Positions 1-64,000 of a stretch of 64,000 nt of DNA are shown here, piece after piece; the stretch's first letter is position 1; each line of letters begins with the position of its first letter. The stretch is from positions 493,133-557,132 of the forward strand of contig JAKVAR010000009.1 in the NCBI GenBank assembly GCA_022447585.1, in the 5' to 3' direction. Origin of the DNA: Crocinitomicaceae bacterium. GTDB lineage: Bacteria; Bacteroidota; Bacteroidia; Flavobacteriales_D; Crocinitomicaceae. The position numbers and the translations under genes were made by a program. Below the pieces are notes generated by a model. The model ran no database searches. It saw only the letters and a program-made list of their open reading frames with translations, and was not told the DNA's origin.

Positions 1-617
1 TGAAAATCAAATTACTGATTCAAGTTTTAAATCAAAAAAGAGCTGAATCTACACTCATCTTTGCTAGAACTAAACACGGGAGCGATAAAGTAGTTCGGTT
101 ACTTGAAAAAGCCGGAATTAAGGCTGCAGCAATACATGGGAATAAATCTCAGAATCAGCGTCAAAAAGCCTTAGGGAAATTTAAAGATGGTGATTTAAAG
201 GTTCTTATTGCTACTGACATTGCTGCACGTGGCATAGATGTTTCAAAACTAGAATTAGTCATAAATTATGAGCTTCCGAATGTCCCTGAGACTTACGTTC
301 ACCGAATCGGTAGAACAGGTAGAGCAAAAGAAAGTGGAACCGCTTTATCATTCTGTGATATGGAAGAAAGGGCTTATTTGAAGACTATTCAAAAATTGAT
401 CAAACAACAGATTCCTGTTATTGAAGATCATGAATTTGCTGCTGAAGCTGAAGAGGAAGTTATAATACCAAAATCTCAACGTCAACAACGTCCACCGAGA
501 AATAAGAAGAGAAATTCTGACAGTAGAAGCGGATATCGCAATCAAGGTAGTAATGGGAATCAAAATAGTAAACGTCGTAATTCGAGTTCAAAACGAAGGG
601 ATTCTTACTCTAAATAA
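1..617 (+). CDS. DEAD-box ATP-dependent RNA helicase, RhlE type (3' part only)
   Basis: C-terminal part of a DEAD-box RNA helicase cut by the left window edge; it is read from base 3. About 204 residues are visible and contain the second RecA-like domain: the 'TLIFARTK' strand, motif V '[12 protein letters not shown]' and motif VI 'HRIGRTGRA', which together form the ATP- and RNA-contacting face. After about base 470 the protein becomes a basic Arg/Asn/Ser/Gly-rich tail, as in the RhlE/CsdA-like helicases that remodel RNA in ribosome assembly and cold adaptation. The stop at 615-617 touches the next ATG at 618, so the two genes are probably co-transcribed. The family call is firm; the exact paralogue cannot be decided without the N-terminus. 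Confidence 0.93.
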
Positions 618-1151
618 ATGAGATTTAGCTATCAACTTAAGGAAAAAGACTTATTGGCGTATCAAGTATATACAGCTTCAAAGTCTGAAAGAATAAACCG
701 AAAGCAAAAAGCTGGTCGTATTATCATGACTATTATTGCGTTATTTTTGGTGCTTAATTTCTATTCTGCTGGAAATACCATGATGACCATTTATTTTTCA
801 ATAGTTGCAGCCGGTATTTGGATCTTTTACCCTCGCTATTTTAAATGGCGTTATACAAAGCTTTATAGTAATTTCATTCTTCAGAATTATTCAACTAAAA
901 TAGATGAAGAAGAAGTAATTGAAATTAATAAAGACAATATTTTCATTAAAGACAATACAGGCGAAGGAAAGTTTGATTTGACAGCAATTGATAGTTTGAT
1001 AGAAGTTCAAGAGCACCTTTACATTCAGTTAAATATCGGTACAGCTCTTGTTGCACCAAAAGACCAAGTGCCTAATTATAACGAAATAATCGATAAGTTT
1101 AAATCTTTGAACGTTCCAATTGTTGACGAAACAAACTGGAAATGGATCTAA
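618..1151 (+). CDS. YcxB-like membrane protein
   Basis: A 177-residue protein with two adjacent hydrophobic segments (about residues 35-50 and 55-71) followed by a soluble C-terminal domain. The C-terminal part, with alternating strands around 'EEEVIEINKDNIFIKD' and a closing helix, resembles the YcxB-like C-terminal domain of small bacterial membrane proteins of unknown function. The ATG follows the helicase stop directly, with no gap. The topology suggests an inner-membrane anchor with a cytoplasmic domain. Function is unknown; the YcxB-like assignment rests on fold-like pattern and topology only. Confidence 0.65.
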   Translation: MRFSYQLKEKDLLAYQVYTASKSERINRKQKAGRIIMTIIALFLVLNFYSAGNTMMTIYFSIVAAGIWIFYPRYFKWRYTKLYSNFILQNYSTKIDEEEVIEINKDNIFIKDNTGEGKFDLTAIDSLIEVQEHLYIQLNIGTALVAPKDQVPNYNEIIDKFKSLNVPIVDETNWKWI

Positions 1152-1199
1152 ATTTTGATTATTTTTAGACATTAGAATGATACTTGAAAACTACTATTT

Positions 1200-1865
1200 A
1201 TGATTGTTTATTTGAAAAACTTTGCGATCTGGCTAGGATCACCTTTATTATTAATTTGGATACTTCCATTATTAGGTATTTACTTGCCATTTCTAAACTG
1301 GATCGTTTTAATCGGTGGAACAATTCTAGGAATTGTGAAAACTCACAAACAAATTGGGAAAAAAATCAATTTCGGAAAAGCTTTTGGATCAATTGCCATA
1401 ATTCTTGGTGTATTTTTTATTCTAGGTCTCGTTAGAACTATAATCGAATGGGGAGTTGCTGACTTAGAGTACATGATACCTTATATGCTCTCTGCGTTTG
1501 TGATTGAGTTATTAATAGCTGCATACATTTTAATTTTAGCAGGGGTTTGGTACATGTTTGAAAAAGCGGGTAAACCAGGTTGGGGTTTTATTATTCCTAT
1601 TTACAATATTGTTTTGATGTGCGAAATTGCTAAGAAACCGACTTGGTGGGTAGCAATGTTCTTCATTCCAATTGCTAACCTTATATTTGCGATTTTACTA
1701 ATGGATGGAATATCCAAGAGCTTCCATAAAAATTCAGGATTCACTGTTGGATTAGTTCTTTTGGGTGCAATATTCATGCCTATATTAGGTTATGGTGATT
1801 CCGTTTATGGTGATGGAAAGACTAAACCAGTTGCAACTGAAAGCACTGATTTACTGGACAACTAG
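1200..1865 (+). CDS. Multi-pass membrane protein, DUF5684-like
   Basis: A 221-residue integral membrane protein with about six hydrophobic segments. The motif region 'KAGKPGWGFIIPIYN' followed by 'KPTWWVAMFFIPIANL' is characteristic of the DUF5684 family found next to or fused with signal-peptidase-like proteins in Bacteroidota. The C-terminal 'GDSVYGDGKTKP' also fits that group. Function is unknown. It lies 48 bases after the previous gene on the same strand and may share its transcript. The ATG at 1200 is the first in frame that leaves a complete first membrane segment. Confidence 0.7.
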   Translation: MIVYLKNFAIWLGSPLLLIWILPLLGIYLPFLNWIVLIGGTILGIVKTHKQIGKKINFGKAFGSIAIILGVFFILGLVRTIIEWGVADLEYMIPYMLSAFVIELLIAAYILILAGVWYMFEKAGKPGWGFIIPIYNIVLMCEIAKKPTWWVAMFFIPIANLIFAILLMDGISKSFHKNSGFTVGLVLLGAIFMPILGYGDSVYGDGKTKPVATESTDLLDN

Positions 1866-2161
1866 ATTTAACACCAAAAAAGTATAACTACTATATTTAA
1901 AAGATTCTATTATTATCAGACTGACCAATAGCAGTATGAACGAATTTTAATTCTAAAGTATTTCATAAAAATAATGACGTTCATTTTGACATGTCTTTTA
2001 TAATAATTATGCTTGGATAGAAGGGCTATAACTGTCTCAATTAGAACCTTTTTAGATGAATACCCTATAGTTTCTAATAATTCAATTACAATTTCAGCTT
2101 ACAATTTTTAATTATTCGATCACTAAAATACATTCGAATCATAGGACAAAAAGGATATGAT
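1866..2161. other. Intergenic gap between convergent genes, no recognised element
   Basis: About 296 AT-rich bases separate the rightward DUF5684-like gene from the end of the leftward symporter gene. I find no convincing ORF, tRNA or strong terminator. The only structure is an 8-bp inverted repeat (2136-2143 with 2156-2163, 12-base loop) that touches the symporter stop codon; it lacks a clear U-run on either strand, so I do not call it a terminator. Confidence 0.5.
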
Positions 2162-3715
2162 TCAATTCGAAAAATTACTTTCTTGTTTGTTTTGATCAAT
2201 TTCATTTAGAGTCTTAACAGCTTCTCTCCTCGGAGGGTAAATCTTAGATACAATAGCCCCAACAATCATTGCAACTGCAAACGAAGGAACTAATACATCT
2301 AATTCAACAAAGTATTCACCTACACTTTCCATTTCTTGAACTACAAACTTGAAGAAGATTACTGAAACAAATCCTGAAATCATTGAAGCAATGGCTCCTT
2401 TTTCAGAGTAACCTTTCCAAAATAAAGTCAAAATAATTACAGGACAGAAGGTTGCTGCAATACCAGACCAACCAAAAATCATAACCCAAAAGACCTGCCT
2501 ATCCGGAGAAACCCAATTCAATATAATAGCAATAATCAATGCTGAAATAGCCATTATTACTGTCGAAAAACGGGATATTTTGGTTAAGTTTTCATCTTTA
2601 ATATCTGGTCGAAAAATCTTTTGATAAAAATCACGAGTAATAGCACTAGAAGCTAAAACCAGTAAAGAATCAATCGTAGACATAATAGCTGAAAGCACAA
2701 TAGCAACAAAGATTGCAACCAGAACTGTCGGTAAGAACGTTTCTGTAATCATACTTAAAACATCCTTCCCTCCCACTCCTAAAACAACTTCGGGATCTTG
2801 ACCATTTTCCGTAAATAATACCCGAGCTAAAATTCCAATCGTAACAGCCGCAGCATCAGTTAAAAGTGTAAATAACAAAGCAACTCCTTTGCCTTTTTGA
2901 ACCTCATTATTATTCTTTATCGACATAAATCGAACATACACTTGAGGAGAACCAAGAAAGCCTAATCCAATCATAGAGAAACCTAAGATTGTAAAGATAT
3001 TCATCCAAACATCATCACTTCTACCCCAAAAATTAGTCAAAGAAGGATCGATCGTATTAAGCCCTGCTGTAATCTCAGTTCCTGCATCCATTGAAAAATA
3101 AACGACAACAGGCAATAAAATAAGGCCAAAAAACATCAGTAAACCTTGAAATAAATCAGACCAAACAGCAGCAACGAATCCACCAATAAAAATGTAGCAC
3201 AGGACAATAAAGAAGCCGATCAAAGCACCTTGCCAATAGGTTGTGCCTAACATAGACTTGAAGGCAACACCCGTAACATCAATCTGAGAAGCGACATATA
3301 TGACTACGAAGACTACGAGTATAGCAGCTGCTATAACCCTTAACGTATGTGTTGTTGTTTTAAAGTGACTTTGTAAATAGTCAGGAATTGTTACTGCCTC
3401 AAATGCATCAGACCTCCGTTTGAACTTTTTGGCCATGAATTGCCAGGAAAGAAAAACCCCAAGCACTTCACCGACAACAACCCAATATCCGGAATATCCT
3501 GCTATAGCTCCCATACCAGTTAAGCCAATCAACAACCAACCGGACTCACCGGTGGCTCTGGCCGAAAAGGCAACAGCCCAAAACCCCATGTTTTTTCCTC
3601 CAACATAATAATCGCTCATGCTTTTAATCCGCCTAGAGGCTAATATTCCAATAAGGAATAAAATTCCAACATAAACACTGAGTACTATAACCTTAATGAG
3701 CAAAGTTTCGTCCAT
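2162..3715 (-). CDS. putP: Sodium:solute symporter, PutP (proline) type
   Basis: A 517-residue protein of the sodium:solute symporter (SSS) family that couples Na+ entry to uptake of a solute across the inner membrane. It has about 13 hydrophobic segments and the hallmark N-terminal region 'MSDYYVGGKNMGFW' followed by 'SARATGESGWLLIGLTG', close to PutP-type proline carriers. Length is close to the usual 500 residues for PutP. It is a single gene with convergent and same-strand neighbours of unrelated function. Proline is the best substrate guess from overall similarity, but other amino acids are possible. The ATG at 3715 gives a short hydrophilic N-terminus before the first membrane segment. 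Confidence 0.85.
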   Translation of the reverse strand: MDETLLIKVIVLSVYVGILFLIGILASRRIKSMSDYYVGGKNMGFWAVAFSARATGESGWLLIGLTGMGAIAGYSGYWVVVGEVLGVFLSWQFMAKKFKRRSDAFEAVTIPDYLQSHFKTTTHTLRVIAAAILVVFVVIYVASQIDVTGVAFKSMLGTTYWQGALIGFFIVLCYIFIGGFVAAVWSDLFQGLLMFFGLILLPVVVYFSMDAGTEITAGLNTIDPSLTNFWGRSDDVWMNIFTILGFSMIGLGFLGSPQVYVRFMSIKNNNEVQKGKGVALLFTLLTDAAAVTIGILARVLFTENGQDPEVVLGVGGKDVLSMITETFLPTVLVAIFVAIVLSAIMSTIDSLLVLASSAITRDFYQKIFRPDIKDENLTKISRFSTVIMAISALIIAIILNWVSPDRQVFWVMIFGWSGIAATFCPVIILTLFWKGYSEKGAIASMISGFVSVIFFKFVVQEMESVGEYFVELDVLVPSFAVAMIVGAIVSKIYPPRREAVKTLNEIDQNKQESNFSN

Positions 3716-3803
3716 CTTAATTCTTTTTGTAATAGTTCAAGAAGGACAATTTGGCGATAATTATTGAAATCACCACAAATTAAATTGATTAATCGAAAAG
3801 AAT

Positions 3804-5180
3804 TCATTTCTCGGCGATACTTGGCGTCTTGCCTATCTCTGTTTTAGATTTTCCATATTCGTAAGGTAAACGTTCTTTATAGAGGAATTTCTTCTGAGCG
3901 GATTCAAAAGGACGATAGATATAATACACAAAATTATTATGAACAGTCATTCCGTGAGCGTAACGATATTCCAATTTGACGTGTTTATTGATTTCACCTG
4001 TCTTTGTATCGATTAATCCAAGGAAAGTATACCCCGCGCGATCAAAGACTGCATAAATTTGACCTGTTACTCTATCTTGGATCAAATTACCTTCCCAGCC
4101 CGTGTGCTTTTTGTCGTAATGATGATAGATTGAAATACTATCAAGTTTATTGCCTTGATCATCAAAAGTTCTCAATTTATCCTTATAATAGTCAAAAACG
4201 AAAAGTGTATCATTTCTGTGAAACATAGGAGCATATAACTCTTTGTAATACACGGATTGCGTAAAATAATTAGCTCCTACCCAAACTTCGGCATCAATAC
4301 CTGTTTGCATCTCTTTGGTTTTTGCCCATAACTTTGTTCGCACATCCACCCACTTATATTCTGAGCGATATAATTCCATCATTAAATCATCTTGAATCTC
4401 CAAAATTTTAGTGTATGTTGAGTCCATCCGATCATAAGCGAAATAATCAAACGCTGGATAATCCTTATTAAAATTTGAGAAATACATCTTCGTTTTATTC
4501 GTATCCAAAATAGGCGATAAATACTTTAGGAAATAATCCTTATCTATCGACGACAAAGCAATTTCACTATCCGTAACATGAACTCCAAATACAGCATCAT
4601 TGCAAATAATGTGAGAATTACCTCGGTAATCACGTTCCAATTTTTCTGCTAAATTGGGCACAGTAAAACGACCTTTAACCTGCAATCCGTTCCAAACCAA
4701 TAATTCACTTCCCTTTTTTAAACGCTTGGGATATGTTAAGAGGAGTACATCCCCGTTATTCATGATTTCAAAATCAGAAACATGAAGTTTAGGAGAACCA
4801 TAGTAAACAACTGGCACTCCCGGAGCAGCTGCAACAATTTCGTTCAAATTCTGAATACGAATGTACTCCATTTCAAAGGTGAAGAACAAAGTATCTGCAA
4901 CATCTCTCTGATTAACCTTCTTCCTTAAAGTAAGTTCCTTATATTTGAAATGCTTGAAACTAAAGTCTATCACTTCGCCTTTTGGCAATTGCAAGATAAA
5001 TTCACCTTTAGTTTGAGTCCGCTTTCGAATAACCGTATCTGCATACATAATAGTTGCATCAGCATTTCGAATAGCCTCTTCAGACTTATCTTGAACTAAA
5101 TTTACTTGCACATAAATTGAATCTTGTGCGTTTGCACTTAAAAACAATGTGCTAAAAAGGGAGAATAAAATTTGTCTCAT
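3804..5180 (-). CDS. Exported protein with carboxypeptidase-regulatory-like N-terminus
   Basis: About 458 residues from the chosen ATG at 5180, which directly begins a signal peptide ('MRQILFSLFSTLFLSANAQ'); the frame stays open for six more codons upstream but those would spoil the signal. After cleavage, residues 20-110 look like a CarboxypepD_reg-like beta-sandwich ('TIMYADTVIRKRTQTKGEF'). The remainder is rich in Tyr/Asp strand repeats and may be a beta-propeller. Probably periplasmic or outer-membrane attached; function unknown. It is preceded on its strand by the mdh terminator and a 9-codon mini-ORF (5185-5214), described under findings. Confidence 0.7.
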   Translation of the reverse strand: MRQILFSLFSTLFLSANAQDSIYVQVNLVQDKSEEAIRNADATIMYADTVIRKRTQTKGEFILQLPKGEVIDFSFKHFKYKELTLRKKVNQRDVADTLFFTFEMEYIRIQNLNEIVAAAPGVPVVYYGSPKLHVSDFEIMNNGDVLLLTYPKRLKKGSELLVWNGLQVKGRFTVPNLAEKLERDYRGNSHIICNDAVFGVHVTDSEIALSSIDKDYFLKYLSPILDTNKTKMYFSNFNKDYPAFDYFAYDRMDSTYTKILEIQDDLMMELYRSEYKWVDVRTKLWAKTKEMQTGIDAEVWVGANYFTQSVYYKELYAPMFHRNDTLFVFDYYKDKLRTFDDQGNKLDSISIYHHYDKKHTGWEGNLIQDRVTGQIYAVFDRAGYTFLGLIDTKTGEINKHVKLEYRYAHGMTVHNNFVYYIYRPFESAQKKFLYKERLPYEYGKSKTEIGKTPSIAEK

Positions 5181-5214
5181 ATTATTAATGATGCACAATC
5201 AAATTATATTCCAT

Positions 5215-5246
5215 AAAAAAACTTCCGCCCAATTAAGCACGGAAGT
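5215..5246 (-). terminator. Rho-independent terminator of mdh
   Basis: A 7-bp perfect stem (5221-5227 with 5240-5246, 12-base loop) lies 21 bases after the mdh stop. On the minus strand it is followed by a run of six to seven U residues (A-run 5215-5221 on the plus strand). It probably ends the mdh message. The U-run is immediately followed by an AUG (5214-5212) that opens a 9-codon mini-ORF upstream of the next gene. Confidence 0.75.
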
Positions 5247-5267
5247 CTAAATATGATTGAATTACGC

Positions 5268-6206
5268 TTATGCGTTTACATTCATGTTATCTAAAACATT
5301 CATTACGTTTCTTACTGCTTCAGCAGATTCAGCTAACATAGCTTTCTCTTCCGCGTTTAAGTCTAATTCGATAATTTTTTCGATACCGTCTTTACCTAAA
5401 ATAACTGGAACACCTAAGTAGATATCTTTCATATCATACTCACCCTCTAACCACGCACAAACTGGGAAAACTCTTTTCTGATCTCTAACGATTGCTTCAA
5501 CCATTTGAGCAGCAGCAGCTCCTGGAGCGTACCATGCAGAAGTTCCAAGTAATTTAACAATTTCACCACCTCCGAACTTAGTTCTTTCGATGATTTCATC
5601 TAATTTATCTTTCTCTATTAATTCAGTAACTGGAATACCACCAACTGTTGTATAACGTGGTAATGGAACCATTGTATCACCATGACCTCCCATAAGAACT
5701 GCTTGAATATCTTTTGGAGAAACATTTAACTCTAAAGCTAAGAAAGAACGGTAACGAGCAGTATCAAGAACACCAGCCATACCGAATACTTTATTACGGT
5801 CAACTTTAGCAGTCAAGTAAGCACAATACGTCATTACATCTAAAGGATTCGAAACACAAATAATTTTTGCGTCTGGAGAATACTTAATAATGTTTTCAGT
5901 AACCATTTTCACGATTCCTGCATTTGTCGCAATTAAGTCATCACGAGACATACCTGGTTTTCTTGGTAAACCTGAAGTAATTACTACTACATCAGAATCA
6001 GCAGTCTTAGAATAATCATTTGTAGAACCAATAGTTCTTGAATCATATAGAGCGATTGGAGAAGTCTCCCAAATATCTAATGCTTTACCTTCTGCAAAAC
6101 CTTCTTTAATGTCTAACAATACAATCTCGTTAGCAATTTCTTTATGAGCCAATACATCAGCACACGTAGCACCAACATTACCAGCACCAACAACAGTTAC
6201 TTTCAT
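5268..6206 (-). CDS. mdh: Malate dehydrogenase
   Basis: A 312-residue NAD-dependent malate dehydrogenase of the LDH-like group that interconverts malate and oxaloacetate in the TCA cycle. The NAD-binding Rossmann motif 'GAGNVG' is at residues 7-12, the substrate-binding loop 'LPRKPGMSRDDL' near residue 80 and the catalytic histidine motif 'MGGHGDTMV' near residue 170. The second arginine of the 'RKPGMSR' loop is the malate-specific signature as opposed to lactate. Length is normal for the family. It stands alone, divergent from the sigma-factor gene, and ends at a clear terminator. Confidence 0.96.
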   Translation of the reverse strand: MKVTVVGAGNVGATCADVLAHKEIANEIVLLDIKEGFAEGKALDIWETSPIALYDSRTIGSTNDYSKTADSDVVVITSGLPRKPGMSRDDLIATNAGIVKMVTENIIKYSPDAKIICVSNPLDVMTYCAYLTAKVDRNKVFGMAGVLDTARYRSFLALELNVSPKDIQAVLMGGHGDTMVPLPRYTTVGGIPVTELIEKDKLDEIIERTKFGGGEIVKLLGTSAWYAPGAAAAQMVEAIVRDQKRVFPVCAWLEGEYDMKDIYLGVPVILGKDGIEKIIELDLNAEEKAMLAESAEAVRNVMNVLDNMNVNA

Positions 6207-6379
6207 TTTATTCGTTTTGATCTATTATAGAAAAATATTCGTCAGCTACGAAATTAATACAATTGTTATTAAAATGAGTTATTTTACAGTCTTTTTTGAC
6301 TCTTTTTGTAAAGAGAATATAAATATTGACTTGTGAGGCAACCCATAAATAAGTATGGCGTCTTACCAACGAAAACAAT

Positions 6380-6949
6380 GTGGAGAACAAAGGACAATTA
6401 AGGCATATAATAAGCGGTTGCTTGCAGAACAATAGGCGTTCGCAGGAAGAGCTATTTAAGCTTTATTATGGAAAGATGCTGAGTGTTTGTATGCGTTATA
6501 CCGCGGACAGAGATACAGCTGAAGAGGTTCTTCAAGAAGGTTTCATTAAGATCTTTGATAAGTTAGAAGCATTTGATTACAAAGGATCCTTTGAAGGATG
6601 GATGCGCAGAATTATGTCGAATACGGCAATTGACAGCATTCGTAAATCTAAAAAGAATCCAATTTTAACGGATAACGATAATGACTTCAAAATGGGAACT
6701 GAAAACCCGATGATTGAAGCCGAAGAGTTAGAATTTGTTGGAATCAAAGCTGAACTGGCCCTAGAAGCCATAAATGAATTATCTCCAGCATATAGATCAG
6801 TATTTAATTTATACGTAATGGAAGAATACACACATAAAGAAATTGGTGAAATTTTAGGGATTAGTGAGGGGACTTCAAAATCAAATTTATCGAAGGCAAA
6901 AATGAACCTTCAGAAAATTTTAAAAGAAAAATTCATGAACATTGAATGA
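6380..6949 (+). CDS. ECF-type RNA polymerase sigma factor
   Basis: A 189-residue extracytoplasmic-function sigma-70 factor. Region 2 spans about residues 20-90 ('LFKLYYGKMLSVCMRYT', 'DTAEEVLQEGFIKIF') and region 4 is a helix-turn-helix at about 125-180 ('ELSPAYRSVFNLYVMEEY', 'HKEIGEILGISEGTSKSNL'). The only usable start is the GTG at 6380: a TAA stop at 6350-6352 closes the frame upstream and no ATG lies between. An ATG two bases earlier is out of frame. It is followed after one base by a membrane protein that looks like its anti-sigma partner. The target regulon is unknown. Confidence 0.92.
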   Translation: MENKGQLRHIISGCLQNNRRSQEELFKLYYGKMLSVCMRYTADRDTAEEVLQEGFIKIFDKLEAFDYKGSFEGWMRRIMSNTAIDSIRKSKKNPILTDNDNDFKMGTENPMIEAEELEFVGIKAELALEAINELSPAYRSVFNLYVMEEYTHKEIGEILGISEGTSKSNLSKAKMNLQKILKEKFMNIE

Positions 6950-6950
6950 C

Positions 6951-8234
6951 ATGAAAGACAGTATAGAACAAAATATTAAACAAAGCCTAGAGCAGCACGA
7001 AATGCCATACAATAGTGCTGCATGGACCGCTATGTCTACTAAGCTTGATGCTAAAATGCCAGTTAAACCTAAAGTTAACTTTAGATATTTTGTGGCTGCA
7101 TCTGTTGCAATAGTTGTGGCAGTAGCATCTTATCTTATGTTGAACGAATTTAATTCTGATCAGCAGAAAGAACTAACTAAAACGGCTAGTGTATCGGAGG
7201 ATAACGAACATTCTATTCAATCTAATGACACCGGTGAAACTAGAAATAAAACCATAGGTGTTGACAACGACAATACAATTACAAAGTCGAATGAACCAAA
7301 CAATAGCACTGAAGATGTGACTATCAATCCAATTGTCTCTGAGGAAAATAATAATGTTCAAATTGAAATTGATAATCTAAATGAACAAAACATCAATGAT
7401 GACTCCAATGGTTTCGTAAACCATATTGAATTGAACAATGAAGAATTGAATGATTCAGAAATCACTATGCAGCCTGATCTGGTAATCCCTAAAATAAAAG
7501 CGGTTTGCGTTGGAGAAGTTGTTCAAGTTGAAAATAAAAATGATGAAGCCCTTTTGGTTGAAGGAAGTGACCTACATTTTATTATTCCAGCTCACTCAAC
7601 AAGAAACGTTCGAGTCAAAGGAACTGGAAAGCACATAATTAAAGGATTAAATAGTGTGAATAATGAAACTAATTTTTTCGTTAAGGAAAGTCCATCTGTA
7701 GATTTCACTATTAATACTGACACAAAATTTGAAGGAGGTATTCCAATTACATCCGTGGAAAGCACAGTTCCAGGGCAAAGCTTCACATGGATTGCAAACG
7801 GAAGAAAATCAAACGGTAGAACTTCTGAAGCTCACTTTTATCATAAAGGTAACCACGACATTACATTAACTGTTACCGGAAACAATGGTTGTAAAGCTTC
7901 TGAAACTAAATCTGTTTACATAGATAATAAATACAATTTGATGGCTGTTAACTCGTTCATGCCTGCATCGAATGATACGAGAAAGAATAGATTTATGCCT
8001 TACGCATTAACACAAAGAGATGTTAAGTTTGATTTAATCATTATAGACCCGATTGATGGTCATGTGGTTTACCAAACAAAAGATGCATCTGCTGGATGGG
8101 ATGGTATTGATTCTAAAACAGGATCAATGGTCTCTTATGAATCGGCTTATATATGGAAAGTGATCATTGAGAATCCAGAATTAAATGAGAATAACGAGTA
8201 TGTTGGAAACATTATCCCTATCGATTGGAGATAA
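6951..8234 (+). CDS. Putative membrane anti-sigma factor with PKD-like and T9SS type-B-like C-terminal domains
   Basis: About 427 residues from the ATG at 6951; an in-frame TTG at 6942 overlaps the sigma gene and is less likely. The cytoplasmic N-terminus 'LEQHEMPYNSAAWTAMSTKL' is like the N-termini of Bacteroidota anti-sigma partners. One transmembrane helix follows at about residues 44-64, then a long Asn/Glu/Asp-rich linker, a PKD-like domain (about 245-325, 'TWIANGRKSNGRTSEAHFYH') and a C-terminal domain (about 335-427). The last domain resembles the gliding-motility-associated type-B sorting domain ('FDLIIIDPIDGHVVYQT' then 'GWDGID'). The periplasmic part may sense cell-envelope or secretion state; that role is inferred. 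Confidence 0.75.
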   Translation: MKDSIEQNIKQSLEQHEMPYNSAAWTAMSTKLDAKMPVKPKVNFRYFVAASVAIVVAVASYLMLNEFNSDQQKELTKTASVSEDNEHSIQSNDTGETRNKTIGVDNDNTITKSNEPNNSTEDVTINPIVSEENNNVQIEIDNLNEQNINDDSNGFVNHIELNNEELNDSEITMQPDLVIPKIKAVCVGEVVQVENKNDEALLVEGSDLHFIIPAHSTRNVRVKGTGKHIIKGLNSVNNETNFFVKESPSVDFTINTDTKFEGGIPITSVESTVPGQSFTWIANGRKSNGRTSEAHFYHKGNHDITLTVTGNNGCKASETKSVYIDNKYNLMAVNSFMPASNDTRKNRFMPYALTQRDVKFDLIIIDPIDGHVVYQTKDASAGWDGIDSKTGSMVSYESAYIWKVIIENPELNENNEYVGNIIPIDWR

Positions 8235-8247
8235 CCAGCTAAACCTG

Positions 8248-8273
8248 AAAAGAGGCTTCGGCCTCTTTTTTTT
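8248..8273. terminator. Bidirectional rho-independent terminator
   Basis: A 9-bp stem (8248-8256 with 8261-8269) closed by the very stable TTCG tetraloop (8257-8260), with T residues continuing to 8273. It sits between the convergent anti-sigma-like gene (ending 8234) and the GSCFA gene (ending 8276). It has a strong U-run for rightward transcripts and a short A/T-rich flank for leftward ones, so it probably serves mainly the plus strand. Confidence 0.88.
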
Positions 8274-8275
8274 GC

Positions 8276-9214
8276 TTAAAAATTAAGGTAAGGGAATTCT
8301 TGCAGTATCTCTTCTTTACTTTGCTCCATTTTCAGCAGCATTTTTCTATTCGATTCGGAGTTTGGATATAAACTTTTATGAGCAAGCGAAGTTTTAATTT
8401 GCTTCACTCTTCTACTCAAATTCTTTGTTGAATCGTCGCAATAAGTTCTCTCAAATTGCTCCCAAACATAATCTACTGCCTGAGAAGAAGGATGAACCAT
8501 ATCTTCGTTATAGTAACGATAATCTCTTAATTCGTCAATTAATATTTCATAAGAAGGGAAGTAAGCTGTCCCGTCAAATTCAGTTAATTTATGCACTAAT
8601 TCAATTAATCTAGACTTACTTCTATTGTTTTCTATCAATCCATCTTTTTTATGACGAACAGGACTTACCGTAAAAACAATATTTATGTCATTATTTATAG
8701 CTTTAATCCTTTCAATTAACACAATCCATACGGCAAGCATTTCATCCATAGAATTCAATTGTTTGCGAAATGAGGATTGCTTCTCTTTATGACAGTTTCC
8801 AACTACGATATCTAATTCTAAATGCTTATAACTCCATGCTGTGCCGAAAGTAACAACCAAGAACTTAGCATCCTTAATTTGTTTTAAAGTCTCAGATCGC
8901 TTTTCATAAACCTTCTCCCTTAGTTCATTTTCAGAATAACCGTGAATTACTCCGGCACAATCCCAGGCGTGAAAGACATCATTTGATTTAATGACATTTA
9001 CTTCTTTTGTTCTTGACAAACTCGAATTTAAACTATTTGCAATTGACAAAGGGTGGAATAAAGTTCCGAATGGATTTGCAAAGTTTTGAAAACCATTTAA
9101 GCTTAATTTAAATGATATTTCATCTGAAAAACAACTTCCAATTAGTATGATTTTATCTTTGTGCTTCACTTTTACAGGACTCTCACCTATATGAAAAGGT
9201 AACTTAAAATCCAT
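8276..9214 (-). CDS. GSCFA family protein
   Basis: A 312-residue protein containing the family-defining motif 'LIGSCFSDEI' near residue 25 and the 'NPFGTLFHPLSIANSL' segment shortly after. GSCFA is a family of SGNH-hydrolase-like fold common in Bacteroidota; the conserved serine of the GSCF motif and late 'DMVHPS' (Asp/His pair, about residue 240) suggest an esterase or acyl-transferase type active site. The substrate is not known. Its ATG overlaps the recN stop by one base, so it is the last gene of the long leftward block that starts near 14.1 kb. Confidence 0.88.
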   Translation of the reverse strand: MDFKLPFHIGESPVKVKHKDKIILIGSCFSDEISFKLSLNGFQNFANPFGTLFHPLSIANSLNSSLSRTKEVNVIKSNDVFHAWDCAGVIHGYSENELREKVYEKRSETLKQIKDAKFLVVTFGTAWSYKHLELDIVVGNCHKEKQSSFRKQLNSMDEMLAVWIVLIERIKAINNDINIVFTVSPVRHKKDGLIENNRSKSRLIELVHKLTEFDGTAYFPSYEILIDELRDYRYYNEDMVHPSSQAVDYVWEQFERTYCDDSTKNLSRRVKQIKTSLAHKSLYPNSESNRKMLLKMEQSKEEILQEFPYLNF

Positions 9215-10863
9215 TACTGCATCAAAGCTTTAGCATTATCCAAAGCAGCCGCATTAATTTCATCACCGCTCATTAATCTTGCAGTTTCTTCAACTCTTTC
9301 TTGATCTGACAAATCAGAAACAAATGTTTTTGTCTTATCCCCTTCAATTTTTTTAAGCACTTTTAAATGTTGTCCACCTTTAGCAGCGACTTGAGGTAAG
9401 TGTGTAATAGCAATGACTTGCATTTCTTGCCCCATCTTTTTCAAAGTAGTTCCCATTTTTTGAGCAACATCCCCAGAAACACCAGTGTCTATTTCATCAA
9501 ACAACATAGTACGTAGCTTTACCTTAGCAGACATTAAGCTCTGCAAAGCCAACATGACTCTTGATAGTTCACCTCCGCTAGCTGCTTGATGAACAGGGAC
9601 CGGCTCAATTCCTAAATTTGGACTAAATAAAATTGTCAGGTTTGAAGTTCCGAAGTCATTAAATTCTCTAACGGCTTCCAAGTCAAAATTCAAAGTTGTA
9701 TTCTCTAGTTTCAATTCGCTTAACTCATCTTTAAGACTTTTCTCAATTTTTGGTATCGCTTTTAAACGCTTGTTATGAAGCTTTTCCCCTAGCCTATATA
9801 AAGTTGATTTTTTATCTTCAAGATCAATCCTTAACACTTCAATATCACTTTCTAACTTATCATATTGGAAAGAAGACTCAGTCAACTCATCATATAATTT
9901 AATTAGGTCCTCTTGTGCTGAAACATTATGTTTTTGAAGAATTCTATTGTACGCGTCAAGCATTGAAGTTAATTCATCAATTTTATCTGGGTTAACCTCC
10001 ATTTTTTCCAGATTATCCTCTGCTTCTGATGCAATATCTATTGACTCTATTAATAAAGCATTTATCCTTTCATGAATACCTATAAGAGAAGGGTCTAATT
10101 CTGCCTTTTTTGAAATATTACTTTTAAGCACGTTCAGCTTATCAGTTATTCCATCGTCATTATAAAAAGCATCTATCACCAAACCAAAACCGATTCTTAT
10201 ATCATCTGCATTCTCAACTTGATTCAGTTCATTTTGAATAAATTCATAATTACAAGATTGTAAGTTTAACTCCTCTAGTTCGTTCAATTGAAAGGCATTA
10301 TAGTCGGCCTTTGAAACTGCCTCAGAAAGCAAAGATTTCATTTTCTCCAATTGTTTCTTTGCACTCAAGTATTCCTTAAGTTGAGCGTTGAACTTAGTTC
10401 TTAAATCAAAAGTATCCGCCAATATATCTAAAACCTTTAGTTGAAAATCGACATCTTTCAATTCAAGCGTATTATATTGTGAATGGATATGAATTAATTG
10501 ACTTGTAAATGCTTTCAAAACATTTAATTGAACCGGAGTATCATTGATGAATGCTCGTGACCTTCCTTGTTTATGAATTTCTCTGCGCACAATTGTATCA
10601 TCAAAATAATCTAATTCATTTTCTTCAAAAAACGACTCTAAGCCAAAGCCTTTGATTACGAGTTCTGCTTCAACTATTGATTTATCACTCAAATTACCAA
10701 TAACTGAAAAATTAGCCCGTTCACCTAAAATTAGGTTCAAAGCATTCAGAAGAATTGATTTTCCCGAACCAGTTTCACCAGTAATAACAGTAAAACCGCT
10801 ATTAAAATTAATTAATGCGGTTTCAATTAGTGCAAAATTTTCTATTCTTAATGAGCTTACCAT
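9214..10863 (-). CDS. recN: DNA repair protein RecN
   Basis: A 549-residue SMC-like ATPase that acts in recombinational repair of double-strand breaks. Walker A 'GETGSGKS' is at residues 29-36; a long coiled-coil middle (about 150-370) separates it from the signature 'ASGGELSRVMLAL' and Walker B 'MLFDEIDTGVSGD'. Length matches the family. I choose the ATG at 10863, which overlaps the porD stop by one base, over the TTG one codon earlier. The gene order coaBC-porD-recN is widespread in Flavobacteriia. Confidence 0.96.
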   Translation of the reverse strand: MVSSLRIENFALIETALINFNSGFTVITGETGSGKSILLNALNLILGERANFSVIGNLSDKSIVEAELVIKGFGLESFFEENELDYFDDTIVRREIHKQGRSRAFINDTPVQLNVLKAFTSQLIHIHSQYNTLELKDVDFQLKVLDILADTFDLRTKFNAQLKEYLSAKKQLEKMKSLLSEAVSKADYNAFQLNELEELNLQSCNYEFIQNELNQVENADDIRIGFGLVIDAFYNDDGITDKLNVLKSNISKKAELDPSLIGIHERINALLIESIDIASEAEDNLEKMEVNPDKIDELTSMLDAYNRILQKHNVSAQEDLIKLYDELTESSFQYDKLESDIEVLRIDLEDKKSTLYRLGEKLHNKRLKAIPKIEKSLKDELSELKLENTTLNFDLEAVREFNDFGTSNLTILFSPNLGIEPVPVHQAASGGELSRVMLALQSLMSAKVKLRTMLFDEIDTGVSGDVAQKMGTTLKKMGQEMQVIAITHLPQVAAKGGQHLKVLKKIEGDKTKTFVSDLSDQERVEETARLMSGDEINAAALDNAKALMQ

Positions 10864-11768
10864 CAATTCAATATCTCTTGGTATCGGGAAGAATTAGCAG
10901 GATCTATACGCTTTAACAGATTTACAATCTCATTTTTCTCTTTGACTTCAGCGTCGGAATACAAACTCTTAAGCTCATTCGTTTTCGCCTGCATGAAATT
11001 TAAAACATTCAGTGAATTCGGTCTAGTTGAAGTAACTTTTACCAGCTTACTCAAAGCAGCTTTGATATTGGCTCTAGCCAAATTCTTATCATCATAAAGG
11101 TTATCCACTCCTTTCCTGTGATATTCATACATACAATCTCTTAGAGGTGAGAACAATTCATGTAAAGCGTTATCTACTAGCCAATATCTATTTCTTTTAC
11201 CTCTTTCATTACTCTTCCATCCTTTTGTCCCAGAATTTGTTGCATTAGAAACAATTTCTTGAGAGATATTAAAGTAATCCGAACCACCACGTCTACTAAA
11301 CGAGTCATAATCCATCCCAATAATGTAGTATGCATAAAAAGCTAATACAGATGATAACTCATCTCTGTATTGATTTGGCGCATATTGCAAGGCCGCTCCA
11401 CGATTATATGTAAATGCAATATCATCATCCTGAAAGTTAAACAAGGTAGTATTGTAGCTTGCATTAAAAGCTGGTCTTGAACTTTGAATTTGTAAAGAAC
11501 CTGAGAAAGTACCCGTTACAGGAACTTCGTTGATTTGGAGCTGTAAATTACAATTAATTCTTTCTTCAACGGTGAATTTATCTTTTGTCCACTGTGTATT
11601 ATTCATGAATTCATAAATAACATTCTCTAATTCTGAAATCATTTCTTGATCTACAGTTGTTAGTTCCAAACGGGCATCAGAAATAATGCTCACTTGACAA
11701 TTCAACTCTTGCGCTTTAAGTCCTAAAATAGAACCCAAAAACAACCCTATCAATAAAATAATCTTCAT
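10863..11768 (-). CDS. porD: DUF4835 protein, PorD-like component of type IX secretion
   Basis: A 301-residue exported protein with an N-terminal signal ('MKIILLIGLFLGSILGLKAQ'). It matches the DUF4835/PorD family: 'ELNCQVSIISDARLE' at the mature N-terminus, 'NCNLQLQINEVP' and 'YYIIGMDYDSFSRRGGSDYF' in the middle. PorD was identified genetically in Porphyromonas gingivalis as needed for T9SS function; its precise role is unresolved. It overlaps coaBC by four bases (ATGA) and recN by one, showing tight co-transcription with housekeeping genes. The gene symbol follows the family name, not a test in this organism. Confidence 0.88.
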   Translation of the reverse strand: MKIILLIGLFLGSILGLKAQELNCQVSIISDARLELTTVDQEMISELENVIYEFMNNTQWTKDKFTVEERINCNLQLQINEVPVTGTFSGSLQIQSSRPAFNASYNTTLFNFQDDDIAFTYNRGAALQYAPNQYRDELSSVLAFYAYYIIGMDYDSFSRRGGSDYFNISQEIVSNATNSGTKGWKSNERGKRNRYWLVDNALHELFSPLRDCMYEYHRKGVDNLYDDKNLARANIKAALSKLVKVTSTRPNSLNVLNFMQAKTNELKSLYSDAEVKEKNEIVNLLKRIDPANSSRYQEILN

Positions 11769-12967
11769 GAAATATAATTTTTCAAAAATAACAATATATC
11801 TTTCGCAACCTCTGCCTTAGACTTTAACTCAAAAGTTTCAAAATTATTGCGGTTATCTAAAATACTAATTTTGTTTGTGTCAACACCAAAACCTGCGCCA
11901 GAATCTGCCAATGAGTTCATTACAATCATATTCAGGTTCTTTTTTTCAAGTTTTTTTGTGGCGTTATTCTTCAGGTCATTCGTCTCCAAAGCAAATCCTA
12001 CCAAGCATTGATTTTCTTTCTTATTTTGTCCTGCCCATTTGAGAATATCCGGATTTTTCGTTAGCGTAATTGTCAATTCTTCGTCAGACTTTTTAATCTT
12101 TTGATTTACTTGAACTTTTGGTCGGTAATCCGCTACAGCAGCAGCAAACACTCCAAATTGACATTCACACCAAACACCTTGGACTACTTCAAGCATTTGA
12201 TCTGCAGATTTAACTCGAATAAGTTTTAAATTAGGATGTTCCAATGACAAATTTGAAGGACCTGAAACTAATGTAACATTTGCTCCTTGCTTCAAGAATT
12301 CATGTGCTATTCCATACCCCATTTTACCGCTGGAGTGATTTCCAATGAATCTCACTGGATCAATTGATTCATAAGTTGGTCCTGCAGTAATTAGAACATT
12401 CTTTCCTTTATATACCGGATCAAACTTAGATTGAAAATAAGAATTGATTGCATCAAAAATTGTTTCTGGCTCTGCCATTCGCCCCTCACCAGATAAACCG
12501 CTTGCCAACTCACCAGATTCAACAGGAATAATACCTACTCCATCTTTTAGTAATTGATCTAGGTTCCTTTGTGTAGAAGCATGCGTGTACATATCTAGAT
12601 CCATTGCAGGCGCTACCAATGTATTCGTCTTCATTGAAAGATAAGTGGCTAACAGAAGATTGTCGCAACTCCCAACAGCCATTTTACTTAATGTATTGGT
12701 TGTTAAAGGAGCCACCACGAAAAGGTCTGCCCATAATCCATATTCAACATGATTATTCCAGGAACCATCTTTTTTGTTCCAAAACTCTATACCAACAGGA
12801 TTTCCAGAAAGAGTTGATACAACCAGGGGGCTTATAAAATCACAAGAGGCAGGGGTCATTATACATTTGACCTCTGCCTCAGCTTTTTTCAATAACCTTA
12901 TCAGGAAAGCAATTTTGTAAGCCGCAATACCCCCGGTAATCCCAAGAAGGATGCGTTTACCTTGCAT
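11765..12967 (-). CDS. coaBC: Bifunctional phosphopantothenoylcysteine decarboxylase/synthetase
   Basis: A 400-residue fusion enzyme for two steps of coenzyme A synthesis. The N-terminal flavoprotein half (CoaC, residues 1-180) begins 'ILLGITGGIAAYKIAFLIR' and contains the 'APAMDLDMY' active-site loop; the C-terminal half (CoaB, about 190-400) begins 'VLITAGPTYESIDPVRFI' with 'NHSSGKMGYGIA'. CoaB couples CTP-activated 4'-phosphopantothenate to cysteine and CoaC decarboxylates the product. It lies between the omega-like gene and porD with a five-base gap and a four-base overlap. Confidence 0.96.
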   Translation of the reverse strand: MQGKRILLGITGGIAAYKIAFLIRLLKKAEAEVKCIMTPASCDFISPLVVSTLSGNPVGIEFWNKKDGSWNNHVEYGLWADLFVVAPLTTNTLSKMAVGSCDNLLLATYLSMKTNTLVAPAMDLDMYTHASTQRNLDQLLKDGVGIIPVESGELASGLSGEGRMAEPETIFDAINSYFQSKFDPVYKGKNVLITAGPTYESIDPVRFIGNHSSGKMGYGIAHEFLKQGANVTLVSGPSNLSLEHPNLKLIRVKSADQMLEVVQGVWCECQFGVFAAAVADYRPKVQVNQKIKKSDEELTITLTKNPDILKWAGQNKKENQCLVGFALETNDLKNNATKKLEKKNLNMIVMNSLADSGAGFGVDTNKISILDNRNNFETFELKSKAEVAKDILLFLKNYIS

Positions 12968-12972
12968 TTGAT

Positions 12973-13302
12973 TTATTTTTCTTCTTTAGTTTCAGGAGTT
13001 CTAGCATAGATCTTATCAGCTAACAACTCTTGCATTGCCATAGCAACTGGCTTTGGTAATCTTTCGTAAAAACGAGAAATTTCAATTTGCTCTCTATTTT
13101 CAAAAATCTCTTCTAAGTTATCTGTTGTAGAAGCAAACTCTTGCAATTTTTGCGTAAGCTCTTCCTTCAACTCAACACTTAATTGATTTGATCTTTTCGA
13201 CATCATTACGATAGACTCATAAATGTTACCAGTATTTACTTCCATATCGGCAGTATCACGTGTAATAGTCGTTTTTTCAGCAGTGCTATTTTTAAAACTC
13301 AT
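12973..13302 (-). CDS. rpoZ: RNA polymerase omega subunit (Bacteroidota type)
   Basis: A 109-residue protein in the position normally taken by the RpoZ/Rpb6-like omega subunit in Bacteroidota, between bamD and coaBC. The segment 'TGNIYESIVMMSKRSNQLS' is the conserved core helix that in omega wraps the beta-prime C-terminus. The rest ('FYERLPKPVAMAMQELL') is the lineage-specific C-terminal part. Omega aids assembly of RNA polymerase. Assignment rests on this core motif and on gene order. Confidence 0.82.
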   Translation of the reverse strand: MSFKNSTAEKTTITRDTADMEVNTGNIYESIVMMSKRSNQLSVELKEELTQKLQEFASTTDNLEEIFENREQIEISRFYERLPKPVAMAMQELLADKIYARTPETKEEK

Positions 13303-13308
13303 AGTTGT

Positions 13309-14109
13309 TTATTTCTGATATTTTATTTTATCCAATTCGATATCCTCATAATATGAAGTTAATGAACTTACATACTTAGATTCAGGGTAGCTGGCTACAA
13401 AAGTACGATATCTTTCAATAGTTTGATCAATTCGTTCCTTTTTTTTGCTTTCAATACTATTTTTAGAAAGCAAGTATGAGTTCTTTACTAAAAGATACGA
13501 AACTTCCTCGTTGAATTCGGACATTGGAAAGTCAGATAAAAAAGTAAGTGAAGCACTTGTGGCTGCTCTATAATTCATTGTTTTCGAATACAATTTAACG
13601 CTATTGAACTCCTTCTTTTCCAGCTTAAAACGAAGCCCATCAATAATACCGTTACATGAATCAACTAAAGTTGAAGTCGGAAATCTATCTATAAACTGCT
13701 GTAAATCATTGATAGCAAGGTCTGTTTCATTTTGATCCAAAGAAAATTCCGGAGAATTCTGAACTGAACACATAGCACTTAAAAACAAAGCCTCTTCTGC
13801 TTTTGGACTAGCCGCAAATCTTTGCGAAAATTGACCTAAATAATATCCAGCCATGTAATAATCTTTACCTAAGTAGTATGCCTTTCCAATTCTAAAATAA
13901 GACAACTCTCCTTCTCCGGTTTTAGGCATTCTTTGATATACTTGCTCGTATAATCCAATTGACCTTACCTCCTCTCCTTTATCATATAGATCATTAGCCA
14001 TGTTAAACTTAGCAGCATAATCGTCTGATTTGAGCACTTTATTGAATCCAGAACAACTAGTAAACGTTGCCACTATGAGCATAAGGGTAAAAAAAATGAT
14101 ATTCTTCAT
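13309..14109 (-). CDS. bamD: Outer membrane protein assembly lipoprotein BamD
   Basis: About 266 residues from the ATG at 14109, which directly opens a lipoprotein signal with lipobox 'ATFTSC'. An in-frame TTG three codons upstream is rejected. The mature protein is built of TPR helices ('YFRIGKAYYLGKDYYMAGYY', 'RFAASPKAEEALFLSAMC') as in BamD, which works with BamA to insert outer-membrane barrels. It begins the rpoZ-coaBC-porD-recN-GSCFA run. A TACATTTG -7-like box (14116-14123) sits only six bases before the ATG. Confidence 0.9.
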   Translation of the reverse strand: MKNIIFFTLMLIVATFTSCSGFNKVLKSDDYAAKFNMANDLYDKGEEVRSIGLYEQVYQRMPKTGEGELSYFRIGKAYYLGKDYYMAGYYLGQFSQRFAASPKAEEALFLSAMCSVQNSPEFSLDQNETDLAINDLQQFIDRFPTSTLVDSCNGIIDGLRFKLEKKEFNSVKLYSKTMNYRAATSASLTFLSDFPMSEFNEEVSYLLVKNSYLLSKNSIESKKKERIDQTIERYRTFVASYPESKYVSSLTSYYEDIELDKIKYQK

Positions 14110-14115
14110 TGTAAA

Positions 14116-14123
14116 CAAATGTA
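14116..14123 (-). promoter_or_regulatory. Possible -7 promoter element of bamD
   Basis: TACATTTG on the minus strand matches the Bacteroidota TAnnTTTG element and ends six bases before the bamD ATG. No good -33 TTG is present at the usual distance. If used, the message would start at or next to the ATG. Confidence 0.4.
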
Positions 14124-14170
14124 AAGCAAATAAGTGTGAATGACTGTTAAACCTCTATTTTTTATATCAA

Positions 14171-15094
14171 CTAGCGAACTCTTAGGTTTCTTCCAATTTG
14201 TAAAACCGTTGTCGGACGGATACCATTCAATTGACACAACCTTGAAACTGAAGTTCTATTCCTTCTTGCTATAGCACCCAGGGTATCTCCTGATCGAACT
14301 CTATGATACCTTCTATCACCACTGGCTACATTAGAACCAGACGAGCGGACTGAAGAGCCTGGTCTAAAAATTCCCCTATGGACTAACAAGTTTTCATCTC
14401 TAATTTTTCCAGCTTTAAAGTCGATAATTTTCTCAGGATTCATTGGAATATCATAAAATCTTACTTCAAAGTGAAGATGGGAACCATATGAATGTCCCGT
14501 ATTACCTCCTAATCCAATTGGATCTCCCGCCTGAACAATTTGATCTGGCACTACTATAAGTTTTGATAAGTGGGCATAAAACGTTTCTAAACCATTATGG
14601 TGACGAATAATGACTAGGTTTCCAAAGCCGCTAGAATTATACTTTGAATATCTAATCTTACCTGACCATGCCGCTCGCACAGTATCGCCTGTATTTAAAT
14701 CAATATCAGTACCATTATGGTTTCTACCTTTTCTCCAACCAAAACGTGAAGTAACTCGACCATCGAAAGGCATCACAAAACCATCGCCAAGACTATCTGA
14801 ATCTTGCACACATAACCAAATTGTATCCTTAATCTTGTTCACGTCATTCTTTAACTCAGAAGTATAGCAAACATCATGATTCCAGCCTTGAATGTAATTC
14901 ATATTTGTGTCATTCTCCATTAGAAAATGAAGATGATCATTCATAACTCCATCAAAATCTCGATCTTCTAAATATTCCCATGTTCTATTTCCATAAATCA
15001 ACATTGTTCCTTCATTTGTATGAAGTGTATCGATAATTTGAGAGAAAGACAAGTTAGCTATAAATACAAATGTAAAAATGGAGAGTAAACGCAT
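14171..15094 (-). CDS. M23 family metallopeptidase with C-terminal LysM
   Basis: About 307 residues from the ATG at 15094, which begins a signal peptide ('MRLLSIFTFVFIANLSFSQ'); a longer reading from 15154 would put 20 odd residues before it. The middle holds a peptidase M23 (LytM) domain with the zinc-binding 'HNGTDIDLNTGD' and 'HLHFEVRF' motifs. The C-terminal 45 residues form a LysM peptidoglycan-binding repeat ('VRSGDTLGAIARRNRTSVS'). Role: cleavage of peptide cross-links in the cell wall, or activation of such enzymes. It is probably transcribed from its own promoter at the end of the upstream FKBP gene. Confidence 0.92.
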   Translation of the reverse strand: MRLLSIFTFVFIANLSFSQIIDTLHTNEGTMLIYGNRTWEYLEDRDFDGVMNDHLHFLMENDTNMNYIQGWNHDVCYTSELKNDVNKIKDTIWLCVQDSDSLGDGFVMPFDGRVTSRFGWRKGRNHNGTDIDLNTGDTVRAAWSGKIRYSKYNSSGFGNLVIIRHHNGLETFYAHLSKLIVVPDQIVQAGDPIGLGGNTGHSYGSHLHFEVRFYDIPMNPEKIIDFKAGKIRDENLLVHRGIFRPGSSVRSSGSNVASGDRRYHRVRSGDTLGAIARRNRTSVSRLCQLNGIRPTTVLQIGRNLRVR

Positions 15095-15133
15095 AAATAT
15101 AATTATCGGAATTTCCGTCGGTTTAATGAAAGA

Positions 15134-15141
15134 CAAAGTTA
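15134..15141 (-). promoter_or_regulatory. Probable -7 promoter element of the M23 peptidase gene
   Basis: TAACTTTG on the minus strand (TAnnTTTG) lies 39 bases before the M23 ATG. A TTG is present 22 bases further upstream (15164-15166), slightly longer than the best spacing and inside the end of the FKBP gene. Confidence 0.45.
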
Positions 15142-15153
15142 AGCATTTTGACA

Positions 15154-16005
15154 TTACTTCTTAACAACATCCATTACCAATATATTGTAAAAAAGATCTT
15201 CATTTGCCATCACTACATCTTGGTATCCCTTTTTACCGTAGGCTTCTGAAGACGGCACATAGACAAACATTCGGTCTGATTTTTTAGCATTAATTAACGC
15301 TTTTTTAAGTCCTGGAACGAGTCCTCCATCTCCTAAACTCATCTTTATCGGTTTATTCGCTCGGTATGTATTTACGTATAACGGATTAGAAGGCGTAGAA
15401 ACCATGCAGTGAAAATTAATTTCATATCCTTCTTTGAAATGAACTGTATTACTTTCATTTTCCTCAAAAACCCAAACTTTATTCCCATCCACTTCACGCG
15501 AAGGTTTAATTTTTTCTAAAATTCGTATTCTCAAGATATTGTCTGCATTCGGAGGAATTAATCCATCAATCCCTTTTTCACCTCTGGCCAATTTACTTGG
15601 AATAAACACCTCTGCAAAATCTCCGACCCTCAATTCCTTTAAAGCGATCTCCCATCCAGTTGTCTGCATATTAAAACCTAACAAAAATGGAAGGCTCTCC
15701 TTTTTTAACAAATGATTACCGTCAACAATTACATTATCCTCAAGTGCAACCTTATAATCGATAGAGACGCAATCACCTTGCATCAATTTGTCACCTTCAC
15801 CATGTTCAAACCATTTTATTCTAATTCCATTTTCAAGTTTAATCTCATTGATAACTTCTTTAGGAGAGTCAATGACACTATTACTGGTATAGCTGCTAAC
15901 TTCAATACGATCTATCCCTTCATTTTTAGTATCTTCTACAACAGTTGTATCGCATGAAACAGCCATTAATCCCACTAAAGTTAGAGTTAACATAGAATTT
16001 CTCAT
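15154..16005 (-). CDS. Lipoprotein with two FKBP-type PPIase domains
   Basis: A 283-residue lipoprotein (lipobox 'LMAVSC' at about residues 13-18). It contains two tandem FKBP-like domains: the first around 'GDCVSIDYKVALEDNVIVD' to 'PPNADNILRIRILE', the second from about residue 185 to the end with 'KMSLGDGGLVPGLKKALI' and 'VPSSEAYGKKGY'. FKBP domains catalyse cis-trans isomerisation of proline bonds; on a lipoprotein this points to folding of exported proteins. It overlaps the preceding GldI-like gene by four bases and belongs to the nrnA-FKBP-FKBP group. Confidence 0.87.
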   Translation of the reverse strand: MRNSMLTLTLVGLMAVSCDTTVVEDTKNEGIDRIEVSSYTSNSVIDSPKEVINEIKLENGIRIKWFEHGEGDKLMQGDCVSIDYKVALEDNVIVDGNHLLKKESLPFLLGFNMQTTGWEIALKELRVGDFAEVFIPSKLARGEKGIDGLIPPNADNILRIRILEKIKPSREVDGNKVWVFEENESNTVHFKEGYEINFHCMVSTPSNPLYVNTYRANKPIKMSLGDGGLVPGLKKALINAKKSDRMFVYVPSSEAYGKKGYQDVVMANEDLFYNILVMDVVKK

Positions 16006-16529
16006 ATCTGTATTCCAATTAAATAAACATCAATAATTAAGGTGTTCAATGGTGGGATTTTATTCATGTCCCCCACTAAACCATGTCCAATATGACTCGG
16101 AACAATCAATTTTGCTCTGTCTCCAATAGTCATTTTTTTGATTGCCTCTTGAACCCCTGTTTCAATTTGTGCATTATCCACGACAAACTCTTCATATTCA
16201 TCATCTTCAGTTCTATAGCACTCAGTTCCATCTAACAGACTAACAACGTATTCAATTTCTGCAATATCTCCTGGTAAAGGCGAATACATCGTATCCACTT
16301 TCCCATGTTCATAGATGTAATACTGAAGACCACTTCCGGTTTTAATGACATTCCAATCCTTGTGTCCTTCTAAGAATATTTTGATATCTATTTCTTCTTC
16401 AATGGCCAACTCTTTATTGAAATCAGTTGAATTCTCCTTAGACCAATTAATTTCAGGTACAACCTCAACTGGATCTTCTCCACATGAAGTAACTAGAAAA
16501 GTTAATAAGACAATCAAATACAGTTTCAT
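16002..16529 (-). CDS. gldI: FKBP-type lipoprotein, GldI-like
   Basis: A 175-residue lipoprotein (lipobox 'FLVTSC') with one FKBP-like domain: 'GDIAEIEYVVSLLDGTECY' begins it, 'AIKKMTIGDRAKLIVPSHIG' carries the core and 'IPPLNTLIIDVYLI' ends it. Location just after an NrnA-type DHH phosphoesterase and before a second FKBP lipoprotein resembles the neighbourhood of gldI in Flavobacteriia. GldI of Flavobacterium johnsoniae is an FKBP-like lipoprotein required for gliding. The symbol is an inference from context and family; a generic periplasmic foldase is the alternative. Confidence 0.7.
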   Translation of the reverse strand: MKLYLIVLLTFLVTSCGEDPVEVVPEINWSKENSTDFNKELAIEEEIDIKIFLEGHKDWNVIKTGSGLQYYIYEHGKVDTMYSPLPGDIAEIEYVVSLLDGTECYRTEDDEYEEFVVDNAQIETGVQEAIKKMTIGDRAKLIVPSHIGHGLVGDMNKIPPLNTLIIDVYLIGIQI

Positions 16530-16531
16530 CC

Positions 16532-17527
16532 TTAGAAATATTTAGGCAGTAGCGATTTAAATTTATCAATCGTATTCTTCAATGTATCATGATTAATTCC
16601 TCCAGCCGCGTATTTATGTCCTCCACCATCAAAGTTTTCACTTGCAATGCTATTTACAGCCAATTCTCCTTTAGAGCGAAATGAAATTTTCACATCCTCT
16701 CCCTTTTCAGTAAAAAATGCTGCCATTTCAACCCCCTCAATAGACAACGCTAGATTCACCAAACCTTCCGTATCGCCCTTTATATAATTGAACGACTCTA
16801 ATATACTCTCTGTTACAGAAATAATTGCAACCTTATATTCTGATATAATTTCCAGTCTTTCGGCAATAATATGTCCACGAAGCTTCAATTTATCAACGCG
16901 ATTATTATCATAAGTCTCTTGGTGAACATCAGTATGATTGACTCCTGCTTTAATCAAAGAAGCGATTATCTCATGCGTTCTAGGCGTAACAGATGAGAAT
17001 CTGAAAGATCCAGTATCAGTCATAATGCCTAAATAGATTGGCATTCCAATTGTTGCATTTAACAAATCAATTTTACCTGACGAATCAATTAACTCATAAA
17101 TTAATTGCGCTGTAGAACAAACATCAGGTTGAGAAACTGCAACATCAACAAAGTCCTCTGGATTCAAATGATGATCAATCATTACTTTCGTTGCACTGCA
17201 AGAATCAAGTAATTCACCCATTTCTTTCCCTAAACGATTTGAACCATTGTAATCAAGACAAAAAATTAAGTCCGAAGTTTTCATTATATCTATAACTTCA
17301 CTTTCATTTTCTTCGAAGTCAAGAATAACAGCATCACCTTTAGCCCAATCAACAAATTTCGGACACGGATCAGGGTGACAAATTTCTGCAGTTTTACCCA
17401 ACGCCTGAATAAATCGATAAAGCCCTAAAGAACTTCCAATGGAATCTCCATCTGGCGACCTGTGACTAGTAATAACAATACGCTCGGCCTTTTCTATTAG
17501 CTTAACAATTTTATTTGCTTCTTGCAT
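16532..17527 (-). CDS. nrnA: DHH/DHHA1 phosphoesterase, NrnA type
   Basis: A 331-residue protein with the DHH metal-binding motifs 'ITSHRSPDGDSIGSSLGLY' near residue 20, 'CLDYNGSNRLG' and 'VMIDHHLNPEDF' near residue 120, and the DHHA1 substrate motif 'GGGHKYAAGG' near the C-terminus. NrnA proteins degrade very short RNAs (nanoRNA) and dephosphorylate 3'-phosphoadenosine 5'-phosphate. It sits two bases before the GldI-like gene and directly after dapA on the same strand. Confidence 0.93.
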   Translation of the reverse strand: MQEANKIVKLIEKAERIVITSHRSPDGDSIGSSLGLYRFIQALGKTAEICHPDPCPKFVDWAKGDAVILDFEENESEVIDIMKTSDLIFCLDYNGSNRLGKEMGELLDSCSATKVMIDHHLNPEDFVDVAVSQPDVCSTAQLIYELIDSSGKIDLLNATIGMPIYLGIMTDTGSFRFSSVTPRTHEIIASLIKAGVNHTDVHQETYDNNRVDKLKLRGHIIAERLEIISEYKVAIISVTESILESFNYIKGDTEGLVNLALSIEGVEMAAFFTEKGEDVKISFRSKGELAVNSIASENFDGGGHKYAAGGINHDTLKNTIDKFKSLLPKYF

Positions 17528-18406
17528 CTATCCCAAAATCTTTTTAGTCCCTACTTCAATTCTACTTTTCAAACCTTCTGATACTGGATATAACGGCCTT
17601 CTCATGAAAGGTTTCATTAATCCTTGTTGAGCCAAAGCAACTTTAACCCCGCCAGGGTTCCCTTCTTCAAATAACATTTTAGTCACTGAAAACAAATCGT
17701 AATGATCATTCTTTGCCTCCTCAGTTTTTCCATCAATTGCATTATGTACCATCGATGCAAATTTCTTGGGAAATGCGTTTGCAACAACAGAAATAACGCC
17801 AGCAACACCTATCGCAATCAAAGGCATTGTAATCGCATCATCCCCCGAAAGAACATCAAAGCCCTTCGGTTTATTCTGTACAATATCCATTATCTGCTCA
17901 AAGCTTCCAGAAGCTTCTTTCATGGCGACGATGTTTTTGATATTTGCCAATTCCAATGTAGTTTCAGCAGAAACGTTTGATCCAGTTCTACCTGGCACAT
18001 TATAAAGAATAATAGGTAATTCTGTGCACTGAGCAATGTATTTATAATGCTCTATTATTCCTTTTTGCGTAGGCTTATTGTAATAAGGTGAAACAGAAAG
18101 AATACCATCTATTCCTGCAGGTAATGACTTTAACGTTTCACCAACAGAAACAGTATCATTTCCTCCAACACCAAAAACAATTCTAAGTTTTCCATTATTT
18201 TCATCTTGAACTGCTTTTAACACTTCAAACTTTTCTTCCATCGTTAGAACTGGGGACTCCCCCGTTGTACCTTGTACTACAAGAAAATCAGTTCCATTCT
18301 CAATTTGATATCGAACTAACGCTTTTAACGCAGCAAAATCAATTGTTAAATCTTCATTAAATGGAGTCACTAAAGCCACTCCCGAACCTCTAAAAGGATT
18401 ATTCAT
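17528..18406 (-). CDS. dapA: 4-hydroxy-tetrahydrodipicolinate synthase
   Basis: A 292-residue DapA, which condenses pyruvate with aspartate semialdehyde in the lysine and diaminopimelate pathway. In the numbering from the ATG at 18406 the motif 'QGTTGESPVL' is at 45-54, the catalytic Tyr is Y135 ('ILYNVPGRTG') and the Schiff-base lysine is K163 ('VAMKEASG'). A TTG three codons upstream is possible but unneeded. It is abutted by nrnA downstream and by a small unknown gene upstream. Confidence 0.96.
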   Translation of the reverse strand: MNNPFRGSGVALVTPFNEDLTIDFAALKALVRYQIENGTDFLVVQGTTGESPVLTMEEKFEVLKAVQDENNGKLRIVFGVGGNDTVSVGETLKSLPAGIDGILSVSPYYNKPTQKGIIEHYKYIAQCTELPIILYNVPGRTGSNVSAETTLELANIKNIVAMKEASGSFEQIMDIVQNKPKGFDVLSGDDAITMPLIAIGVAGVISVVANAFPKKFASMVHNAIDGKTEEAKNDHYDLFSVTKMLFEEGNPGGVKVALAQQGLMKPFMRRPLYPVSEGLKSRIEVGTKKILG

Positions 18407-18407
18407 T

Positions 18408-18865
18408 TTATACAATTTTCTCTAATGTTTGTTTTGCAAAATTAATCAAATGATGAGGCGTATTCACGTCCGTTTTAAGATTAACATTTTGCGTTGAAGT
18501 TGCGCAATTGACGCCAACAGACATCTTTTTTTTCATTTTATTTAACAACTTCGCTATTCTTCTCGGAGGATCAACAGTATAAAACTGTAAATCAAAGGTT
18601 TGACTAAACAATTTCTTCGCCTGTTCATTTTTAAGGGTACCTAAGAAATTAAACTCTTGCTGAGAAAGAAACACCACATTCGCTTCCTCTGGAAGTAATC
18701 TTTTCTCTTTTTTACTCTCCACAATAGCTAATATAGAACATTCATTTATGTTTATACCCACAGATTTAATTGCCTCTATGTATTTTTTCAAATCATCAAT
18801 TGATTTATACTCTATAACAAATAGACAATTCCTTAATCGGAGCCAAATGTTTTCTTGATTTCCCA

Positions 18866-18866
<1 letters not shown>
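18408..18866 (-). CDS. Small conserved protein between ligA and dapA (DUF6913-like)
   Basis: A 152-residue soluble protein without signal peptide or membrane segment. It has an alternating strand/helix pattern with 'NECSILAIVESKKEKRL', 'VVFLSQQEFNFLG' and a C-terminal 'PHHLINFAKQTLEKIV'. The pattern and the position between ligA and dapA fit the DUF6913 family seen at this place in Flavobacteriia; no function is known. Its ATG overlaps the ligA stop by one base and it ends one base before dapA. Confidence 0.7.
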
Positions 18867-21754
<2,888 letters not shown>

Positions 21755-21755
<1 letters not shown>

Positions 21756-22402
21756 TAATTAGGTGTGTTATTCTTGAAGTAATGGGTATAACCAAAACCT
21801 ACAACCAAATAGTTTGTGAGTTTATTGAAATTTGAAGGATCATATGCAGAATTTGATGGTAAACCAATAGTTCCTGGACTAAACCCATACCCTTGAATGC
21901 AATATCCAATATTCCATCTGTACGAATTTCGTTCATCCGCAGCTAAGATCAATCCCAGTGTAGGCTCAAAAATCGTTGAATTAATAATTCTGGGATTCAA
22001 TCCTGCGACTTTGTTTAAATCTGTATTCGCAAAATTCATGGAATACCCAAACTTTACGCCTAAGTCAGTTGCAAATCTTTCCGTATGGAATTTATCCCAG
22101 CCTACTTTTAAAAAAACAGCCCCTGTATGAATCTCTCCAAAATTCTCTTCGGTAATCGAAAATTCGTTAATGGTAAACAAAGAGTATCTTAATCCTGCTC
22201 CAAAATTAAGGTGAAATGGAAGGCTATATTGCCCATATATATTAGCACAAGCCAACCCTTGCATAATATCCTTGAACGACTCGTTACCAGTAGCGATAGG
22301 CAGCCCTATCTCCACATTAAAGGTGTATTTAGGGTTAATTTTCTGAGCAGACAGTTGACTACTAAAAAAACAAAGAATTGCTATGGATAATAAATGTTTC
22401 AA
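21755..22402 (-). CDS. Outer-membrane beta-barrel protein
   Basis: A 215-residue exported protein with signal peptide ('MKHLLSIAILCFFSSQLSAQ') and repeated amphipathic strands ending in aromatic residues, closing with 'YLVVGFGYTHYF', as in small outer-membrane barrels. The only available start is TTG at 22402, because a TAA closes the frame three codons earlier. Its stop overlaps the prmC start. It could be a PorT/OmpW-like barrel; no specific family is recognised. Confidence 0.65.
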
Positions 22403-22479
22403 ATCAAATTAATAACGCTAATCTACCAATTAAATTTCATTCCTGAAATTACTATGAATATCATCACTATTTTTGCAGG

Positions 22480-23367
22480 ATGAATAAAGGAATTTTTTTT
22501 ATTATCCTTTCCGGCCTCTGCTTTATCATTGTGAATTTTTTCGTCAAACTATTAGGCGCAGGAGATTCGCAGAATTTAGTAGAAGGATTGCAACGTTACC
22601 CTGGACATGAACTTGTACTTGCTAGATCTGTAGTATCACTAACAATCAGTCTATTTGTAATAAAAAAAAGAAAACTTCCTGTTTTCGGAAACAATAAAAA
22701 ATGGTTAATAATAAGAGGTTTATCGGGCACAATTGCCCTTACAATCTTCTTCTATACAATTCACCACCTTCCCTTAGCTATTGCGTCAACAATACAATAT
22801 TTAGCTCCTATTTTCACTGTAATTTTGGCCATGATCATTCTGAAAGAAAAAGTTAAAAGATTACAATGGTTTTTTATTGGCATCTCGTTTTTAGGAGTAG
22901 CACTGATCGCAGTAGACAAACTCTCGGGAGGTATTGGACCTGAAGAAATTTCATTCTTTTGGCTTGGACTCGGAATCATTTCAGCAGTTTTCTCTGGTCT
23001 AGCCTATACGGCAATAATTAAATTAAAGCATACAGACGCACCAATTACAATTGTATTCTATTTTCCAATGATTGCAATGCCCATAATGCTTATATTGTGT
23101 CTATATAGCTTTACAATACCGCAAGGAATTGAATGGTTGTTTTTACTTCTAATAGGAATATTTACACAATTAGCGCAAATACTGATGACAAAAGCCCTAC
23201 ATCTTGGGAGTGCATCTACAATCACGCCTTTTCAATACCTTGGAGCCGTTTATGCCTTTCTAATAGGTTATTTCATTTTTGACGAAACATTAAGTATGAT
23301 TGTGAATATTGGTATCGGTCTAGTGATTAGTGGAGTAATTGTAAACGCCATTCTACGTAAAAAATAA
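22480..23367 (+). CDS. EamA/DMT family transporter
   Basis: A 295-residue protein with ten predicted membrane helices arranged as two EamA repeats of five. Typical motifs are 'LPLAIASTIQYLAPIFTVIL' at the end of the first repeat and 'LGSASTITPFQYLGAVYAFL' in the second. Family members export metabolites or take up nucleotide precursors; substrate is unknown here. It is divergent from the barrel gene. A TATTTTTG box (22468-22475) lies only four bases before the ATG. Confidence 0.88.
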   Translation: MNKGIFFIILSGLCFIIVNFFVKLLGAGDSQNLVEGLQRYPGHELVLARSVVSLTISLFVIKKRKLPVFGNNKKWLIIRGLSGTIALTIFFYTIHHLPLAIASTIQYLAPIFTVILAMIILKEKVKRLQWFFIGISFLGVALIAVDKLSGGIGPEEISFFWLGLGIISAVFSGLAYTAIIKLKHTDAPITIVFYFPMIAMPIMLILCLYSFTIPQGIEWLFLLLIGIFTQLAQILMTKALHLGSASTITPFQYLGAVYAFLIGYFIFDETLSMIVNIGIGLVISGVIVNAILRKK

Positions 23368-23393
23368 TCGCTTTAATTTCTTACTTTTACCCT

Positions 23394-24311
23394 ATGAGTG
23401 GAATTGATCGTGGCAAGATTGCGAATTTTGGAAACATTGAACTTTTAGCAAAACAAGTTGTCGAAGGTTTCATTACTGGACTGCATAAAAGTCCTTTTCA
23501 CGGTTTTTCAGTTGAATTTGCAGAACATAGACTATACAATAAAGGTGAATCAACAAAACACATTGACTGGAAACTATACGGACGCACAGACAAACTTTTC
23601 ACAAAAAAGTACGAAGAAGAAACAAACCTTAGATGTCAAATAGTTATTGACTGTTCAAGCTCAATGCTATTTCCGATAGATGCAGACCAAACTAAACTTT
23701 CGTTCTCTATATATACAGCAGCCTCGTTAATTGAATTATTAAAAAGACAGCGTGATGCTGTTGGTATATCTTTATTTACCGATAAATTAGACTTGCATAC
23801 TAATGCAAAATCTTCTACTCGTCATCATATCTATCTCTACAGTGAATTAGAAAAACACCTCGCATCATACAAGAAGGATAAAAAATCTAAGACAGCAACA
23901 ATTCAAGCTTTACATGATATTGCCGAATTAACGCACAAACGGTCTCTAGTTGTAATTTTCTCTGATTTATTGGATGATCCTGAAACTCAAGATGAATTTT
24001 TCCAAGCTCTTCAACACCTGAAACACAACAAGCATGAAATCATTGTTTTTCATACAATTGATAAACAACAGGAAATAAACTTTGAACTAGAGAACAGGCC
24101 ATACAATTTAATTGACATGGAAACTGGTGACAGCATTAAATTACAGCCGAATCAATTTAAAGAAACATATCGTAACTCAATTGAAGCATATTTCAAGGAA
24201 ATTCAATTAAAATGTGCAGACTATAAAATAGACTTCATGCCTGCAGACATAAACGGAAGTTATCACGACGTACTTTTAAAATACCTACTTAAACGACAGA
24301 AACTAGTTTAA
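23394..24311 (+). CDS. DUF58 domain protein
   Basis: A 305-residue DUF58 protein. The signature 'KSPFHGFSVEFAEHRLYNKG' followed by 'KHIDWKLYGRTDKLFTKKYE' is near the N-terminus, then a von-Willebrand-A-like region with 'VIDCSSSMLFPID'. DUF58 proteins are usually encoded next to MoxR ATPases and BatA/B-type proteins, a chaperone-like system; those partners are not adjacent here. Function is unknown. It follows the EamA gene by 26 bases on the same strand. Confidence 0.88.
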   Translation: MSGIDRGKIANFGNIELLAKQVVEGFITGLHKSPFHGFSVEFAEHRLYNKGESTKHIDWKLYGRTDKLFTKKYEEETNLRCQIVIDCSSSMLFPIDADQTKLSFSIYTAASLIELLKRQRDAVGISLFTDKLDLHTNAKSSTRHHIYLYSELEKHLASYKKDKKSKTATIQALHDIAELTHKRSLVVIFSDLLDDPETQDEFFQALQHLKHNKHEIIVFHTIDKQQEINFELENRPYNLIDMETGDSIKLQPNQFKETYRNSIEAYFKEIQLKCADYKIDFMPADINGSYHDVLLKYLLKRQKLV

Positions 24312-24319
24312 GTTTATTA

Positions 24320-24340
24320 GCAGGTGTATTTAATCCAAGA
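24320..24340. repeat. Short direct repeat, left copy
   Basis: A 21-base sequence starting GCAGGTGTATTT that recurs with one extra A at 25918-25939. The right copy encodes the last residues of the DUF4301 protein ('LDLNTPAH' on the minus strand); this left copy is noncoding, between the DUF58 gene and the FG-GAP gene. In the same phase it would read 'LGLNTPANK'. The two copies flank the FG-GAP gene exactly. Confidence 0.6.
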
Positions 24341-24346
24341 TAATTT

Positions 24347-25804
24347 TCAATTAACCTTGATTAATTTTTCTTCGAATTCTCGATTCCCTATAAATGTTCG
24401 AAACTTCAGGATATACATCCCTGGCAGCAAGTCACGAGCATCCATTAAAATAACAGAATCATATTGATAATTTTCACGAACTATTCTACCACGATCATCA
24501 TAAAGAAAAGCTTTATAAACATTGGTATTAAGGTTAATACGAATAATATCCGAAAATGGATTTGATAAAATAGTGTACTCAACATCTTGTAACGTATCAA
24601 TAGTCGTGCTATCATCAACCACGGGCGGACAATCTATTGAAGTGATATATTCATTGCGGAATAAATACGATTCATTATTACAATAATCTCCAAATCCACA
24701 ATAAAACAAATCGATTCCACAATCATTAGTAATCCTACCGAATACTGCCGCCCCGTCATAAAGACCTTGATGTGAAAAGGAGTTATCCTTTGAAAAACTG
24801 CCGCCATCATTTAGATAGATTGCGCAGGTGTCTTCATTATTTGAATTTCTACCTGACAAAAAAACATCAATATCTCCATCCATATCAATATCCGCTGTAA
24901 TGAGGGAATTACTCATCAATGAATCCAGACCAAGGTTTCCAATATCGGAAAATCCACCTACCCCATCATTTTCGTAAAACACGCTATTATAATCCATCGA
25001 ACCGTTTGTTATTCCATTAACAACAACATCTAAGTCACCATCCGATTCTATATCAATGAATTTCGCAGTACCAAAACTATTAGCAACAAATGACTGTCCA
25101 TTATCAATAAAGGTTCCATCCCCCTGGTTCAAAAGTAATTGAGTATTCGAAAGCCAACCACTCTCTCCACAAATCAAAATGTCTAAAAAACTATCTCCAT
25201 TAACATCACCAATATCTAATGAACCATTAATGTAAGGAGGAAACATCTGATTCGACTCAACAAAATTCCCTGCCCCATCATTCAAGAAAAGTTTAGAAAT
25301 TTGAGTCCAATCGGGTGTTCTCCCAAAATAAAACAAGTCTAAATCGCCATCATTATCCGCATCAAAAAACTCACTATCTCCAAGCACTACCTGTGGAAAA
25401 GATGAATTCACAGCTGTAAAATGACCAGTCCCGTCATTAACAAACATTTCAGTATAATTACCGGAGAAATCCCAATCACCTGTTACAAATAAATCAAGAT
25501 CTCCATCATTGTCTATATCTCCAGTTGCAAGAGAACCGAAATCAACAAGGGGCAAACCGCTTGATTGAAAATGTGTAAAAAAACCATTCCCATTATTCTT
25601 ATAAACATAAGTTGCTGAAGAGTTTATTCCCACCGACCCTGAAACTATCAAGTCGTTATCCCCGTCATTATCAATATCTCCTAAACAAACATCTCCATGA
25701 CGAATTTTAATAATTCCATTTGCACCAATTTGATTAAAAATTTGAGCATTAGTTAGCTCAACAAAAAGTAATCCAATACAAATAACACAAATTATCTTGA
25801 TCAT
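24347..25804 (-). CDS. FG-GAP/VCBS repeat protein with T9SS type-A sorting domain
   Basis: A 485-residue secreted protein: signal peptide ('IICVICIGLLFVELTNAQ'), then about seven FG-GAP/VCBS beta-propeller repeats each carrying a Ca2+-binding 'DxDNDGDxD' loop ('GDIDNDGDNDL', 'DIDNDGDLDLF', 'DVNGDSFLDIL'). A C-terminal T9SS type-A sorting domain (last about 75 residues, ending 'EEKLIKVN') targets it to the cell surface. Role may be adhesion or binding. It is a single gene bracketed by 21/22-base direct repeats, which suggests late insertion. Confidence 0.87.
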   Translation of the reverse strand: MIKIICVICIGLLFVELTNAQIFNQIGANGIIKIRHGDVCLGDIDNDGDNDLIVSGSVGINSSATYVYKNNGNGFFTHFQSSGLPLVDFGSLATGDIDNDGDLDLFVTGDWDFSGNYTEMFVNDGTGHFTAVNSSFPQVVLGDSEFFDADNDGDLDLFYFGRTPDWTQISKLFLNDGAGNFVESNQMFPPYINGSLDIGDVNGDSFLDILICGESGWLSNTQLLLNQGDGTFIDNGQSFVANSFGTAKFIDIESDGDLDVVVNGITNGSMDYNSVFYENDGVGGFSDIGNLGLDSLMSNSLITADIDMDGDIDVFLSGRNSNNEDTCAIYLNDGGSFSKDNSFSHQGLYDGAAVFGRITNDCGIDLFYCGFGDYCNNESYLFRNEYITSIDCPPVVDDSTTIDTLQDVEYTILSNPFSDIIRINLNTNVYKAFLYDDRGRIVRENYQYDSVILMDARDLLPGMYILKFRTFIGNREFEEKLIKVN

Positions 25805-25904
25805 CTAGTAAAAGTAGTAATTATTGAATTCTCATTACCAATCTTGTTCTTATTATTGCTTGCGTTATCAATTAATGATAAAACAGTATTTCATGCAAAA
25901 AAAA

Positions 25905-27254
25905 TTACGCCTTATGCGCAGGTGTATTTAAATCCAAGACCGTTTTTACAGGACTAAACACTTTCGATGGAATCTCCATGAACACAGTATTCCAATTACT
26001 CATAGAGCCATTCCACAGTCCAGGAAGCTCTCTATACTTAATTGATTTACCTTTTTCGGTTTTCTCGACAACAAAATATGCAGATTCATCCCTATAATTC
26101 ATTAAATCTAGACGATTATCATTAACATCTGTTTTACTCACAACTAAGAACACAGGGTTAAAATGTGAACTATTATTTACTATTTCTTTTTGATCTGTTT
26201 TCTTTGAAATTTGAATCCCTTCAACAATTTGCTTTGTAACCCCTTCTTCAGTCTTCATCCAGAAAGGCCCACCTCCAGGGGCACCTTCATTTTTAACCAT
26301 TCCGCAAACACGAGTAGGTCGATTGACTATATTTTCCAAACTAGATGAATCAAAACCATCAATCTCACCTTCGGATAAGAACTGGTACTTATGATTGATT
26401 TCTATTAATTTCTCTACGGTGAAGTTTTCACTCAGCCCCTTCAGAGCTTTTTTAAAATTGACTAGCGTTCCAATAGAAATCTTCCAAACCTTTTCCGTAT
26501 GTTCCGCTTTAGTATTATGTTGAATATTATCAATATTCTTTATGAGAATTAAGTCAGAATCTATCTCATTCAAATTAGATAAAATAGCGCCATGTCCAGC
26601 AGGGCGTCTAAGGTGTGAAACCCCATCCATAACTACATTTTCATCATGATCAAAACAAAAAGCATCGGACAATTTAGACTGATCAGAAAAAGAACATTTG
26701 ACCCCTAGATTCACTTCTTCAATATTCTCTATAATTCTACTTTCAAAGTCTTTTTGAATTGTAAAATGAATCTTTACATCTTCCTTTAGAAAAGCTTTAG
26801 CCTGTCTAACATGCTCTTGAAAAGCCGAAAATATCTGCCCTTTTTCGATATGAAAAGGAATAAGCCCTTTCGGAATCCCGCCATAATTCAAATTACCCTC
26901 CCCGAGCAGTTCTTCCGCAATGCGTGATCTATGATTTCGAGTCTTAACCTTTGATGCAAAAGGAAACAAATCAAGTTGATTAAAGAAAGCACTCACCATA
27001 TCCGTTTCTTCGCCATCTTCCACCCATTGATACAAAAACTTAAACATTCTTGAACCGGAACCAGATGCTGGAATAAAAAATGACGGCTTAAACGTTAAGT
27101 CGTTAAAAGCCTGAAAAGCTTTTTCTTTATCCGGACCTTCTACTCTAATAATACCATTACCAATAGTGCATGCAGAATCCAAACAAACTTTGAAATCACG
27201 ATCAAACACTTGACTTTTCTGCAATAAAATAGCTTCGTTAATCGATTTATTCAT
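25905..27254 (-). CDS. DUF4301 family protein
   Basis: About 449 residues from the ATG at 27254; a GTG at 27284 would add ten residues but leave two bases to the divergent gene. The protein has 'PASGSGSRMFKFLYQW' early on, 'NYGGIPKGLIPFHI' near residue 135 and 'HLRRPAGHGAILSNLNEI' in the middle. This resembles a nucleotidyltransferase-like fold (the G-S-G-S-R-M-F pattern recalls sugar-nucleotide transferases) and is the DUF4301 family of Bacteroidota. Enzymatic activity is not established. It has no signal peptide. Confidence 0.83.
   Translation of the reverse strand: MNKSINEAILLQKSQVFDRDFKVCLDSACTIGNGIIRVEGPDKEKAFQAFNDLTFKPSFFIPASGSGSRMFKFLYQWVEDGEETDMVSAFFNQLDLFPFASKVKTRNHRSRIAEELLGEGNLNYGGIPKGLIPFHIEKGQIFSAFQEHVRQAKAFLKEDVKIHFTIQKDFESRIIENIEEVNLGVKCSFSDQSKLSDAFCFDHDENVVMDGVSHLRRPAGHGAILSNLNEIDSDLILIKNIDNIQHNTKAEHTEKVWKISIGTLVNFKKALKGLSENFTVEKLIEINHKYQFLSEGEIDGFDSSSLENIVNRPTRVCGMVKNEGAPGGGPFWMKTEEGVTKQIVEGIQISKKTDQKEIVNNSSHFNPVFLVVSKTDVNDNRLDLMNYRDESAYFVVEKTEKGKSIKYRELPGLWNGSMSNWNTVFMEIPSKVFSPVKTVLDLNTPAHKA
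25918..25939. repeat. Short direct repeat, right copy
   Basis: A 22-base partner of 24320-24340, identical except for one additional A in the run after GTATTT. It lies inside the last codons of the DUF4301 gene. Confidence 0.6.
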
Positions 27255-27286
27255 TTCTTTCTCTATAGATTCATTATTTTGCACTC

Positions 27287-28054
27287 GTGAATATTGGACT
27301 CGAATATATAAAATATCGTTGGAATGCTAAAGGAAGCGATCGTATACATTCCCCCTTCTTAAATGACTTAATCAAAAACTGTCTGAAAATAAAACTTGAA
27401 ACAAAAGACAGCCATATAATTCGATCTATAATTAACGAAATGAAATCTAGCAAGGAATCAATTGAAATTGAAGACTTTGGAGCTGGATCTAAACATTTAG
27501 GAAAAACTCGTCCTATACCTTCAATTCTTAAAACGAGCTCTTCAATAGGTAAATATGGCGAATTCCTTTACCAAGTTTGTAAACATTATAAATTCAAAAA
27601 TACATTAGAATTTGGAACCTCTTTAGGCATTGGATCAAGCTACATGGCTTTAGGAAATAAGGGAGGAACAATTACAACAATAGAAGCATGTGAAAACACA
27701 CGAAAACTTGCATTGAACAATTTCAAGTCTAAAGAGATAAATAATATAAAAAGCATTCATTCAACATTCAGTGAATACCTCAATAATATTAAGAATGAAC
27801 AATTTGATTTAATCTATATTGATGGCCATCATGATGGAGAAGCACTTTTAAGCTATATGGAAAAACTCCAAAATTATTCTCACTCTAAAACAATGTTCAT
27901 ACTCGATGATATTAGGTGGAGTGATTCAATGCTAAATGCATGGAATATTATAAAAAAAAGTCCACAATACAGTTTTAGTCTTGATCTATTTAGGTTTGGG
28001 ATTGTAATTCCGGCGATTGAAGAAAACAAAGCTAACTACACCTTATCACTTTAG
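27287..28054 (+). CDS. Class I SAM-dependent methyltransferase
   Basis: A 255-residue protein whose start 'YIKYRWNAKGSDRIHSPF' is typical of a Bacteroidota methyltransferase group, followed by SAM-binding strands 'TLEFGTSLGIGSSYMALG' near residue 108 and the acidic 'LIYIDGHHDGEALL' near residue 180. It probably transfers a methyl group to a small molecule or protein; target unknown. The start is GTG at 27287, since a TAG at 27266-27268 closes the frame and no ATG follows. Its 3' end overlaps the convergent anti-sigma-like gene by four bases. Confidence 0.8.
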   Translation: MNIGLEYIKYRWNAKGSDRIHSPFLNDLIKNCLKIKLETKDSHIIRSIINEMKSSKESIEIEDFGAGSKHLGKTRPIPSILKTSSSIGKYGEFLYQVCKHYKFKNTLEFGTSLGIGSSYMALGNKGGTITTIEACENTRKLALNNFKSKEINNIKSIHSTFSEYLNNIKNEQFDLIYIDGHHDGEALLSYMEKLQNYSHSKTMFILDDIRWSDSMLNAWNIIKKSPQYSFSLDLFRFGIVIPAIEENKANYTLSL

Positions 28055-28764
28055 AATGTTGCAGTAAGTAAGTCTAATAAATCTGAAGACTCAACAGCCG
28101 ACATTGATGTTTCAACCTCTAACTCAGGAGCTCCTATAAATACCCCATCAGGGTGCATTGATACCACTTCTTCAACATCTGAAAAGACTGTCATTTCAGA
28201 CTCAATAAAATCAACTTCATCATTCAATTCAGCAACAAAAATAGTTTCCTGTTTTTTAAGTAAATTGTCAGATTGAGCCTCAAAATCAGACTGGACAAGC
28301 TTATTTTCTTTGAAGATATCAGCTTCAACTTTATCACCTATAACCTCCACTTTAGATTCATCTTCTTTGGCTATATCAGCTTGCGCAATTTTATTATTTG
28401 GTCCCACGATACCTGAATTAAACATTGGCACAACTAATAATAGCAACAAAGCCACAGCTGCCAATTGCATTAATGGTTGTCGATAAATAGGTTTGTTCTT
28501 AGGAGCTACTTTAGTCAAAAGTCCACTATACCAAATCGGAGAAGCCTTCGGATAAGTTGATGAAAACAAGGCGTCTAAACTCGCCTTTGTCGCAGGCTTA
28601 GTTTCAAAACTCTCTTTAGTTAAAGCATCCATTTTAGCACAAACATGCTTCATCTGAAGAAACTCTTCTTCGGACGAACATACATCAGTTAACTGATCCA
28701 ATTCACTTGAACTTAACTCAAAATACTCCTTATCCTTAACGATATCTAATAAATCCTTTTCCAT
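28051..28764 (-). CDS. Membrane anti-sigma-like protein
   Basis: About 237 residues from the ATG at 28764, one base after the sigma stop. The cytoplasmic N-terminal helices ('ELDQLTDVCSSEEEFLQMK') are followed by one transmembrane helix near residues 105-120 ('LMQLAAVALLLLLVVPMF') and an acidic periplasmic region with no known domain. Position and topology fit an anti-sigma factor for the ECF factor just upstream, although no zinc-binding ASD motif is visible. The gene is third in a leftward three-gene operon. Confidence 0.65.
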   Translation of the reverse strand: MEKDLLDIVKDKEYFELSSSELDQLTDVCSSEEEFLQMKHVCAKMDALTKESFETKPATKASLDALFSSTYPKASPIWYSGLLTKVAPKNKPIYRQPLMQLAAVALLLLLVVPMFNSGIVGPNNKIAQADIAKEDESKVEVIGDKVEADIFKENKLVQSDFEAQSDNLLKKQETIFVAELNDEVDFIESEMTVFSDVEEVVSMHPDGVFIGAPELEVETSMSAVESSDLLDLLTATF

Positions 28765-28765
28765 A

Positions 28766-29356
28766 CTATCTATTATCAATAGGATTAAAATCCTTTAAAC
28801 TTTTAGCTAAATACTTTGTTGCATAAAACAACCTAGATTTAACTGTACCTTCATTAATATCAATCACCTCTGAAATTTCTCTAATCGACAAACCTTCGAT
28901 ATGTCTTAACTTAAACACTTCACTATGCTTTTCATCTAAATCAACTAGTCGCTGTTCAAATTCATTTCGAAACTGCATGTCTTGCACTTCAAAAAGTACA
29001 TTTGAATTAGCATCGCTCAGGTTGTAATACGAATCAAGACCTGAAGAGGTATTCTTTCTTACATCCTGCTTTTTATATTCATTCTTACACATGTTATTCG
29101 CAACTGAATATAACCAAGTTTTGAAATTCCTTTTAACATCGAATGACTCTGGCTTACGAATAATTTTGGCGAAAAGATCATGCACAAAATCCTCGGCTTT
29201 TTCCCGGTCCTTCCATAGTAATCTCATGAAATAACCTAATAAAGGACCAGAATATCTTGCATACACTTCGTCAAATGCCCTTTTATCACCCTTAGAGATG
29301 GACATCATTAATGACTCATCAGTCATTGACTTGTATTGCGGTTTAATCAATCGCAT
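28766..29356 (-). CDS. ECF-type RNA polymerase sigma factor
   Basis: A 196-residue ECF sigma-70 factor. Region 2 includes 'FDEVYARYSGPLLGYFMRLL' and 'EDFVHDLFAKIIRK' (about residues 28-75); region 4 includes 'LDEKHSEVFKLRHIEGLSI' and 'ISEVIDINEGTVKSRLFYA' (about 138-185). It is the second of two ECF factors in the window. It overlaps the upstream exported-protein gene by one base and is followed directly by the anti-sigma-like gene. Confidence 0.92.
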   Translation of the reverse strand: MRLIKPQYKSMTDESLMMSISKGDKRAFDEVYARYSGPLLGYFMRLLWKDREKAEDFVHDLFAKIIRKPESFDVKRNFKTWLYSVANNMCKNEYKKQDVRKNTSSGLDSYYNLSDANSNVLFEVQDMQFRNEFEQRLVDLDEKHSEVFKLRHIEGLSIREISEVIDINEGTVKSRLFYATKYLAKSLKDFNPIDNR

Positions 29357-30561
29357 TAATAAGCACCTTTCAATTTTTGGACCTTATCGAACTTTCTACA
29401 TTGCGCACCGACCTGATCAATTTCCTTATCCAATAGTTGAACCGTTTTTGAATCTCCTTTTTGATTGTATACCCTTCTCAATTGAAACAACATTGGTAAA
29501 TAGTTAGATGACAATTGTTTTGCTTTTTCATCTTTAGCCTTTAAAACAATCTGCATGCTCAATACATTTTTCCATAGGTCATCATTTCTAGAAAAATTAT
29601 TAAAATCATTCGAGTGATATTCAAAAACTAAGCCTGTAACAAACAATCTTGGCAATACTTTAGAAAAATACTCTTTCGGAATTGTTAACGAAACACTAAC
29701 CCCTTTGTCTTTATTCAAATTACAAAACGAAGTAAAGAAATCTACATCAACCACTTTATTTTTAGGGATTAAATAACCTTTATTTTTTAACTGAGTTCGA
29801 TAGTAGTCACTCTGCATAAAATCCAATGAAACAATTACAACATCCTGTCGAATACCGAGTTTATGTTGCGCATACCAAGCTGAGTAATTGTCATCAAAAC
29901 CATGAGTAATAAGGATTCCATTTGGTCGAACCGATCTTAATAAATCCTTGCCGTATTCCAATGCCGAACTACTTAATCTTTTTGACACGATTAATTTATC
30001 AATGTACTTTATAGCTTCTGCGGTTTCATTTTTAATAATATGAAGGGCTGCTTTTTGCACATGTACATCTGAATTTGAAGGCCTCAACCCTTCAGCAACA
30101 ACTAAATTTTGTTCCCTACTTATATCATGATTACCAGCTGAGTAATTAAAATAGTTATATTCAAAAGAACTCGGAGATGTATTTTCAAAATAATCTACGG
30201 CATTATCCATTTCCGTTTGCTGAGAAGCAGAAGGTGTTCTCTGCGTTCGTTGTGTATTGGACTTAACTTCGTTAATATTAAAATTAGATTCAACTGTCTT
30301 GTATACACTTTGTGCATCCCTTTTCTGATCCTCTTCAGTTTCTTGAGCTTCCTTCACATCAAAAGAACCGTACCTGTGATTTTTATTTTTCTTCTTTAAA
30401 GCCCCTCCCTTCTTTTTCTTTACACTCTCCTTATAAACATTTTGACCTTTAAGCTCTTGAATTGAATCAGGCTTATTAGCAGAATTCTTCTCAGATTCTT
30501 GAACCTGGGCAAAAACAGGCAACCCAACAAGAATTAAAGAAAAAATTAAAATTAATCGCAT
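29356..30561 (-). CDS. Exported protein of unknown function with DUF2723-tail-like segment
   Basis: A 401-residue protein with signal peptide ('MRLILIFSLILVGLPVFAQ'), a Lys/Glu-rich low-complexity stretch (about 20-110), then an ordered C-terminal part. Residues about 215-265 ('ILITHGFDDNYSAWYAQHKL' then 'RQDVVIVSLDF') look like the soluble segment of DUF2723/TMEM260-type membrane proteins, which carry a similar 'NGD..T.PLWY.QE..G.R.DV.VVNL' pattern; here no membrane helices accompany it. It heads the operon with an ECF sigma and anti-sigma-like gene, so it may be part of the sensing path. Function is unknown. Confidence 0.6.
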   Translation of the reverse strand: MRLILIFSLILVGLPVFAQVQESEKNSANKPDSIQELKGQNVYKESVKKKKGGALKKKNKNHRYGSFDVKEAQETEEDQKRDAQSVYKTVESNFNINEVKSNTQRTQRTPSASQQTEMDNAVDYFENTSPSSFEYNYFNYSAGNHDISREQNLVVAEGLRPSNSDVHVQKAALHIIKNETAEAIKYIDKLIVSKRLSSSALEYGKDLLRSVRPNGILITHGFDDNYSAWYAQHKLGIRQDVVIVSLDFMQSDYYRTQLKNKGYLIPKNKVVDVDFFTSFCNLNKDKGVSVSLTIPKEYFSKVLPRLFVTGLVFEYHSNDFNNFSRNDDLWKNVLSMQIVLKAKDEKAKQLSSNYLPMLFQLRRVYNQKGDSKTVQLLDKEIDQVGAQCRKFDKVQKLKGAY

Positions 30562-30633
30562 AATTGACTATTTGAAACCTGTACAACAGACTACAAAATA
30601 CGTTCAATTAATTAGAAAGAAAAATGATTTTAT

Positions 30634-31308
30634 TTAAGTTTCTCCTGTAAAAAGGAACTTATTAGGTGATGTCAAATTAGTTTTAACAGCATACATAACA
30701 ATGCCAGCAGTGTTCTTAACCCCAAGTTTGGACATTATATTTTTACGATGTGTATTAATAGTGTGTGCACTTAAGAAAAGTTTATCAGCAATTTGAGCAT
30801 TTGTAAAACCTTCTGCAATTAAAGTAATTATTTCGCATTCTCTTTTTGAAATCACTACTGCATCGCAAGAAAATGATCCTGTATCAATATCATCCACATT
30901 TAAATTAGCCTCTTGAATCGTTTCTAAAATCGTACCGCAAAAGAACTTCTCACCTTTGGATGTTTCTCGCACGGCATCAAGAATCTCGGGGATAGAGCAA
31001 TCCTTTTTCACATAACTTGTAATGCCAGACCTAAGCGCATCAACTAAAACTTGAGCCGATTGTTCAGGGGTAATTGCCAACAAATTAATATCTGGGTATA
31101 GTGTTTTAATTTGAGGAAGAACATCAATATCAAAACCAGGAGCAGTATAATCTATAATAACAAGATTGGCAGAAAAAGAACTTAACATTTCTAGAAGTTC
31201 ATTTGCAGAATTAGCCTCTCCAACAATATCGACAGGCAGCTCAGAATTTAGAATAAAACGAATTCCTATTCGGACTAAATCATTACTGTCAGCTAATATT
31301 AATTTCAT
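30634..31308 (-). CDS. NarL/LuxR-type response regulator, orphan
   Basis: A 224-residue response regulator. The receiver domain (1-120) keeps the phosphoacceptor D53 ('VIIDYT'), T80 and the K101/K102 pair ('YVKKD'), but the usual second acidic residue after D7 is a serine ('LADSND'). The C-terminal LuxR helix-turn-helix (about 150-210) is complete: 'SKRECEIITLIAEGFTNAQI' and 'SAHTINTHRKNIMSKLGV'. No histidine kinase is nearby. A strong promoter (31333-31362) drives it alone. Confidence 0.9.
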   Translation of the reverse strand: MKLILADSNDLVRIGIRFILNSELPVDIVGEANSANELLEMLSSFSANLVIIDYTAPGFDIDVLPQIKTLYPDINLLAITPEQSAQVLVDALRSGITSYVKKDCSIPEILDAVRETSKGEKFFCGTILETIQEANLNVDDIDTGSFSCDAVVISKRECEIITLIAEGFTNAQIADKLFLSAHTINTHRKNIMSKLGVKNTAGIVMYAVKTNLTSPNKFLFTGET

Positions 31309-31332
31309 TATTTAGAATAAATACAGATAAGG

Positions 31333-31362
31333 CAAATATAGACAAAATAAGATTGTATCAAA
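31333..31362 (-). promoter_or_regulatory. Bacteroidota-type promoter of the response regulator
   Basis: On the minus strand TTTG (31362-31359), an 18-base spacer and TATATTTG (31340-31333) match the TTTG/TAnnTTTG consensus. The -7 element ends 24 bases before the ATG at 31308. The promoter starts right after the ilvE terminator. Confidence 0.75.
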
Positions 31363-31363
31363 C

Positions 31364-31395
31364 AAAAAAAAACTCATCGATACGATGAGTTTTTT
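31364..31395 (-). terminator. Rho-independent terminator of ilvE
   Basis: Perfect 8-bp stem (31372-31379 with 31383-31390) with a three-base loop, flanked by an A-run (31364-31372) and a T-run (31390-31395), so it can act on both strands. It lies about 20 bases after the ilvE stop. Confidence 0.85.
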
Positions 31396-31413
31396 AAAGA
31401 TTTTAATCGCAGA

Positions 31414-32484
31414 TTAAACAGATTGACACCAATTCAAAACGTCTTCAGCTTTACCTACCTTAAGGTCATTTAAATAACGACTTATCTTATTCGACACCTC
31501 TCTACTTCCTACACTTGGAAGTTCGTATAACTCACCTCTAAATCCAATCTTAGCAATTGGAGCAATAGTTGCAGCAGTTCCAGCTCCAAAAGCATCCGTT
31601 ACTCTCCCCTCTTTAAGTGCCTCCACTATTTCTTCAACCGTAATTTTTCTTTCCTCAACCGCAAGCCCCCAATGCTCAGCTAATTCTACAACTGATCTTT
31701 TAGTTATTCCTTTTAAGATTGTATCAGAATCTTCGGCAGGTGTTATCAACTTACCATCAACAATAAACATAACATTCATTGTTCCCGACTCTTCAATATA
31801 TTTATGCTCAATTCCATCTGTCCAAATCAACTGATGGAAACCTTCCTCATTACCTTTTTTAGCAGGATACAAAGATGCGGCATAATTACCAGCAGTTTTA
31901 GCCCTACCAACACCACCATAAGCAGCTCTAGTATAATGCTCTTCGATTTTAACATTAACTGGGTCAGAATAATAAACACCGACGGGGCATGTAAAAATCA
32001 TGAATGTATAGGTATCAGAAGGCTTGATTCCAATAAAATCGTCCGTAGCAAACATAAACGGTCTAATATATAAAGAATACCCCTCCTTGTTTGGAATCCA
32101 ATCTCTATCTATGTCCACAATTTTCTTTACTAAATCTGTAAATATCGCTTCGGGAATAACAGGCATACACATACGTTCACTAGACTCAGCAAATCGCTTA
32201 GCATTCATATCTGGTCTAAACAATAATACATCACCTTCATCAGTACGATTTGCTTTCATTCCTTCAAAAATTGACTGACCATAATGAATAGCGGATGTCG
32301 CCGGATGCAAAGACAAAGACTCAAATGGCCTAATCTCTGGTATTCCCCATTGACCATCTGCGTAGTTCATTACTAACATATGGTCAGAAAAAACTTTTCC
32401 AAAAGGAAGGTTTTCCCAGTCAACGTTTTTAATTTTTGAATTTTGCGTTTTATTAATTTTGATTGATAAAGTCTCGTCTAACAT
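31414..32484 (-). CDS. ilvE: Branched-chain amino acid aminotransferase
   Basis: A 356-residue class IV PLP aminotransferase that interconverts branched-chain amino acids and their keto acids. The start chosen is the ATG at 32484 ('MLDETLSIKINKT'), which fits family length; upstream codons from 32532 are unlikely. Landmarks are 'SAIHYGQSIFEGMKA' (about residue 60), the PLP lysine in 'GRAKTAGNYAASLYPAKKG' and 'EESGTMNVMFIV' plus 'FGAGTAATIAPI' towards the C-terminus. It is a single gene with its own terminator. Confidence 0.95.
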   Translation of the reverse strand: MLDETLSIKINKTQNSKIKNVDWENLPFGKVFSDHMLVMNYADGQWGIPEIRPFESLSLHPATSAIHYGQSIFEGMKANRTDEGDVLLFRPDMNAKRFAESSERMCMPVIPEAIFTDLVKKIVDIDRDWIPNKEGYSLYIRPFMFATDDFIGIKPSDTYTFMIFTCPVGVYYSDPVNVKIEEHYTRAAYGGVGRAKTAGNYAASLYPAKKGNEEGFHQLIWTDGIEHKYIEESGTMNVMFIVDGKLITPAEDSDTILKGITKRSVVELAEHWGLAVEERKITVEEIVEALKEGRVTDAFGAGTAATIAPIAKIGFRGELYELPSVGSREVSNKISRYLNDLKVGKAEDVLNWCQSV

Positions 32485-32567
32485 ACCTTGATTTGTTAGT
32501 TGCGAAAGTACGCAGAATACGTGAATTTTCAAATAGCAATTCTATAATAATGAATAAATTATTTGAG

Positions 32568-32575
32568 TAAATTTG
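32568..32575 (+). promoter_or_regulatory. Possible -7 promoter element of recQ
   Basis: TAAATTTG matches TAnnTTTG and ends 16 bases before the TTG start of the RecQ gene. No TTG is found at the expected -33 distance. Confidence 0.4.
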
Positions 32576-32591
32576 GAGTTTGAATTAAATT

Positions 32592-34472
32592 TTGACTAGA
32601 AGTAGGGAAATATTAAGTAGATACTGGGGTTACAATAGCTTCAGACCACTGCAAGAAGAAATTGTGGACAGCGTAATCTATGGATATGACACCCTTGCTA
32701 TACTTCCTACAGGCGGCGGTAAATCAATTTGCTTTCAAGTACCTGGGATTGCTTTAGACGGAATAACCTTGGTGATTTCTCCATTAATAGCTTTAATGGA
32801 AGACCAAGTAAATGCGTTAAACTCCAAAGGCTTAAAAGCGAGCCTTTTGGCTAGCTCAATGAGTTATAGAGAAATTGATACCACACTTGACAATGCTCGC
32901 TTTGGAAACACACAATTCCTCTACACATCGCCAGAGCGATTAAAATCAGATCTTTTTATTGAGCGTTTTAAGCAAATGAATGTAGGATTAATTGTAGTAG
33001 ATGAAGCCCATTGCATTTCAGAATGGGGACATGATTTCAGGCCAGCATACAGGGAAATAAACCAACTAAGACAGTTCCACCCAAATACGGCGGTAATAGC
33101 ATTAACAGCATCTGCAACTGACAGGGTAAAAAAAGATATAATTAAAGAACTTAACCTTAAAAAGGTCCGTAAATTTGAAGGGAACTTAGAGCGAAACAAT
33201 ATCAGCTATCAAGTGATTGCTTCAGAAAATAAGCTAAATCAAATAACTGATTTTGTGCAATCGCGCAATAATCAAAGTGGAATCATTTATTGCCAGACTA
33301 GGAAAAGTGTAAAACAAGTTGTAACTCATTTAAGAGCATTAAAGTTAAACGCCGGCTTTTATCATGGAGGATTAGAACCTGATGATAGAAAATACATGCT
33401 TGAAAACTGGATGAACAACAACATACAAGTAATGGTGGCTACCAATGCTTTCGGCATGGGCATAGATAAACCTGATGTTCGTTTTGTTCTGCATTATGAA
33501 GTTCCAAACAATATCGAAGCCTATTACCAAGAAGCAGGAAGAGCAGGGAGAGATAATAAAGAATCTCAAGCAATAGCGTATTGGGAGGAAAAGGATTTGG
33601 ATAAGATGAGAACTCAACTAACCCAAAAATATCCTGATTTAGATCGTGTTAAACATATTTACAATGCTGTTTGTAATTATTTGAATATTGCTATTGGATC
33701 TGGTGAACAAGAAACTTATGAGTTTGACATCCGAAGGTTTCACACTTCCTTCAATATCCCTGTATCCGAAGCATATTATTCATTAAAGCTTCTGCAGTTA
33801 AATGGAACAATAAATTTTACCGAAAATGGCTTCCACCCTACTCGATTAAAGATTGCAATTGGTAATGCAGCCCTATATAAATTTCAAGTTGCACATGATC
33901 AAATAGCCAGTCTAGTAACAATATTAACACGAAGTTATCCCGGTATTTTTGATCGATTTATTACTATAAATGAAGTCGAATTATCTAACCGATTAAAAAT
34001 ATCAAAAGCTGATTTCACTAAAAGATTGAAATTCTTGGAACAGTATGGGGTAATAGATGTTAATTATCAATCTTACCTTCCCAAAATCACATTACTAATT
34101 GAACGCTTACCTGATGGTCATTTAACTATTAGAAAAGATGTTTATGCTACTCGAAAAGAAGTTGAAGAACAAAAACTTGAATCAATAGTAAACTACATTA
34201 AAAAAGACCGCTGTCGATCTCAACAGATTAGCGAATATTTCGATTCCAAAGGCGTAGAGTGTGGAAAGTGCGATGTTTGTAAAGTAAACAAGGGGGCCAA
34301 TTACACTTTTCAAGAATTAATCGAAGTTGTACCAACAATTCTTCCTTTAAAGCTAACTCAAATCACAAATAAACTAGAAATCAATCAAGAATTAGCTAAG
34401 CGTGTTTTAAGAGAACTGATTTTACAAGAAGTTGTAAAATTCGAAGAAGAAGAATTTAAACTTAATTCTTAA
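32592..34472 (+). CDS. recQ: RecQ family ATP-dependent DNA helicase with C-terminal zinc cluster
   Basis: A 626-residue superfamily 2 DNA helicase (3' to 5'). Walker A 'LPTGGGKSICFQVPG' is near residue 41, the DEAH box in 'VVDEAHCISEWGHDF' and motif VI in 'YYQEAGRAGRDN'. The zinc ligands C541, C557, C560 and C563 ('CGKCDVCK') lie near the C-terminus, after a winged-helix-like region, rather than directly behind the helicase core as in E. coli RecQ; no HRDC domain is seen. This is the shorter RecQ form known in Bacteroidota. Start is TTG at 32592: a stop lies two codons upstream and no ATG is available. Confidence 0.92.
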   Translation: MTRSREILSRYWGYNSFRPLQEEIVDSVIYGYDTLAILPTGGGKSICFQVPGIALDGITLVISPLIALMEDQVNALNSKGLKASLLASSMSYREIDTTLDNARFGNTQFLYTSPERLKSDLFIERFKQMNVGLIVVDEAHCISEWGHDFRPAYREINQLRQFHPNTAVIALTASATDRVKKDIIKELNLKKVRKFEGNLERNNISYQVIASENKLNQITDFVQSRNNQSGIIYCQTRKSVKQVVTHLRALKLNAGFYHGGLEPDDRKYMLENWMNNNIQVMVATNAFGMGIDKPDVRFVLHYEVPNNIEAYYQEAGRAGRDNKESQAIAYWEEKDLDKMRTQLTQKYPDLDRVKHIYNAVCNYLNIAIGSGEQETYEFDIRRFHTSFNIPVSEAYYSLKLLQLNGTINFTENGFHPTRLKIAIGNAALYKFQVAHDQIASLVTILTRSYPGIFDRFITINEVELSNRLKISKADFTKRLKFLEQYGVIDVNYQSYLPKITLLIERLPDGHLTIRKDVYATRKEVEEQKLESIVNYIKKDRCRSQQISEYFDSKGVECGKCDVCKVNKGANYTFQELIEVVPTILPLKLTQITNKLEINQELAKRVLRELILQEVVKFEEEEFKLNS

Positions 34473-35262
34473 TCATCGATTTCAAGTCATGTACTTCTTT
34501 CTGAAGTGTTTTTAGAGATTTCGATAGGTCATTATCATCTAATCTAACATCAGGAAGTTCTGGCGAAATATAATTAACAAACTTCCAAATTTCCAGAATA
34601 CTATTCGCATGAACCAGATATGGCTGATAAAATGTATTCGTCGAGCATAACTGGAATGATTGTTCTGAACTCAATAAATTATGTACAACCTTAAAAACAA
34701 TCCCATCATCCTTAGTCACAACAACGCATGGCGTTCCTGACCGAATAGACATCCAATTCTGCACAAACTCACCGACAACAAAAGACCCTTCCACAACTGG
34801 TGGCATCGAATCTCCTTTAATGGGAAAAGATCTATACTTTCTATCTTTGGATAAGAATGGTAAATGAAACGTTGGTAAAACTTTCAAATAATCCGGATCG
34901 GCATATCCTGCAGTATACCCTGCACTTGCTTTTACAGGTATAAGTTCAATTACATCTTCATTATTCTCATCAATCATTGCGGTTAAAACACGAAGCTTGC
35001 TCCCTTTGACATCCGCACTCAATCCCTTATCAATCTTGATCCACTCGCTTTCTCTGTATTTCTCAAAATCATTTCGAACTAAATCATCTATAGAAACTTT
35101 AAAATAATCACTAAGTAAAATTAGACTATCCAGGTTGGGTTGAGCAACATTGTTTTCATAACCAGAATATGAACTTCTTGTCAAACCAAGCTCTTTTGCC
35201 ACCTCCTCTTGAGATTTACGTAATCTATTTCGAAGTAATTTTAAATTTTGTCCTACAGCCAT
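34462..35262 (-). CDS. XRE-type repressor with S24 (LexA-like) peptidase domain
   Basis: A 266-residue regulator: helix-turn-helix at about residues 5-60 ('SQEEVAKELGLTRSSYSGYE') and an S24 peptidase domain at about 105-225. The likely self-cleavage site is the Ala-Gly at 114-115 ('VKASAGYTAGY'), the nucleophile S152 ('IKGDSMPP') and the general base K191 ('IVFKVVHN'). A coiled-coil-like tail closes the protein. Such proteins act as DNA-damage-sensitive repressors. It overlaps the 3' end of recQ by 11 bases in convergent orientation. No prophage genes lie nearby. Confidence 0.88.
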   Translation of the reverse strand: MAVGQNLKLLRNRLRKSQEEVAKELGLTRSSYSGYENNVAQPNLDSLILLSDYFKVSIDDLVRNDFEKYRESEWIKIDKGLSADVKGSKLRVLTAMIDENNEDVIELIPVKASAGYTAGYADPDYLKVLPTFHLPFLSKDRKYRSFPIKGDSMPPVVEGSFVVGEFVQNWMSIRSGTPCVVVTKDDGIVFKVVHNLLSSEQSFQLCSTNTFYQPYLVHANSILEIWKFVNYISPELPDVRLDDNDLSKSLKTLQKEVHDLKSMIKN

Positions 35263-35334
35263 GTTTAATATTTCGTCAATTATTTGGTGGAAAATTAATC
35301 ATTTCTTAGAATACAAGCAAACTTTGACAGAAAT

Positions 35335-36207
35335 TTAATCACGGAATTTAATTGGAACCCCCTTAACTTTACTAAGAACAGATATAAATTCTGCACCTAG
35401 AAAAATAATCTGAGATGAATAATACACCCAAACCAATATAAGTAACATTGCACCAGCACCCCCTCCATTTGCCGCAAAAAAGTAGTTCGTTAAATAATAC
35501 TTCAAAGCCAATTGACCAAAATACAATAGTAAACTAGTTAAAACACCTCCTATGATAGCCATTTTCCAAACCACCTTGCCATCATGCAGATACTTAAAAA
35601 TGAAACTAAAAACAATTAGATTGGTTAAGACTGGAATTCCATGTCGAGCAAAACTCGAAAATACCCAATTAACCAACTCCACATCCCTGAAAAAATCATG
35701 ACCAATAGACAAAAAGACTGTTTCAGCAAAGTAAATAACTACTGCAAGTACTGTAAATCCAACAATAAAACTCATTGAAATCAATCTTGACAAAACACTT
35801 CTGATAATCATTCTTTTACGTCCAATTTTAGTCTTTTCAATCCCATAAAATATATTGATACTCTTCTTCAATGAATTGAATATAACCGAACAAGAAAACA
35901 TTAAGGTAAGAACTCCGACCAATTGTAATACAACACTGCTCTCTGCAACATCCACATTATCCAAAAAACTGATTATACCACTCACATCGTCAATCCCGAC
36001 ACGATCATGAAGCAATTCAGTGATCAGACCAATTATCACATCCTGTCCAACAAGCCCCCCGATGTATGTTATACTTAAATACAACACAGGAACTAGAGCT
36101 AATAGCGCATAATAAGCTAATGCAGCACCATGCATTAATGGTTGCTTCGCCAGGAATTGAGTAAAGATAGAAACAACAATATTTCTTATTTCAGGTAAAC
36201 TCAGCAT
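35335..36207 (-). CDS. YihY/BrkB family inner-membrane protein
   Basis: A 290-residue membrane protein with six predicted helices. The family features 'HGAALAYYALLALVPVLYLS' at the N-terminus, 'LLLYFGQLALKYYLTNY' and 'GAGAMLLILVWVYYSSQIIF' at the C-terminus are all present. YihY/BrkB proteins are widespread with no established molecular role (earlier mislabelled ribonuclease BN). It overlaps the upstream ABC ATPase gene by seven bases. Confidence 0.9.
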   Translation of the reverse strand: MLSLPEIRNIVVSIFTQFLAKQPLMHGAALAYYALLALVPVLYLSITYIGGLVGQDVIIGLITELLHDRVGIDDVSGIISFLDNVDVAESSVVLQLVGVLTLMFSCSVIFNSLKKSINIFYGIEKTKIGRKRMIIRSVLSRLISMSFIVGFTVLAVVIYFAETVFLSIGHDFFRDVELVNWVFSSFARHGIPVLTNLIVFSFIFKYLHDGKVVWKMAIIGGVLTSLLLYFGQLALKYYLTNYFFAANGGGAGAMLLILVWVYYSSQIIFLGAEFISVLSKVKGVPIKFRD

Positions 36208-37124
36208 ATCTTTCTAATTTTAATCCTTGAAACATTCTCCATCGATTCGTTCGAGGTCAACATGACTTCTTCTAAGTTATTGGTCATAAAATAATTGAAT
36301 ACTACAAGTCCAGTATCAATTGACCTAATAAACTTCAAATTAATACCATCATCCTCAATTAACTCATATTGATTAGGTCTAAAAAGTAGATTTTCACCAT
36401 TTACTTGAATTGAATTAATTGGACCCATCAATTCTGCTTCATTAACATTTCTAGGAGCATAATAAAACTCCTTAACACGAGACTTCCTTTCAACTTGACC
36501 ATTATTGAAATAGAGAATTTGATTTACAAACCCCATCAATTCACTTCCGTCATGAGAAACAATTATCAATATAACTCCTTGAATCTCGTTTAAGTGCTTC
36601 AAATAAGTAATGATCTTATACTTCAAGCGTTGGTCTAAATGAACAAATGGCTCATCTAACATTAAAACCTTAGGCTCGTTTGCTAACGCCCTTGCAATGG
36701 CTAATCTCTGTTGTTCACCACCTGATAAAAACCTAGCCTTTCTAGTACGGATATCATCAAGTTCGACAAGTTCCAAATACTCAGTAACCAACTCTTCTTG
36801 AATATCCTTATGACGGGATAATACTTTCTCTTTAACATTCTCTTCTACTGAATGATATGGTTCTAAAGCAAAATCTTGATTCACTAATTGAATATCATCA
36901 TATCCCGGAATCAGTTTCTGAGAAGGTCCGATTAATTTCTCCCCCTCGAACTCAACAAAACCAGAATTTGAATCTTGAAAAGCCGATGCAACCTTTAGGA
37001 AAGACGTCTTACCAGCACCGCTTCTGCCAACTATTCCATAAATCTCAGAATCCTTAAATTCAAATGAAACATCATTCAAAACCAAATCATCATGGATAAG
37101 GCTCACATTATGTACTTTAAGCAT
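36201..37124 (-). CDS. ABC transporter ATP-binding protein without cognate permease
   Basis: About 307 residues from the ATG at 37124. ABC ATPase with Walker A 'GRSGAGKTSFLK' (near residue 33), signature 'LSGGEQQRLAIARAL', Walker B 'KVLMLDEPFVHLD' and switch His in 'IIVSHDGSE'. After about residue 225 a beta-rich C-terminal domain resembles the regulatory (TOBE-like) tails of importer ATPases. No permease or binding protein gene is adjacent: neighbours are YihY and an unknown small gene. Substrate unknown. Confidence 0.85.
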   Translation of the reverse strand: MLKVHNVSLIHDDLVLNDVSFEFKDSEIYGIVGRSGAGKTSFLKVASAFQDSNSGFVEFEGEKLIGPSQKLIPGYDDIQLVNQDFALEPYHSVEENVKEKVLSRHKDIQEELVTEYLELVELDDIRTRKARFLSGGEQQRLAIARALANEPKVLMLDEPFVHLDQRLKYKIITYLKHLNEIQGVILIIVSHDGSELMGFVNQILYFNNGQVERKSRVKEFYYAPRNVNEAELMGPINSIQVNGENLLFRPNQYELIEDDGINLKFIRSIDTGLVVFNYFMTNNLEEVMLTSNESMENVSRIKIRKIC

Positions 37125-37545
37125 GTTCAATCAATTCCTTAGGAAACTCTTGAGCCGCAATATAAATACCAGGTAAAGGATTTGACATAGGCTCATAATC
37201 TTTTAAATAAACCTTGAGTATCATTTGTCCGTCTTCTGTAATTTCAAATGAATCCATTATTGACTTAGAACATCCAACATAGGTCTTTGTGCCATCATTT
37301 GAATTTATTTCAAACAAATTCATAGCGTTAACGTCATATGAAAACGGACCATCATCAGTTTCTCCCGATAACGGATAAATTACATCTTCTAATACCTCTA
37401 TCGAATCGACATCAGTTGTTATGTTCAATTCGTCCTCCCACTCATATTTACGATTTAACTCAGATTCTTCACCATTATAATTCGCATCTGCATGTTCCTT
37501 AGAAAAATGCTCATTAAGAAGATAAAAGTGTATTGTACATTTCAT
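37117..37545 (-). CDS. Hypothetical acidic protein
   Basis: A 142-residue soluble acidic protein without signal peptide or membrane segment. It is mainly beta-predicted ('CTIHFYLLNEHF', 'GQMILKVYLKDYEPM') and ends 'ELIEHA'. I do not recognise a family. It begins the leftward run to the ABC ATPase and YihY and overlaps the ATPase start by eight bases, so the three are probably one operon. Confidence 0.65.
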   Translation of the reverse strand: MKCTIHFYLLNEHFSKEHADANYNGEESELNRKYEWEDELNITTDVDSIEVLEDVIYPLSGETDDGPFSYDVNAMNLFEINSNDGTKTYVGCSKSIMDSFEITEDGQMILKVYLKDYEPMSNPLPGIYIAAQEFPKELIEHA

Positions 37546-37624
37546 AATAACAGAATATCTAACAAAAATATCAACTTTATTTAGATTAAAATAAGATTTT
37601 AAAGTGTCGGATTATCGATTTAAT

Positions 37625-37632
37625 TACATTTG
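37625..37632 (+). promoter_or_regulatory. Possible -7 promoter element of the rRNA methyltransferase gene
   Basis: TACATTTG (TAnnTTTG) lies 21 bases before the ATG at 37654. No clear TTG is found 17-20 bases further upstream. Confidence 0.45.
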
Positions 37633-37653
37633 CCACCACATTTACCATACGCA

Positions 37654-38823
37654 ATGGCAACAATAATCGAAATTCGTAAGAATAAAGTACATTCATTAGA
37701 AAGAAAACACCCTTGGATTTTTTCAGGAGCTATTAATTCTGATGTTTCAGAAATAGAAAATGGAGATGTCGTAACTGCAGTAAACAAGCGAGGGGACTTT
37801 CTGGCAAGAGGCCATTTTCAGCACGCCACGATCTCCGTACGGGTTTTAACTTTTAAAGATGAATCAATCGATCAAAATTTCTTCAATAAGCGCATAAGAA
37901 ATGCCGTAGATCTAAGAAAGAAACAAAATTTATTCCGAGGAGATAACAACATTTGTCGTTTAATCCATGGAGAGGGAGATAATTTACCGGGCTTAGTCGT
38001 AGATTATTATAATGGTGTTGCTGTTATCCAGTGTCATAGTATTGGAATGTTTAAATCTGTTAATACCATTGCCAACGCTTTAAAAACGGTTTTTGGAGAA
38101 GAATTAACTGCCATCTACTCAAAATCTTCAGACACTTTAAAGAAGGATGTCGAAGATAAATATCTCTTTGGGGAATGCGAAACACCCCATATCGCAATCG
38201 AGAACGGAGTTAAACTAAATATTGATTGGGTTCATGGTCAAAAAACTGGATTCTTCATTGACCAGCGAGAAAACCGACTATTACTGGCCAAATATGCGAA
38301 AGAAAAAAAAGTCTTGAATACATTTTGTTATTCCGGTGGATTTAGCCTTTTAGCATTAAACAATAGTGCAAAAGAGGTACACTCATTAGACAGTTCTAAG
38401 AAAGCAATCCTACTAACAGATGACAACATCGAACTAAACGGCTTCAAGTCCAAGCATAAGTCGATTGTAGCTGACGCTATGGAATATATGAAAGATTTAA
38501 AAAAAGAAGATTATGATATCATAATTCTTGACCCTCCTGCATTTGCTAAGCATAGAGATAAAAGACATAAAGCGATTCAGGGATATAAGCGCTTAAATGC
38601 GCATACAATAAGACAAATCAAACCGGGTGGAATCATTTTCACGTTCTCCTGTTCTCAAGTAGTGGATAAGAATCTTTTTACAAATACGATTATTGCCGCA
38701 TCGATTGAAGCAGGAAGAAATGTTCGAATTTTAGAGCAACTCCATCAACCGGCAGATCATCCAATTAACGCATTTCACCCTGAAGGAGAATATTTAAAAG
38801 GGTTAGTGATTCAAGTAGATTAA
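37654..38823 (+). CDS. Class I SAM-dependent rRNA methyltransferase, RlmI type
   Basis: About 389 residues from the ATG at 37654 ('MATIIEIRKNKVHS'). An N-terminal PUA domain ('HPWIFSGAI', residues 1-90) is followed by an EEHEE-like linker and a Rossmann methyltransferase domain with 'VLNTFCYSGGFSLLAL' and the catalytic 'IIILDPPAFAKHRDKRHK'. The organisation matches RlmI, which forms m5C1962 in 23S rRNA; however the family also contains proteins with other targets, so I give no symbol. It overlaps the MATE gene by one base. Confidence 0.88.
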   Translation: MATIIEIRKNKVHSLERKHPWIFSGAINSDVSEIENGDVVTAVNKRGDFLARGHFQHATISVRVLTFKDESIDQNFFNKRIRNAVDLRKKQNLFRGDNNICRLIHGEGDNLPGLVVDYYNGVAVIQCHSIGMFKSVNTIANALKTVFGEELTAIYSKSSDTLKKDVEDKYLFGECETPHIAIENGVKLNIDWVHGQKTGFFIDQRENRLLLAKYAKEKKVLNTFCYSGGFSLLALNNSAKEVHSLDSSKKAILLTDDNIELNGFKSKHKSIVADAMEYMKDLKKEDYDIIILDPPAFAKHRDKRHKAIQGYKRLNAHTIRQIKPGGIIFTFSCSQVVDKNLFTNTIIAASIEAGRNVRILEQLHQPADHPINAFHPEGEYLKGLVIQVD

Positions 38824-40151
38824 TGTTAGACTTAAAATATAGATCCATACTAGCCATGGCCATACCTTTAATGGCGTCTACTTTTATACAATCTATTGTT
38901 TTAATTACTGATTCATCATTCTTAAGTCGGTATGACACCATCGCATTCGATGCTGTAGGAAATGGTGGATTAATTTATATCACATTATTTATGGCTCTCG
39001 TTGGAGTTTCTGATGGAGCTCAAATATTAATGGCTAGAAGACTTGGGGAGAACAAAGAACATAGATTAGCTCGAATATTTGGAACAACAATTTTCACTAA
39101 CCTTTGTATTTCTTTAGTTCTATTTGGAATCGTGATGTTCATTGCTCCTCCATTAATTAAAGGCTACTCACATATTGAGAAAATCGCAAATGGTCAGATT
39201 GAATATTTAAACATTCGTTCTTTTGGCTTTTTCTTCGCTATGATTTCTTTAGCTATTAATGCTTATCTCATGGCTATAGGAAGAACAAGTATCGTATTAT
39301 TAAGCGCAGTATTCATAGCCATTTCTAATATTGGCCTAGATTATGTCTTAATTTTTGGGAATTCGATATTTCCAACGATGGGGTTGAAGGGTGCTGCTTT
39401 AGCTTCAACATTATCAGATGGAGTCGGAATGATCTTTTTAATCGTCGCAATAGCTATAAGTAAAAAGCAAAAACGTCATAGGTTATTCACAGAGCTATCC
39501 TACAACTATCAATCGTTTAAAGAAGTTATACGTATTGGAAGCCCAATAATTTTACAAGGAATTACTGCACTTGCTACTTGGACAGTTTTTTTCATTTGGA
39601 TTGAACAAATGGGAGAATACGAATTAACGATATCACAAACCATTAGATCAATGTATTTCCTTGCTTTTGTTCCTATATGGGGTTTTGGTGCAACGACAAA
39701 AACCTATGTGAGTCAGTATCTCGGTAAGGGAGATATAAAAAGTGTTAAAACAGCGATTTTAAGAATTCAACTTCTATCTCTATTATTCCTGTTCATATTC
39801 TTTCATGGATCCATCTTGTATCCAGAAAAACTAATTGGCCTAATCAATCCAAATGAAATGTACATGGAAGATAGTGCAGAAATTCTTCGTTTTGTTTCAG
39901 GATCTGTTGTAATTTATTCATTTGGGAGTGTTTTATTTCAAACTATCAACGGAAGCGGTAATACAAAATTCACTTTATTTATTGAATTAATCTCGGTTGC
40001 TGTATATATCATATCCGCATTCATACTCATTAAGATAGTTGAAGCGGATATATTCTGGGTATGGTCAGTTGAATACATTTATTTTATTTGTATGGGGTTA
40101 TTTTCTGTATTCTATTTGAAATTTTTTAATTGGGAAAAAAAGCAATTATGA
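38823..40151 (+). CDS. MATE family efflux transporter
   Basis: A 442-residue protein with twelve predicted helices in two six-helix halves. It has the N-terminal 'AMAIPLMASTFIQSIVLITD' and the mid-protein 'FGTTIFTNLCISLVLFG' typical of MATE antiporters, which expel drugs or metabolites using Na+ or H+ gradients. The substrate is unknown. It overlaps the fmt start by four bases (ATGA). Confidence 0.9.
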   Translation: MLDLKYRSILAMAIPLMASTFIQSIVLITDSSFLSRYDTIAFDAVGNGGLIYITLFMALVGVSDGAQILMARRLGENKEHRLARIFGTTIFTNLCISLVLFGIVMFIAPPLIKGYSHIEKIANGQIEYLNIRSFGFFFAMISLAINAYLMAIGRTSIVLLSAVFIAISNIGLDYVLIFGNSIFPTMGLKGAALASTLSDGVGMIFLIVAIAISKKQKRHRLFTELSYNYQSFKEVIRIGSPIILQGITALATWTVFFIWIEQMGEYELTISQTIRSMYFLAFVPIWGFGATTKTYVSQYLGKGDIKSVKTAILRIQLLSLLFLFIFFHGSILYPEKLIGLINPNEMYMEDSAEILRFVSGSVVIYSFGSVLFQTINGSGNTKFTLFIELISVAVYIISAFILIKIVEADIFWVWSVEYIYFICMGLFSVFYLKFFNWEKKQL

Positions 40152-41113
40152 CAAAAGACAATAGCATTGTATTCATGGGAACCCCAGAGTTTGCTGTAGA
40201 AATACTAAAACATTTGCATATAAATGGTGTCCGTATAAAAGGAGTAATTACAGCACCGGACAAACCAGCAGGAAGAGGAAGAAAGATAAACCAGAGTGCA
40301 GTTAAATCATATGCGGTAGAACAAAACTTGAACATTCTTCAGCCTACAAATCTAAAAGACCCTGAATTTATTCAAGAATTACAGAATCTGAACGCTGACC
40401 TATTCGTTGTAGTTGCATTTAGAATGCTACCTGAAGTTGTTTGGAATATGCCCATTAAAGGAACAATAAACCTGCATGCGTCATTGCTTCCAAACTATAG
40501 AGGTGCTGCTCCAATAAACTGGGCTATTATTAATGGAGAATCAGTAACAGGAGTAACAACATTTTTTATTGAAAAAGAAATTGACACTGGAAAAATTATT
40601 GACCAAGAAAAGCTAGAAATTGGCGAAGATGAAAATATCGGCAGTCTATACAGTAGACTCATGAAATTAGGGAGTACTGTGATGCTAAAAACTGTAAGGA
40701 CGATTTTCGAAAATGATATAAAAGGGATAGCGCAAAATGAGTTTATGAATTCGAAAAGACTACCTGCCCCTAAGATTTTTAAAAATGATTGTTTAATTAA
40801 TTTTAATCGATCAGCATTTGATGTCCATAACTTCATCCGTGGACTATCGCCCTACCCTGGTGCTTGGCTTAAAGTTAAGGATTTGAAGAAAGGCGAAATT
40901 AAAACTATGAAACTTTATAGTTCACACACTTCTAGTATAAATTCAGTTAATGACAATAAAATTATAATGGGAGAAGATGGATTATTGTTTCCTTGTCAGG
41001 ATTATTACATCATAATTGATCAAATTCAAGCAGAGGGAAAACGAAAAATGTCCTTTAAAGATTATATTGCAGGAAATAGTATCGAAAACCTTGTTATATA
41101 TAGAGAATCGTGA
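40148..41113 (+). CDS. fmt: Methionyl-tRNA formyltransferase
   Basis: A 321-residue Fmt that formylates initiator Met-tRNA using 10-formyl-THF. Conserved sites: 'FMGTPEFAVEIL' near the N-terminus, 'INLHASLLPNYRGAAPINWA' (catalytic Asn/His/Asp region, about residue 105) and the C-terminal OB-like domain ('PYPGAWLKV'). I use the ATG at 40148, which makes the usual ATGA overlap with the MATE stop; an upstream TTG is not needed. Confidence 0.95.
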   Translation: MTKDNSIVFMGTPEFAVEILKHLHINGVRIKGVITAPDKPAGRGRKINQSAVKSYAVEQNLNILQPTNLKDPEFIQELQNLNADLFVVVAFRMLPEVVWNMPIKGTINLHASLLPNYRGAAPINWAIINGESVTGVTTFFIEKEIDTGKIIDQEKLEIGEDENIGSLYSRLMKLGSTVMLKTVRTIFENDIKGIAQNEFMNSKRLPAPKIFKNDCLINFNRSAFDVHNFIRGLSPYPGAWLKVKDLKKGEIKTMKLYSSHTSSINSVNDNKIIMGEDGLLFPCQDYYIIIDQIQAEGKRKMSFKDYIAGNSIENLVIYRES

Positions 41114-41184
41114 CTTTATTTATTCGACGATAAAATAAAGCCATTTGTCGAAAACGCCTTTATTTACGGTGTTTTTGGAGGACG

Positions 41185-41215
41185 TTATCAACAAATAAGC
41201 TCTTTTATCAACAAA
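41185..41215 (+). repeat. Two 11-bp direct repeats upstream of the HU promoter (DnaA-box-like)
   Basis: TTATCAACAAA occurs at 41185-41195 and again at 41205-41215, start-to-start 20 bases, or about two helical turns. Each contains TTATCAACA, one base from the DnaA-box TTATCCACA. They end 26 bases before the -33 element of the HU gene, so they could be an operator. Confidence 0.5.
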
Positions 41216-41240
41216 AACCCGCATTTTTTAGCTAAAACCC

Positions 41241-41270
41241 TTGCCTGGTAAGGATATTACAATATATTTG
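41241..41270 (+). promoter_or_regulatory. Bacteroidota-type promoter of the HU gene
   Basis: TTG (41241-41243), a 19-base spacer and TATATTTG (41263-41270) match the consensus of the primary sigma factor in this phylum. The -7 element is 38 bases before the HU ATG. This is one of the best promoter matches in the window. Confidence 0.85.
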
Positions 41271-41308
41271 TTGAGACAATTTTTTTAACAAACTAAAAAA
41301 ACCAAACT

Positions 41309-41581
41309 ATGAACAAAGCAGAATTAATTGATGCAATTGCATCTGACGCTGGATTATCAAAAGCTGATGCAAAAAGAGCATTAGATGGATTCGTTAATGC
41401 TACTACTGGAGCATTGAAAAAAGGAGATAGAATCTCTTTAGTAGGTTTCGGATCTTTTTCTGTATCTAACAGAGCAGCTAGAACTGGTCGTAACCCTCAG
41501 ACAGGTAAAGAGATCAAAATCGCTGCTAAAAACGTTGTACGTTTTAAAGCAGGTTCTGATTTACAAGGAAAAGTAAACTAA
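41309..41581 (+). CDS. hup: HU family DNA-binding protein
   Basis: A 90-residue HU protein, a dimeric nucleoid protein that bends DNA. The sequence starts '[20 protein letters not shown]', has the core '[17 protein letters not shown]' and the beta-arm motif '[18 protein letters not shown]', closing '[14 protein letters not shown]'. It stands alone between a strong promoter and a strong terminator, as expected for an abundant protein. Confidence 0.97.
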
Positions 41582-41600
41582 GAATATCTTAAGTTATCTA

Positions 41601-41629
41601 AAGGGAATCAATTGATTCCCTTTTTTTTT
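41601..41629 (+). terminator. Rho-independent terminator of the HU gene
   Basis: A perfect 22-base palindrome (41601-41622, two 11-base halves, effective four-base loop) followed by T residues to 41629. It begins 20 bases after the HU stop. Confidence 0.92.
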
Positions 41630-41647
41630 GTTTTAAACATTTTAAAT

Positions 41648-42328
41648 ATGACAATTGACGAGAAAGTATTGGCCGAATTTTATGACATTATTACAGCGAG
41701 TAAAATGGAGAAATATGAGCATATTGCTTCGGAAAGAACCAAGCACATTACAATTGTCATGGAGAACATTCAAAAAGATCACAATGCCTCTGCTGTTCTT
41801 CGCACATGTGATTGTTTTGGAATACAAAACCTACATGCAATAGAAAAATCTGTAAACTATGAAATCCAACGCGATATCGCTCTGGGTGCTGGAAATTGGG
41901 TTGACTTACATTCTCATTCCAATGGTGTTTCTCCGACTAAAAACTGTTTAACCGAATTAAAACAAAAAGGATATCAAATAATAGCGACTTCACCTCACAC
42001 TGAGCGCTCAATTCAAGACCTTGATATCACACAACCAATTGCTTTAGTTTTCGGAACTGAAAAGCATGGGATTTCTAAAGAAACTGAAGAATATGCGGAC
42101 CAATTAGTCAAAATTCCTATGTATGGTTTCACAGAAAGTTTCAACATTAGTGTTTCTGCTGCAATCGCATTAAATATACTAAGAACTAAACTACAAAATT
42201 CAGATATAAATTGGAAGTTATCAGAAGATGAACAAGTTTCTTTAAAGATAAAATGGTGCACAAAAATACTCCGTGACGGAGAAAATATAGAGAAAGAAAT
42301 TAGAAGGCGATTAATTGAAAAAGAATAA
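41648..42328 (+). CDS. trmH: tRNA/rRNA 2'-O-methyltransferase, TrmH type
   Basis: About 226 residues from the ATG at 41648; earlier in-frame codons overlap the HU terminator. SPOUT-class methyltransferase with motif 1 'DHNASAVLRTCDCFGIQNLH', motif 2 'IALVFGTEKHGISKE' and motif 3 'IPMYGFTESFNISVSAAIAL'. This combination plus the N-terminal helix matches TrmH, which makes Gm18 in tRNA. The C-terminal helical extension is also as in TrmH. Confidence 0.88.
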   Translation: MTIDEKVLAEFYDIITASKMEKYEHIASERTKHITIVMENIQKDHNASAVLRTCDCFGIQNLHAIEKSVNYEIQRDIALGAGNWVDLHSHSNGVSPTKNCLTELKQKGYQIIATSPHTERSIQDLDITQPIALVFGTEKHGISKETEEYADQLVKIPMYGFTESFNISVSAAIALNILRTKLQNSDINWKLSEDEQVSLKIKWCTKILRDGENIEKEIRRRLIEKE

Positions 42329-42331
42329 TAT

Positions 42332-42339
42332 TATATTTG
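42332..42339 (+). promoter_or_regulatory. Probable -7 promoter element of the THX gene
   Basis: TATATTTG matches TAnnTTTG and lies 40 bases before the THX ATG at 42380, just after the TrmH stop. A TTG at 42315-42317 is a possible but close -33 element (14-base spacer). Confidence 0.5.
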
Positions 42340-42379
42340 TGTATCAATCATTTACTAAACTATATTATACCAAAAAATT

Positions 42380-42682
42380 ATGGGGAAAGGAGACAAAAAG
42401 TCAAAAAAAGGAAAAAGAGCAATGGGGTCTTATGGAGTATCCCGTAAAAGAAAGAGTTCTACTCCAATAATTGAGGCAGCTCCTAAACCAAAGAAAAAGG
42501 CCGCTCCTAAGAAAAAAGTGGATGACGTTGAAGCGCCGGCGAAAAAAACTGCTGCGAAGAAGCCAGCTGCGAAAAAAACGACTACAACGAAAAAGGCTGC
42601 TGCACCCAAAAAAGCTACTGCGAAAAAGACAACCGCCAAGAAATCAACAACTAAAAAAGCCTCCGAAAAAAAAGAGGATTAA
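42380..42682 (+). CDS. Ribosomal protein bTHX with a histone-H1-like Lys/Ala/Pro tail
   Basis: A 100-residue, extremely basic protein. The first 26 residues ('MGKGDKKSKKGKRAMGSYGV' and 'RKRK') match 30S ribosomal protein THX, normally a 25-60 residue peptide that sits in the head of the small subunit. From about residue 30 the protein becomes a repeat tail of 'KKAAPKKK', 'AKKTAAKKPAAKK' and 'TAKKTTAKKSTTKK' units like bacterial histone-H1-like proteins, ending acidic ('EKKED'). It is monocistronic with its own promoter and terminator. Whether the tail acts on rRNA or DNA is unknown. Confidence 0.75.
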   Translation: MGKGDKKSKKGKRAMGSYGVSRKRKSSTPIIEAAPKPKKKAAPKKKVDDVEAPAKKTAAKKPAAKKTTTTKKAAAPKKATAKKTTAKKSTTKKASEKKED

Positions 42683-42689
42683 ATATATG

Positions 42690-42718
42690 GGCTGCCTGAT
42701 TTGGCAGCCTTTTTTTTT
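42690..42718 (+). terminator. Rho-independent terminator of the THX gene
   Basis: Seven-bp GC-rich stem (42690-42696 with 42703-42709) with six-base loop, then nine T residues to 42718. It begins eight bases after the stop and ends 22 bases before the serC ATG. Confidence 0.92.
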
Positions 42719-42740
42719 GATTAATTTTACATAAAAAAGA

Positions 42741-43808
42741 ATGAAACATAATTTTGGTGCTGGACCATGCATTCTTCCTCAGCAAGTTTTTAAAGAAGCC
42801 GCGAATGCAGTTTTAGATTTCAATGGCCTTTCGCTACTTGAAATATCTCATAGAAGCCCTAGCTTCGTTGATGTAATGGAAGAAGCTCAATCACTCGTAA
42901 AAGAAGCACTGAATGTACCTAATGGGTATACAGTATTATTTCTTCAAGGCGGAGCATCATTAGCTTTTACAATCTCTGCTTTAAATATGATGAGAGATAA
43001 AAAGAAGGCTGGATATATAAATACCGGAACATGGGCTAAAGGAGCTATCAATGAGGCAAAAGCGGTTGGAATAGATGTCAATGTTTTTGCAAGTTCTGAA
43101 GACAAAAATTTCAATTATATTCCGAAAAATATCGTCATTCCGAATGATGTCGATTTCATACACTACACTTCGAACAACACCATTTTTGGCACGCAATTCC
43201 AAAAAACAATTGAAACGGAGCTGCCTTTAGTTTGTGATATGTCATCAGATATATTCTCCAAGAAAATTGATATTTCTAAATATGACTTGATTTATGCTGG
43301 AGCTCAAAAAAATCTGGGCCCTGCAGGAACAACATTATACATTGTTAAAGATACAATCCTAGGGAAGTCTTCATCTGATTTCATGCCTAAGTATTTAAAT
43401 CTAAAAAATCATGTAGACAAAGGATCTATGCTTAATACTCCTCCGGTTTTCTCTATTTACACTTCAATGTTAAACCTACGAGATTTAATTAAAAATGGAG
43501 GTGTAGAAGCTGCAGGAGAAAGAAATAATGCGAAGGCAGAGTTATTATATCATGAAATTGATTCTAACCCTTTATTTAATGCGGCTGTACAAGGTGAAGA
43601 TAGATCTAAAATGAACGTTACTTTCTTAATGAACGACGAATCAAATAAAGACAAGTTTGATAAAGCCTGGAACGACGCTGGTATCGTTGGGTTAAAAGGA
43701 CACAGATCAGTTGGAGGTTACCGAGCTTCAATGTATAACGCCTTAACTATAGATAGCGTGAAAGTATTAACTGAGGTAATGAACGAATTTACAAGAAAAA
43801 ACGGTTAA
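42741..43808 (+). CDS. serC: Phosphoserine aminotransferase
   Basis: A 355-residue SerC, which makes 3-phosphoserine in serine synthesis and acts on phosphohydroxythreonine in the B6 pathway. Landmarks are the start 'HNFGAGPCILPQQVF', 'VLFLQGGASLAF', the PLP lysine in 'YAGAQKNLGPAG' (near residue 190) and the C-terminal 'GHRSVGGYRASMYNAL'. First gene of a rightward run serC-serA-DUF1015-YggS-DUF1684. Confidence 0.97.
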   Translation: MKHNFGAGPCILPQQVFKEAANAVLDFNGLSLLEISHRSPSFVDVMEEAQSLVKEALNVPNGYTVLFLQGGASLAFTISALNMMRDKKKAGYINTGTWAKGAINEAKAVGIDVNVFASSEDKNFNYIPKNIVIPNDVDFIHYTSNNTIFGTQFQKTIETELPLVCDMSSDIFSKKIDISKYDLIYAGAQKNLGPAGTTLYIVKDTILGKSSSDFMPKYLNLKNHVDKGSMLNTPPVFSIYTSMLNLRDLIKNGGVEAAGERNNAKAELLYHEIDSNPLFNAAVQGEDRSKMNVTFLMNDESNKDKFDKAWNDAGIVGLKGHRSVGGYRASMYNALTIDSVKVLTEVMNEFTRKNG

Positions 43809-44765
43809 ATGAATATTTTAGCAAATGACGGTATTTCTCAAGCAGGAATAGAAGTACTAGAAGCAGCAGGACATAATGTTATCACTAAAAATGTAAGTCA
43901 AGACAACTTAATTGAATACATTAACGCAGAAAACATTAAAGTGTTACTTGTCCGATCGGCAACAACAGCCCGAAAAGAACTAATTGATGCTTGCCCAAAC
44001 CTAAAATTAATTGGACGAGGCGGTGTCGGAATGGATAATATTGATGTAGATTATGCGCGTTCTGTTGGCCGTGTAATTATAAATACACCCGCTGCCTCTT
44101 CTCAATCAGTAGCCGAATTAGTGCTAGGCCAATTAACGGCGATATCTAGATCACTTCATGATTCTTTCAATAATATGGAGTCAGGGGATTTTAAAACACT
44201 AAAAAAGAAATATGCCAAAGGCGTAGAGTTAAGAGGCAAAAAATTGGTAATCGTAGGATTTGGGAGAATTGGTCAAAGTGTTGCTTCATATGCAATAGGT
44301 GTTGGTATGAATGTTAGTGCTGTAGACCATTTCAATGATCCGTGCAAGATTGAATTGGCATTGGGTAATAATACTTCAGCTTCTGTTACCATTACCCCAT
44401 CTTCAAACATGTTGGAGGAAATAAAAGATGCCGATTATATTTCACTTCATATTCCTAAACAAGCCGACGGTTCTGCTGTAATTACAAAATCTGAATTCGA
44501 CAAAATGAAGGATGGTGTTCGCATAGTGAATGCATCTCGCGGCGGTGTTATCAATGAGGATGATTTAATTGAAGCATTGAACAATGGTAAAGTAGCTGCT
44601 ACTGCTCTTGATGTTTATGAAAATGAGCCTAACCCAAGAAAGGACCTTCTATCTCACCCTTCTATAGCATGTACTCCTCACATTGGTGCTGCAACTTTGG
44701 AAGCCCAAGATAGAATTGGGACGGAATTGGCTCATAAAATAATTGCTGAATTCGATAAGAAATAG
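43809..44765 (+). CDS. serA: D-3-phosphoglycerate dehydrogenase, short form without ACT domain
   Basis: A 318-residue D-isomer-specific 2-hydroxyacid dehydrogenase, starting immediately after the serC stop. NAD-binding 'LVIVGFGRIGQSVASYA' is near residue 140, and the catalytic Arg, Glu and His occur in 'VNASRGGVINEDDL', 'DVYENEP' and 'CTPHIGAATLEAQ'. It ends at the catalytic domain, so it lacks the serine-sensing ACT domain of longer SerA proteins. The serC neighbour makes the phosphoglycerate role near certain. Confidence 0.94.
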   Translation: MNILANDGISQAGIEVLEAAGHNVITKNVSQDNLIEYINAENIKVLLVRSATTARKELIDACPNLKLIGRGGVGMDNIDVDYARSVGRVIINTPAASSQSVAELVLGQLTAISRSLHDSFNNMESGDFKTLKKKYAKGVELRGKKLVIVGFGRIGQSVASYAIGVGMNVSAVDHFNDPCKIELALGNNTSASVTITPSSNMLEEIKDADYISLHIPKQADGSAVITKSEFDKMKDGVRIVNASRGGVINEDDLIEALNNGKVAATALDVYENEPNPRKDLLSHPSIACTPHIGAATLEAQDRIGTELAHKIIAEFDKK

Positions 44766-44779
44766 TTTCTTTAGGATTC

Positions 44780-46018
44780 ATGACAAAAATAAGTCCATTC
44801 AAGGCAATTAGACCAATGAGAGATAAGGCGCATTTAGTTGCGACAAGACCTTATTATGCCTATAAAAAAAGTGTTTTAGAGGCTAAACAGAAACATAATC
44901 CATATACATTCTTACATATAATCAATCCGGAATTTGGTAATGAAAAAATTACAGATATTTACTCCGAAGAACGATTTAATTTAATCTCAAAAGCGTACGA
45001 AGATTTTATTCAAAAGGGTGTTCTAATTCAGGATAAAAAACCTCATTTCTATATCTATAGGCAAACGAAAGGTCAGAATGAATACCTAGGAATTGTTGCA
45101 GGAGCGAGTATTGAAGAATACAAGAATGAGACAATAAAAAAACACGAGGCAACAATCACCAAGCGTGAAACTATGTTTAAGAATTACCTGGATATTGTTG
45201 GGTATAATGCTGAGCCTGTGCTTCTCTCCTACTATGACCCGAATGATGAAATCGACCTGTTGTTAGAGGAAAAAATAAAAGATAGACCAGAATATGAATT
45301 CAGAACAACTGATGAGGTCAAACATGAACTTTGGTTATTTCATTCATCTGAATCTGAAAAAGTAATTCGTGCTTTTGATAGTATTAAATCTGCATACATT
45401 GCCGATGGACATCATAGATCTGCATCATCTGCCGGACTAAAAGATTACAGAGAGTCTAGAGGATTAGATCACTATCCAAACGAAGATTTTTTCTTGGCTT
45501 TCTTTATCAATGAGCGCAGGTTGCAAATCATGGAATATAATCGGTTGGTAAAATCTTTAAACGGAATTTCCACAGAAGAGTTGTTAACCAAACTATCCTC
45601 AAATTTTCAAATAGATCAACTAACTTCTCCAGAAAAACCCTCAAAGGAGCACGAATTCACTATGTACCTAGATCATAATTGGTATAAATTAACTTGCTTT
45701 TCTGAAATTATTGATGAATCACACCCCGTAAAAGGACTTGATGCTGAAATATTGACAAGAGCAGTTTTAGAACCCATTTTTGGTATTTCAAATTTGAAAT
45801 CTGACACAAACATTGCCTTTGTAAGTGGGAATGAAAATATCACAATAACCGCAAATAAAATTGATAATGGATTGTTTGATGTAGGATTCTTTCTTTATCC
45901 AGTAACCATTGAGCAAGTTAAAGCAGTTGCGGACAACAATATGACAATGCCACCAAAATCTACTTGGGTAGAACCAAAACTTCGCAGTGGGTTAACAATT
46001 TACAACATCAACGAATGA
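44780..46018 (+). CDS. DUF1015 family protein
   Basis: A 412-residue DUF1015 protein. It opens 'ISPFKAIRPMRDKAHLVATR' and contains 'IYRQTKGQNEYLGIVAG' and the conserved 'AYIADGHHRSASSAGL' near residue 210. The family commonly follows serC-serA in Bacteroidota and related phyla, suggesting a role connected to serine metabolism, but no activity is established. It overlaps the YggS-family gene by four bases. Confidence 0.9.
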   Translation: MTKISPFKAIRPMRDKAHLVATRPYYAYKKSVLEAKQKHNPYTFLHIINPEFGNEKITDIYSEERFNLISKAYEDFIQKGVLIQDKKPHFYIYRQTKGQNEYLGIVAGASIEEYKNETIKKHEATITKRETMFKNYLDIVGYNAEPVLLSYYDPNDEIDLLLEEKIKDRPEYEFRTTDEVKHELWLFHSSESEKVIRAFDSIKSAYIADGHHRSASSAGLKDYRESRGLDHYPNEDFFLAFFINERRLQIMEYNRLVKSLNGISTEELLTKLSSNFQIDQLTSPEKPSKEHEFTMYLDHNWYKLTCFSEIIDESHPVKGLDAEILTRAVLEPIFGISNLKSDTNIAFVSGNENITITANKIDNGLFDVGFFLYPVTIEQVKAVADNNMTMPPKSTWVEPKLRSGLTIYNINE

Positions 46019-46674
46019 TAAAAGAGAATTTACAAGCTATTCGCGCGACTATTCCTAAAAATGTTACACTTGTTGCTGTTTCTAAAACCAAGCCAATTGA
46101 AATGATTCAAGAGCTATACGATACAGGTCAACGTATATTTGGTGAAAACAAAGTTCAGGAATTGGTTGAAAAAAACGAACAATTACCAAATGATATAAAT
46201 TGGCATCTAATTGGCCATCTACAATCCAATAAAGTAAAATATATCGCTTCTTTCGTCAGTATGATTCATTCAGTTGACTCAATGAAGCTATTGAATGAAA
46301 TTAACAAGCAAGCGCTAAAAAACGATCGCGTAATTGATTGTTTGCTTCAATTCCACATTGCTGAAGAAGATTCTAAATTTGGACTGACACTGGAGTCTGC
46401 CAGAGAACTTTTAAGTTCAAAAGAGTTTGCTGAGATGCGGAATGTTTCTATCAGGGGAGTCATGGGAATGGCAACTTTTACAGAGGATGAAGAACAAGTA
46501 AGAGAGGAGTTTAGAACCTTAGAAAACTATTTCCATGTAATCCAAAGTCACTACTTTAAATTCAATCCTAACTTTGAACATATTTCAATGGGTATGAGTG
46601 GTGATTACAAACTAGCCATAGAAGAAGGTAGCACAATGGTGCGAGTAGGAAGCTCTATATTTGGAACAAGATGA
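46015..46674 (+). CDS. YggS-family PLP homeostasis protein
   Basis: About 219 residues from the ATG at 46015 (ATGA overlap with the DUF1015 gene). Members bind pyridoxal phosphate through a lysine, here in 'TLVAVSKTKPIEMI' near residue 20, and stabilise cellular PLP pools without a known catalytic reaction. Other family marks are 'FGENKVQELVEKNEQLP', 'WHLIGHLQSNKVKYI' and 'SMGMSGDYKLAIEEGSTMVR'. A link to PLP-dependent SerC in the same run is plausible. Confidence 0.94.
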   Translation: MIKENLQAIRATIPKNVTLVAVSKTKPIEMIQELYDTGQRIFGENKVQELVEKNEQLPNDINWHLIGHLQSNKVKYIASFVSMIHSVDSMKLLNEINKQALKNDRVIDCLLQFHIAEEDSKFGLTLESARELLSSKEFAEMRNVSIRGVMGMATFTEDEEQVREEFRTLENYFHVIQSHYFKFNPNFEHISMGMSGDYKLAIEEGSTMVRVGSSIFGTR

Positions 46675-47267
46675 AGACACTAATAACGTTAATCGCAATA
46701 TTACTTTTGACAAATTCGCTAGGTCAACTTTCTGAAAGTGAAGTTGTAACAAAAAGAAATGAACATGCTGAAGAATTAAATAGTATCAAAAAAGGAATTC
46801 TTAACCAAGAAGAGATTACAAAGTTCAAAGGATTGGATTACTTTAGTTTTGACGCAACTTATCAAATAGAGGTTAAATACGTTAGAAACAAAGGCCCCAA
46901 ATTTGAAATGGCCACATCAACAGATCGAAAACCAATTTATAGACAAATTGGCTTTATTGAATTTGAATTAAATGGTTCTACTGAATCCTTAAATGTTTAT
47001 CAAAATGTTGAACTGAGTAAGTCGAAAGAATATAAAAACTATCTTTTTATTCCATTCAGAGATAAAACATCAGGAAATGAAACTTATGGAGGTGGACGTT
47101 ATTTAGATATAGAAAAACAAAAAGGTAAAGTTTGGAAGATTGATTTCAATCTTGCATACAATCCATATTGCGCCTATTCTTATAGGTACTCTTGCCCTAT
47201 ACCTCCTAAGGAAAATACACTTAACATTAAAATTGAAGCTGGTGAGAAGGTTCCGCATAGTCATTAA
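46671..47267 (+). CDS. DUF1684 family exported protein
   Basis: A 198-residue protein with signal peptide ('LITLIAILLLTNSLGQ') and a DUF1684 domain: 'GLDYFSFDATYQIEVKYVRN', 'YLFIPFRDKTSGNETYGGGR' and 'IDFNLAYNPYCAYS' with 'YSCPIPPKENTL' near the end. The conserved cysteine-containing motif recalls a catalytic or metal site but no function is known. Its ATG overlaps the previous stop by four bases; it ends the serC run. Confidence 0.88.
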   Translation: MKTLITLIAILLLTNSLGQLSESEVVTKRNEHAEELNSIKKGILNQEEITKFKGLDYFSFDATYQIEVKYVRNKGPKFEMATSTDRKPIYRQIGFIEFELNGSTESLNVYQNVELSKSKEYKNYLFIPFRDKTSGNETYGGGRYLDIEKQKGKVWKIDFNLAYNPYCAYSYRYSCPIPPKENTLNIKIEAGEKVPHSH

Positions 47268-47272
47268 TTGAT

Positions 47273-47305
47273 TTGTATTTTTTTCATTAAATTGGATTAT
47301 ATTTG
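47273..47305 (+). promoter_or_regulatory. Bacteroidota-type promoter upstream of the barrel gene
   Basis: TTTG (47273-47276) and TATATTTG (47298-47305) with a 21-base spacer. The -7 element ends 17 bases before the ATG at 47323. Confidence 0.6.
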
Positions 47306-47322
47306 GAAACTGTCAATTTAAT

Positions 47323-48015
47323 ATGAAACAACACTTTTTAATCCTTCTATTTTTGGGCTTGCTGAATACGGTTTTTGCACAACCCCATAAGACGATCAAG
47401 AAATATAAGCCTTATAAATGGATGATTGGCGCTAGTTGGACTGCAATTGATGATGATGGGCGTAAGTTTGCAGGCCTTTTTGATTATAGTAAATCATGGA
47501 ATATTCTTCCTTATCCTTCTAAAATAAGCGTTGACCGTTACTTAAAACATGGATGGAGTATCGAAGGATCAGCAACCTACAGCGAATATAAACTGGGCAA
47601 GATGGTCCAATGCTCTACAGATGTATCTAGTATATTAGCTTCGTTCGATATAAATGCTAAGCATAGTTTTTATACATATTATGCTCCTAGACATCGCTGG
47701 ATTGAACCATATTTTTCAATGGGAATTGGATATACATATAGATCTTCAGCCCGTGTTGCAGAGCACGTACCAACAGTCAACTTGGGGTTTGGCTTGAATT
47801 TTTGGTTCTCCAAGAATATTGGTATTCAACTCCATTCACATGGAAAGCTTGGTGTTTACCCTGGTTTCTGGGACTCGCACACTAGCTACTTTCAACATTC
47901 TGCTGGATTATTATTCAGATGGCAAAATAAGAAAACTAAAAAGAGCGACTTTAAAAGAAAAAAGAATAAATGGGCACACGGAAATAAAGGATACAAAAGA
48001 AAGGGAGGACACTAA
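47323..48015 (+). CDS. Exported outer-membrane-type protein
   Basis: A 230-residue protein with signal peptide ('FLILLFLGLLNTVFAQ') and amphipathic beta strands rich in Tyr/Trp ('WMIGASWTAIDDDGRKFAG', 'YFSMGIGYTYRSS', 'VNLGFGLNFWFSKNIGIQL'). This is the pattern of an OmpA-type eight-strand barrel. The last 30 residues are a very basic Lys/Arg/Gly tail, unusual for a barrel protein. Its end overlaps the convergent methyltransferase gene by four bases. Confidence 0.65.
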   Translation: MKQHFLILLFLGLLNTVFAQPHKTIKKYKPYKWMIGASWTAIDDDGRKFAGLFDYSKSWNILPYPSKISVDRYLKHGWSIEGSATYSEYKLGKMVQCSTDVSSILASFDINAKHSFYTYYAPRHRWIEPYFSMGIGYTYRSSARVAEHVPTVNLGFGLNFWFSKNIGIQLHSHGKLGVYPGFWDSHTSYFQHSAGLLFRWQNKKTKKSDFKRKKNKWAHGNKGYKRKGGH

Positions 48016-48593
48016 TTCTTTTGTAATTTAATGAAATATTCGTTTCCTTGTCTAGGACCAACCGAGTTGAAACATTCTTCAATTTGTACAAATTTATACA
48101 ACCTCTTGAAGTATTTTAAGTACTCTTCTTTATCTCCACCATATGGAGGGCCTGATTCAAAGTGGCGACTAAACATGACTCCAATCATTTTACCTTTTGG
48201 ATTCAATAAATCGTATACCTTCTGCACATAAGCCTCTCTAAAGGTCGGATTGATTGCACAGAACATTGTTTGCTCAACTATAATGTCATAGCATCCTGAA
48301 TGATCGAAAAAATCCCCTAAATGAATATTTGCTTTTGGAAATTCAGGAATTCGATTTTTAAAAGATTCAAGCGGTTCTTCAACTAAATCAATGATATTCA
48401 CGTTCGTGAACCCTTGTAAGTATAAATACTCCGCTTCGTGACCGTTACCACATCCTGGTATTAAAATTTTTAATTCCTTATCGTCAACTTGATCAAAATA
48501 TTCTTTTATTGGGGTTGAAACTTGTCCTAAATCCCACCCCGTTTCATTAACTCTATACTTCCTACTCCAAAATTCCTTTGACTCTCTAATCAT
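48012..48593 (-). CDS. SAM-dependent methyltransferase, TPMT-like
   Basis: A 193-residue methyltransferase. The opening 'FWSRKYRVNETGWDLGQVS' and the SAM motif 'ILIPGCGNGHEAEYL' (near residue 45) place it in the thiopurine-methyltransferase-like group, with 'DIIVEQTMFCAINPTFR' following. Substrates are small S-, Se- or halide-type acceptors in known members; unknown here. It is the last gene of the leftward B12-linked run and overlaps its upstream neighbour by one base. Confidence 0.83.
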   Translation of the reverse strand: MIRESKEFWSRKYRVNETGWDLGQVSTPIKEYFDQVDDKELKILIPGCGNGHEAEYLYLQGFTNVNIIDLVEEPLESFKNRIPEFPKANIHLGDFFDHSGCYDIIVEQTMFCAINPTFREAYVQKVYDLLNPKGKMIGVMFSRHFESGPPYGGDKEEYLKYFKRLYKFVQIEECFNSVGPRQGNEYFIKLQKN

Positions 48594-49552
48594 TAAATCA
48601 CTTCTAATTTAATTGTCTCAACATTTAATCCATTATTGACTTTCACGAAATAAATACCTTTGTCAAAACCTGTTAATTCTAGCGTTTTTGAGCCGCTAAT
48701 TAGCCCTCTTAAAATAACCCTTCCTTGAGCATCAACAATAGAATAATCAAGCATAAAATCTGACTCTAAGTGTACTATACCATTAGATGGATTTGGATAC
48801 ACTTTAACTAGATTATTATCTAATTCTTCAATTGATTCTGTTGTACTATGAATAACACCAATTGCAGTTAAATCAAACCCTCCTGTTTCAAACTCCGTTG
48901 GAAATGGTTCATTAATAATTGTTCCTTGAGAGTCGAATGAACCAATTGCCGGGTCAATACTTCCTATCACATCAATTATTTTAACATGCGTAATATTACC
49001 AACATCTAAACCAGGAATACCTATTAATTCTTGCAAGTCAAATGGAGTTCCGAAATAAACTCTATATTTTCCAGCTAAATTATTAACATACCTACAGTCA
49101 GTAAATGTAAAGTTGTCCGATTGAACATTCGTCGGGATTTCACTTGTTGCAGGAAATCTGAAGTAATTAAATCCATCAGAGCTTACTTCTACAAAAGCTA
49201 GTTCTAAATAATCATCAGCAAAACCATTTTCAAAAATCGTAAAATCTGGCCCAGGTCCATTAACAATTGGACTATCAAAAGTAGCAATAGCTTCTCCTCC
49301 ATCACCTAATGAAACTACCGTTCCTGAAGAATTTCCAATCGCATTAGAATCCGTTCCATATGAAGCTAATCCTGCACTAGGATTTAAAATATTTCTAGGT
49401 CCCCTTGTAACAGTTACATTAGTAGCCCAATCAATTATAATAGAAGAATCTTTATAAATTGCGGTACTACCAGGATTACCCGGAGCAGGTGCAAAAGATT
49501 GTCCAAGTGAGAATGAACTGATAAATATCGAAAAAAATAAAATCCTATTCAT
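48593..49552 (-). CDS. T9SS-sorted cell-surface protein of the B12 locus
   Basis: A 319-residue secreted protein: signal peptide ('ILFFSIFISSFSLGQ'), a beta-sandwich-like domain with 'GDGGEAIATFDSPIVNGPG' and 'DFTIFENGFADDYLELAFVE', and a T9SS type-A sorting domain over the last 75 residues ('VKVYPNPSNGIVHLES' to 'ETIKLEVI'). This surface-protein type frequently accompanies B12-linked BtuB/propeller genes in Bacteroidota as I recall it, which suggests corrinoid capture; that role is inferred. It overlaps the BtuG-like gene by eight bases. Confidence 0.75.
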   Translation of the reverse strand: MNRILFFSIFISSFSLGQSFAPAPGNPGSTAIYKDSSIIIDWATNVTVTRGPRNILNPSAGLASYGTDSNAIGNSSGTVVSLGDGGEAIATFDSPIVNGPGPDFTIFENGFADDYLELAFVEVSSDGFNYFRFPATSEIPTNVQSDNFTFTDCRYVNNLAGKYRVYFGTPFDLQELIGIPGLDVGNITHVKIIDVIGSIDPAIGSFDSQGTIINEPFPTEFETGGFDLTAIGVIHSTTESIEELDNNLVKVYPNPSNGIVHLESDFMLDYSIVDAQGRVILRGLISGSKTLELTGFDKGIYFVKVNNGLNVETIKLEVI

Positions 49553-50597
49553 AAAAAATAAATTTTGATGGGTTCAACCCCACGTGATAAGTAGACAATA
49601 AATTTCCTGAAGTTGAATACTCATGTACATAACCAGTATTTGTAAACGACATGGCATCACTTAAATAAATCGAATTTCTAAATGGATTATAATGAACTCC
49701 ATACAATGTATTTATTCCAGATAAATCAATAAAGTTTGGTTCAACAATAGTTTCCGAAATTGGATCAAACAAATCAACCCTAGACATCGAAGTAGAGAAA
49801 TCATAATAAGAAATAATGATTTTATCATTCATTTTAGTCAGTCCTGAAGCATCAAAAGAAAAATTTTCAGCAACCATATTAGAAAGTGAATTAATTCGAA
49901 CGAGTCTAGATGGAATAGCTCCATAGTCACCTCGGGTAATAACATAAACATCTCCTTCATTATCTGTTAAACATCCTCCCGGATTCTTTCCAACAGTAAT
50001 TCGGTCTATTTCAGCGTTCGTATTCAAATCAATGATTGAAACTGTTGAATCCATTAAGGGTGAATTTAATCCTCCTGAATTGGTCACAAATAACTTAGAA
50101 CCAGAAACTGTTAAATCCTCAGGGTTTAAACCAACTGCAATTCTTTGAGAAATATTAAATGATGTTGTATCAAATACATCTACAAAACCATCGAAACATG
50201 TCACATATGCTTTATCACCATAAAATTCAATATTTCTAGGCTGTTTTGCAACGCCGTTCTCCATCATTGAAATTTGCGCAACACTTGTAAAGTTAATCGC
50301 ATCCAAAACCTCAATTGTACTCGAAACATTAACTACAATATAAATTTTTCCACCGTATCGTTTTATATCATTACCTGTATCCCCCAATTGCCTTCCGACC
50401 TTTGTTGAGAATAAGGTATTTGAAACACTTCCATCTGAATTATTGATCCAAGATAATGTAGAATTATTCTGTTGAAATAATCCTTCGCAAAGCACCACGA
50501 CTCCATCTGAAAGACTTGACGAAACAACAACCTCTTCCAGATCATCTTTTTTACAAGAAAAAAGTAACAATACTAACAACAAACTAATTAAACGCAT
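49545..50597 (-). CDS. Beta-propeller lipoprotein, BtuG/YncE-like
   Basis: A 350-residue lipoprotein (lipobox 'LLLFSC' at residues 10-15) made of repeated propeller blades with YncE-type motifs ('IYIVVNVSSTIEVLDA', 'AYVTCFDGFVDVFDTTS', 'RIAVGLNPEDLTVSGSKLFV', 'VGKNPGGCLTDNEGDVYVI'). In gut Bacteroides the surface propeller lipoprotein BtuG caps BtuB and binds B12 with extreme affinity; this gene is directly behind a BtuB-like receptor and a cobalamin riboswitch. The BtuG role is therefore likely but not shown. Its start overlaps the btuB end by 14 bases. Confidence 0.8.
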   Translation of the reverse strand: MRLISLLLVLLLFSCKKDDLEEVVVSSSLSDGVVVLCEGLFQQNNSTLSWINNSDGSVSNTLFSTKVGRQLGDTGNDIKRYGGKIYIVVNVSSTIEVLDAINFTSVAQISMMENGVAKQPRNIEFYGDKAYVTCFDGFVDVFDTTSFNISQRIAVGLNPEDLTVSGSKLFVTNSGGLNSPLMDSTVSIIDLNTNAEIDRITVGKNPGGCLTDNEGDVYVITRGDYGAIPSRLVRINSLSNMVAENFSFDASGLTKMNDKIIISYYDFSTSMSRVDLFDPISETIVEPNFIDLSGINTLYGVHYNPFRNSIYLSDAMSFTNTGYVHEYSTSGNLLSTYHVGLNPSKFIFYE

Positions 50598-52542
50598 AAC
50601 TCAATGTAATTGAATAATTTATACCTGGCATAGCAAATGAACGAATATATGAATAGGATGCATTAAATATATTCTTAACATTTCCAATAACCCTAATACT
50701 ACTCTGATCAAACTTGAACTGATGAAAAATACTTAAATCACTTATGACAAATCCTGGAATTTCATTAGCTATTACATTTTCATTTAATGCATATCTTTTT
50801 GCTACATAACTTGTTGAAAATCGAAACCCTGTACGTTTAAAAATTACGCTTAAATCTCCATTTGCAGTATACTTGGGAATATAGGCAACTTGATTTAAAT
50901 AAGTGGGTGATTCCACATCTGTAACATCAATTGTTTTTTGATACGTGAAATTTCCATTAAACTCCAATCTCCAATCACTTTTAATTAATGTTAGAACATT
51001 TAAATTCAAATCTCCTCCGAATGTATTTGTTTTACCAATATTCTGCATTGACCAAACAAACAAATTTTTAGTAGGAACAGCAACAATTTTATTCGATACT
51101 CTATTAAAGAAAACATTTGATTTCCAATCAATTTTTACTTTTCCTTTAGCAGGAGTCCACAAAAAACCTAAGTTAGCTTGATGTGCATCCTCGGGAAGTA
51201 ATTCAAGATTACCAATACTATTGTAATACAGCTCATTAAATGTTGGCATGCGGAATGAGTTACGATACCACAGTTCTAATTGCGTTCTTTTCCTCCATTC
51301 CCGACTCTTAAGACTAATAAAAGGGTTTCCTCTTAACGTATTCTCTGGTTGATTTCCTTTCTGATTTAGTTCATAAACAAACTGTCCCGACATTTGAATA
51401 TTTGCCGTAAATATTGAATGACGATATTTCAGTCCAATCAATCCATAACTATGAAACCTTATTGGTTGTGCAAATGATGTATCATTTACATTCAAATCTG
51501 AAAGTGTTTCCTCAACACCTCCATACAGTTGAATTTTATCCCAATAATTAACAAATGATATCCCTCCATTGATATTTCTATTTATAAATTGATTATCTAT
51601 TTGTCCTTCAAGGTTAAAATAAGTTGGATCAAAATACCTGGTATTATCGTAGGTAGTATTTAGATAAATACGACTATAAAATTTCTTTTTATAAAAACTG
51701 AAGTCTGTAAAACCTGTGAATCGATCGGTTGTTAATTCCTCATCAGCGGTAGAGTTATATAAGATAACAGCTCCAGGAAGTTCTTGTTGAATCGATTTTG
51801 CCTTTACCCCAAGCCTTAATCTAGATTTTTTAAACTTAAATCCGGTTGCTATACCATAACTAAAATCGGAATAGTTATTGTTTCTTCTTTCTCCCTCAAG
51901 CATATTATTTCCATTTGGAAATGAAAACGAGTATTCTCCTTCTGCCTGTTGTAATCGACCGTATGCGCTTACAAAAAATTTGTTCGGATTATATTTTGCA
52001 CCGATATAGCCTTTTAACTGACCAAAAGAACCATAAGTAGCATTAGCTCTGCATGTGATTGTATCTTTGCCGAAGGAATTTTCCATAGTTTCAATCATGA
52101 AAGAACTTCCACTGATTTGTGCAGAAATTGGAATTAAAAGATTGGATGAATAGCCTACAGAACTTGTTATAAGCTCTACATTGTCAACATGAATTTGACC
52201 AAGATTAACTTGACCAGTTTGCGAGTTATTTAAAGTCATTCCATCAACAACAATAGCAGAATGGTTTGCCCCTAAACTTCTCATTGAAACAGTTTTCAAT
52301 CCACCTAAGCCGCCATAGGATTTAATATTTACTCCACTTACTTTTATGAGTACATCACTGATATCGATGGGTTGTAGCTCAATTAAATCTAATTTACTCA
52401 TCACATTTTTGTGCGATTTTTCAATTAGTACGATACCTGGAATATAAGAGACATTAACTTCTTCAATATTTTGTATGGAATCTTTCTGTCCGCTTGCTAT
52501 AAAGCAGAATAAAATTATTGGTATGACTAAAACTAGACGCAT
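50584..52542 (-). CDS. btuB: TonB-dependent outer-membrane receptor, BtuB-like
   Basis: About 652 residues from the ATG at 52542, which opens the signal peptide ('MRLVLVIPIILFCFIASGQ'); the six codons upstream fall in a hairpin. The plug domain includes 'SDVLIKVSGVNIKSYGGLGG' and 'VSMRSLGANHSAIVVDGMTL'; a 22-strand barrel follows, ending in the typical aromatic strand 'NYSITLSYAFN'. Placement one gene behind a cobalamin riboswitch and next to a BtuG-like propeller supports corrinoid uptake. There is no CarboxypepD_reg extension, as in classical BtuB. A hairpin with a U-run directly precedes the AUG. Confidence 0.85.
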   Translation of the reverse strand: MRLVLVIPIILFCFIASGQKDSIQNIEEVNVSYIPGIVLIEKSHKNVMSKLDLIELQPIDISDVLIKVSGVNIKSYGGLGGLKTVSMRSLGANHSAIVVDGMTLNNSQTGQVNLGQIHVDNVELITSSVGYSSNLLIPISAQISGSSFMIETMENSFGKDTITCRANATYGSFGQLKGYIGAKYNPNKFFVSAYGRLQQAEGEYSFSFPNGNNMLEGERRNNNYSDFSYGIATGFKFKKSRLRLGVKAKSIQQELPGAVILYNSTADEELTTDRFTGFTDFSFYKKKFYSRIYLNTTYDNTRYFDPTYFNLEGQIDNQFINRNINGGISFVNYWDKIQLYGGVEETLSDLNVNDTSFAQPIRFHSYGLIGLKYRHSIFTANIQMSGQFVYELNQKGNQPENTLRGNPFISLKSREWRKRTQLELWYRNSFRMPTFNELYYNSIGNLELLPEDAHQANLGFLWTPAKGKVKIDWKSNVFFNRVSNKIVAVPTKNLFVWSMQNIGKTNTFGGDLNLNVLTLIKSDWRLEFNGNFTYQKTIDVTDVESPTYLNQVAYIPKYTANGDLSVIFKRTGFRFSTSYVAKRYALNENVIANEIPGFVISDLSIFHQFKFDQSSIRVIGNVKNIFNASYSYIRSFAMPGINYSITLSYAFN

Positions 52543-52570
52543 AAAAAAGGGGAAAGTCAACTTTCCCCTT
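52543..52570 (-). terminator. Terminator-like hairpin between the DUF4465 gene and btuB
   Basis: A perfect 10-bp stem (52547-52556 with 52561-52570) with a four-base loop fills the 34-base gap between the DUF4465 stop (52577) and the btuB AUG (52542). On the minus strand it is followed by six U residues (52548-52543) that run straight into AUG. It may partially terminate or regulate access to the btuB start. Confidence 0.8.
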
Positions 52571-52576
52571 CTTCAT

Positions 52577-53557
52577 TTATTTGACAATTTTTTGAGTAAA
52601 CTTACCACTACTATTAGTAACACTCAAGATATAAACTCCATTATTGAAATTAGATAAATCTAAAATGGAAAGCTCATTATGCTCTTTATTGATAATCACT
52701 GCCCCACTCAAGTCAGTAATTTTTAAGACTCCTTGATCTCCTTTGACTGTTAATTTATCCACAACTGGATTTGGGAAAACACTAATTGATGACAACTCAT
52801 TCTCCTCAATACCTAATGGGAAAGAAGAAACAAGATCATCAATTGCATAATAAGCTGGTGTATTCATTCCATTCAATGGGTCATTATCTGTTGACTCCAT
52901 TCGAAGGGAAATTTTGTTTACCATAAACCCAAGGGATTGAACGTCGACATTGATCCATTCATCAACAATATAATCATCCGCACTATTCGCGAAACGATAA
53001 TCAGCAAGTAAAACTTCAATAGAATCTTTCTGCGTTTGACCGTAATCTTCACATACTACCCAAACACGGTAAAAGTCTTCACCATTTGTACCATCCGGAG
53101 AACCGGCAGCATTATTAGGAGAACCGAATTGTTTTGCATAGGCATCACCATCTCTCATTGAAATAGCTGCATAAGTTGTATTTGTAATTTTGAAAGAATC
53201 GATATATTGGTATTGATTTTCACATGAAATTACTCCAGAACTATAGCCAACTGCATAGTTTGAACTACCATTATGACCTGCCCCCGTAAATGCGCTGTAC
53301 TGATTCCCGAAGCCTGCCGTTGTTGCATCTGTCATATTAGAAATAGAATGACCAGTCCATGAACCACCCCAAGCATTAGGAGTAAAAACATTCGAAAAAC
53401 GAATTTGATCGGTTCCCAACAGGAAATCACCATTTCCAGCAGATCCATTATCAAATGTGTCTGCAGCAAGAGTGAATGATTCAAAATCGATAGTTTGTTG
53501 TGCTTGAGTTGATGCTCCAAGCAATAAAGCAGTTGCTAGTACGTAAGTTTTCTTCAT
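52577..53557 (-). CDS. DUF4465 T9SS-sorted surface protein, riboswitch-controlled
   Basis: A 326-residue secreted protein with signal peptide ('TYVLATALLLGASTQAQ'). The DUF4465 domain starts 'TIDFESFTLAADTFDNGS' and contains 'TDQIRFSNVFTPNAWGGSW', 'GNQYSAFTGAG' and 'FYRVWVVCEDYGQTQKDSIE'. A T9SS type-A sorting domain follows ('ISVFPNPVVDKLTVKGDQG' to 'FTQKIVK'). It is the first gene after a cobalamin riboswitch. DUF4465 proteins linked to B12 in gut Bacteroidota have, to my memory, been described as surface B12-binding BtuH proteins; here the anchor is T9SS rather than lipid. Role inferred from that link. Confidence 0.85.
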   Translation of the reverse strand: MKKTYVLATALLLGASTQAQQTIDFESFTLAADTFDNGSAGNGDFLLGTDQIRFSNVFTPNAWGGSWTGHSISNMTDATTAGFGNQYSAFTGAGHNGSSNYAVGYSSGVISCENQYQYIDSFKITNTTYAAISMRDGDAYAKQFGSPNNAAGSPDGTNGEDFYRVWVVCEDYGQTQKDSIEVLLADYRFANSADDYIVDEWINVDVQSLGFMVNKISLRMESTDNDPLNGMNTPAYYAIDDLVSSFPLGIEENELSSISVFPNPVVDKLTVKGDQGVLKITDLSGAVIINKEHNELSILDLSNFNNGVYILSVTNSSGKFTQKIVK

Positions 53558-53665
53558 CGTAATTAATTAATAAATGTAAAACGTTGAAAAAATCAGTTAA
53601 AAGAATTGACACATACCTAAGTACGTATTAAATCCGACTTTAATCTGAAGTCTTCTTTATATCTA

Positions 53666-53821
53666 ACTTTGGCAAGTATTCTGACTCATACCATATCAAC
53701 TGATCCTTCCCACCTTCATTTTAAGGCAGTGGCTTATCAATTGACTTTAAGTATTTACAGCTGCAGATACAGTTCTGGATTCACACCAGATTCCTTATTA
53801 TTCACAACGTGAACCAAAAGT
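53666..53821 (-). ncRNA. Cobalamin riboswitch
   Basis: Read on the minus strand this 156-base leader has the order of conserved cobalamin-riboswitch elements: a P1 half (53821-53814), a hairpin (53813-53801), 'GGTGTGAATCC' (about 53786-53776), 'GCAGCTGTAA' (about 53763-53754), the core 'GCCACTG' (about 53732-53726), 'GGTGGGAAGG', and the B12 box 'AGTCAGAATACTTGCC' (53686-53671) ending in the P1 return half (53672-53666). It lies 109 bases before the DUF4465 gene. Binding of the cofactor should reduce expression of the following genes. I see no strong terminator after it, so the expression platform may be translational. Confidence 0.9.
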
Positions 53822-53826
53822 CGCTG

Positions 53827-53834
53827 CAAATGTA
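53827..53834 (-). promoter_or_regulatory. Probable -7 promoter element of the riboswitch transcript
   Basis: TACATTTG on the minus strand lies five bases before the 5' end of the riboswitch and between it and the stop of the upstream receptor (53860). A clear -33 TTG at the right distance is not seen. It suggests that the riboswitch operon has its own start rather than depending on read-through from the receptor gene. Confidence 0.55.
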
Positions 53835-53859
53835 CGACATTTATTTTAAAGTTATACTT

Positions 53860-56280
53860 CTAGTTCTTGTCTAACTTAAAAGTATATTGAAGTATAATTG
53901 TTCTCGGTTGTTCAATTTTAAGGGGGCGCAACGAATATGTTCTATTGGCAATATTCGCACTAATTAATGCAAGTTTATGTTTTTGGTTTAAATTATATGA
54001 AATACGTGCATCAAAAATCCAGTTCCCATGCCTATGAGAATTATAATAGTCCATATATTCTATTTCCTGAACAAAAGACAACTGTTCGGTTAACTCTTCA
54101 AAATCTTGAATAACAATGTCCATGTTTTCAATCTTACTAAAGTATTTTATACTGAAACCTACTCCTAGTTTTTTCCAAAAAGTAAACTCAACATCTCCCT
54201 TCACATTATGTAAAAACCTATATTTCAATATTCCTTTAGACGGATCCAATGATGTCGTGTTATACGTATATTCTTTATCATAATAAACAGAGTCAATTGC
54301 ATAAACAAAATCAGGAGATAGTGATTTTGGAACTATATAATTGTAGCCTGTCATAAACATTACGTCCGTCTTTTCCCCAATTTTTGCCTTACCAGAAAAG
54401 GACGCGTCAATTCCTAAAACTCTTGATTCGCCTGTATTCATAAATCTAAACCCGGCAAAATTTGTCGGACTAGAACCATCTCCCCAAAAACCGAATGTAT
54501 ATTCTATAGTGTTTTGGTATTCTTGCCAAAACCCTGCTAAATCAATATAACCAAAAATATTTCCTAGTTTAATTCCTTGTTTCAAACCAATTTCAGCATT
54601 CCAACTTGTTTCGGGTTCTAAATATGGATTTGGAAACACACCAAAATTCCCGACACCTGTTCTAATAAAACGTTCAGTTATTGTCGGAAACCTATACCCT
54701 TGGCCATACGAGGCGCGTAAATAAGTCTCCTGATAAAGTTTAATACTTGTTCCTGCCCTAAATATTGGTTTTAAAGCCGTTATTGAATCATTCAATTGAA
54801 AATACTCTAGTCTTCCGCCAACAGATAAATTAATTACTTTTTTAATTTTCTTTTCCAATTGCGTATAAGCAGATATATTCAACATTTGATTATTCGGACT
54901 TCCAGATCCTACATACATATTTGCAAAAGAATTTGTAAATGTACCTGTTATACCACCAATAAAATCAAGGTCTCCTATATTTTTATATCGTTTTTGAAAC
55001 ATGTAATCTCCATAATAAGTAGTGGCTTCATTAGATTGATTCGCAGTCATTTCATTATTCGAATGTAACAACCTTCCTCTTAATGAATGCTTTCCATTGG
55101 CTTGAGTAAAGAAATTTACATAAGGGTCAATATTGAAGATAAACTGATCTTGCAAAAAAACAGCACCTGGATATGCTCTAAACAAATCAGATGAATCCCC
55201 CAACCACGCAAAAGTCATGTTTGTTTGCGATAGCATCACATTCCCATTAACTCCATAATTTAACCCTTTATACTTTTTTGACCTATAGCGGAGGTTAAAA
55301 TTCAAACGTGCTCGTTTTGAAGACATTTGCTGCTCATTAAAACGAGAAACAGAGTCAAAATAAGGTGAATTAGCAACGATCGAATCTTCTATGGGAGGAC
55401 CTATAAAACCATGGTCATAATTGAAGTTTCCACCAATAACAACATCCAAATTTTTAATCATTCTAGAATGTAAAAAATTGACACCTGAAATTAGAGGGAA
55501 GTTATTCCACCATGCAGCCCCCTCCTCACTTGGATTGGAATAAAACCCAGAATATACATTCACCTTTGTTTTGGGTTTCAACTTTGGGTATGCAGTTCTA
55601 ATATGAATTGAACCAGAAAGTGCTGAACTACCAGAAAGCACTGAAGCTGCACCTTTAACAACTTCAATTTGGTGAATATTCTCAACCGGAATGAAGCCCC
55701 ACTCAGGTCTACCTGCATCTCCGGAAAGCATTGGCATATCATCCACAATTACAGCTACTTTTGACCCCACCCCGAATGTAAATCCAGAACCACCTCTAAT
55801 TTGAGGTTCTCCATCCAAAATATTTAACCCTGGTGTTTGATCTAAAGCTGTTTCAATACTGCGCGTATTTTTATTCTCAATAAGCTCAGGCCTTATAATT
55901 TCCATGGATACCGTTTGATCTTCAAGTGCTTTGTCAAACTTTCCAACCTTAACATCTACTCCTTCAATCTCTTGAACAAATGATTTTAAAACAATATCAT
56001 GCGTAACTGTACTGTTTAAAATAACATCAATATTGAATGTATCTGTAATCATACCTGAATAGCGACAAACAATTCTTGAGTTTCCAGCCGGAATATCCAA
56101 TTCATAGTTTCCCAAATCATCAGAATGCACACCAATAGTTACGTCTTTTCTGAAAATTATAGAGGCTCCCATAATAGGCTCTCCATTCTCATCGAGTACT
56201 TTTCCAATTAATTTTCCTTCCTGACAGAATGAAATTGTAGATAAAAATAGTGTTGTTATGGCTAGTAGATGCTTCATCAT
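53860..56280 (-). CDS. TonB-dependent receptor with carboxypeptidase-regulatory N-terminus
   Basis: An 806-residue outer-membrane receptor. Signal peptide ('LLAITTLFLSTISFCQ'), then a CarboxypepD_reg-like domain (about 22-95, 'GKLIGKVLDENGEPIMGAS'), a plug with 'ALDQTPGLNILDGEPQIRGG' and 'VAVIVDDMPMLSGDAG', and a large barrel ending 'PRTIILQYTFKLD'. Its substrate is unknown; it has no SusD partner, and its stop lies only 39 bases before the cobalamin riboswitch. It follows a T9SS-sorted protein gene from which it is separated by a hairpin that ends at its AUG. Confidence 0.9.
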   Translation of the reverse strand: MMKHLLAITTLFLSTISFCQEGKLIGKVLDENGEPIMGASIIFRKDVTIGVHSDDLGNYELDIPAGNSRIVCRYSGMITDTFNIDVILNSTVTHDIVLKSFVQEIEGVDVKVGKFDKALEDQTVSMEIIRPELIENKNTRSIETALDQTPGLNILDGEPQIRGGSGFTFGVGSKVAVIVDDMPMLSGDAGRPEWGFIPVENIHQIEVVKGAASVLSGSSALSGSIHIRTAYPKLKPKTKVNVYSGFYSNPSEEGAAWWNNFPLISGVNFLHSRMIKNLDVVIGGNFNYDHGFIGPPIEDSIVANSPYFDSVSRFNEQQMSSKRARLNFNLRYRSKKYKGLNYGVNGNVMLSQTNMTFAWLGDSSDLFRAYPGAVFLQDQFIFNIDPYVNFFTQANGKHSLRGRLLHSNNEMTANQSNEATTYYGDYMFQKRYKNIGDLDFIGGITGTFTNSFANMYVGSGSPNNQMLNISAYTQLEKKIKKVINLSVGGRLEYFQLNDSITALKPIFRAGTSIKLYQETYLRASYGQGYRFPTITERFIRTGVGNFGVFPNPYLEPETSWNAEIGLKQGIKLGNIFGYIDLAGFWQEYQNTIEYTFGFWGDGSSPTNFAGFRFMNTGESRVLGIDASFSGKAKIGEKTDVMFMTGYNYIVPKSLSPDFVYAIDSVYYDKEYTYNTTSLDPSKGILKYRFLHNVKGDVEFTFWKKLGVGFSIKYFSKIENMDIVIQDFEELTEQLSFVQEIEYMDYYNSHRHGNWIFDARISYNLNQKHKLALISANIANRTYSLRPLKIEQPRTIILQYTFKLDKN

Positions 56281-56309
56281 AAAAAAAAAGGGTCGTAAAA
56301 ATACGACCC
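56281..56309 (-). terminator. Terminator-like hairpin abutting the receptor start codon
   Basis: A perfect 8-bp stem (56290-56297 with 56302-56309) with a four-base A loop lies between the T9SS-protein stop (56338) and the receptor AUG (56280). On the minus strand nine U residues (56289-56281) follow and lead directly into AUG. It has the form of an intrinsic terminator and the same placement as the hairpin before btuB. Confidence 0.82.
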
Positions 56310-56337
56310 CGAAATTAATTCTTTTTCTTAGTTCTTC

Positions 56338-57285
56338 CTAGTTCTTAAAAATTTCGAAAGTATAGAATTTGTTATTCGTTTTTAAGTGTACAAAATAAAC
56401 TCCTGGTTTAGCATCAAAATAAACATCGCTCGACACTTTTCCAGCTTGAATAGACTGACCCAAATTGTTATATATTGAATATTCCCCGTTTAACTCAGTT
56501 TCAGAATTAAAAATGATCCTATTTGAACTATTATTCATTGATACAACAATACCGTCATTATCAGTTTCTTCTATTCCATTATTATCATCTGGATTATAGA
56601 TCAATTCAACATCATCAATTAATACCTCATCATTATTATTTCCTTGACCTGCATTTTCATTTGTTGTGAATGTAACTAATATAAATGCATTATCCGTTGC
56701 AGGTCCAGTATAATCGAAAGCAATTGCATGTCGCTCCCATTGCCCTTGAGTTGAAGGGTAATTATCAATTGCAGTCGCTACAACTTCAGCAGCAGAAGCA
56801 GCATCTTCAGGATCTTTATAATCATAGTTAGTATGCAATGTAGCTTTCATTCTTGCATTTCCTGAACCTCCATTAGGCGTATATTTAACCCAATAAACAA
56901 TTGAATCAGGTGTATCAACTAAAGCTTCCGAAAATTCAGAATTATTTGTTAATGAAATATTATGATTTGCCGGATCGGTCGCGGAAATCGCCCCCATATT
57001 AATTCGACCTAAAGTTACATTTCCATTAGCTGTAGTTCCCAAAATGGATTTTGCCCAAATTCTACAACTAGAATTCCCTGTTGAACCGGGTCTAACATCG
57101 GAAGAAGCTTCGCATTGATTCTGAGCAGCTCCTGCCCATGTTCCAGAGGCACTCAAAAAACTATTCCAGTTATCTGGTTCATCATTATTGGTCCAAGACT
57201 CCATATCTCCATTACCAATTTGCCCTTGAGCAAATGAATAAGTCCCAGTAAAAGTTAATAAAGCAAAAAGTAGTATTCTTTTCAT
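56338..57285 (-). CDS. T9SS-sorted secreted protein, PCMD-like
   Basis: A 315-residue secreted protein: signal peptide ('ILLFALLTFTGTYSFAQ'), a beta-rich domain starting 'GNGDMESWTNNDEPDNW' with 'TTANGNVTLGRINMG' and 'DSIVYWVKYTPNGGSGNARM' that resembles the PCMD (putative carbohydrate metabolism) domain, then a T9SS type-A sorting domain ending 'KFYTFEIFKN'. It directly precedes a TonB receptor and may deliver a ligand to it. The ligand is unknown. The PCMD likeness is a visual judgement. Confidence 0.7.
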   Translation of the reverse strand: MKRILLFALLTFTGTYSFAQGQIGNGDMESWTNNDEPDNWNSFLSASGTWAGAAQNQCEASSDVRPGSTGNSSCRIWAKSILGTTANGNVTLGRINMGAISATDPANHNISLTNNSEFSEALVDTPDSIVYWVKYTPNGGSGNARMKATLHTNYDYKDPEDAASAAEVVATAIDNYPSTQGQWERHAIAFDYTGPATDNAFILVTFTTNENAGQGNNNDEVLIDDVELIYNPDDNNGIEETDNDGIVVSMNNSSNRIIFNSETELNGEYSIYNNLGQSIQAGKVSSDVYFDAKPGVYFVHLKTNNKFYTFEIFKN

Positions 57286-57308
57286 ATTGTTTGTTTTGTG
57301 TTAGAGGG

Positions 57309-57316
57309 CAAATATA
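57309..57316 (-). promoter_or_regulatory. Probable -7 promoter element of the PCMD-like gene
   Basis: TATATTTG on the minus strand (TAnnTTTG) lies 23 bases before the ATG at 57285. The -33 region holds only a near-match (TTTC, 18-base spacer). Confidence 0.5.
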
Positions 57317-57444
57317 TAAATTAATGATTTCAGTGAAACTAATTAAATGTTAAATGGAAACTACACTTTGATAATTACCAAGGTAAATTTACCAACTCTA
57401 CCCATAAACAAACCGTTTTACTTATAAACTATAAAACATAAAAT

Positions 57445-57804
57445 ATGAGGTCTTATGATATATCAAAAGTTAATGAAGCGAATTTCGTTTTAAAGCACTT
57501 TATTGATTTAAGTGCTAGGCTTCTTCCCTTTCTGGATGAGTTACAACGAAAAAGAGAACTTTCCCTTGAAGAATGTGATAATCGCAATAAAATTATGGAT
57601 GTCTTTGAAAATTATCAATTCGATACAAGAACATCAGAACTATTAATTAATTCTAATATACTTGATTTAATCTGTAAAGCATTTAATGATATCCGAACTA
57701 CATCATACTTTCTTCGTCCAAACCAAAAGAATAAAATGCTAGCTCGATTTCTCCTTGAGTATAGAAGACTTAATGAGAATTGGGGGCAAATCAGTGCGAA
57801 TTAA
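57445..57804 (+). CDS. Hypothetical helical protein
   Basis: A 119-residue, almost entirely helical soluble protein ('VNEANFVLKHFIDLSARLL', 'RKRELSLEECDNRNKIMDVF', 'NKMLARFLLEYRRLNENWG'). I recognise no family. It precedes a Kir-type channel by 23 bases on the same strand, so a functional link is possible but unproven. Confidence 0.6.
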   Translation: MRSYDISKVNEANFVLKHFIDLSARLLPFLDELQRKRELSLEECDNRNKIMDVFENYQFDTRTSELLINSNILDLICKAFNDIRTTSYFLRPNQKNKMLARFLLEYRRLNENWGQISAN

Positions 57805-57827
57805 ATTGTCTTCACTATTTTAGTGAC

Positions 57828-58742
57828 ATGGCAAATGTGAAAGATCCAGGATTAGGTTCTAATTATAATAAGAAAGTAGATCGATTCATCAATGAAGATG
57901 GGAGTTACAACATTGTTAGGCATGGTGGATTAAAAGGAGTTCGTGACTTTTATAAATACCTGATTGAAGTTAGTTGGCCGAAGTTCTTGGGACTAGCATT
58001 TATTTCTTTCGTAACCATTAATCTAATATTCGCGATCCTTTACATTGTTATCGGTGTAGATCAAATTTCAGGTCTAAATAACGATTACAATGACTTCCTA
58101 AATGCTTTTTTCTTTTCTTCTCAAACCTTAACCTCGTTGGGATATGGCAGTTTATCGCCATCTGGTCTAGGTGCTGGAATAATTTCTTCTCTTGAGTCTT
58201 TCGTTGGACTAATGGGTATTGCCTTAATAACCGGTTTATTGTACGGTCGATTCTCCAGGCCCTCCAGTAAAATTATCTTCTCTAAAAACGTAATCATTAG
58301 ACCTTTCGGAGAATCAAAGGCGTTAATGTTTAAAATGGTTAATCAAAGAAATTCCATTCTTTTAAATACTAAAATCAAAACAATTCTAATACTTGATAAA
58401 GGTATTGGAGAAAATGCGTTTAATAAAGAATACCATAATCTCAGTCTACAATTAGACATCGTAGATTTCTTCCCGTTAACTTGGACTCTAGTTCATAAAA
58501 TTGATAAGGACTCTCCGCTTTTTGGACTTTCCCTGGAGGAAATTCAATTGAGAAATGCCGAACTAATTGCATTGGTCGAAGCATTTGATGAAACACATAG
58601 TCAAAGCGTTGTTGAAAAACATTCGTTTGGAAATGAACAGTGGATTGAAAATATGAAGTTTGATAAAAACTATCGTACAAATGATAATGGTCAAATCGAA
58701 CTATACATTAACGAGTTAAACAACTTGTCCCCTCTTGATTAA
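57828..58742 (+). CDS. Inward-rectifier (KirBac-type) potassium channel
   Basis: About 304 residues from the ATG at 57828. Two membrane helices (about 53-76 and 118-138) flank a pore helix and a selectivity filter 'TLTSLGYGSLSP' with L104-G105-Y106-G107. The large beta-rich C-terminal domain ('ALMFKMVNQRNSILLNTKI', 'FPLTWTLVHKIDKDSPLFGL') matches the cytoplasmic domain of Kir channels. The filter has Leu where most Kir proteins have Val or Ile. It should pass K+ inward. It may be co-transcribed with the small gene before it. Confidence 0.9.
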   Translation: MANVKDPGLGSNYNKKVDRFINEDGSYNIVRHGGLKGVRDFYKYLIEVSWPKFLGLAFISFVTINLIFAILYIVIGVDQISGLNNDYNDFLNAFFFSSQTLTSLGYGSLSPSGLGAGIISSLESFVGLMGIALITGLLYGRFSRPSSKIIFSKNVIIRPFGESKALMFKMVNQRNSILLNTKIKTILILDKGIGENAFNKEYHNLSLQLDIVDFFPLTWTLVHKIDKDSPLFGLSLEEIQLRNAELIALVEAFDETHSQSVVEKHSFGNEQWIENMKFDKNYRTNDNGQIELYINELNNLSPLD

Positions 58743-58754
58743 TCACTACTTTTG
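58725..58754 (+). promoter_or_regulatory. Bacteroidota-type promoter of queE, near-leaderless
   Basis: TTG (58725-58727), exactly 19 bases, then TACTTTTG (58747-58754). The ATG is only five bases downstream, so the transcript should start at or beside the start codon. The promoter lies in the 3' end of the channel gene. Confidence 0.7.
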
Positions 58755-58759
58755 AGTTA

Positions 58760-59383
58760 ATGGAACCAAAACAAATAGACACTTCGCGTGAACTTCCAAT
58801 TATGGAAGAGTTTTACACAATACAAGGTGAAGGAAATCACAGCGGTAGAGCTGCGTACTTCATTCGTATTGCCGGTTGCAATGTTGGATGCGTATGGTGC
58901 GATGTTAAAGAAAGTTGGGATGCAAACGAACATCAACTTTTAAGTCTAGATCAATTAGTTACGAATGTTGTTCAAAGTGGTACTGAATTCTGCGTAATTA
59001 CGGGAGGAGAACCATGCATGTACGATTTATCTGCATTAACTGAAAAATTAAAAGCTAAAGACATTGAATTAGCAATTGAAACTTCAGGCTGTTATCCACT
59101 ACAAGGAAAAATTGACTGGTACTGTTTTTCTCCGAAGAAATTTAAGGTTCCTATTGATGAAGCATATACTAGAGCAGATGAACTTAAAGTAGTAATTAGT
59201 CATCCTTCTGATTTTAAGTGGGCGGAAAATCACGCCAGTAAGGTTTCTGAAGATTGTATTTTGTATCTTCAAACCGAATACTCAAAACGGGAACGGTTTT
59301 TGCCTTTGATTATTGACTTCGTAAAGGAAAATCCAAAATGGAAAATATCTTTACAGACGCACAAAATAATGAACATACCATAA
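58760..59383 (+). CDS. queE: 7-carboxy-7-deazaguanine synthase
   Basis: A 207-residue radical SAM enzyme of queuosine (7-deazapurine) synthesis. The cluster-binding cysteines C40, C44 and C47 are in 'AGCNVGCVWCD', preceded by 'MEEFYTIQGEGNHSGRAAYF', and the SAM-binding 'VITGGEPCMYDL' follows near residue 80. It converts 6-carboxy-tetrahydropterin to CDG. No other queuosine genes are nearby. Its stop is two bases before the next ATG. Confidence 0.94.
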   Translation: MEPKQIDTSRELPIMEEFYTIQGEGNHSGRAAYFIRIAGCNVGCVWCDVKESWDANEHQLLSLDQLVTNVVQSGTEFCVITGGEPCMYDLSALTEKLKAKDIELAIETSGCYPLQGKIDWYCFSPKKFKVPIDEAYTRADELKVVISHPSDFKWAENHASKVSEDCILYLQTEYSKRERFLPLIIDFVKENPKWKISLQTHKIMNIP

Positions 59384-59385
59384 TT

Positions 59386-61404
59386 ATGAAATATCTCCTT
59401 TTATATCTTAGCATATTCCTTTTTGCATCTTGCTCAACAGCTCAGCATTATTCAACAAAAAGTAAAAAAGCAATAAAACTTTTTGAACAAGGTAAACTTG
59501 CACCCTCTCAATCTATAGATCAAAGGACACATACTCCTAACTATAGAGAGGGTATTCGATTAATGGAACAAGCTTTGGAAAAAGACCCTAACTTCTGGGA
59601 AGCACATATGTTTGCAGGAGAAATGTGTGAATTAGTTAGAGATTATTCAAGTGCGATAGACCATTATCAAAAAGCGCTTGCTATCAATCCACAGCATAGC
59701 TCTTCAGGTTCGACATATTTCTACTTGGCCAATCTTCAACAAGCAGTAGGTGATTATGATGCTGCCATAAAGAATATTGATCTATTCCAAAGTTTTAGAA
59801 ATGCTAATCCTGATCTAATTTCTCAATCGCATAATATTCGCGAGAACTGCTTATTTGCTAAAGAATCAATGGAAAACCCTTTGAATTTTAATCCGATTAA
59901 TATTGGTCCAGGAATTAACACTGCGGACCCTGAATATTTCCCAACAATTACTGTTGATGGGAAAACAATCTTATTTACACGTAGAATTAATGATGCTCGG
60001 GTAGAAACGCAAATAAAAGAGCAAGAAGACTTTTACGTTTCTGAACTAAGTGACAAAAAGATTTGGCAAACAGCCATCCCAATGCCAAACAACGTGAATA
60101 CTGTAAACAATGAAGGCGCTCCGACTATTGCTGCCGACGGACGATCATTAGTTTTTGTAGCTTGTCCTGATGTAACTGGTAGGAATTATGGTGAAAACAG
60201 AGAGGGGCGTGGTAGTTGCGATTTATTCTTTACAAAGAAATTAGGTTCGCGCTGGACAAATCCTATAAATCTTCCTGGGGCAGTTAATTCATATGCATGG
60301 GAATCTCAGCCCTCACTTTCAGCTGATGGGCAAACAATGTATTTTGTGAGAAGAGTTAGCAGACGAGGTGAACCTAAGAATTCTGATATTTTTGTAACAA
60401 GAAAAGAATCAAATGGAACTTGGGGAAAGGCAGAACGCTTACCGAGTAATATCAATACGCCTGGACTAGAAGAATCTGTTTTGATTCATCCAGATGGTAA
60501 GACATTGTATTTTGCATCTCGCGGACATGTCGGAATGGGAGGTCTAGATTTGTTCATGTCTAGAATGGATGCAAATGGTAAATGGGGAAATCCGGAAAAT
60601 TTAGGTTATCCTATCAACACCAAATTTGACGAAAATTCATTAATGGTTTCTCCGGATGGTGAAATTGCATTTTTTGCGTCTGACCGCGATGGTGGATTTG
60701 GAGATTTAGACATCTACTATTTCTCCATGCCTGAAGAATTGAGACCTACAAAGACCCTTTACTTCGAAGGCCTTGTTTATGACGTTAAAACAAGACAACC
60801 CATCCCTGGTAAATTTGAACTCATTGATTTAAAAACGGGCGAAACAGTTATTGTATCTGAAGCCGATAAATTAACTGGAGAATTTATGGTTTCATTACCA
60901 ACAAATAATGAATATGCATTAAATGTGTCGTACCCTGGATATACCTTCTTCTCGCAGAACTTCAACATGACTAATCCCGACAATCTTGAAGCAATTCATA
61001 TGGATGTGCCGATGGTTCCAATTGACCTAAATGATAAGCCAATTGTTTTAGCTAATGTATTCTTTGATTTATCTAAATCGACTTTAAGGAAAGAATCATA
61101 TGTAGAATTGAATAAACTCGTAGAATTCTTGGAAAAGAATAAAACGATTCATATCGAAATTGGTGGGCATACAGATTCCAGGGGTGACGAAATGAAAAAC
61201 AATACACTTTCCCAAAATAGAGCAAAATCAGTTAAGGATTATTTGATTTCAAAGGGTATTGAGTCTACTAGACTTTCTGCTGTTGGTTATGCTGCTACGA
61301 AACCTGTTTATACTGATGAAGAAATAGCAAAGTTAACCGATAATGCAGAGCAGGAAGCGGCTCATCAATCAAATAGACGAACGGAATATAAAATTGTAAA
61401 ATAG
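59386..61404 (+). CDS. OmpA-family lipoprotein with TPR and PD40 repeats
   Basis: About 672 residues from the ATG at 59386, which opens a lipoprotein signal (lipobox 'LFASC'). In order: TPR-like helices (about 45-170, 'FWEAHMFAGEMCELVRDYSS'), PD40/WD40-like beta-propeller blades (about 190-450, 'PTITVDGKTILFTR', 'PSLSADGQTMYFVRR', 'HPDGKTLYFASRG'), a CarboxypepD_reg-like insert, and a C-terminal OmpA peptidoglycan-binding domain (about 565-672, 'IEIGGHTDSRGDEMKNNTLS'). This architecture resembles PorE of the T9SS and related envelope anchors; which it is remains open. Confidence 0.85.
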   Translation: MKYLLLYLSIFLFASCSTAQHYSTKSKKAIKLFEQGKLAPSQSIDQRTHTPNYREGIRLMEQALEKDPNFWEAHMFAGEMCELVRDYSSAIDHYQKALAINPQHSSSGSTYFYLANLQQAVGDYDAAIKNIDLFQSFRNANPDLISQSHNIRENCLFAKESMENPLNFNPINIGPGINTADPEYFPTITVDGKTILFTRRINDARVETQIKEQEDFYVSELSDKKIWQTAIPMPNNVNTVNNEGAPTIAADGRSLVFVACPDVTGRNYGENREGRGSCDLFFTKKLGSRWTNPINLPGAVNSYAWESQPSLSADGQTMYFVRRVSRRGEPKNSDIFVTRKESNGTWGKAERLPSNINTPGLEESVLIHPDGKTLYFASRGHVGMGGLDLFMSRMDANGKWGNPENLGYPINTKFDENSLMVSPDGEIAFFASDRDGGFGDLDIYYFSMPEELRPTKTLYFEGLVYDVKTRQPIPGKFELIDLKTGETVIVSEADKLTGEFMVSLPTNNEYALNVSYPGYTFFSQNFNMTNPDNLEAIHMDVPMVPIDLNDKPIVLANVFFDLSKSTLRKESYVELNKLVEFLEKNKTIHIEIGGHTDSRGDEMKNNTLSQNRAKSVKDYLISKGIESTRLSAVGYAATKPVYTDEEIAKLTDNAEQEAAHQSNRRTEYKIVK

Positions 61405-62357
61405 TGCATTTTATTCAATTAATACGGCCAATTAATTTACTCATCGTAGGACTAACTATGTATGGGTTGGGTTGGTATTTCGAGGGGGTTTCAGCGTTTC
61501 CAATTGATAAAGGCGTCTACTCTATTGATTTTGCCTTATTGGTAATTTCTACAATGATGATTGCAGCAGCAGGAAATATCATTAATGATTATTTCGATGT
61601 TAAAGCAGACAGAATAAATAAACCAGAACGACTTATCATTGGTAAACATATAAAACGAAGGGTTGCAATTGTAACTCATTGGGTCATTAACTTCTTTGCA
61701 TTTTGCATTGCACTTTACTTAAGTTGGAGACAAAATTCATTCTGGTATTTGTTTATACATCTTGCCTCCATAAACCTACTTTGGTACTATTCGATGTACT
61801 TCAAAAGACGCTTTCTGATAGGCAATGTGCTAATCGCAACACTAACTGCTATTGTTCCAATACTAGTTGGTTTCTTCTTTCATAGTGCTCAAAAAGAACT
61901 CGGTCCAACAACTGAAATGAATATTGCCCCATTTCCATTTGATTATAAAGACTCCTTTATTCTTTTACTTTCATTCTGTTTAGCAGGATTTGCCTTTGTG
62001 CTGAACTTGGCCCGGGAAATTGTAAAAGATATGGAAGATGTTCAAGGGGATAAAAAACTTCACGCGAAAACGCTCCCCATTGTCTTGGGATATAAACAGT
62101 CAAAAATCATTTCTGGAATAATTCTTTGTATGGCGATAATTGGAGCTTTTGTAACATTCTCATTCATTCAAGCAATTGATTTAAAAGTACTTTTCCCAAT
62201 TGCTATTTCTGCATTATTCGTTATCGTATGTCTAATTCTATTACCAAAAGCTGACTCTCAATCTAAATACAAAATGATAAATGGATTCATTAAACTAGCA
62301 ATGACTGCAGGGCTTATCAGCCCGGTTTATTGGAAACTGATTTTAATTTATGGATAA
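61404..62357 (+). CDS. UbiA-family prenyltransferase (geranylgeranylglycerol-phosphate type)
   Basis: A 317-residue integral membrane prenyltransferase with about eight helices. The first aspartate-rich motif is 'NDYFDVKADRINKPER' (near residue 72) and the second 'REIVKDMEDVQGDKKLHAKT' (near 205). In Flavobacteriia this member is usually annotated as geranylgeranylglycerol-phosphate geranylgeranyltransferase and sits next to maf, as here; its real product in bacteria is uncertain. It starts with GTG at 61404, overlapping the OmpA stop by one base. Confidence 0.85.
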   Translation: MHFIQLIRPINLLIVGLTMYGLGWYFEGVSAFPIDKGVYSIDFALLVISTMMIAAAGNIINDYFDVKADRINKPERLIIGKHIKRRVAIVTHWVINFFAFCIALYLSWRQNSFWYLFIHLASINLLWYYSMYFKRRFLIGNVLIATLTAIVPILVGFFFHSAQKELGPTTEMNIAPFPFDYKDSFILLLSFCLAGFAFVLNLAREIVKDMEDVQGDKKLHAKTLPIVLGYKQSKIISGIILCMAIIGAFVTFSFIQAIDLKVLFPIAISALFVIVCLILLPKADSQSKYKMINGFIKLAMTAGLISPVYWKLILIYG

Positions 62358-62925
62358 CATCAAAATAATCCTCGCCTCTAAATCTCCTCGACGTCAAGAA
62401 TTAATTAAAGAACTTGGTTTGCCTTATGAAATAAGAATCAAAGAAGTTGAAGAAATATATCCTTCAAGTCTTGCGGCATTACTTGTTCCGGAATATTTAG
62501 CCAAATTGAAATCTGAACCAATCAGTTCAACCTTAAAGGAAAATGAAATATTATTAACTTCTGATACTATTGTTTTCGCTAATGGAAATATACTCGGCAA
62601 ACCAAAAAATGAAGATGAAGCATTTGAAATGATCACTTCCTTATCAGGAGGCTCTCATAAAGTAATTACAGGAGTTCAGTTGATGAGTACAAATAAAACG
62701 ATTTCATTTTCCTCAATAACAGATGTTTACTTTTCTGCATTAACAAAAGAGGAAATTAATTTTTATATCAATAAATACAAACCATTTGACAAAGCAGGAT
62801 CATACGGTATACAAGAATGGATTGGCTATATTGGTGTATCTAAAATTGAAGGATGCTACTACAACGTTATGGGACTTCCAATTCATGATGTATATCAAAA
62901 CATAAAACAAAACTTCCTAGCATAG
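62350..62925 (+). CDS. maf: Maf-type nucleoside triphosphate pyrophosphatase
   Basis: A 191-residue Maf protein. The family start 'IILASKSPRRQELIKELGL', 'LLTSDTIVFANGNILGKP' (catalytic Asp) and 'YKPFDKAGSYGIQEW' are all present. Maf enzymes hydrolyse dTTP/UTP or modified nucleotides and limit their misincorporation. It overlaps the UbiA gene by eight bases. Confidence 0.93.
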   Translation: MDNIKIILASKSPRRQELIKELGLPYEIRIKEVEEIYPSSLAALLVPEYLAKLKSEPISSTLKENEILLTSDTIVFANGNILGKPKNEDEAFEMITSLSGGSHKVITGVQLMSTNKTISFSSITDVYFSALTKEEINFYINKYKPFDKAGSYGIQEWIGYIGVSKIEGCYYNVMGLPIHDVYQNIKQNFLA

Positions 62926-62931
62926 ATTAAG

Positions 62932-62960
62932 TTGTAAAAATCATAAGTTTACTAACTTTG
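62932..62960 (+). promoter_or_regulatory. Bacteroidota-type promoter of the flippase gene
   Basis: TTG (62932-62934), an 18-base spacer and TAACTTTG (62953-62960). The ATG is at 63052, giving an unusually long leader of about 85 bases for this window; I see no recognised riboswitch in it. Confidence 0.75.
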
Positions 62961-63051
62961 CACGACTAAAACTTCAAACTGAATTCGCTCATATTACGTT
63001 TAATAAATGTAGCACTTAACAATTCCATCTGAGCCTATATATCAGAAACAT

Positions 63052-64000
63052 ATGCAAAAGAAATTTTTCACAAACCTTATTCTTGTATTGGTACTGAATG
63101 TATTGGTGAAACCTTTCTACATCCTTGGTATAGATGCGGAAATACTAAAACAAGTAGAATCGCATTCCCCTGGCGAATATGGGGAGTACTTCTCTATTCT
63201 TGGATTTACTTTTATTCTTAATATTTTTCTCGATTTAGGTATTACAAATTACAATACTCGAAATATCGCACGAAATAATGATTCTATTAAAAGTCATTTT
63301 TCTGGAATACTTACATTAAGAGGTCTTTTATCTATTGGATACATGGTTTTAATTCTAATTAGTGGATACTTCCTAGGATATAGTCAGCATCAATTTAAAT
63401 TACTGTCTTTCTTAGCATTCAATCAAATACTAGTTGCATTTATCTTGTACTTCCGATCAAATTTAACCGGGTTACTTCTTTTTAAACAAGATAGCTTAAT
63501 CTCTGTTCTTGACCGTTTCTTATTAATTATTATTTGTGCCGTTCTTCTTTGGGGAGGTATCACAGATCAACCTTTTGAAATTGAATGGTTAATCTGGGCA
63601 CAAACTGCAGCCTACGCCTTTACCGCAATCATAGCAGGCTATTTCGTCTTAAGAAAAACAGGCAAGATAAAATTGAGTTTCGATTGGTACTTCTCCAAAG
63701 AAGTCATCAGAAAAAGTATGCCATATGCCTTACTGATCTTATTGATGATGATATATTATCGTTCTGATAGTGTTATGCTAGAAAGAATGCTACCTAACGG
63801 TGACGAGGAGGCTGCGATTTATGCCAGAGGGTATCGTTTTTTCGAAGCAGTTAATATGGTTGGTTATTTATTTGCGGGACTACTGCTACCAATATTTTCT
63901 AAACTATTAAAGCAAAAAGATAGTATTCAGGAAATTCTTTATTTCTCATTCAAATTAATACTTAGTTACACAATTATACTTGGCTTAGCGGCATTCTTTT
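63052..64000 (+). CDS. Polysaccharide flippase (Wzx-type), 5' part only
   Basis: The frame is open from the ATG at 63052 to the window end (316 codons, no stop), so the gene is truncated by the edge. It encodes a multi-helix membrane protein starting 'MQKKFFTNLILVLVLNVLVK', with 'GEYGEYFSILGFTFILNIFL', 'NYNTRNIARNN' and 'RSDSVMLERMLPNGDEEAAI'. This is the pattern of oligosaccharide flippases of the MOP superfamily that move lipid-linked sugar units across the inner membrane. It has its own promoter. Confidence 0.88.
   Translation, partial: MQKKFFTNLILVLVLNVLVKPFYILGIDAEILKQVESHSPGEYGEYFSILGFTFILNIFLDLGITNYNTRNIARNNDSIKSHFSGILTLRGLLSIGYMVLILISGYFLGYSQHQFKLLSFLAFNQILVAFILYFRSNLTGLLLFKQDSLISVLDRFLLIIICAVLLWGGITDQPFEIEWLIWAQTAAYAFTAIIAGYFVLRKTGKIKLSFDWYFSKEVIRKSMPYALLILLMMIYYRSDSVMLERMLPNGDEEAAIYARGYRFFEAVNMVGYLFAGLLLPIFSKLLKQKDSIQEILYFSFKLILSYTIILGLAAFF

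Follow-up and report, generated by a model that had tools for sequence, protein, structure and literature searches.

The closest described counterparts of the operon reported here are the cobamide loci 1-3 of Bacteroides thetaiotaomicron. Like our operon, they combine a cobalamin riboswitch, BtuB beside BtuG, a DUF4465 protein (BtuJ) and a protein of the BtuH fold. According to excerpts of PMC12751083, the BtuH, BtuJ, BtuK and BtuL proteins of these loci are lipoproteins, whereas two of the proteins described here carry T9SS sorting tails instead. In the literature consulted, the described B12 capture systems of Bacteroidota come from gut Bacteroides, which use lipoproteins.

The window, a stretch of 64,000 nucleotides from a Crocinitomicaceae bacterium, contains the following features, given from the head of the operon to its end.

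53827..53834, minus strand: possible Bacteroidetes-type -7 promoter element TACATTTG, found by eye
53654..53833, minus strand: cobalamin riboswitch aptamer RF00174 (93.4 bits, model positions 1-189 of 189)
52577..53557, minus strand: BtuJ-type DUF4465 protein, carrying a signal peptide and a sorting domain of T9SS type A (above cut-off in Pfam and NCBIfam)
52541..52576, minus strand: terminator-like hairpin with T tract running into the btuB start codon (folding, -21.5 kcal/mol)
50584..52542, minus strand: BtuB-like TonB-dependent receptor (TonB plug 42.1 bits, cut-off 23.9)
49545..50597, minus strand: BtuG-like propeller lipoprotein (DUF5074 49.4 bits, cut-off 27.2)
48593..49552, minus strand: S2, a second T9SS-tailed protein with a BtuH-like fold, of a family without a name (Por_Secre_tail 40.4 bits, cut-off 27)
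48012..48593, minus strand: TPMT-like methyltransferase, final gene of the run (TPMT 90 bits, cut-off 26)

The Rfam covariance-model search returned the cobalamin aptamer at full length (E 6.3e-22, gathering score 31.5), and no second Rfam match rose above threshold in the whole window. The first-pass annotation had placed this riboswitch at 53666-53821 and described the same minus-strand gene order with tight packing. Both agree with our results, the overlaps being 14 nt between btuB and btuG, 8 nt between btuG and the S2 gene, and 1 nt between the S2 gene and the methyltransferase gene. The two T9SS-tailed proteins and the BtuB-like and BtuG-like genes of that annotation also held up, while the methyltransferase and the hairpin had escaped it. 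The candidate -7 element TACATTTG lies just ahead of the aptamer, overlapping the start of the Rfam match; we read it as a possible promoter element on the basis of TAnnTTTG, which we take to be the Bacteroidetes-type -7 consensus. A scan for sigma-70 promoters was uninformative (23 sites, compared with 27.4 in shuffles). The riboswitch presumably responds to B12. We consider it likely that the locus is a riboswitch-headed operon of the BtuB/BtuG kind for capturing cobamides at the outer membrane, in which S2 is the T9SS-anchored counterpart of BtuH.

The receptor finds B. thetaiotaomicron BtuB1 (8blw_A) as its top PDB match (E 3.7e-78); since it stays below the TIGR01779 equivalog cut-off (86.7 versus 599.7 bits), we call it only BtuB-like. 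The top PDB match of the next protein is B. thetaiotaomicron BtuG1 (8blw_B, E 1.9e-63). Inspection of its N-terminus showed the lipobox FSC followed by KKDD, which behind the lipobox cysteine is presumably a lipoprotein export signal. It is thus a DUF5074/YncE-type propeller lipoprotein adjoining BtuB, as expected of BtuG, and its gene overlaps btuB. A TPMT-like methyltransferase also lies behind BtuG in loci L192-L194. No BtuF, BtuC or BtuD genes were seen among the ORFs of this operon. SprA, a core part of the T9SS, is encoded in the genome (SprA_N 522 bits). With the translocon present and tails over cut-off, the DUF4465 protein and S2 both class as T9SS type A cargo and would be secreted by this route.

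The hairpin and its T tract separate the DUF4465 gene from btuB. Its stability (z -5.4) was equalled in 0 of 200 shuffles. It recurs at 14 of 21 DUF4465-btuB junctions, compared with 0.78 expected, and is absent from the remaining seven; in L044, L048 and L193 the predicted btuB frame takes it in. We favor the reading that the hairpin is a leaky terminator, which, because it stands directly behind the DUF4465 gene, would set the DUF4465 protein in excess. A possible but less favored reading is that it buries the btuB start region and acts on translation, since the fold includes part of the btuB start codon and in several relatives the T tract likewise ends at the btuB ATG. However, the GC-rich stem with its T tract has the look of an intrinsic terminator and is detected as such on the minus strand by the scan, and translational and terminator effects may coexist. 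Evidence against the leaky terminator that we prefer comes from the abundances in B. thetaiotaomicron: Bt1491 (DUF4465) is very abundant and its paralog Bt1957 ranks very low in excerpts of PMC10404256, and because the DUF4465 gene lies downstream of btuG in a Bacteroides-like locus (L191), the abundance of Bt1491 does not come from this hairpin.

The DUF4465 domain scores 152 bits (Pfam cut-off 25) and the Por_Secre_tail of the same protein 45.5 bits (cut-off 27); its signal peptide was assigned by inspection. DUF4465 had been equated with BtuH in the first-pass annotation, which is wrong: in excerpts of PMC12751083 and PMC13398666 it is BtuJ, and the likeness to BtuH belongs to S2. Excerpts of PMC12751083 name Tyr146, Asn241, Thr242 and Tyr245 of BtuJ1 as conserved B12 hydrogen-bonding residues. 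Alignment to 9fct shows all four contacts in our protein, as Y129, N232, T233 and Y236, the BtuJ1 numbers having been counted back along the chain. B12 binding has been reported for eight members of the DUF4465 family and shown for the Fluviicola taffensis protein (excerpts of PMC13398666). In addition to the domain score, our protein shares the MNTPAY loop and the Tyr146 equivalent with this family, including F. taffensis F2I9N3, and we found no essential difference between them. B12 capture by the DUF4465 protein of this operon has good indirect support. We take IPR026444 to be the T9SS sorting domain. It is present in 229 of 824 DUF4465 family members, and C-terminal extracellular targeting domains are on record for members of the family (excerpts of PMC12751083). 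The T9SS-tailed DUF4465 version, listed earlier as little studied, is already in print in substance. The S2 family was not found in print among the matches listed in our literature search. That search returned no publication joining DUF4465 and T9SS, and no title among the matches listed (T9SS, cobalamin, BtuB, BtuH, BtuG, Flavobacteri) named a B12-binding T9SS cargo. The new part of the operon is S2, a member of a widespread family without a name.

S2 has 319 residues. Searches of Pfam, NCBIfam and PDB sequences assigned no part of it but the tail to a family, and the two or three faint Pfam matches were at chance level. The protein is single-copy, highly conserved and present at full length in 90 of the 295 Bacteroidia genomes searched, its own included. 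A same-strand RF00174 aptamer lies within 8 kb upstream of S2 in 56 of 80 genomes (about 0.1 expected), these 80 being the top-scoring among 89 further genomes that carry full-length S2. In nine of the 56 the riboswitch stands directly in front, less than 700 nt from the S2 domain, and 24 of the 80 have no riboswitch close upstream. BtuB, BtuG or DUF4465 was found on the same strand within the flank examined at 64 of 80 named S2 loci, which are the best 80 of 581 confirmed candidates and not an even sample. Of 81 genomes that have DUF4465, 70 also have S2, versus 20 of the 214 that lack DUF4465. At three loci a single ORF joins DUF4465 to S2; both orders occur, and a riboswitch lies upstream in every case. 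Conversely, in 11 of 43 relatives the S2 flank examined held no BtuB, BtuG or DUF4465, some of these contigs being short (3.6 kb for L079), and the seven of these loci inspected gene by gene lie beside genes such as alaS.

In an alignment of 71 members (A5; S2 of the window plus 70 of the 80 named loci), the tail matches at E 0.01 in 67, and a simple pattern found a lipobox-like start in none. S2 is probably exported and anchored by a machine other than that of gut-bacterial BtuH. The BtuH domain was detected in 6 of the 295 genomes, none of which has S2, a difference that is not significant at n=6; a BtuH domain used as query has no match at E 0.001 in the genome of our organism. We also compared S2 with two other candidate families. 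Kinship to DUF4465 was rejected, the hhalign score of 15.8 falling within column-shuffled controls, as was identity with BtuL (BT_1955 type), which is likewise an accessory gene product of B12 loci and gave an hhalign probability of 0.2 against the presumed BtuL of Bacteroides-like L190, assigned by gene order.

The predicted structure of S2 (pLDDT 95) matched best, among 981 PDB chains in VIA-align, the B12-binding domain of BtuH2 (7biz; Z 12.4, rmsd 3.1, 159 aligned), followed at Z 11.2 by the BtuG1 H domain (8blw chain B). The next matches start at Z 9.6, a value reached by PAPP-A and CBM32, which indicates a common fold, and most rows below rank 2 are CBM32, lectin and F5/8 type C folds at Z 8-9.6. 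Foldseek alone gave nothing under E 0.001 for the model, a phage protein ranking first, and a sequence search of the PDB with the S2 profile recovered no BtuH up to E 10. In hhalign, S2 against eight BtuH domains gave a probability of 19% (P 0.0012, 35 columns) and another alignment 12% (P 0.0024), the score of 31 exceeding the highest value, 27.5, obtained from 60 column shuffles. In S2, ENGF lines up with the BtuH motif GNAF. Asn399 and Phe401 are BtuH2 contacts in excerpts of PMC8941943, and S2 places N109 (71 of 71 members) and F111 (68 of 71) at these positions. For five of six polar contacts in BtuH2 (Gln333, His476, Tyr510, Trp511, Trp577), no S2 residue could be matched securely. S2 and BtuH have no family-level sequence similarity; Pfam and NCBIfam found no N-terminal Ig or PKD domain in S2, and a T9SS tail replaces the lipid. 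The S2 domain is shorter, about 205-220 residues versus about 270-290, and thus lacks part of the BtuH domain. Both families have been found in one ORF with DUF4465 (for BtuH, G257).

We infer that S2 is a T9SS-anchored, BtuH-like cobamide binder, and its role in B12 capture has good indirect support. S2 may instead belong to the B12 regulon without binding cobamides, serving the capture layer at the surface in a structural or helper role, like BtuL; we regard this as unlikely. Excerpts of PMC12751083, the sole paper concerning BtuL/BT_1955 among our matches, report that BtuL and BtuK2 of the B. thetaiotaomicron B12 loci did not bind B12 and that BtuL affects vesicle release; the unmatched BtuH contacts and the weak sequence signal would suit such a helper. 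However, the two best structural matches of S2 are the two solved BtuH domains, N109 is invariant and F111 nearly so, three loci fuse S2 with B12-binding DUF4465, and profile comparison separates it from BtuL. It is quite improbable that S2 is a surface module of the general galactose-binding-like type, for glycans for example, which B12 operons acquired by chance or for the sake of anchoring, as the CBM32-like rows and the loci beside alaS are outweighed by the riboswitch linkage, the co-occurrence with DUF4465 and a single-copy, highly conserved state that typical CBMs do not have.

Under the preferred reading of S2 as a cobamide binder, scarce B12 would lead the riboswitch to permit expression of the operon. 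The DUF4465 protein would be made first, perhaps in excess thanks to the leaky terminator, and BtuB, BtuG and S2 would be expressed by read-through past the hairpin. The DUF4465 protein and S2 would cross the outer membrane via the T9SS and remain on the surface, with BtuG held by its lipid anchor. There the two T9SS-tailed proteins may catch cobamides and hand them over to the BtuBG lid and pore.

On balance we think that S2 founds a family corresponding to BtuH but anchored by the T9SS, and that this family, together with DUF4465, forms the usual B12-catching surface layer of Bacteroidota with a T9SS. If this is true, these bacteria would catch B12 with a parallel set of secreted binders. 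It would also assign a function to an unannotated family that some 30% of the Bacteroidia sampled possess, and vitamin scavenging would join the roles of T9SS cargo.

A cobalamin riboswitch had been placed at the head of this minus-strand locus by the first-pass annotation, and a covariance-model check bore it out: RF00174, the Rfam cobalamin riboswitch, scored 93.4 bits against a gathering score of 31.5 and was the sole over-threshold Rfam match within the window. Five genes follow it.

53654-53833, minus strand: cobalamin riboswitch (RF00174)
52577-53557, minus strand: DUF4465 protein with a T9SS tail, first of the five genes
52541-52576: hairpin resembling a terminator, separating btuB from the DUF4465 gene (-21.5 kcal/mol, z -5.4)
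50584-52542, minus strand: BtuB-like receptor
49545-50597, minus strand: BtuG-like lipoprotein
48593-49552, minus strand: S2, the second T9SS-tailed protein
48012-48593, minus strand: TPMT-like methyltransferase, last of the five genes

The genes overlap by 14, 8 and 1 nt, in gene order, at the three junctions 3' of btuB. The gene for a separate TonB receptor stops 26 nt short of the riboswitch aptamer; this TonB-dependent receptor and a T9SS-tailed protein (53860-57285) lie immediately upstream, outside the riboswitch unit, and their synteny is kept among many close relatives. The methyltransferase gene adjoins that of BtuG on its 3' side in three relatives (L192-L194) with an S2-less operon.

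The DUF4465 protein combines a DUF4465 domain (152 bits) with a Por_Secre_tail domain (45.5 bits), and SprA is encoded in the same genome. The signature IPR026444 corresponds to the T9SS sorting domain. The best PDB match of the BtuB-like receptor was B. theta BtuB1 (E 3.7e-78), with a score far under the TIGR01779 equivalog cut-off, and that of the BtuG-like lipoprotein was BtuG1 (E 1.9e-63). The first-pass annotation named DUF4465 as BtuH; according to PMC12751083 and PMC13398666 it is instead BtuJ. Four residues hydrogen-bonding to B12 are described there as common to BtuJ1 and BtuJ2 (PMC12751083), and alignment with BtuJ1 (9fct) identifies all four positions in the window protein as Y129, N232, T233 and Y236. 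Since IPR026444 is reported in 229 of 824 DUF4465 proteins (PMC12751083) and B12 binding has been shown for a Fluviicola taffensis DUF4465 member (PMC13398666), published work in substance already covers a B12-binding DUF4465 protein with a T9SS tail.

S2 (319 aa) had no family match apart from its T9SS tail (40.4 bits). Among the matches listed, the closest named ones were from Crocinitomicaceae and Flavobacteriales MAGs at no more than 74% identity. Full-length S2 was detected in 44 of 60 related genomes, this organism's included, and in 90 of 295 genomes evenly sampled from the class Bacteroidia, almost always in single copy; it was present in 70 of the 81 DUF4465-bearing genomes versus 20 of the 214 without DUF4465. 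The T9SS tail model was matched at E 0.01 by 67 of 71 full-length members scanned. In MAGs named RUG, the S2 domain was also observed inside ORFs of 1036, 2383 and 2336 aa (L120, L144 and L153), with a cobalamin riboswitch closely upstream at L144.

Conservation and gene context place S2 in the B12 regulon. BtuB or BtuG matches were found in flanks of up to 8 kb around S2 at 32 of 43 other relatives' loci; the flank contained neither at 11, and unrelated neighbour genes were seen at the seven of these inspected. Three of those 11 genomes carry a riboswitch in front of a DUF4465-BtuB-BtuG-methyltransferase operon from which S2 is missing. RF00174 linkage was tested in 80 of the 89 other class genomes with full-length S2: a same-strand match lies within 8 kb upstream of S2 in 56 (about 0.1 expected), including nine where it is no more than 700 nt from the S2 domain, and 24 have no such upstream match, six of them having no RF00174 match at all. 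Same-strand flanks of the best 80 named loci among 581 confirmed candidates contained BtuB or BtuG in 61, DUF4465 in 3 more and none of these in 16. DUF4465 and S2 share a single T9SS-tailed ORF at L202 and L133 (DUF4465 first) and at L203 (S2 first), each with a riboswitch upstream. At L204 and L205, S2 is preceded by its own riboswitch, and the stretch examined showed no BtuB, BtuG or DUF4465; their family, f53, includes four more genomes in which a riboswitch and the S2 domain are no more than 450 nt apart.

S2 also looks like BtuH. Searched against ORFs of two Bacteroides-like B12 loci, the S2 profile gave its two highest scores, 14.5 and 6.6 bits, to the two BtuH-domain proteins there, one being BtuH2, which matches 7biz, and the other BtuG1-like. 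Profile-profile comparison with BtuH (hhalign) gave P 0.0012 over 35 columns at a probability of just 19%, or 12% with a smaller alignment; its score was 31, against a peak of 27.5 in 60 column shuffles, 16.8 with the profile reversed and 8.7-18.1 when four further families from this operon were compared. Taken alone, this similarity is only suggestive. An AlphaFold2 model of S2 (window residues 17-244, 77 sequences; pLDDT 95, pTM 0.92) was compared by VIA-align with 981 PDB chains ranked by Foldseek, and the structural check against BtuG and BtuH proposed by the first-pass annotation placed these proteins on top: BtuH2 (7biz) first with Z 12.4 and rmsd 3.1 over 159 residues, matched in its B12-binding domain (chain 318-593), and the BtuG1 H domain second with Z 11.2, followed by PAPP-A and CBM32 folds from Z 9.6 downward. 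Foldseek alone was less clear, listing a phage protein first (E 1.9e-3), BtuG1 second (E 2.6e-3) and BtuH2 14th (E 1.2e-2), with no match at E <0.001.

In BtuH2, the phosphate of B12 is touched by Asn399 and its lower base by Phe401 (PMC8941943); by number and spacing in the 7biz sequence, both fall within the motif GNAF. The hhalign segment sets GNAF opposite ENGF of S2, where N109 is conserved in 71 of 71 members and F111 in 68 of 71. For the five remaining polar BtuH2 contacts, S2 offers no secure counterpart. Another conserved loop, NDP-aromatic-PT-aromatic (position 217 aromatic in 71 of 71), might, as a guess, form the opposite wall of a pocket. BtuH likewise shares one ORF with DUF4465, in genome G257, the same partnership as that of S2. 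We infer that S2 binds cobamides.

The T tract of the hairpin preceding btuB reaches into the btuB start. Hairpins of the same kind and altered sequence occur at 14 of 21 DUF4465-btuB junctions (window counted; 0.78 expected) versus 0 of 74 at the other three operon junctions (0/34, 0/23 and 0/17); 11 of the 14 are clearly intergenic and three lie within the predicted btuB frame. Among the B12-locus proteins of B. theta, Bt1491, which belongs to DUF4465, is the most abundant (PMC10404256). Because its paralog Bt1957 ranks very low there and gene order in the B. theta B12 loci is unlike that of the window operon, this would be an analogy that lends no support to a hairpin role.

Elsewhere in the genome, cbi/cob-type operons follow two more cobalamin riboswitches (L005 on contig C158, L006 on C40), one of which is truncated at the end of its contig. 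Of the L005 proteins, ten match models of corrin synthesis, seven of these above a curated cut-off, so that cobamide synthesis may exist in this organism alongside capture. Contig C40 (15.8 kb, similar to that of L005) may be a contaminant. At C124:144990-148536, metH appears as two ORFs of 361 and 917 aa that overlap and jointly cover the model; either the gene is naturally split or the sequence contains an error.

Under low B12, the riboswitch leader would allow expression, and the hairpin would keep that of btuB-btuG-S2 lower than that of the DUF4465 gene. The DUF4465 protein and S2 would be exported via T9SS, BtuG would be a surface lipoprotein, and cobamide would be handed on to BtuBG; secretion, S2 binding and cobamide transfer are steps that we infer. 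We consider it reasonably probable that this is a riboswitch-controlled BtuB/BtuG-type capture operon with S2 as a T9SS-anchored BtuH counterpart, a confidence reduced because, of the six polar BtuH contacts, five have no match in S2, and because the B. theta abundance data are mixed. The interest lies in S2, a widespread, unannotated and riboswitch-linked family for which the proposed function is specific and easy to test.
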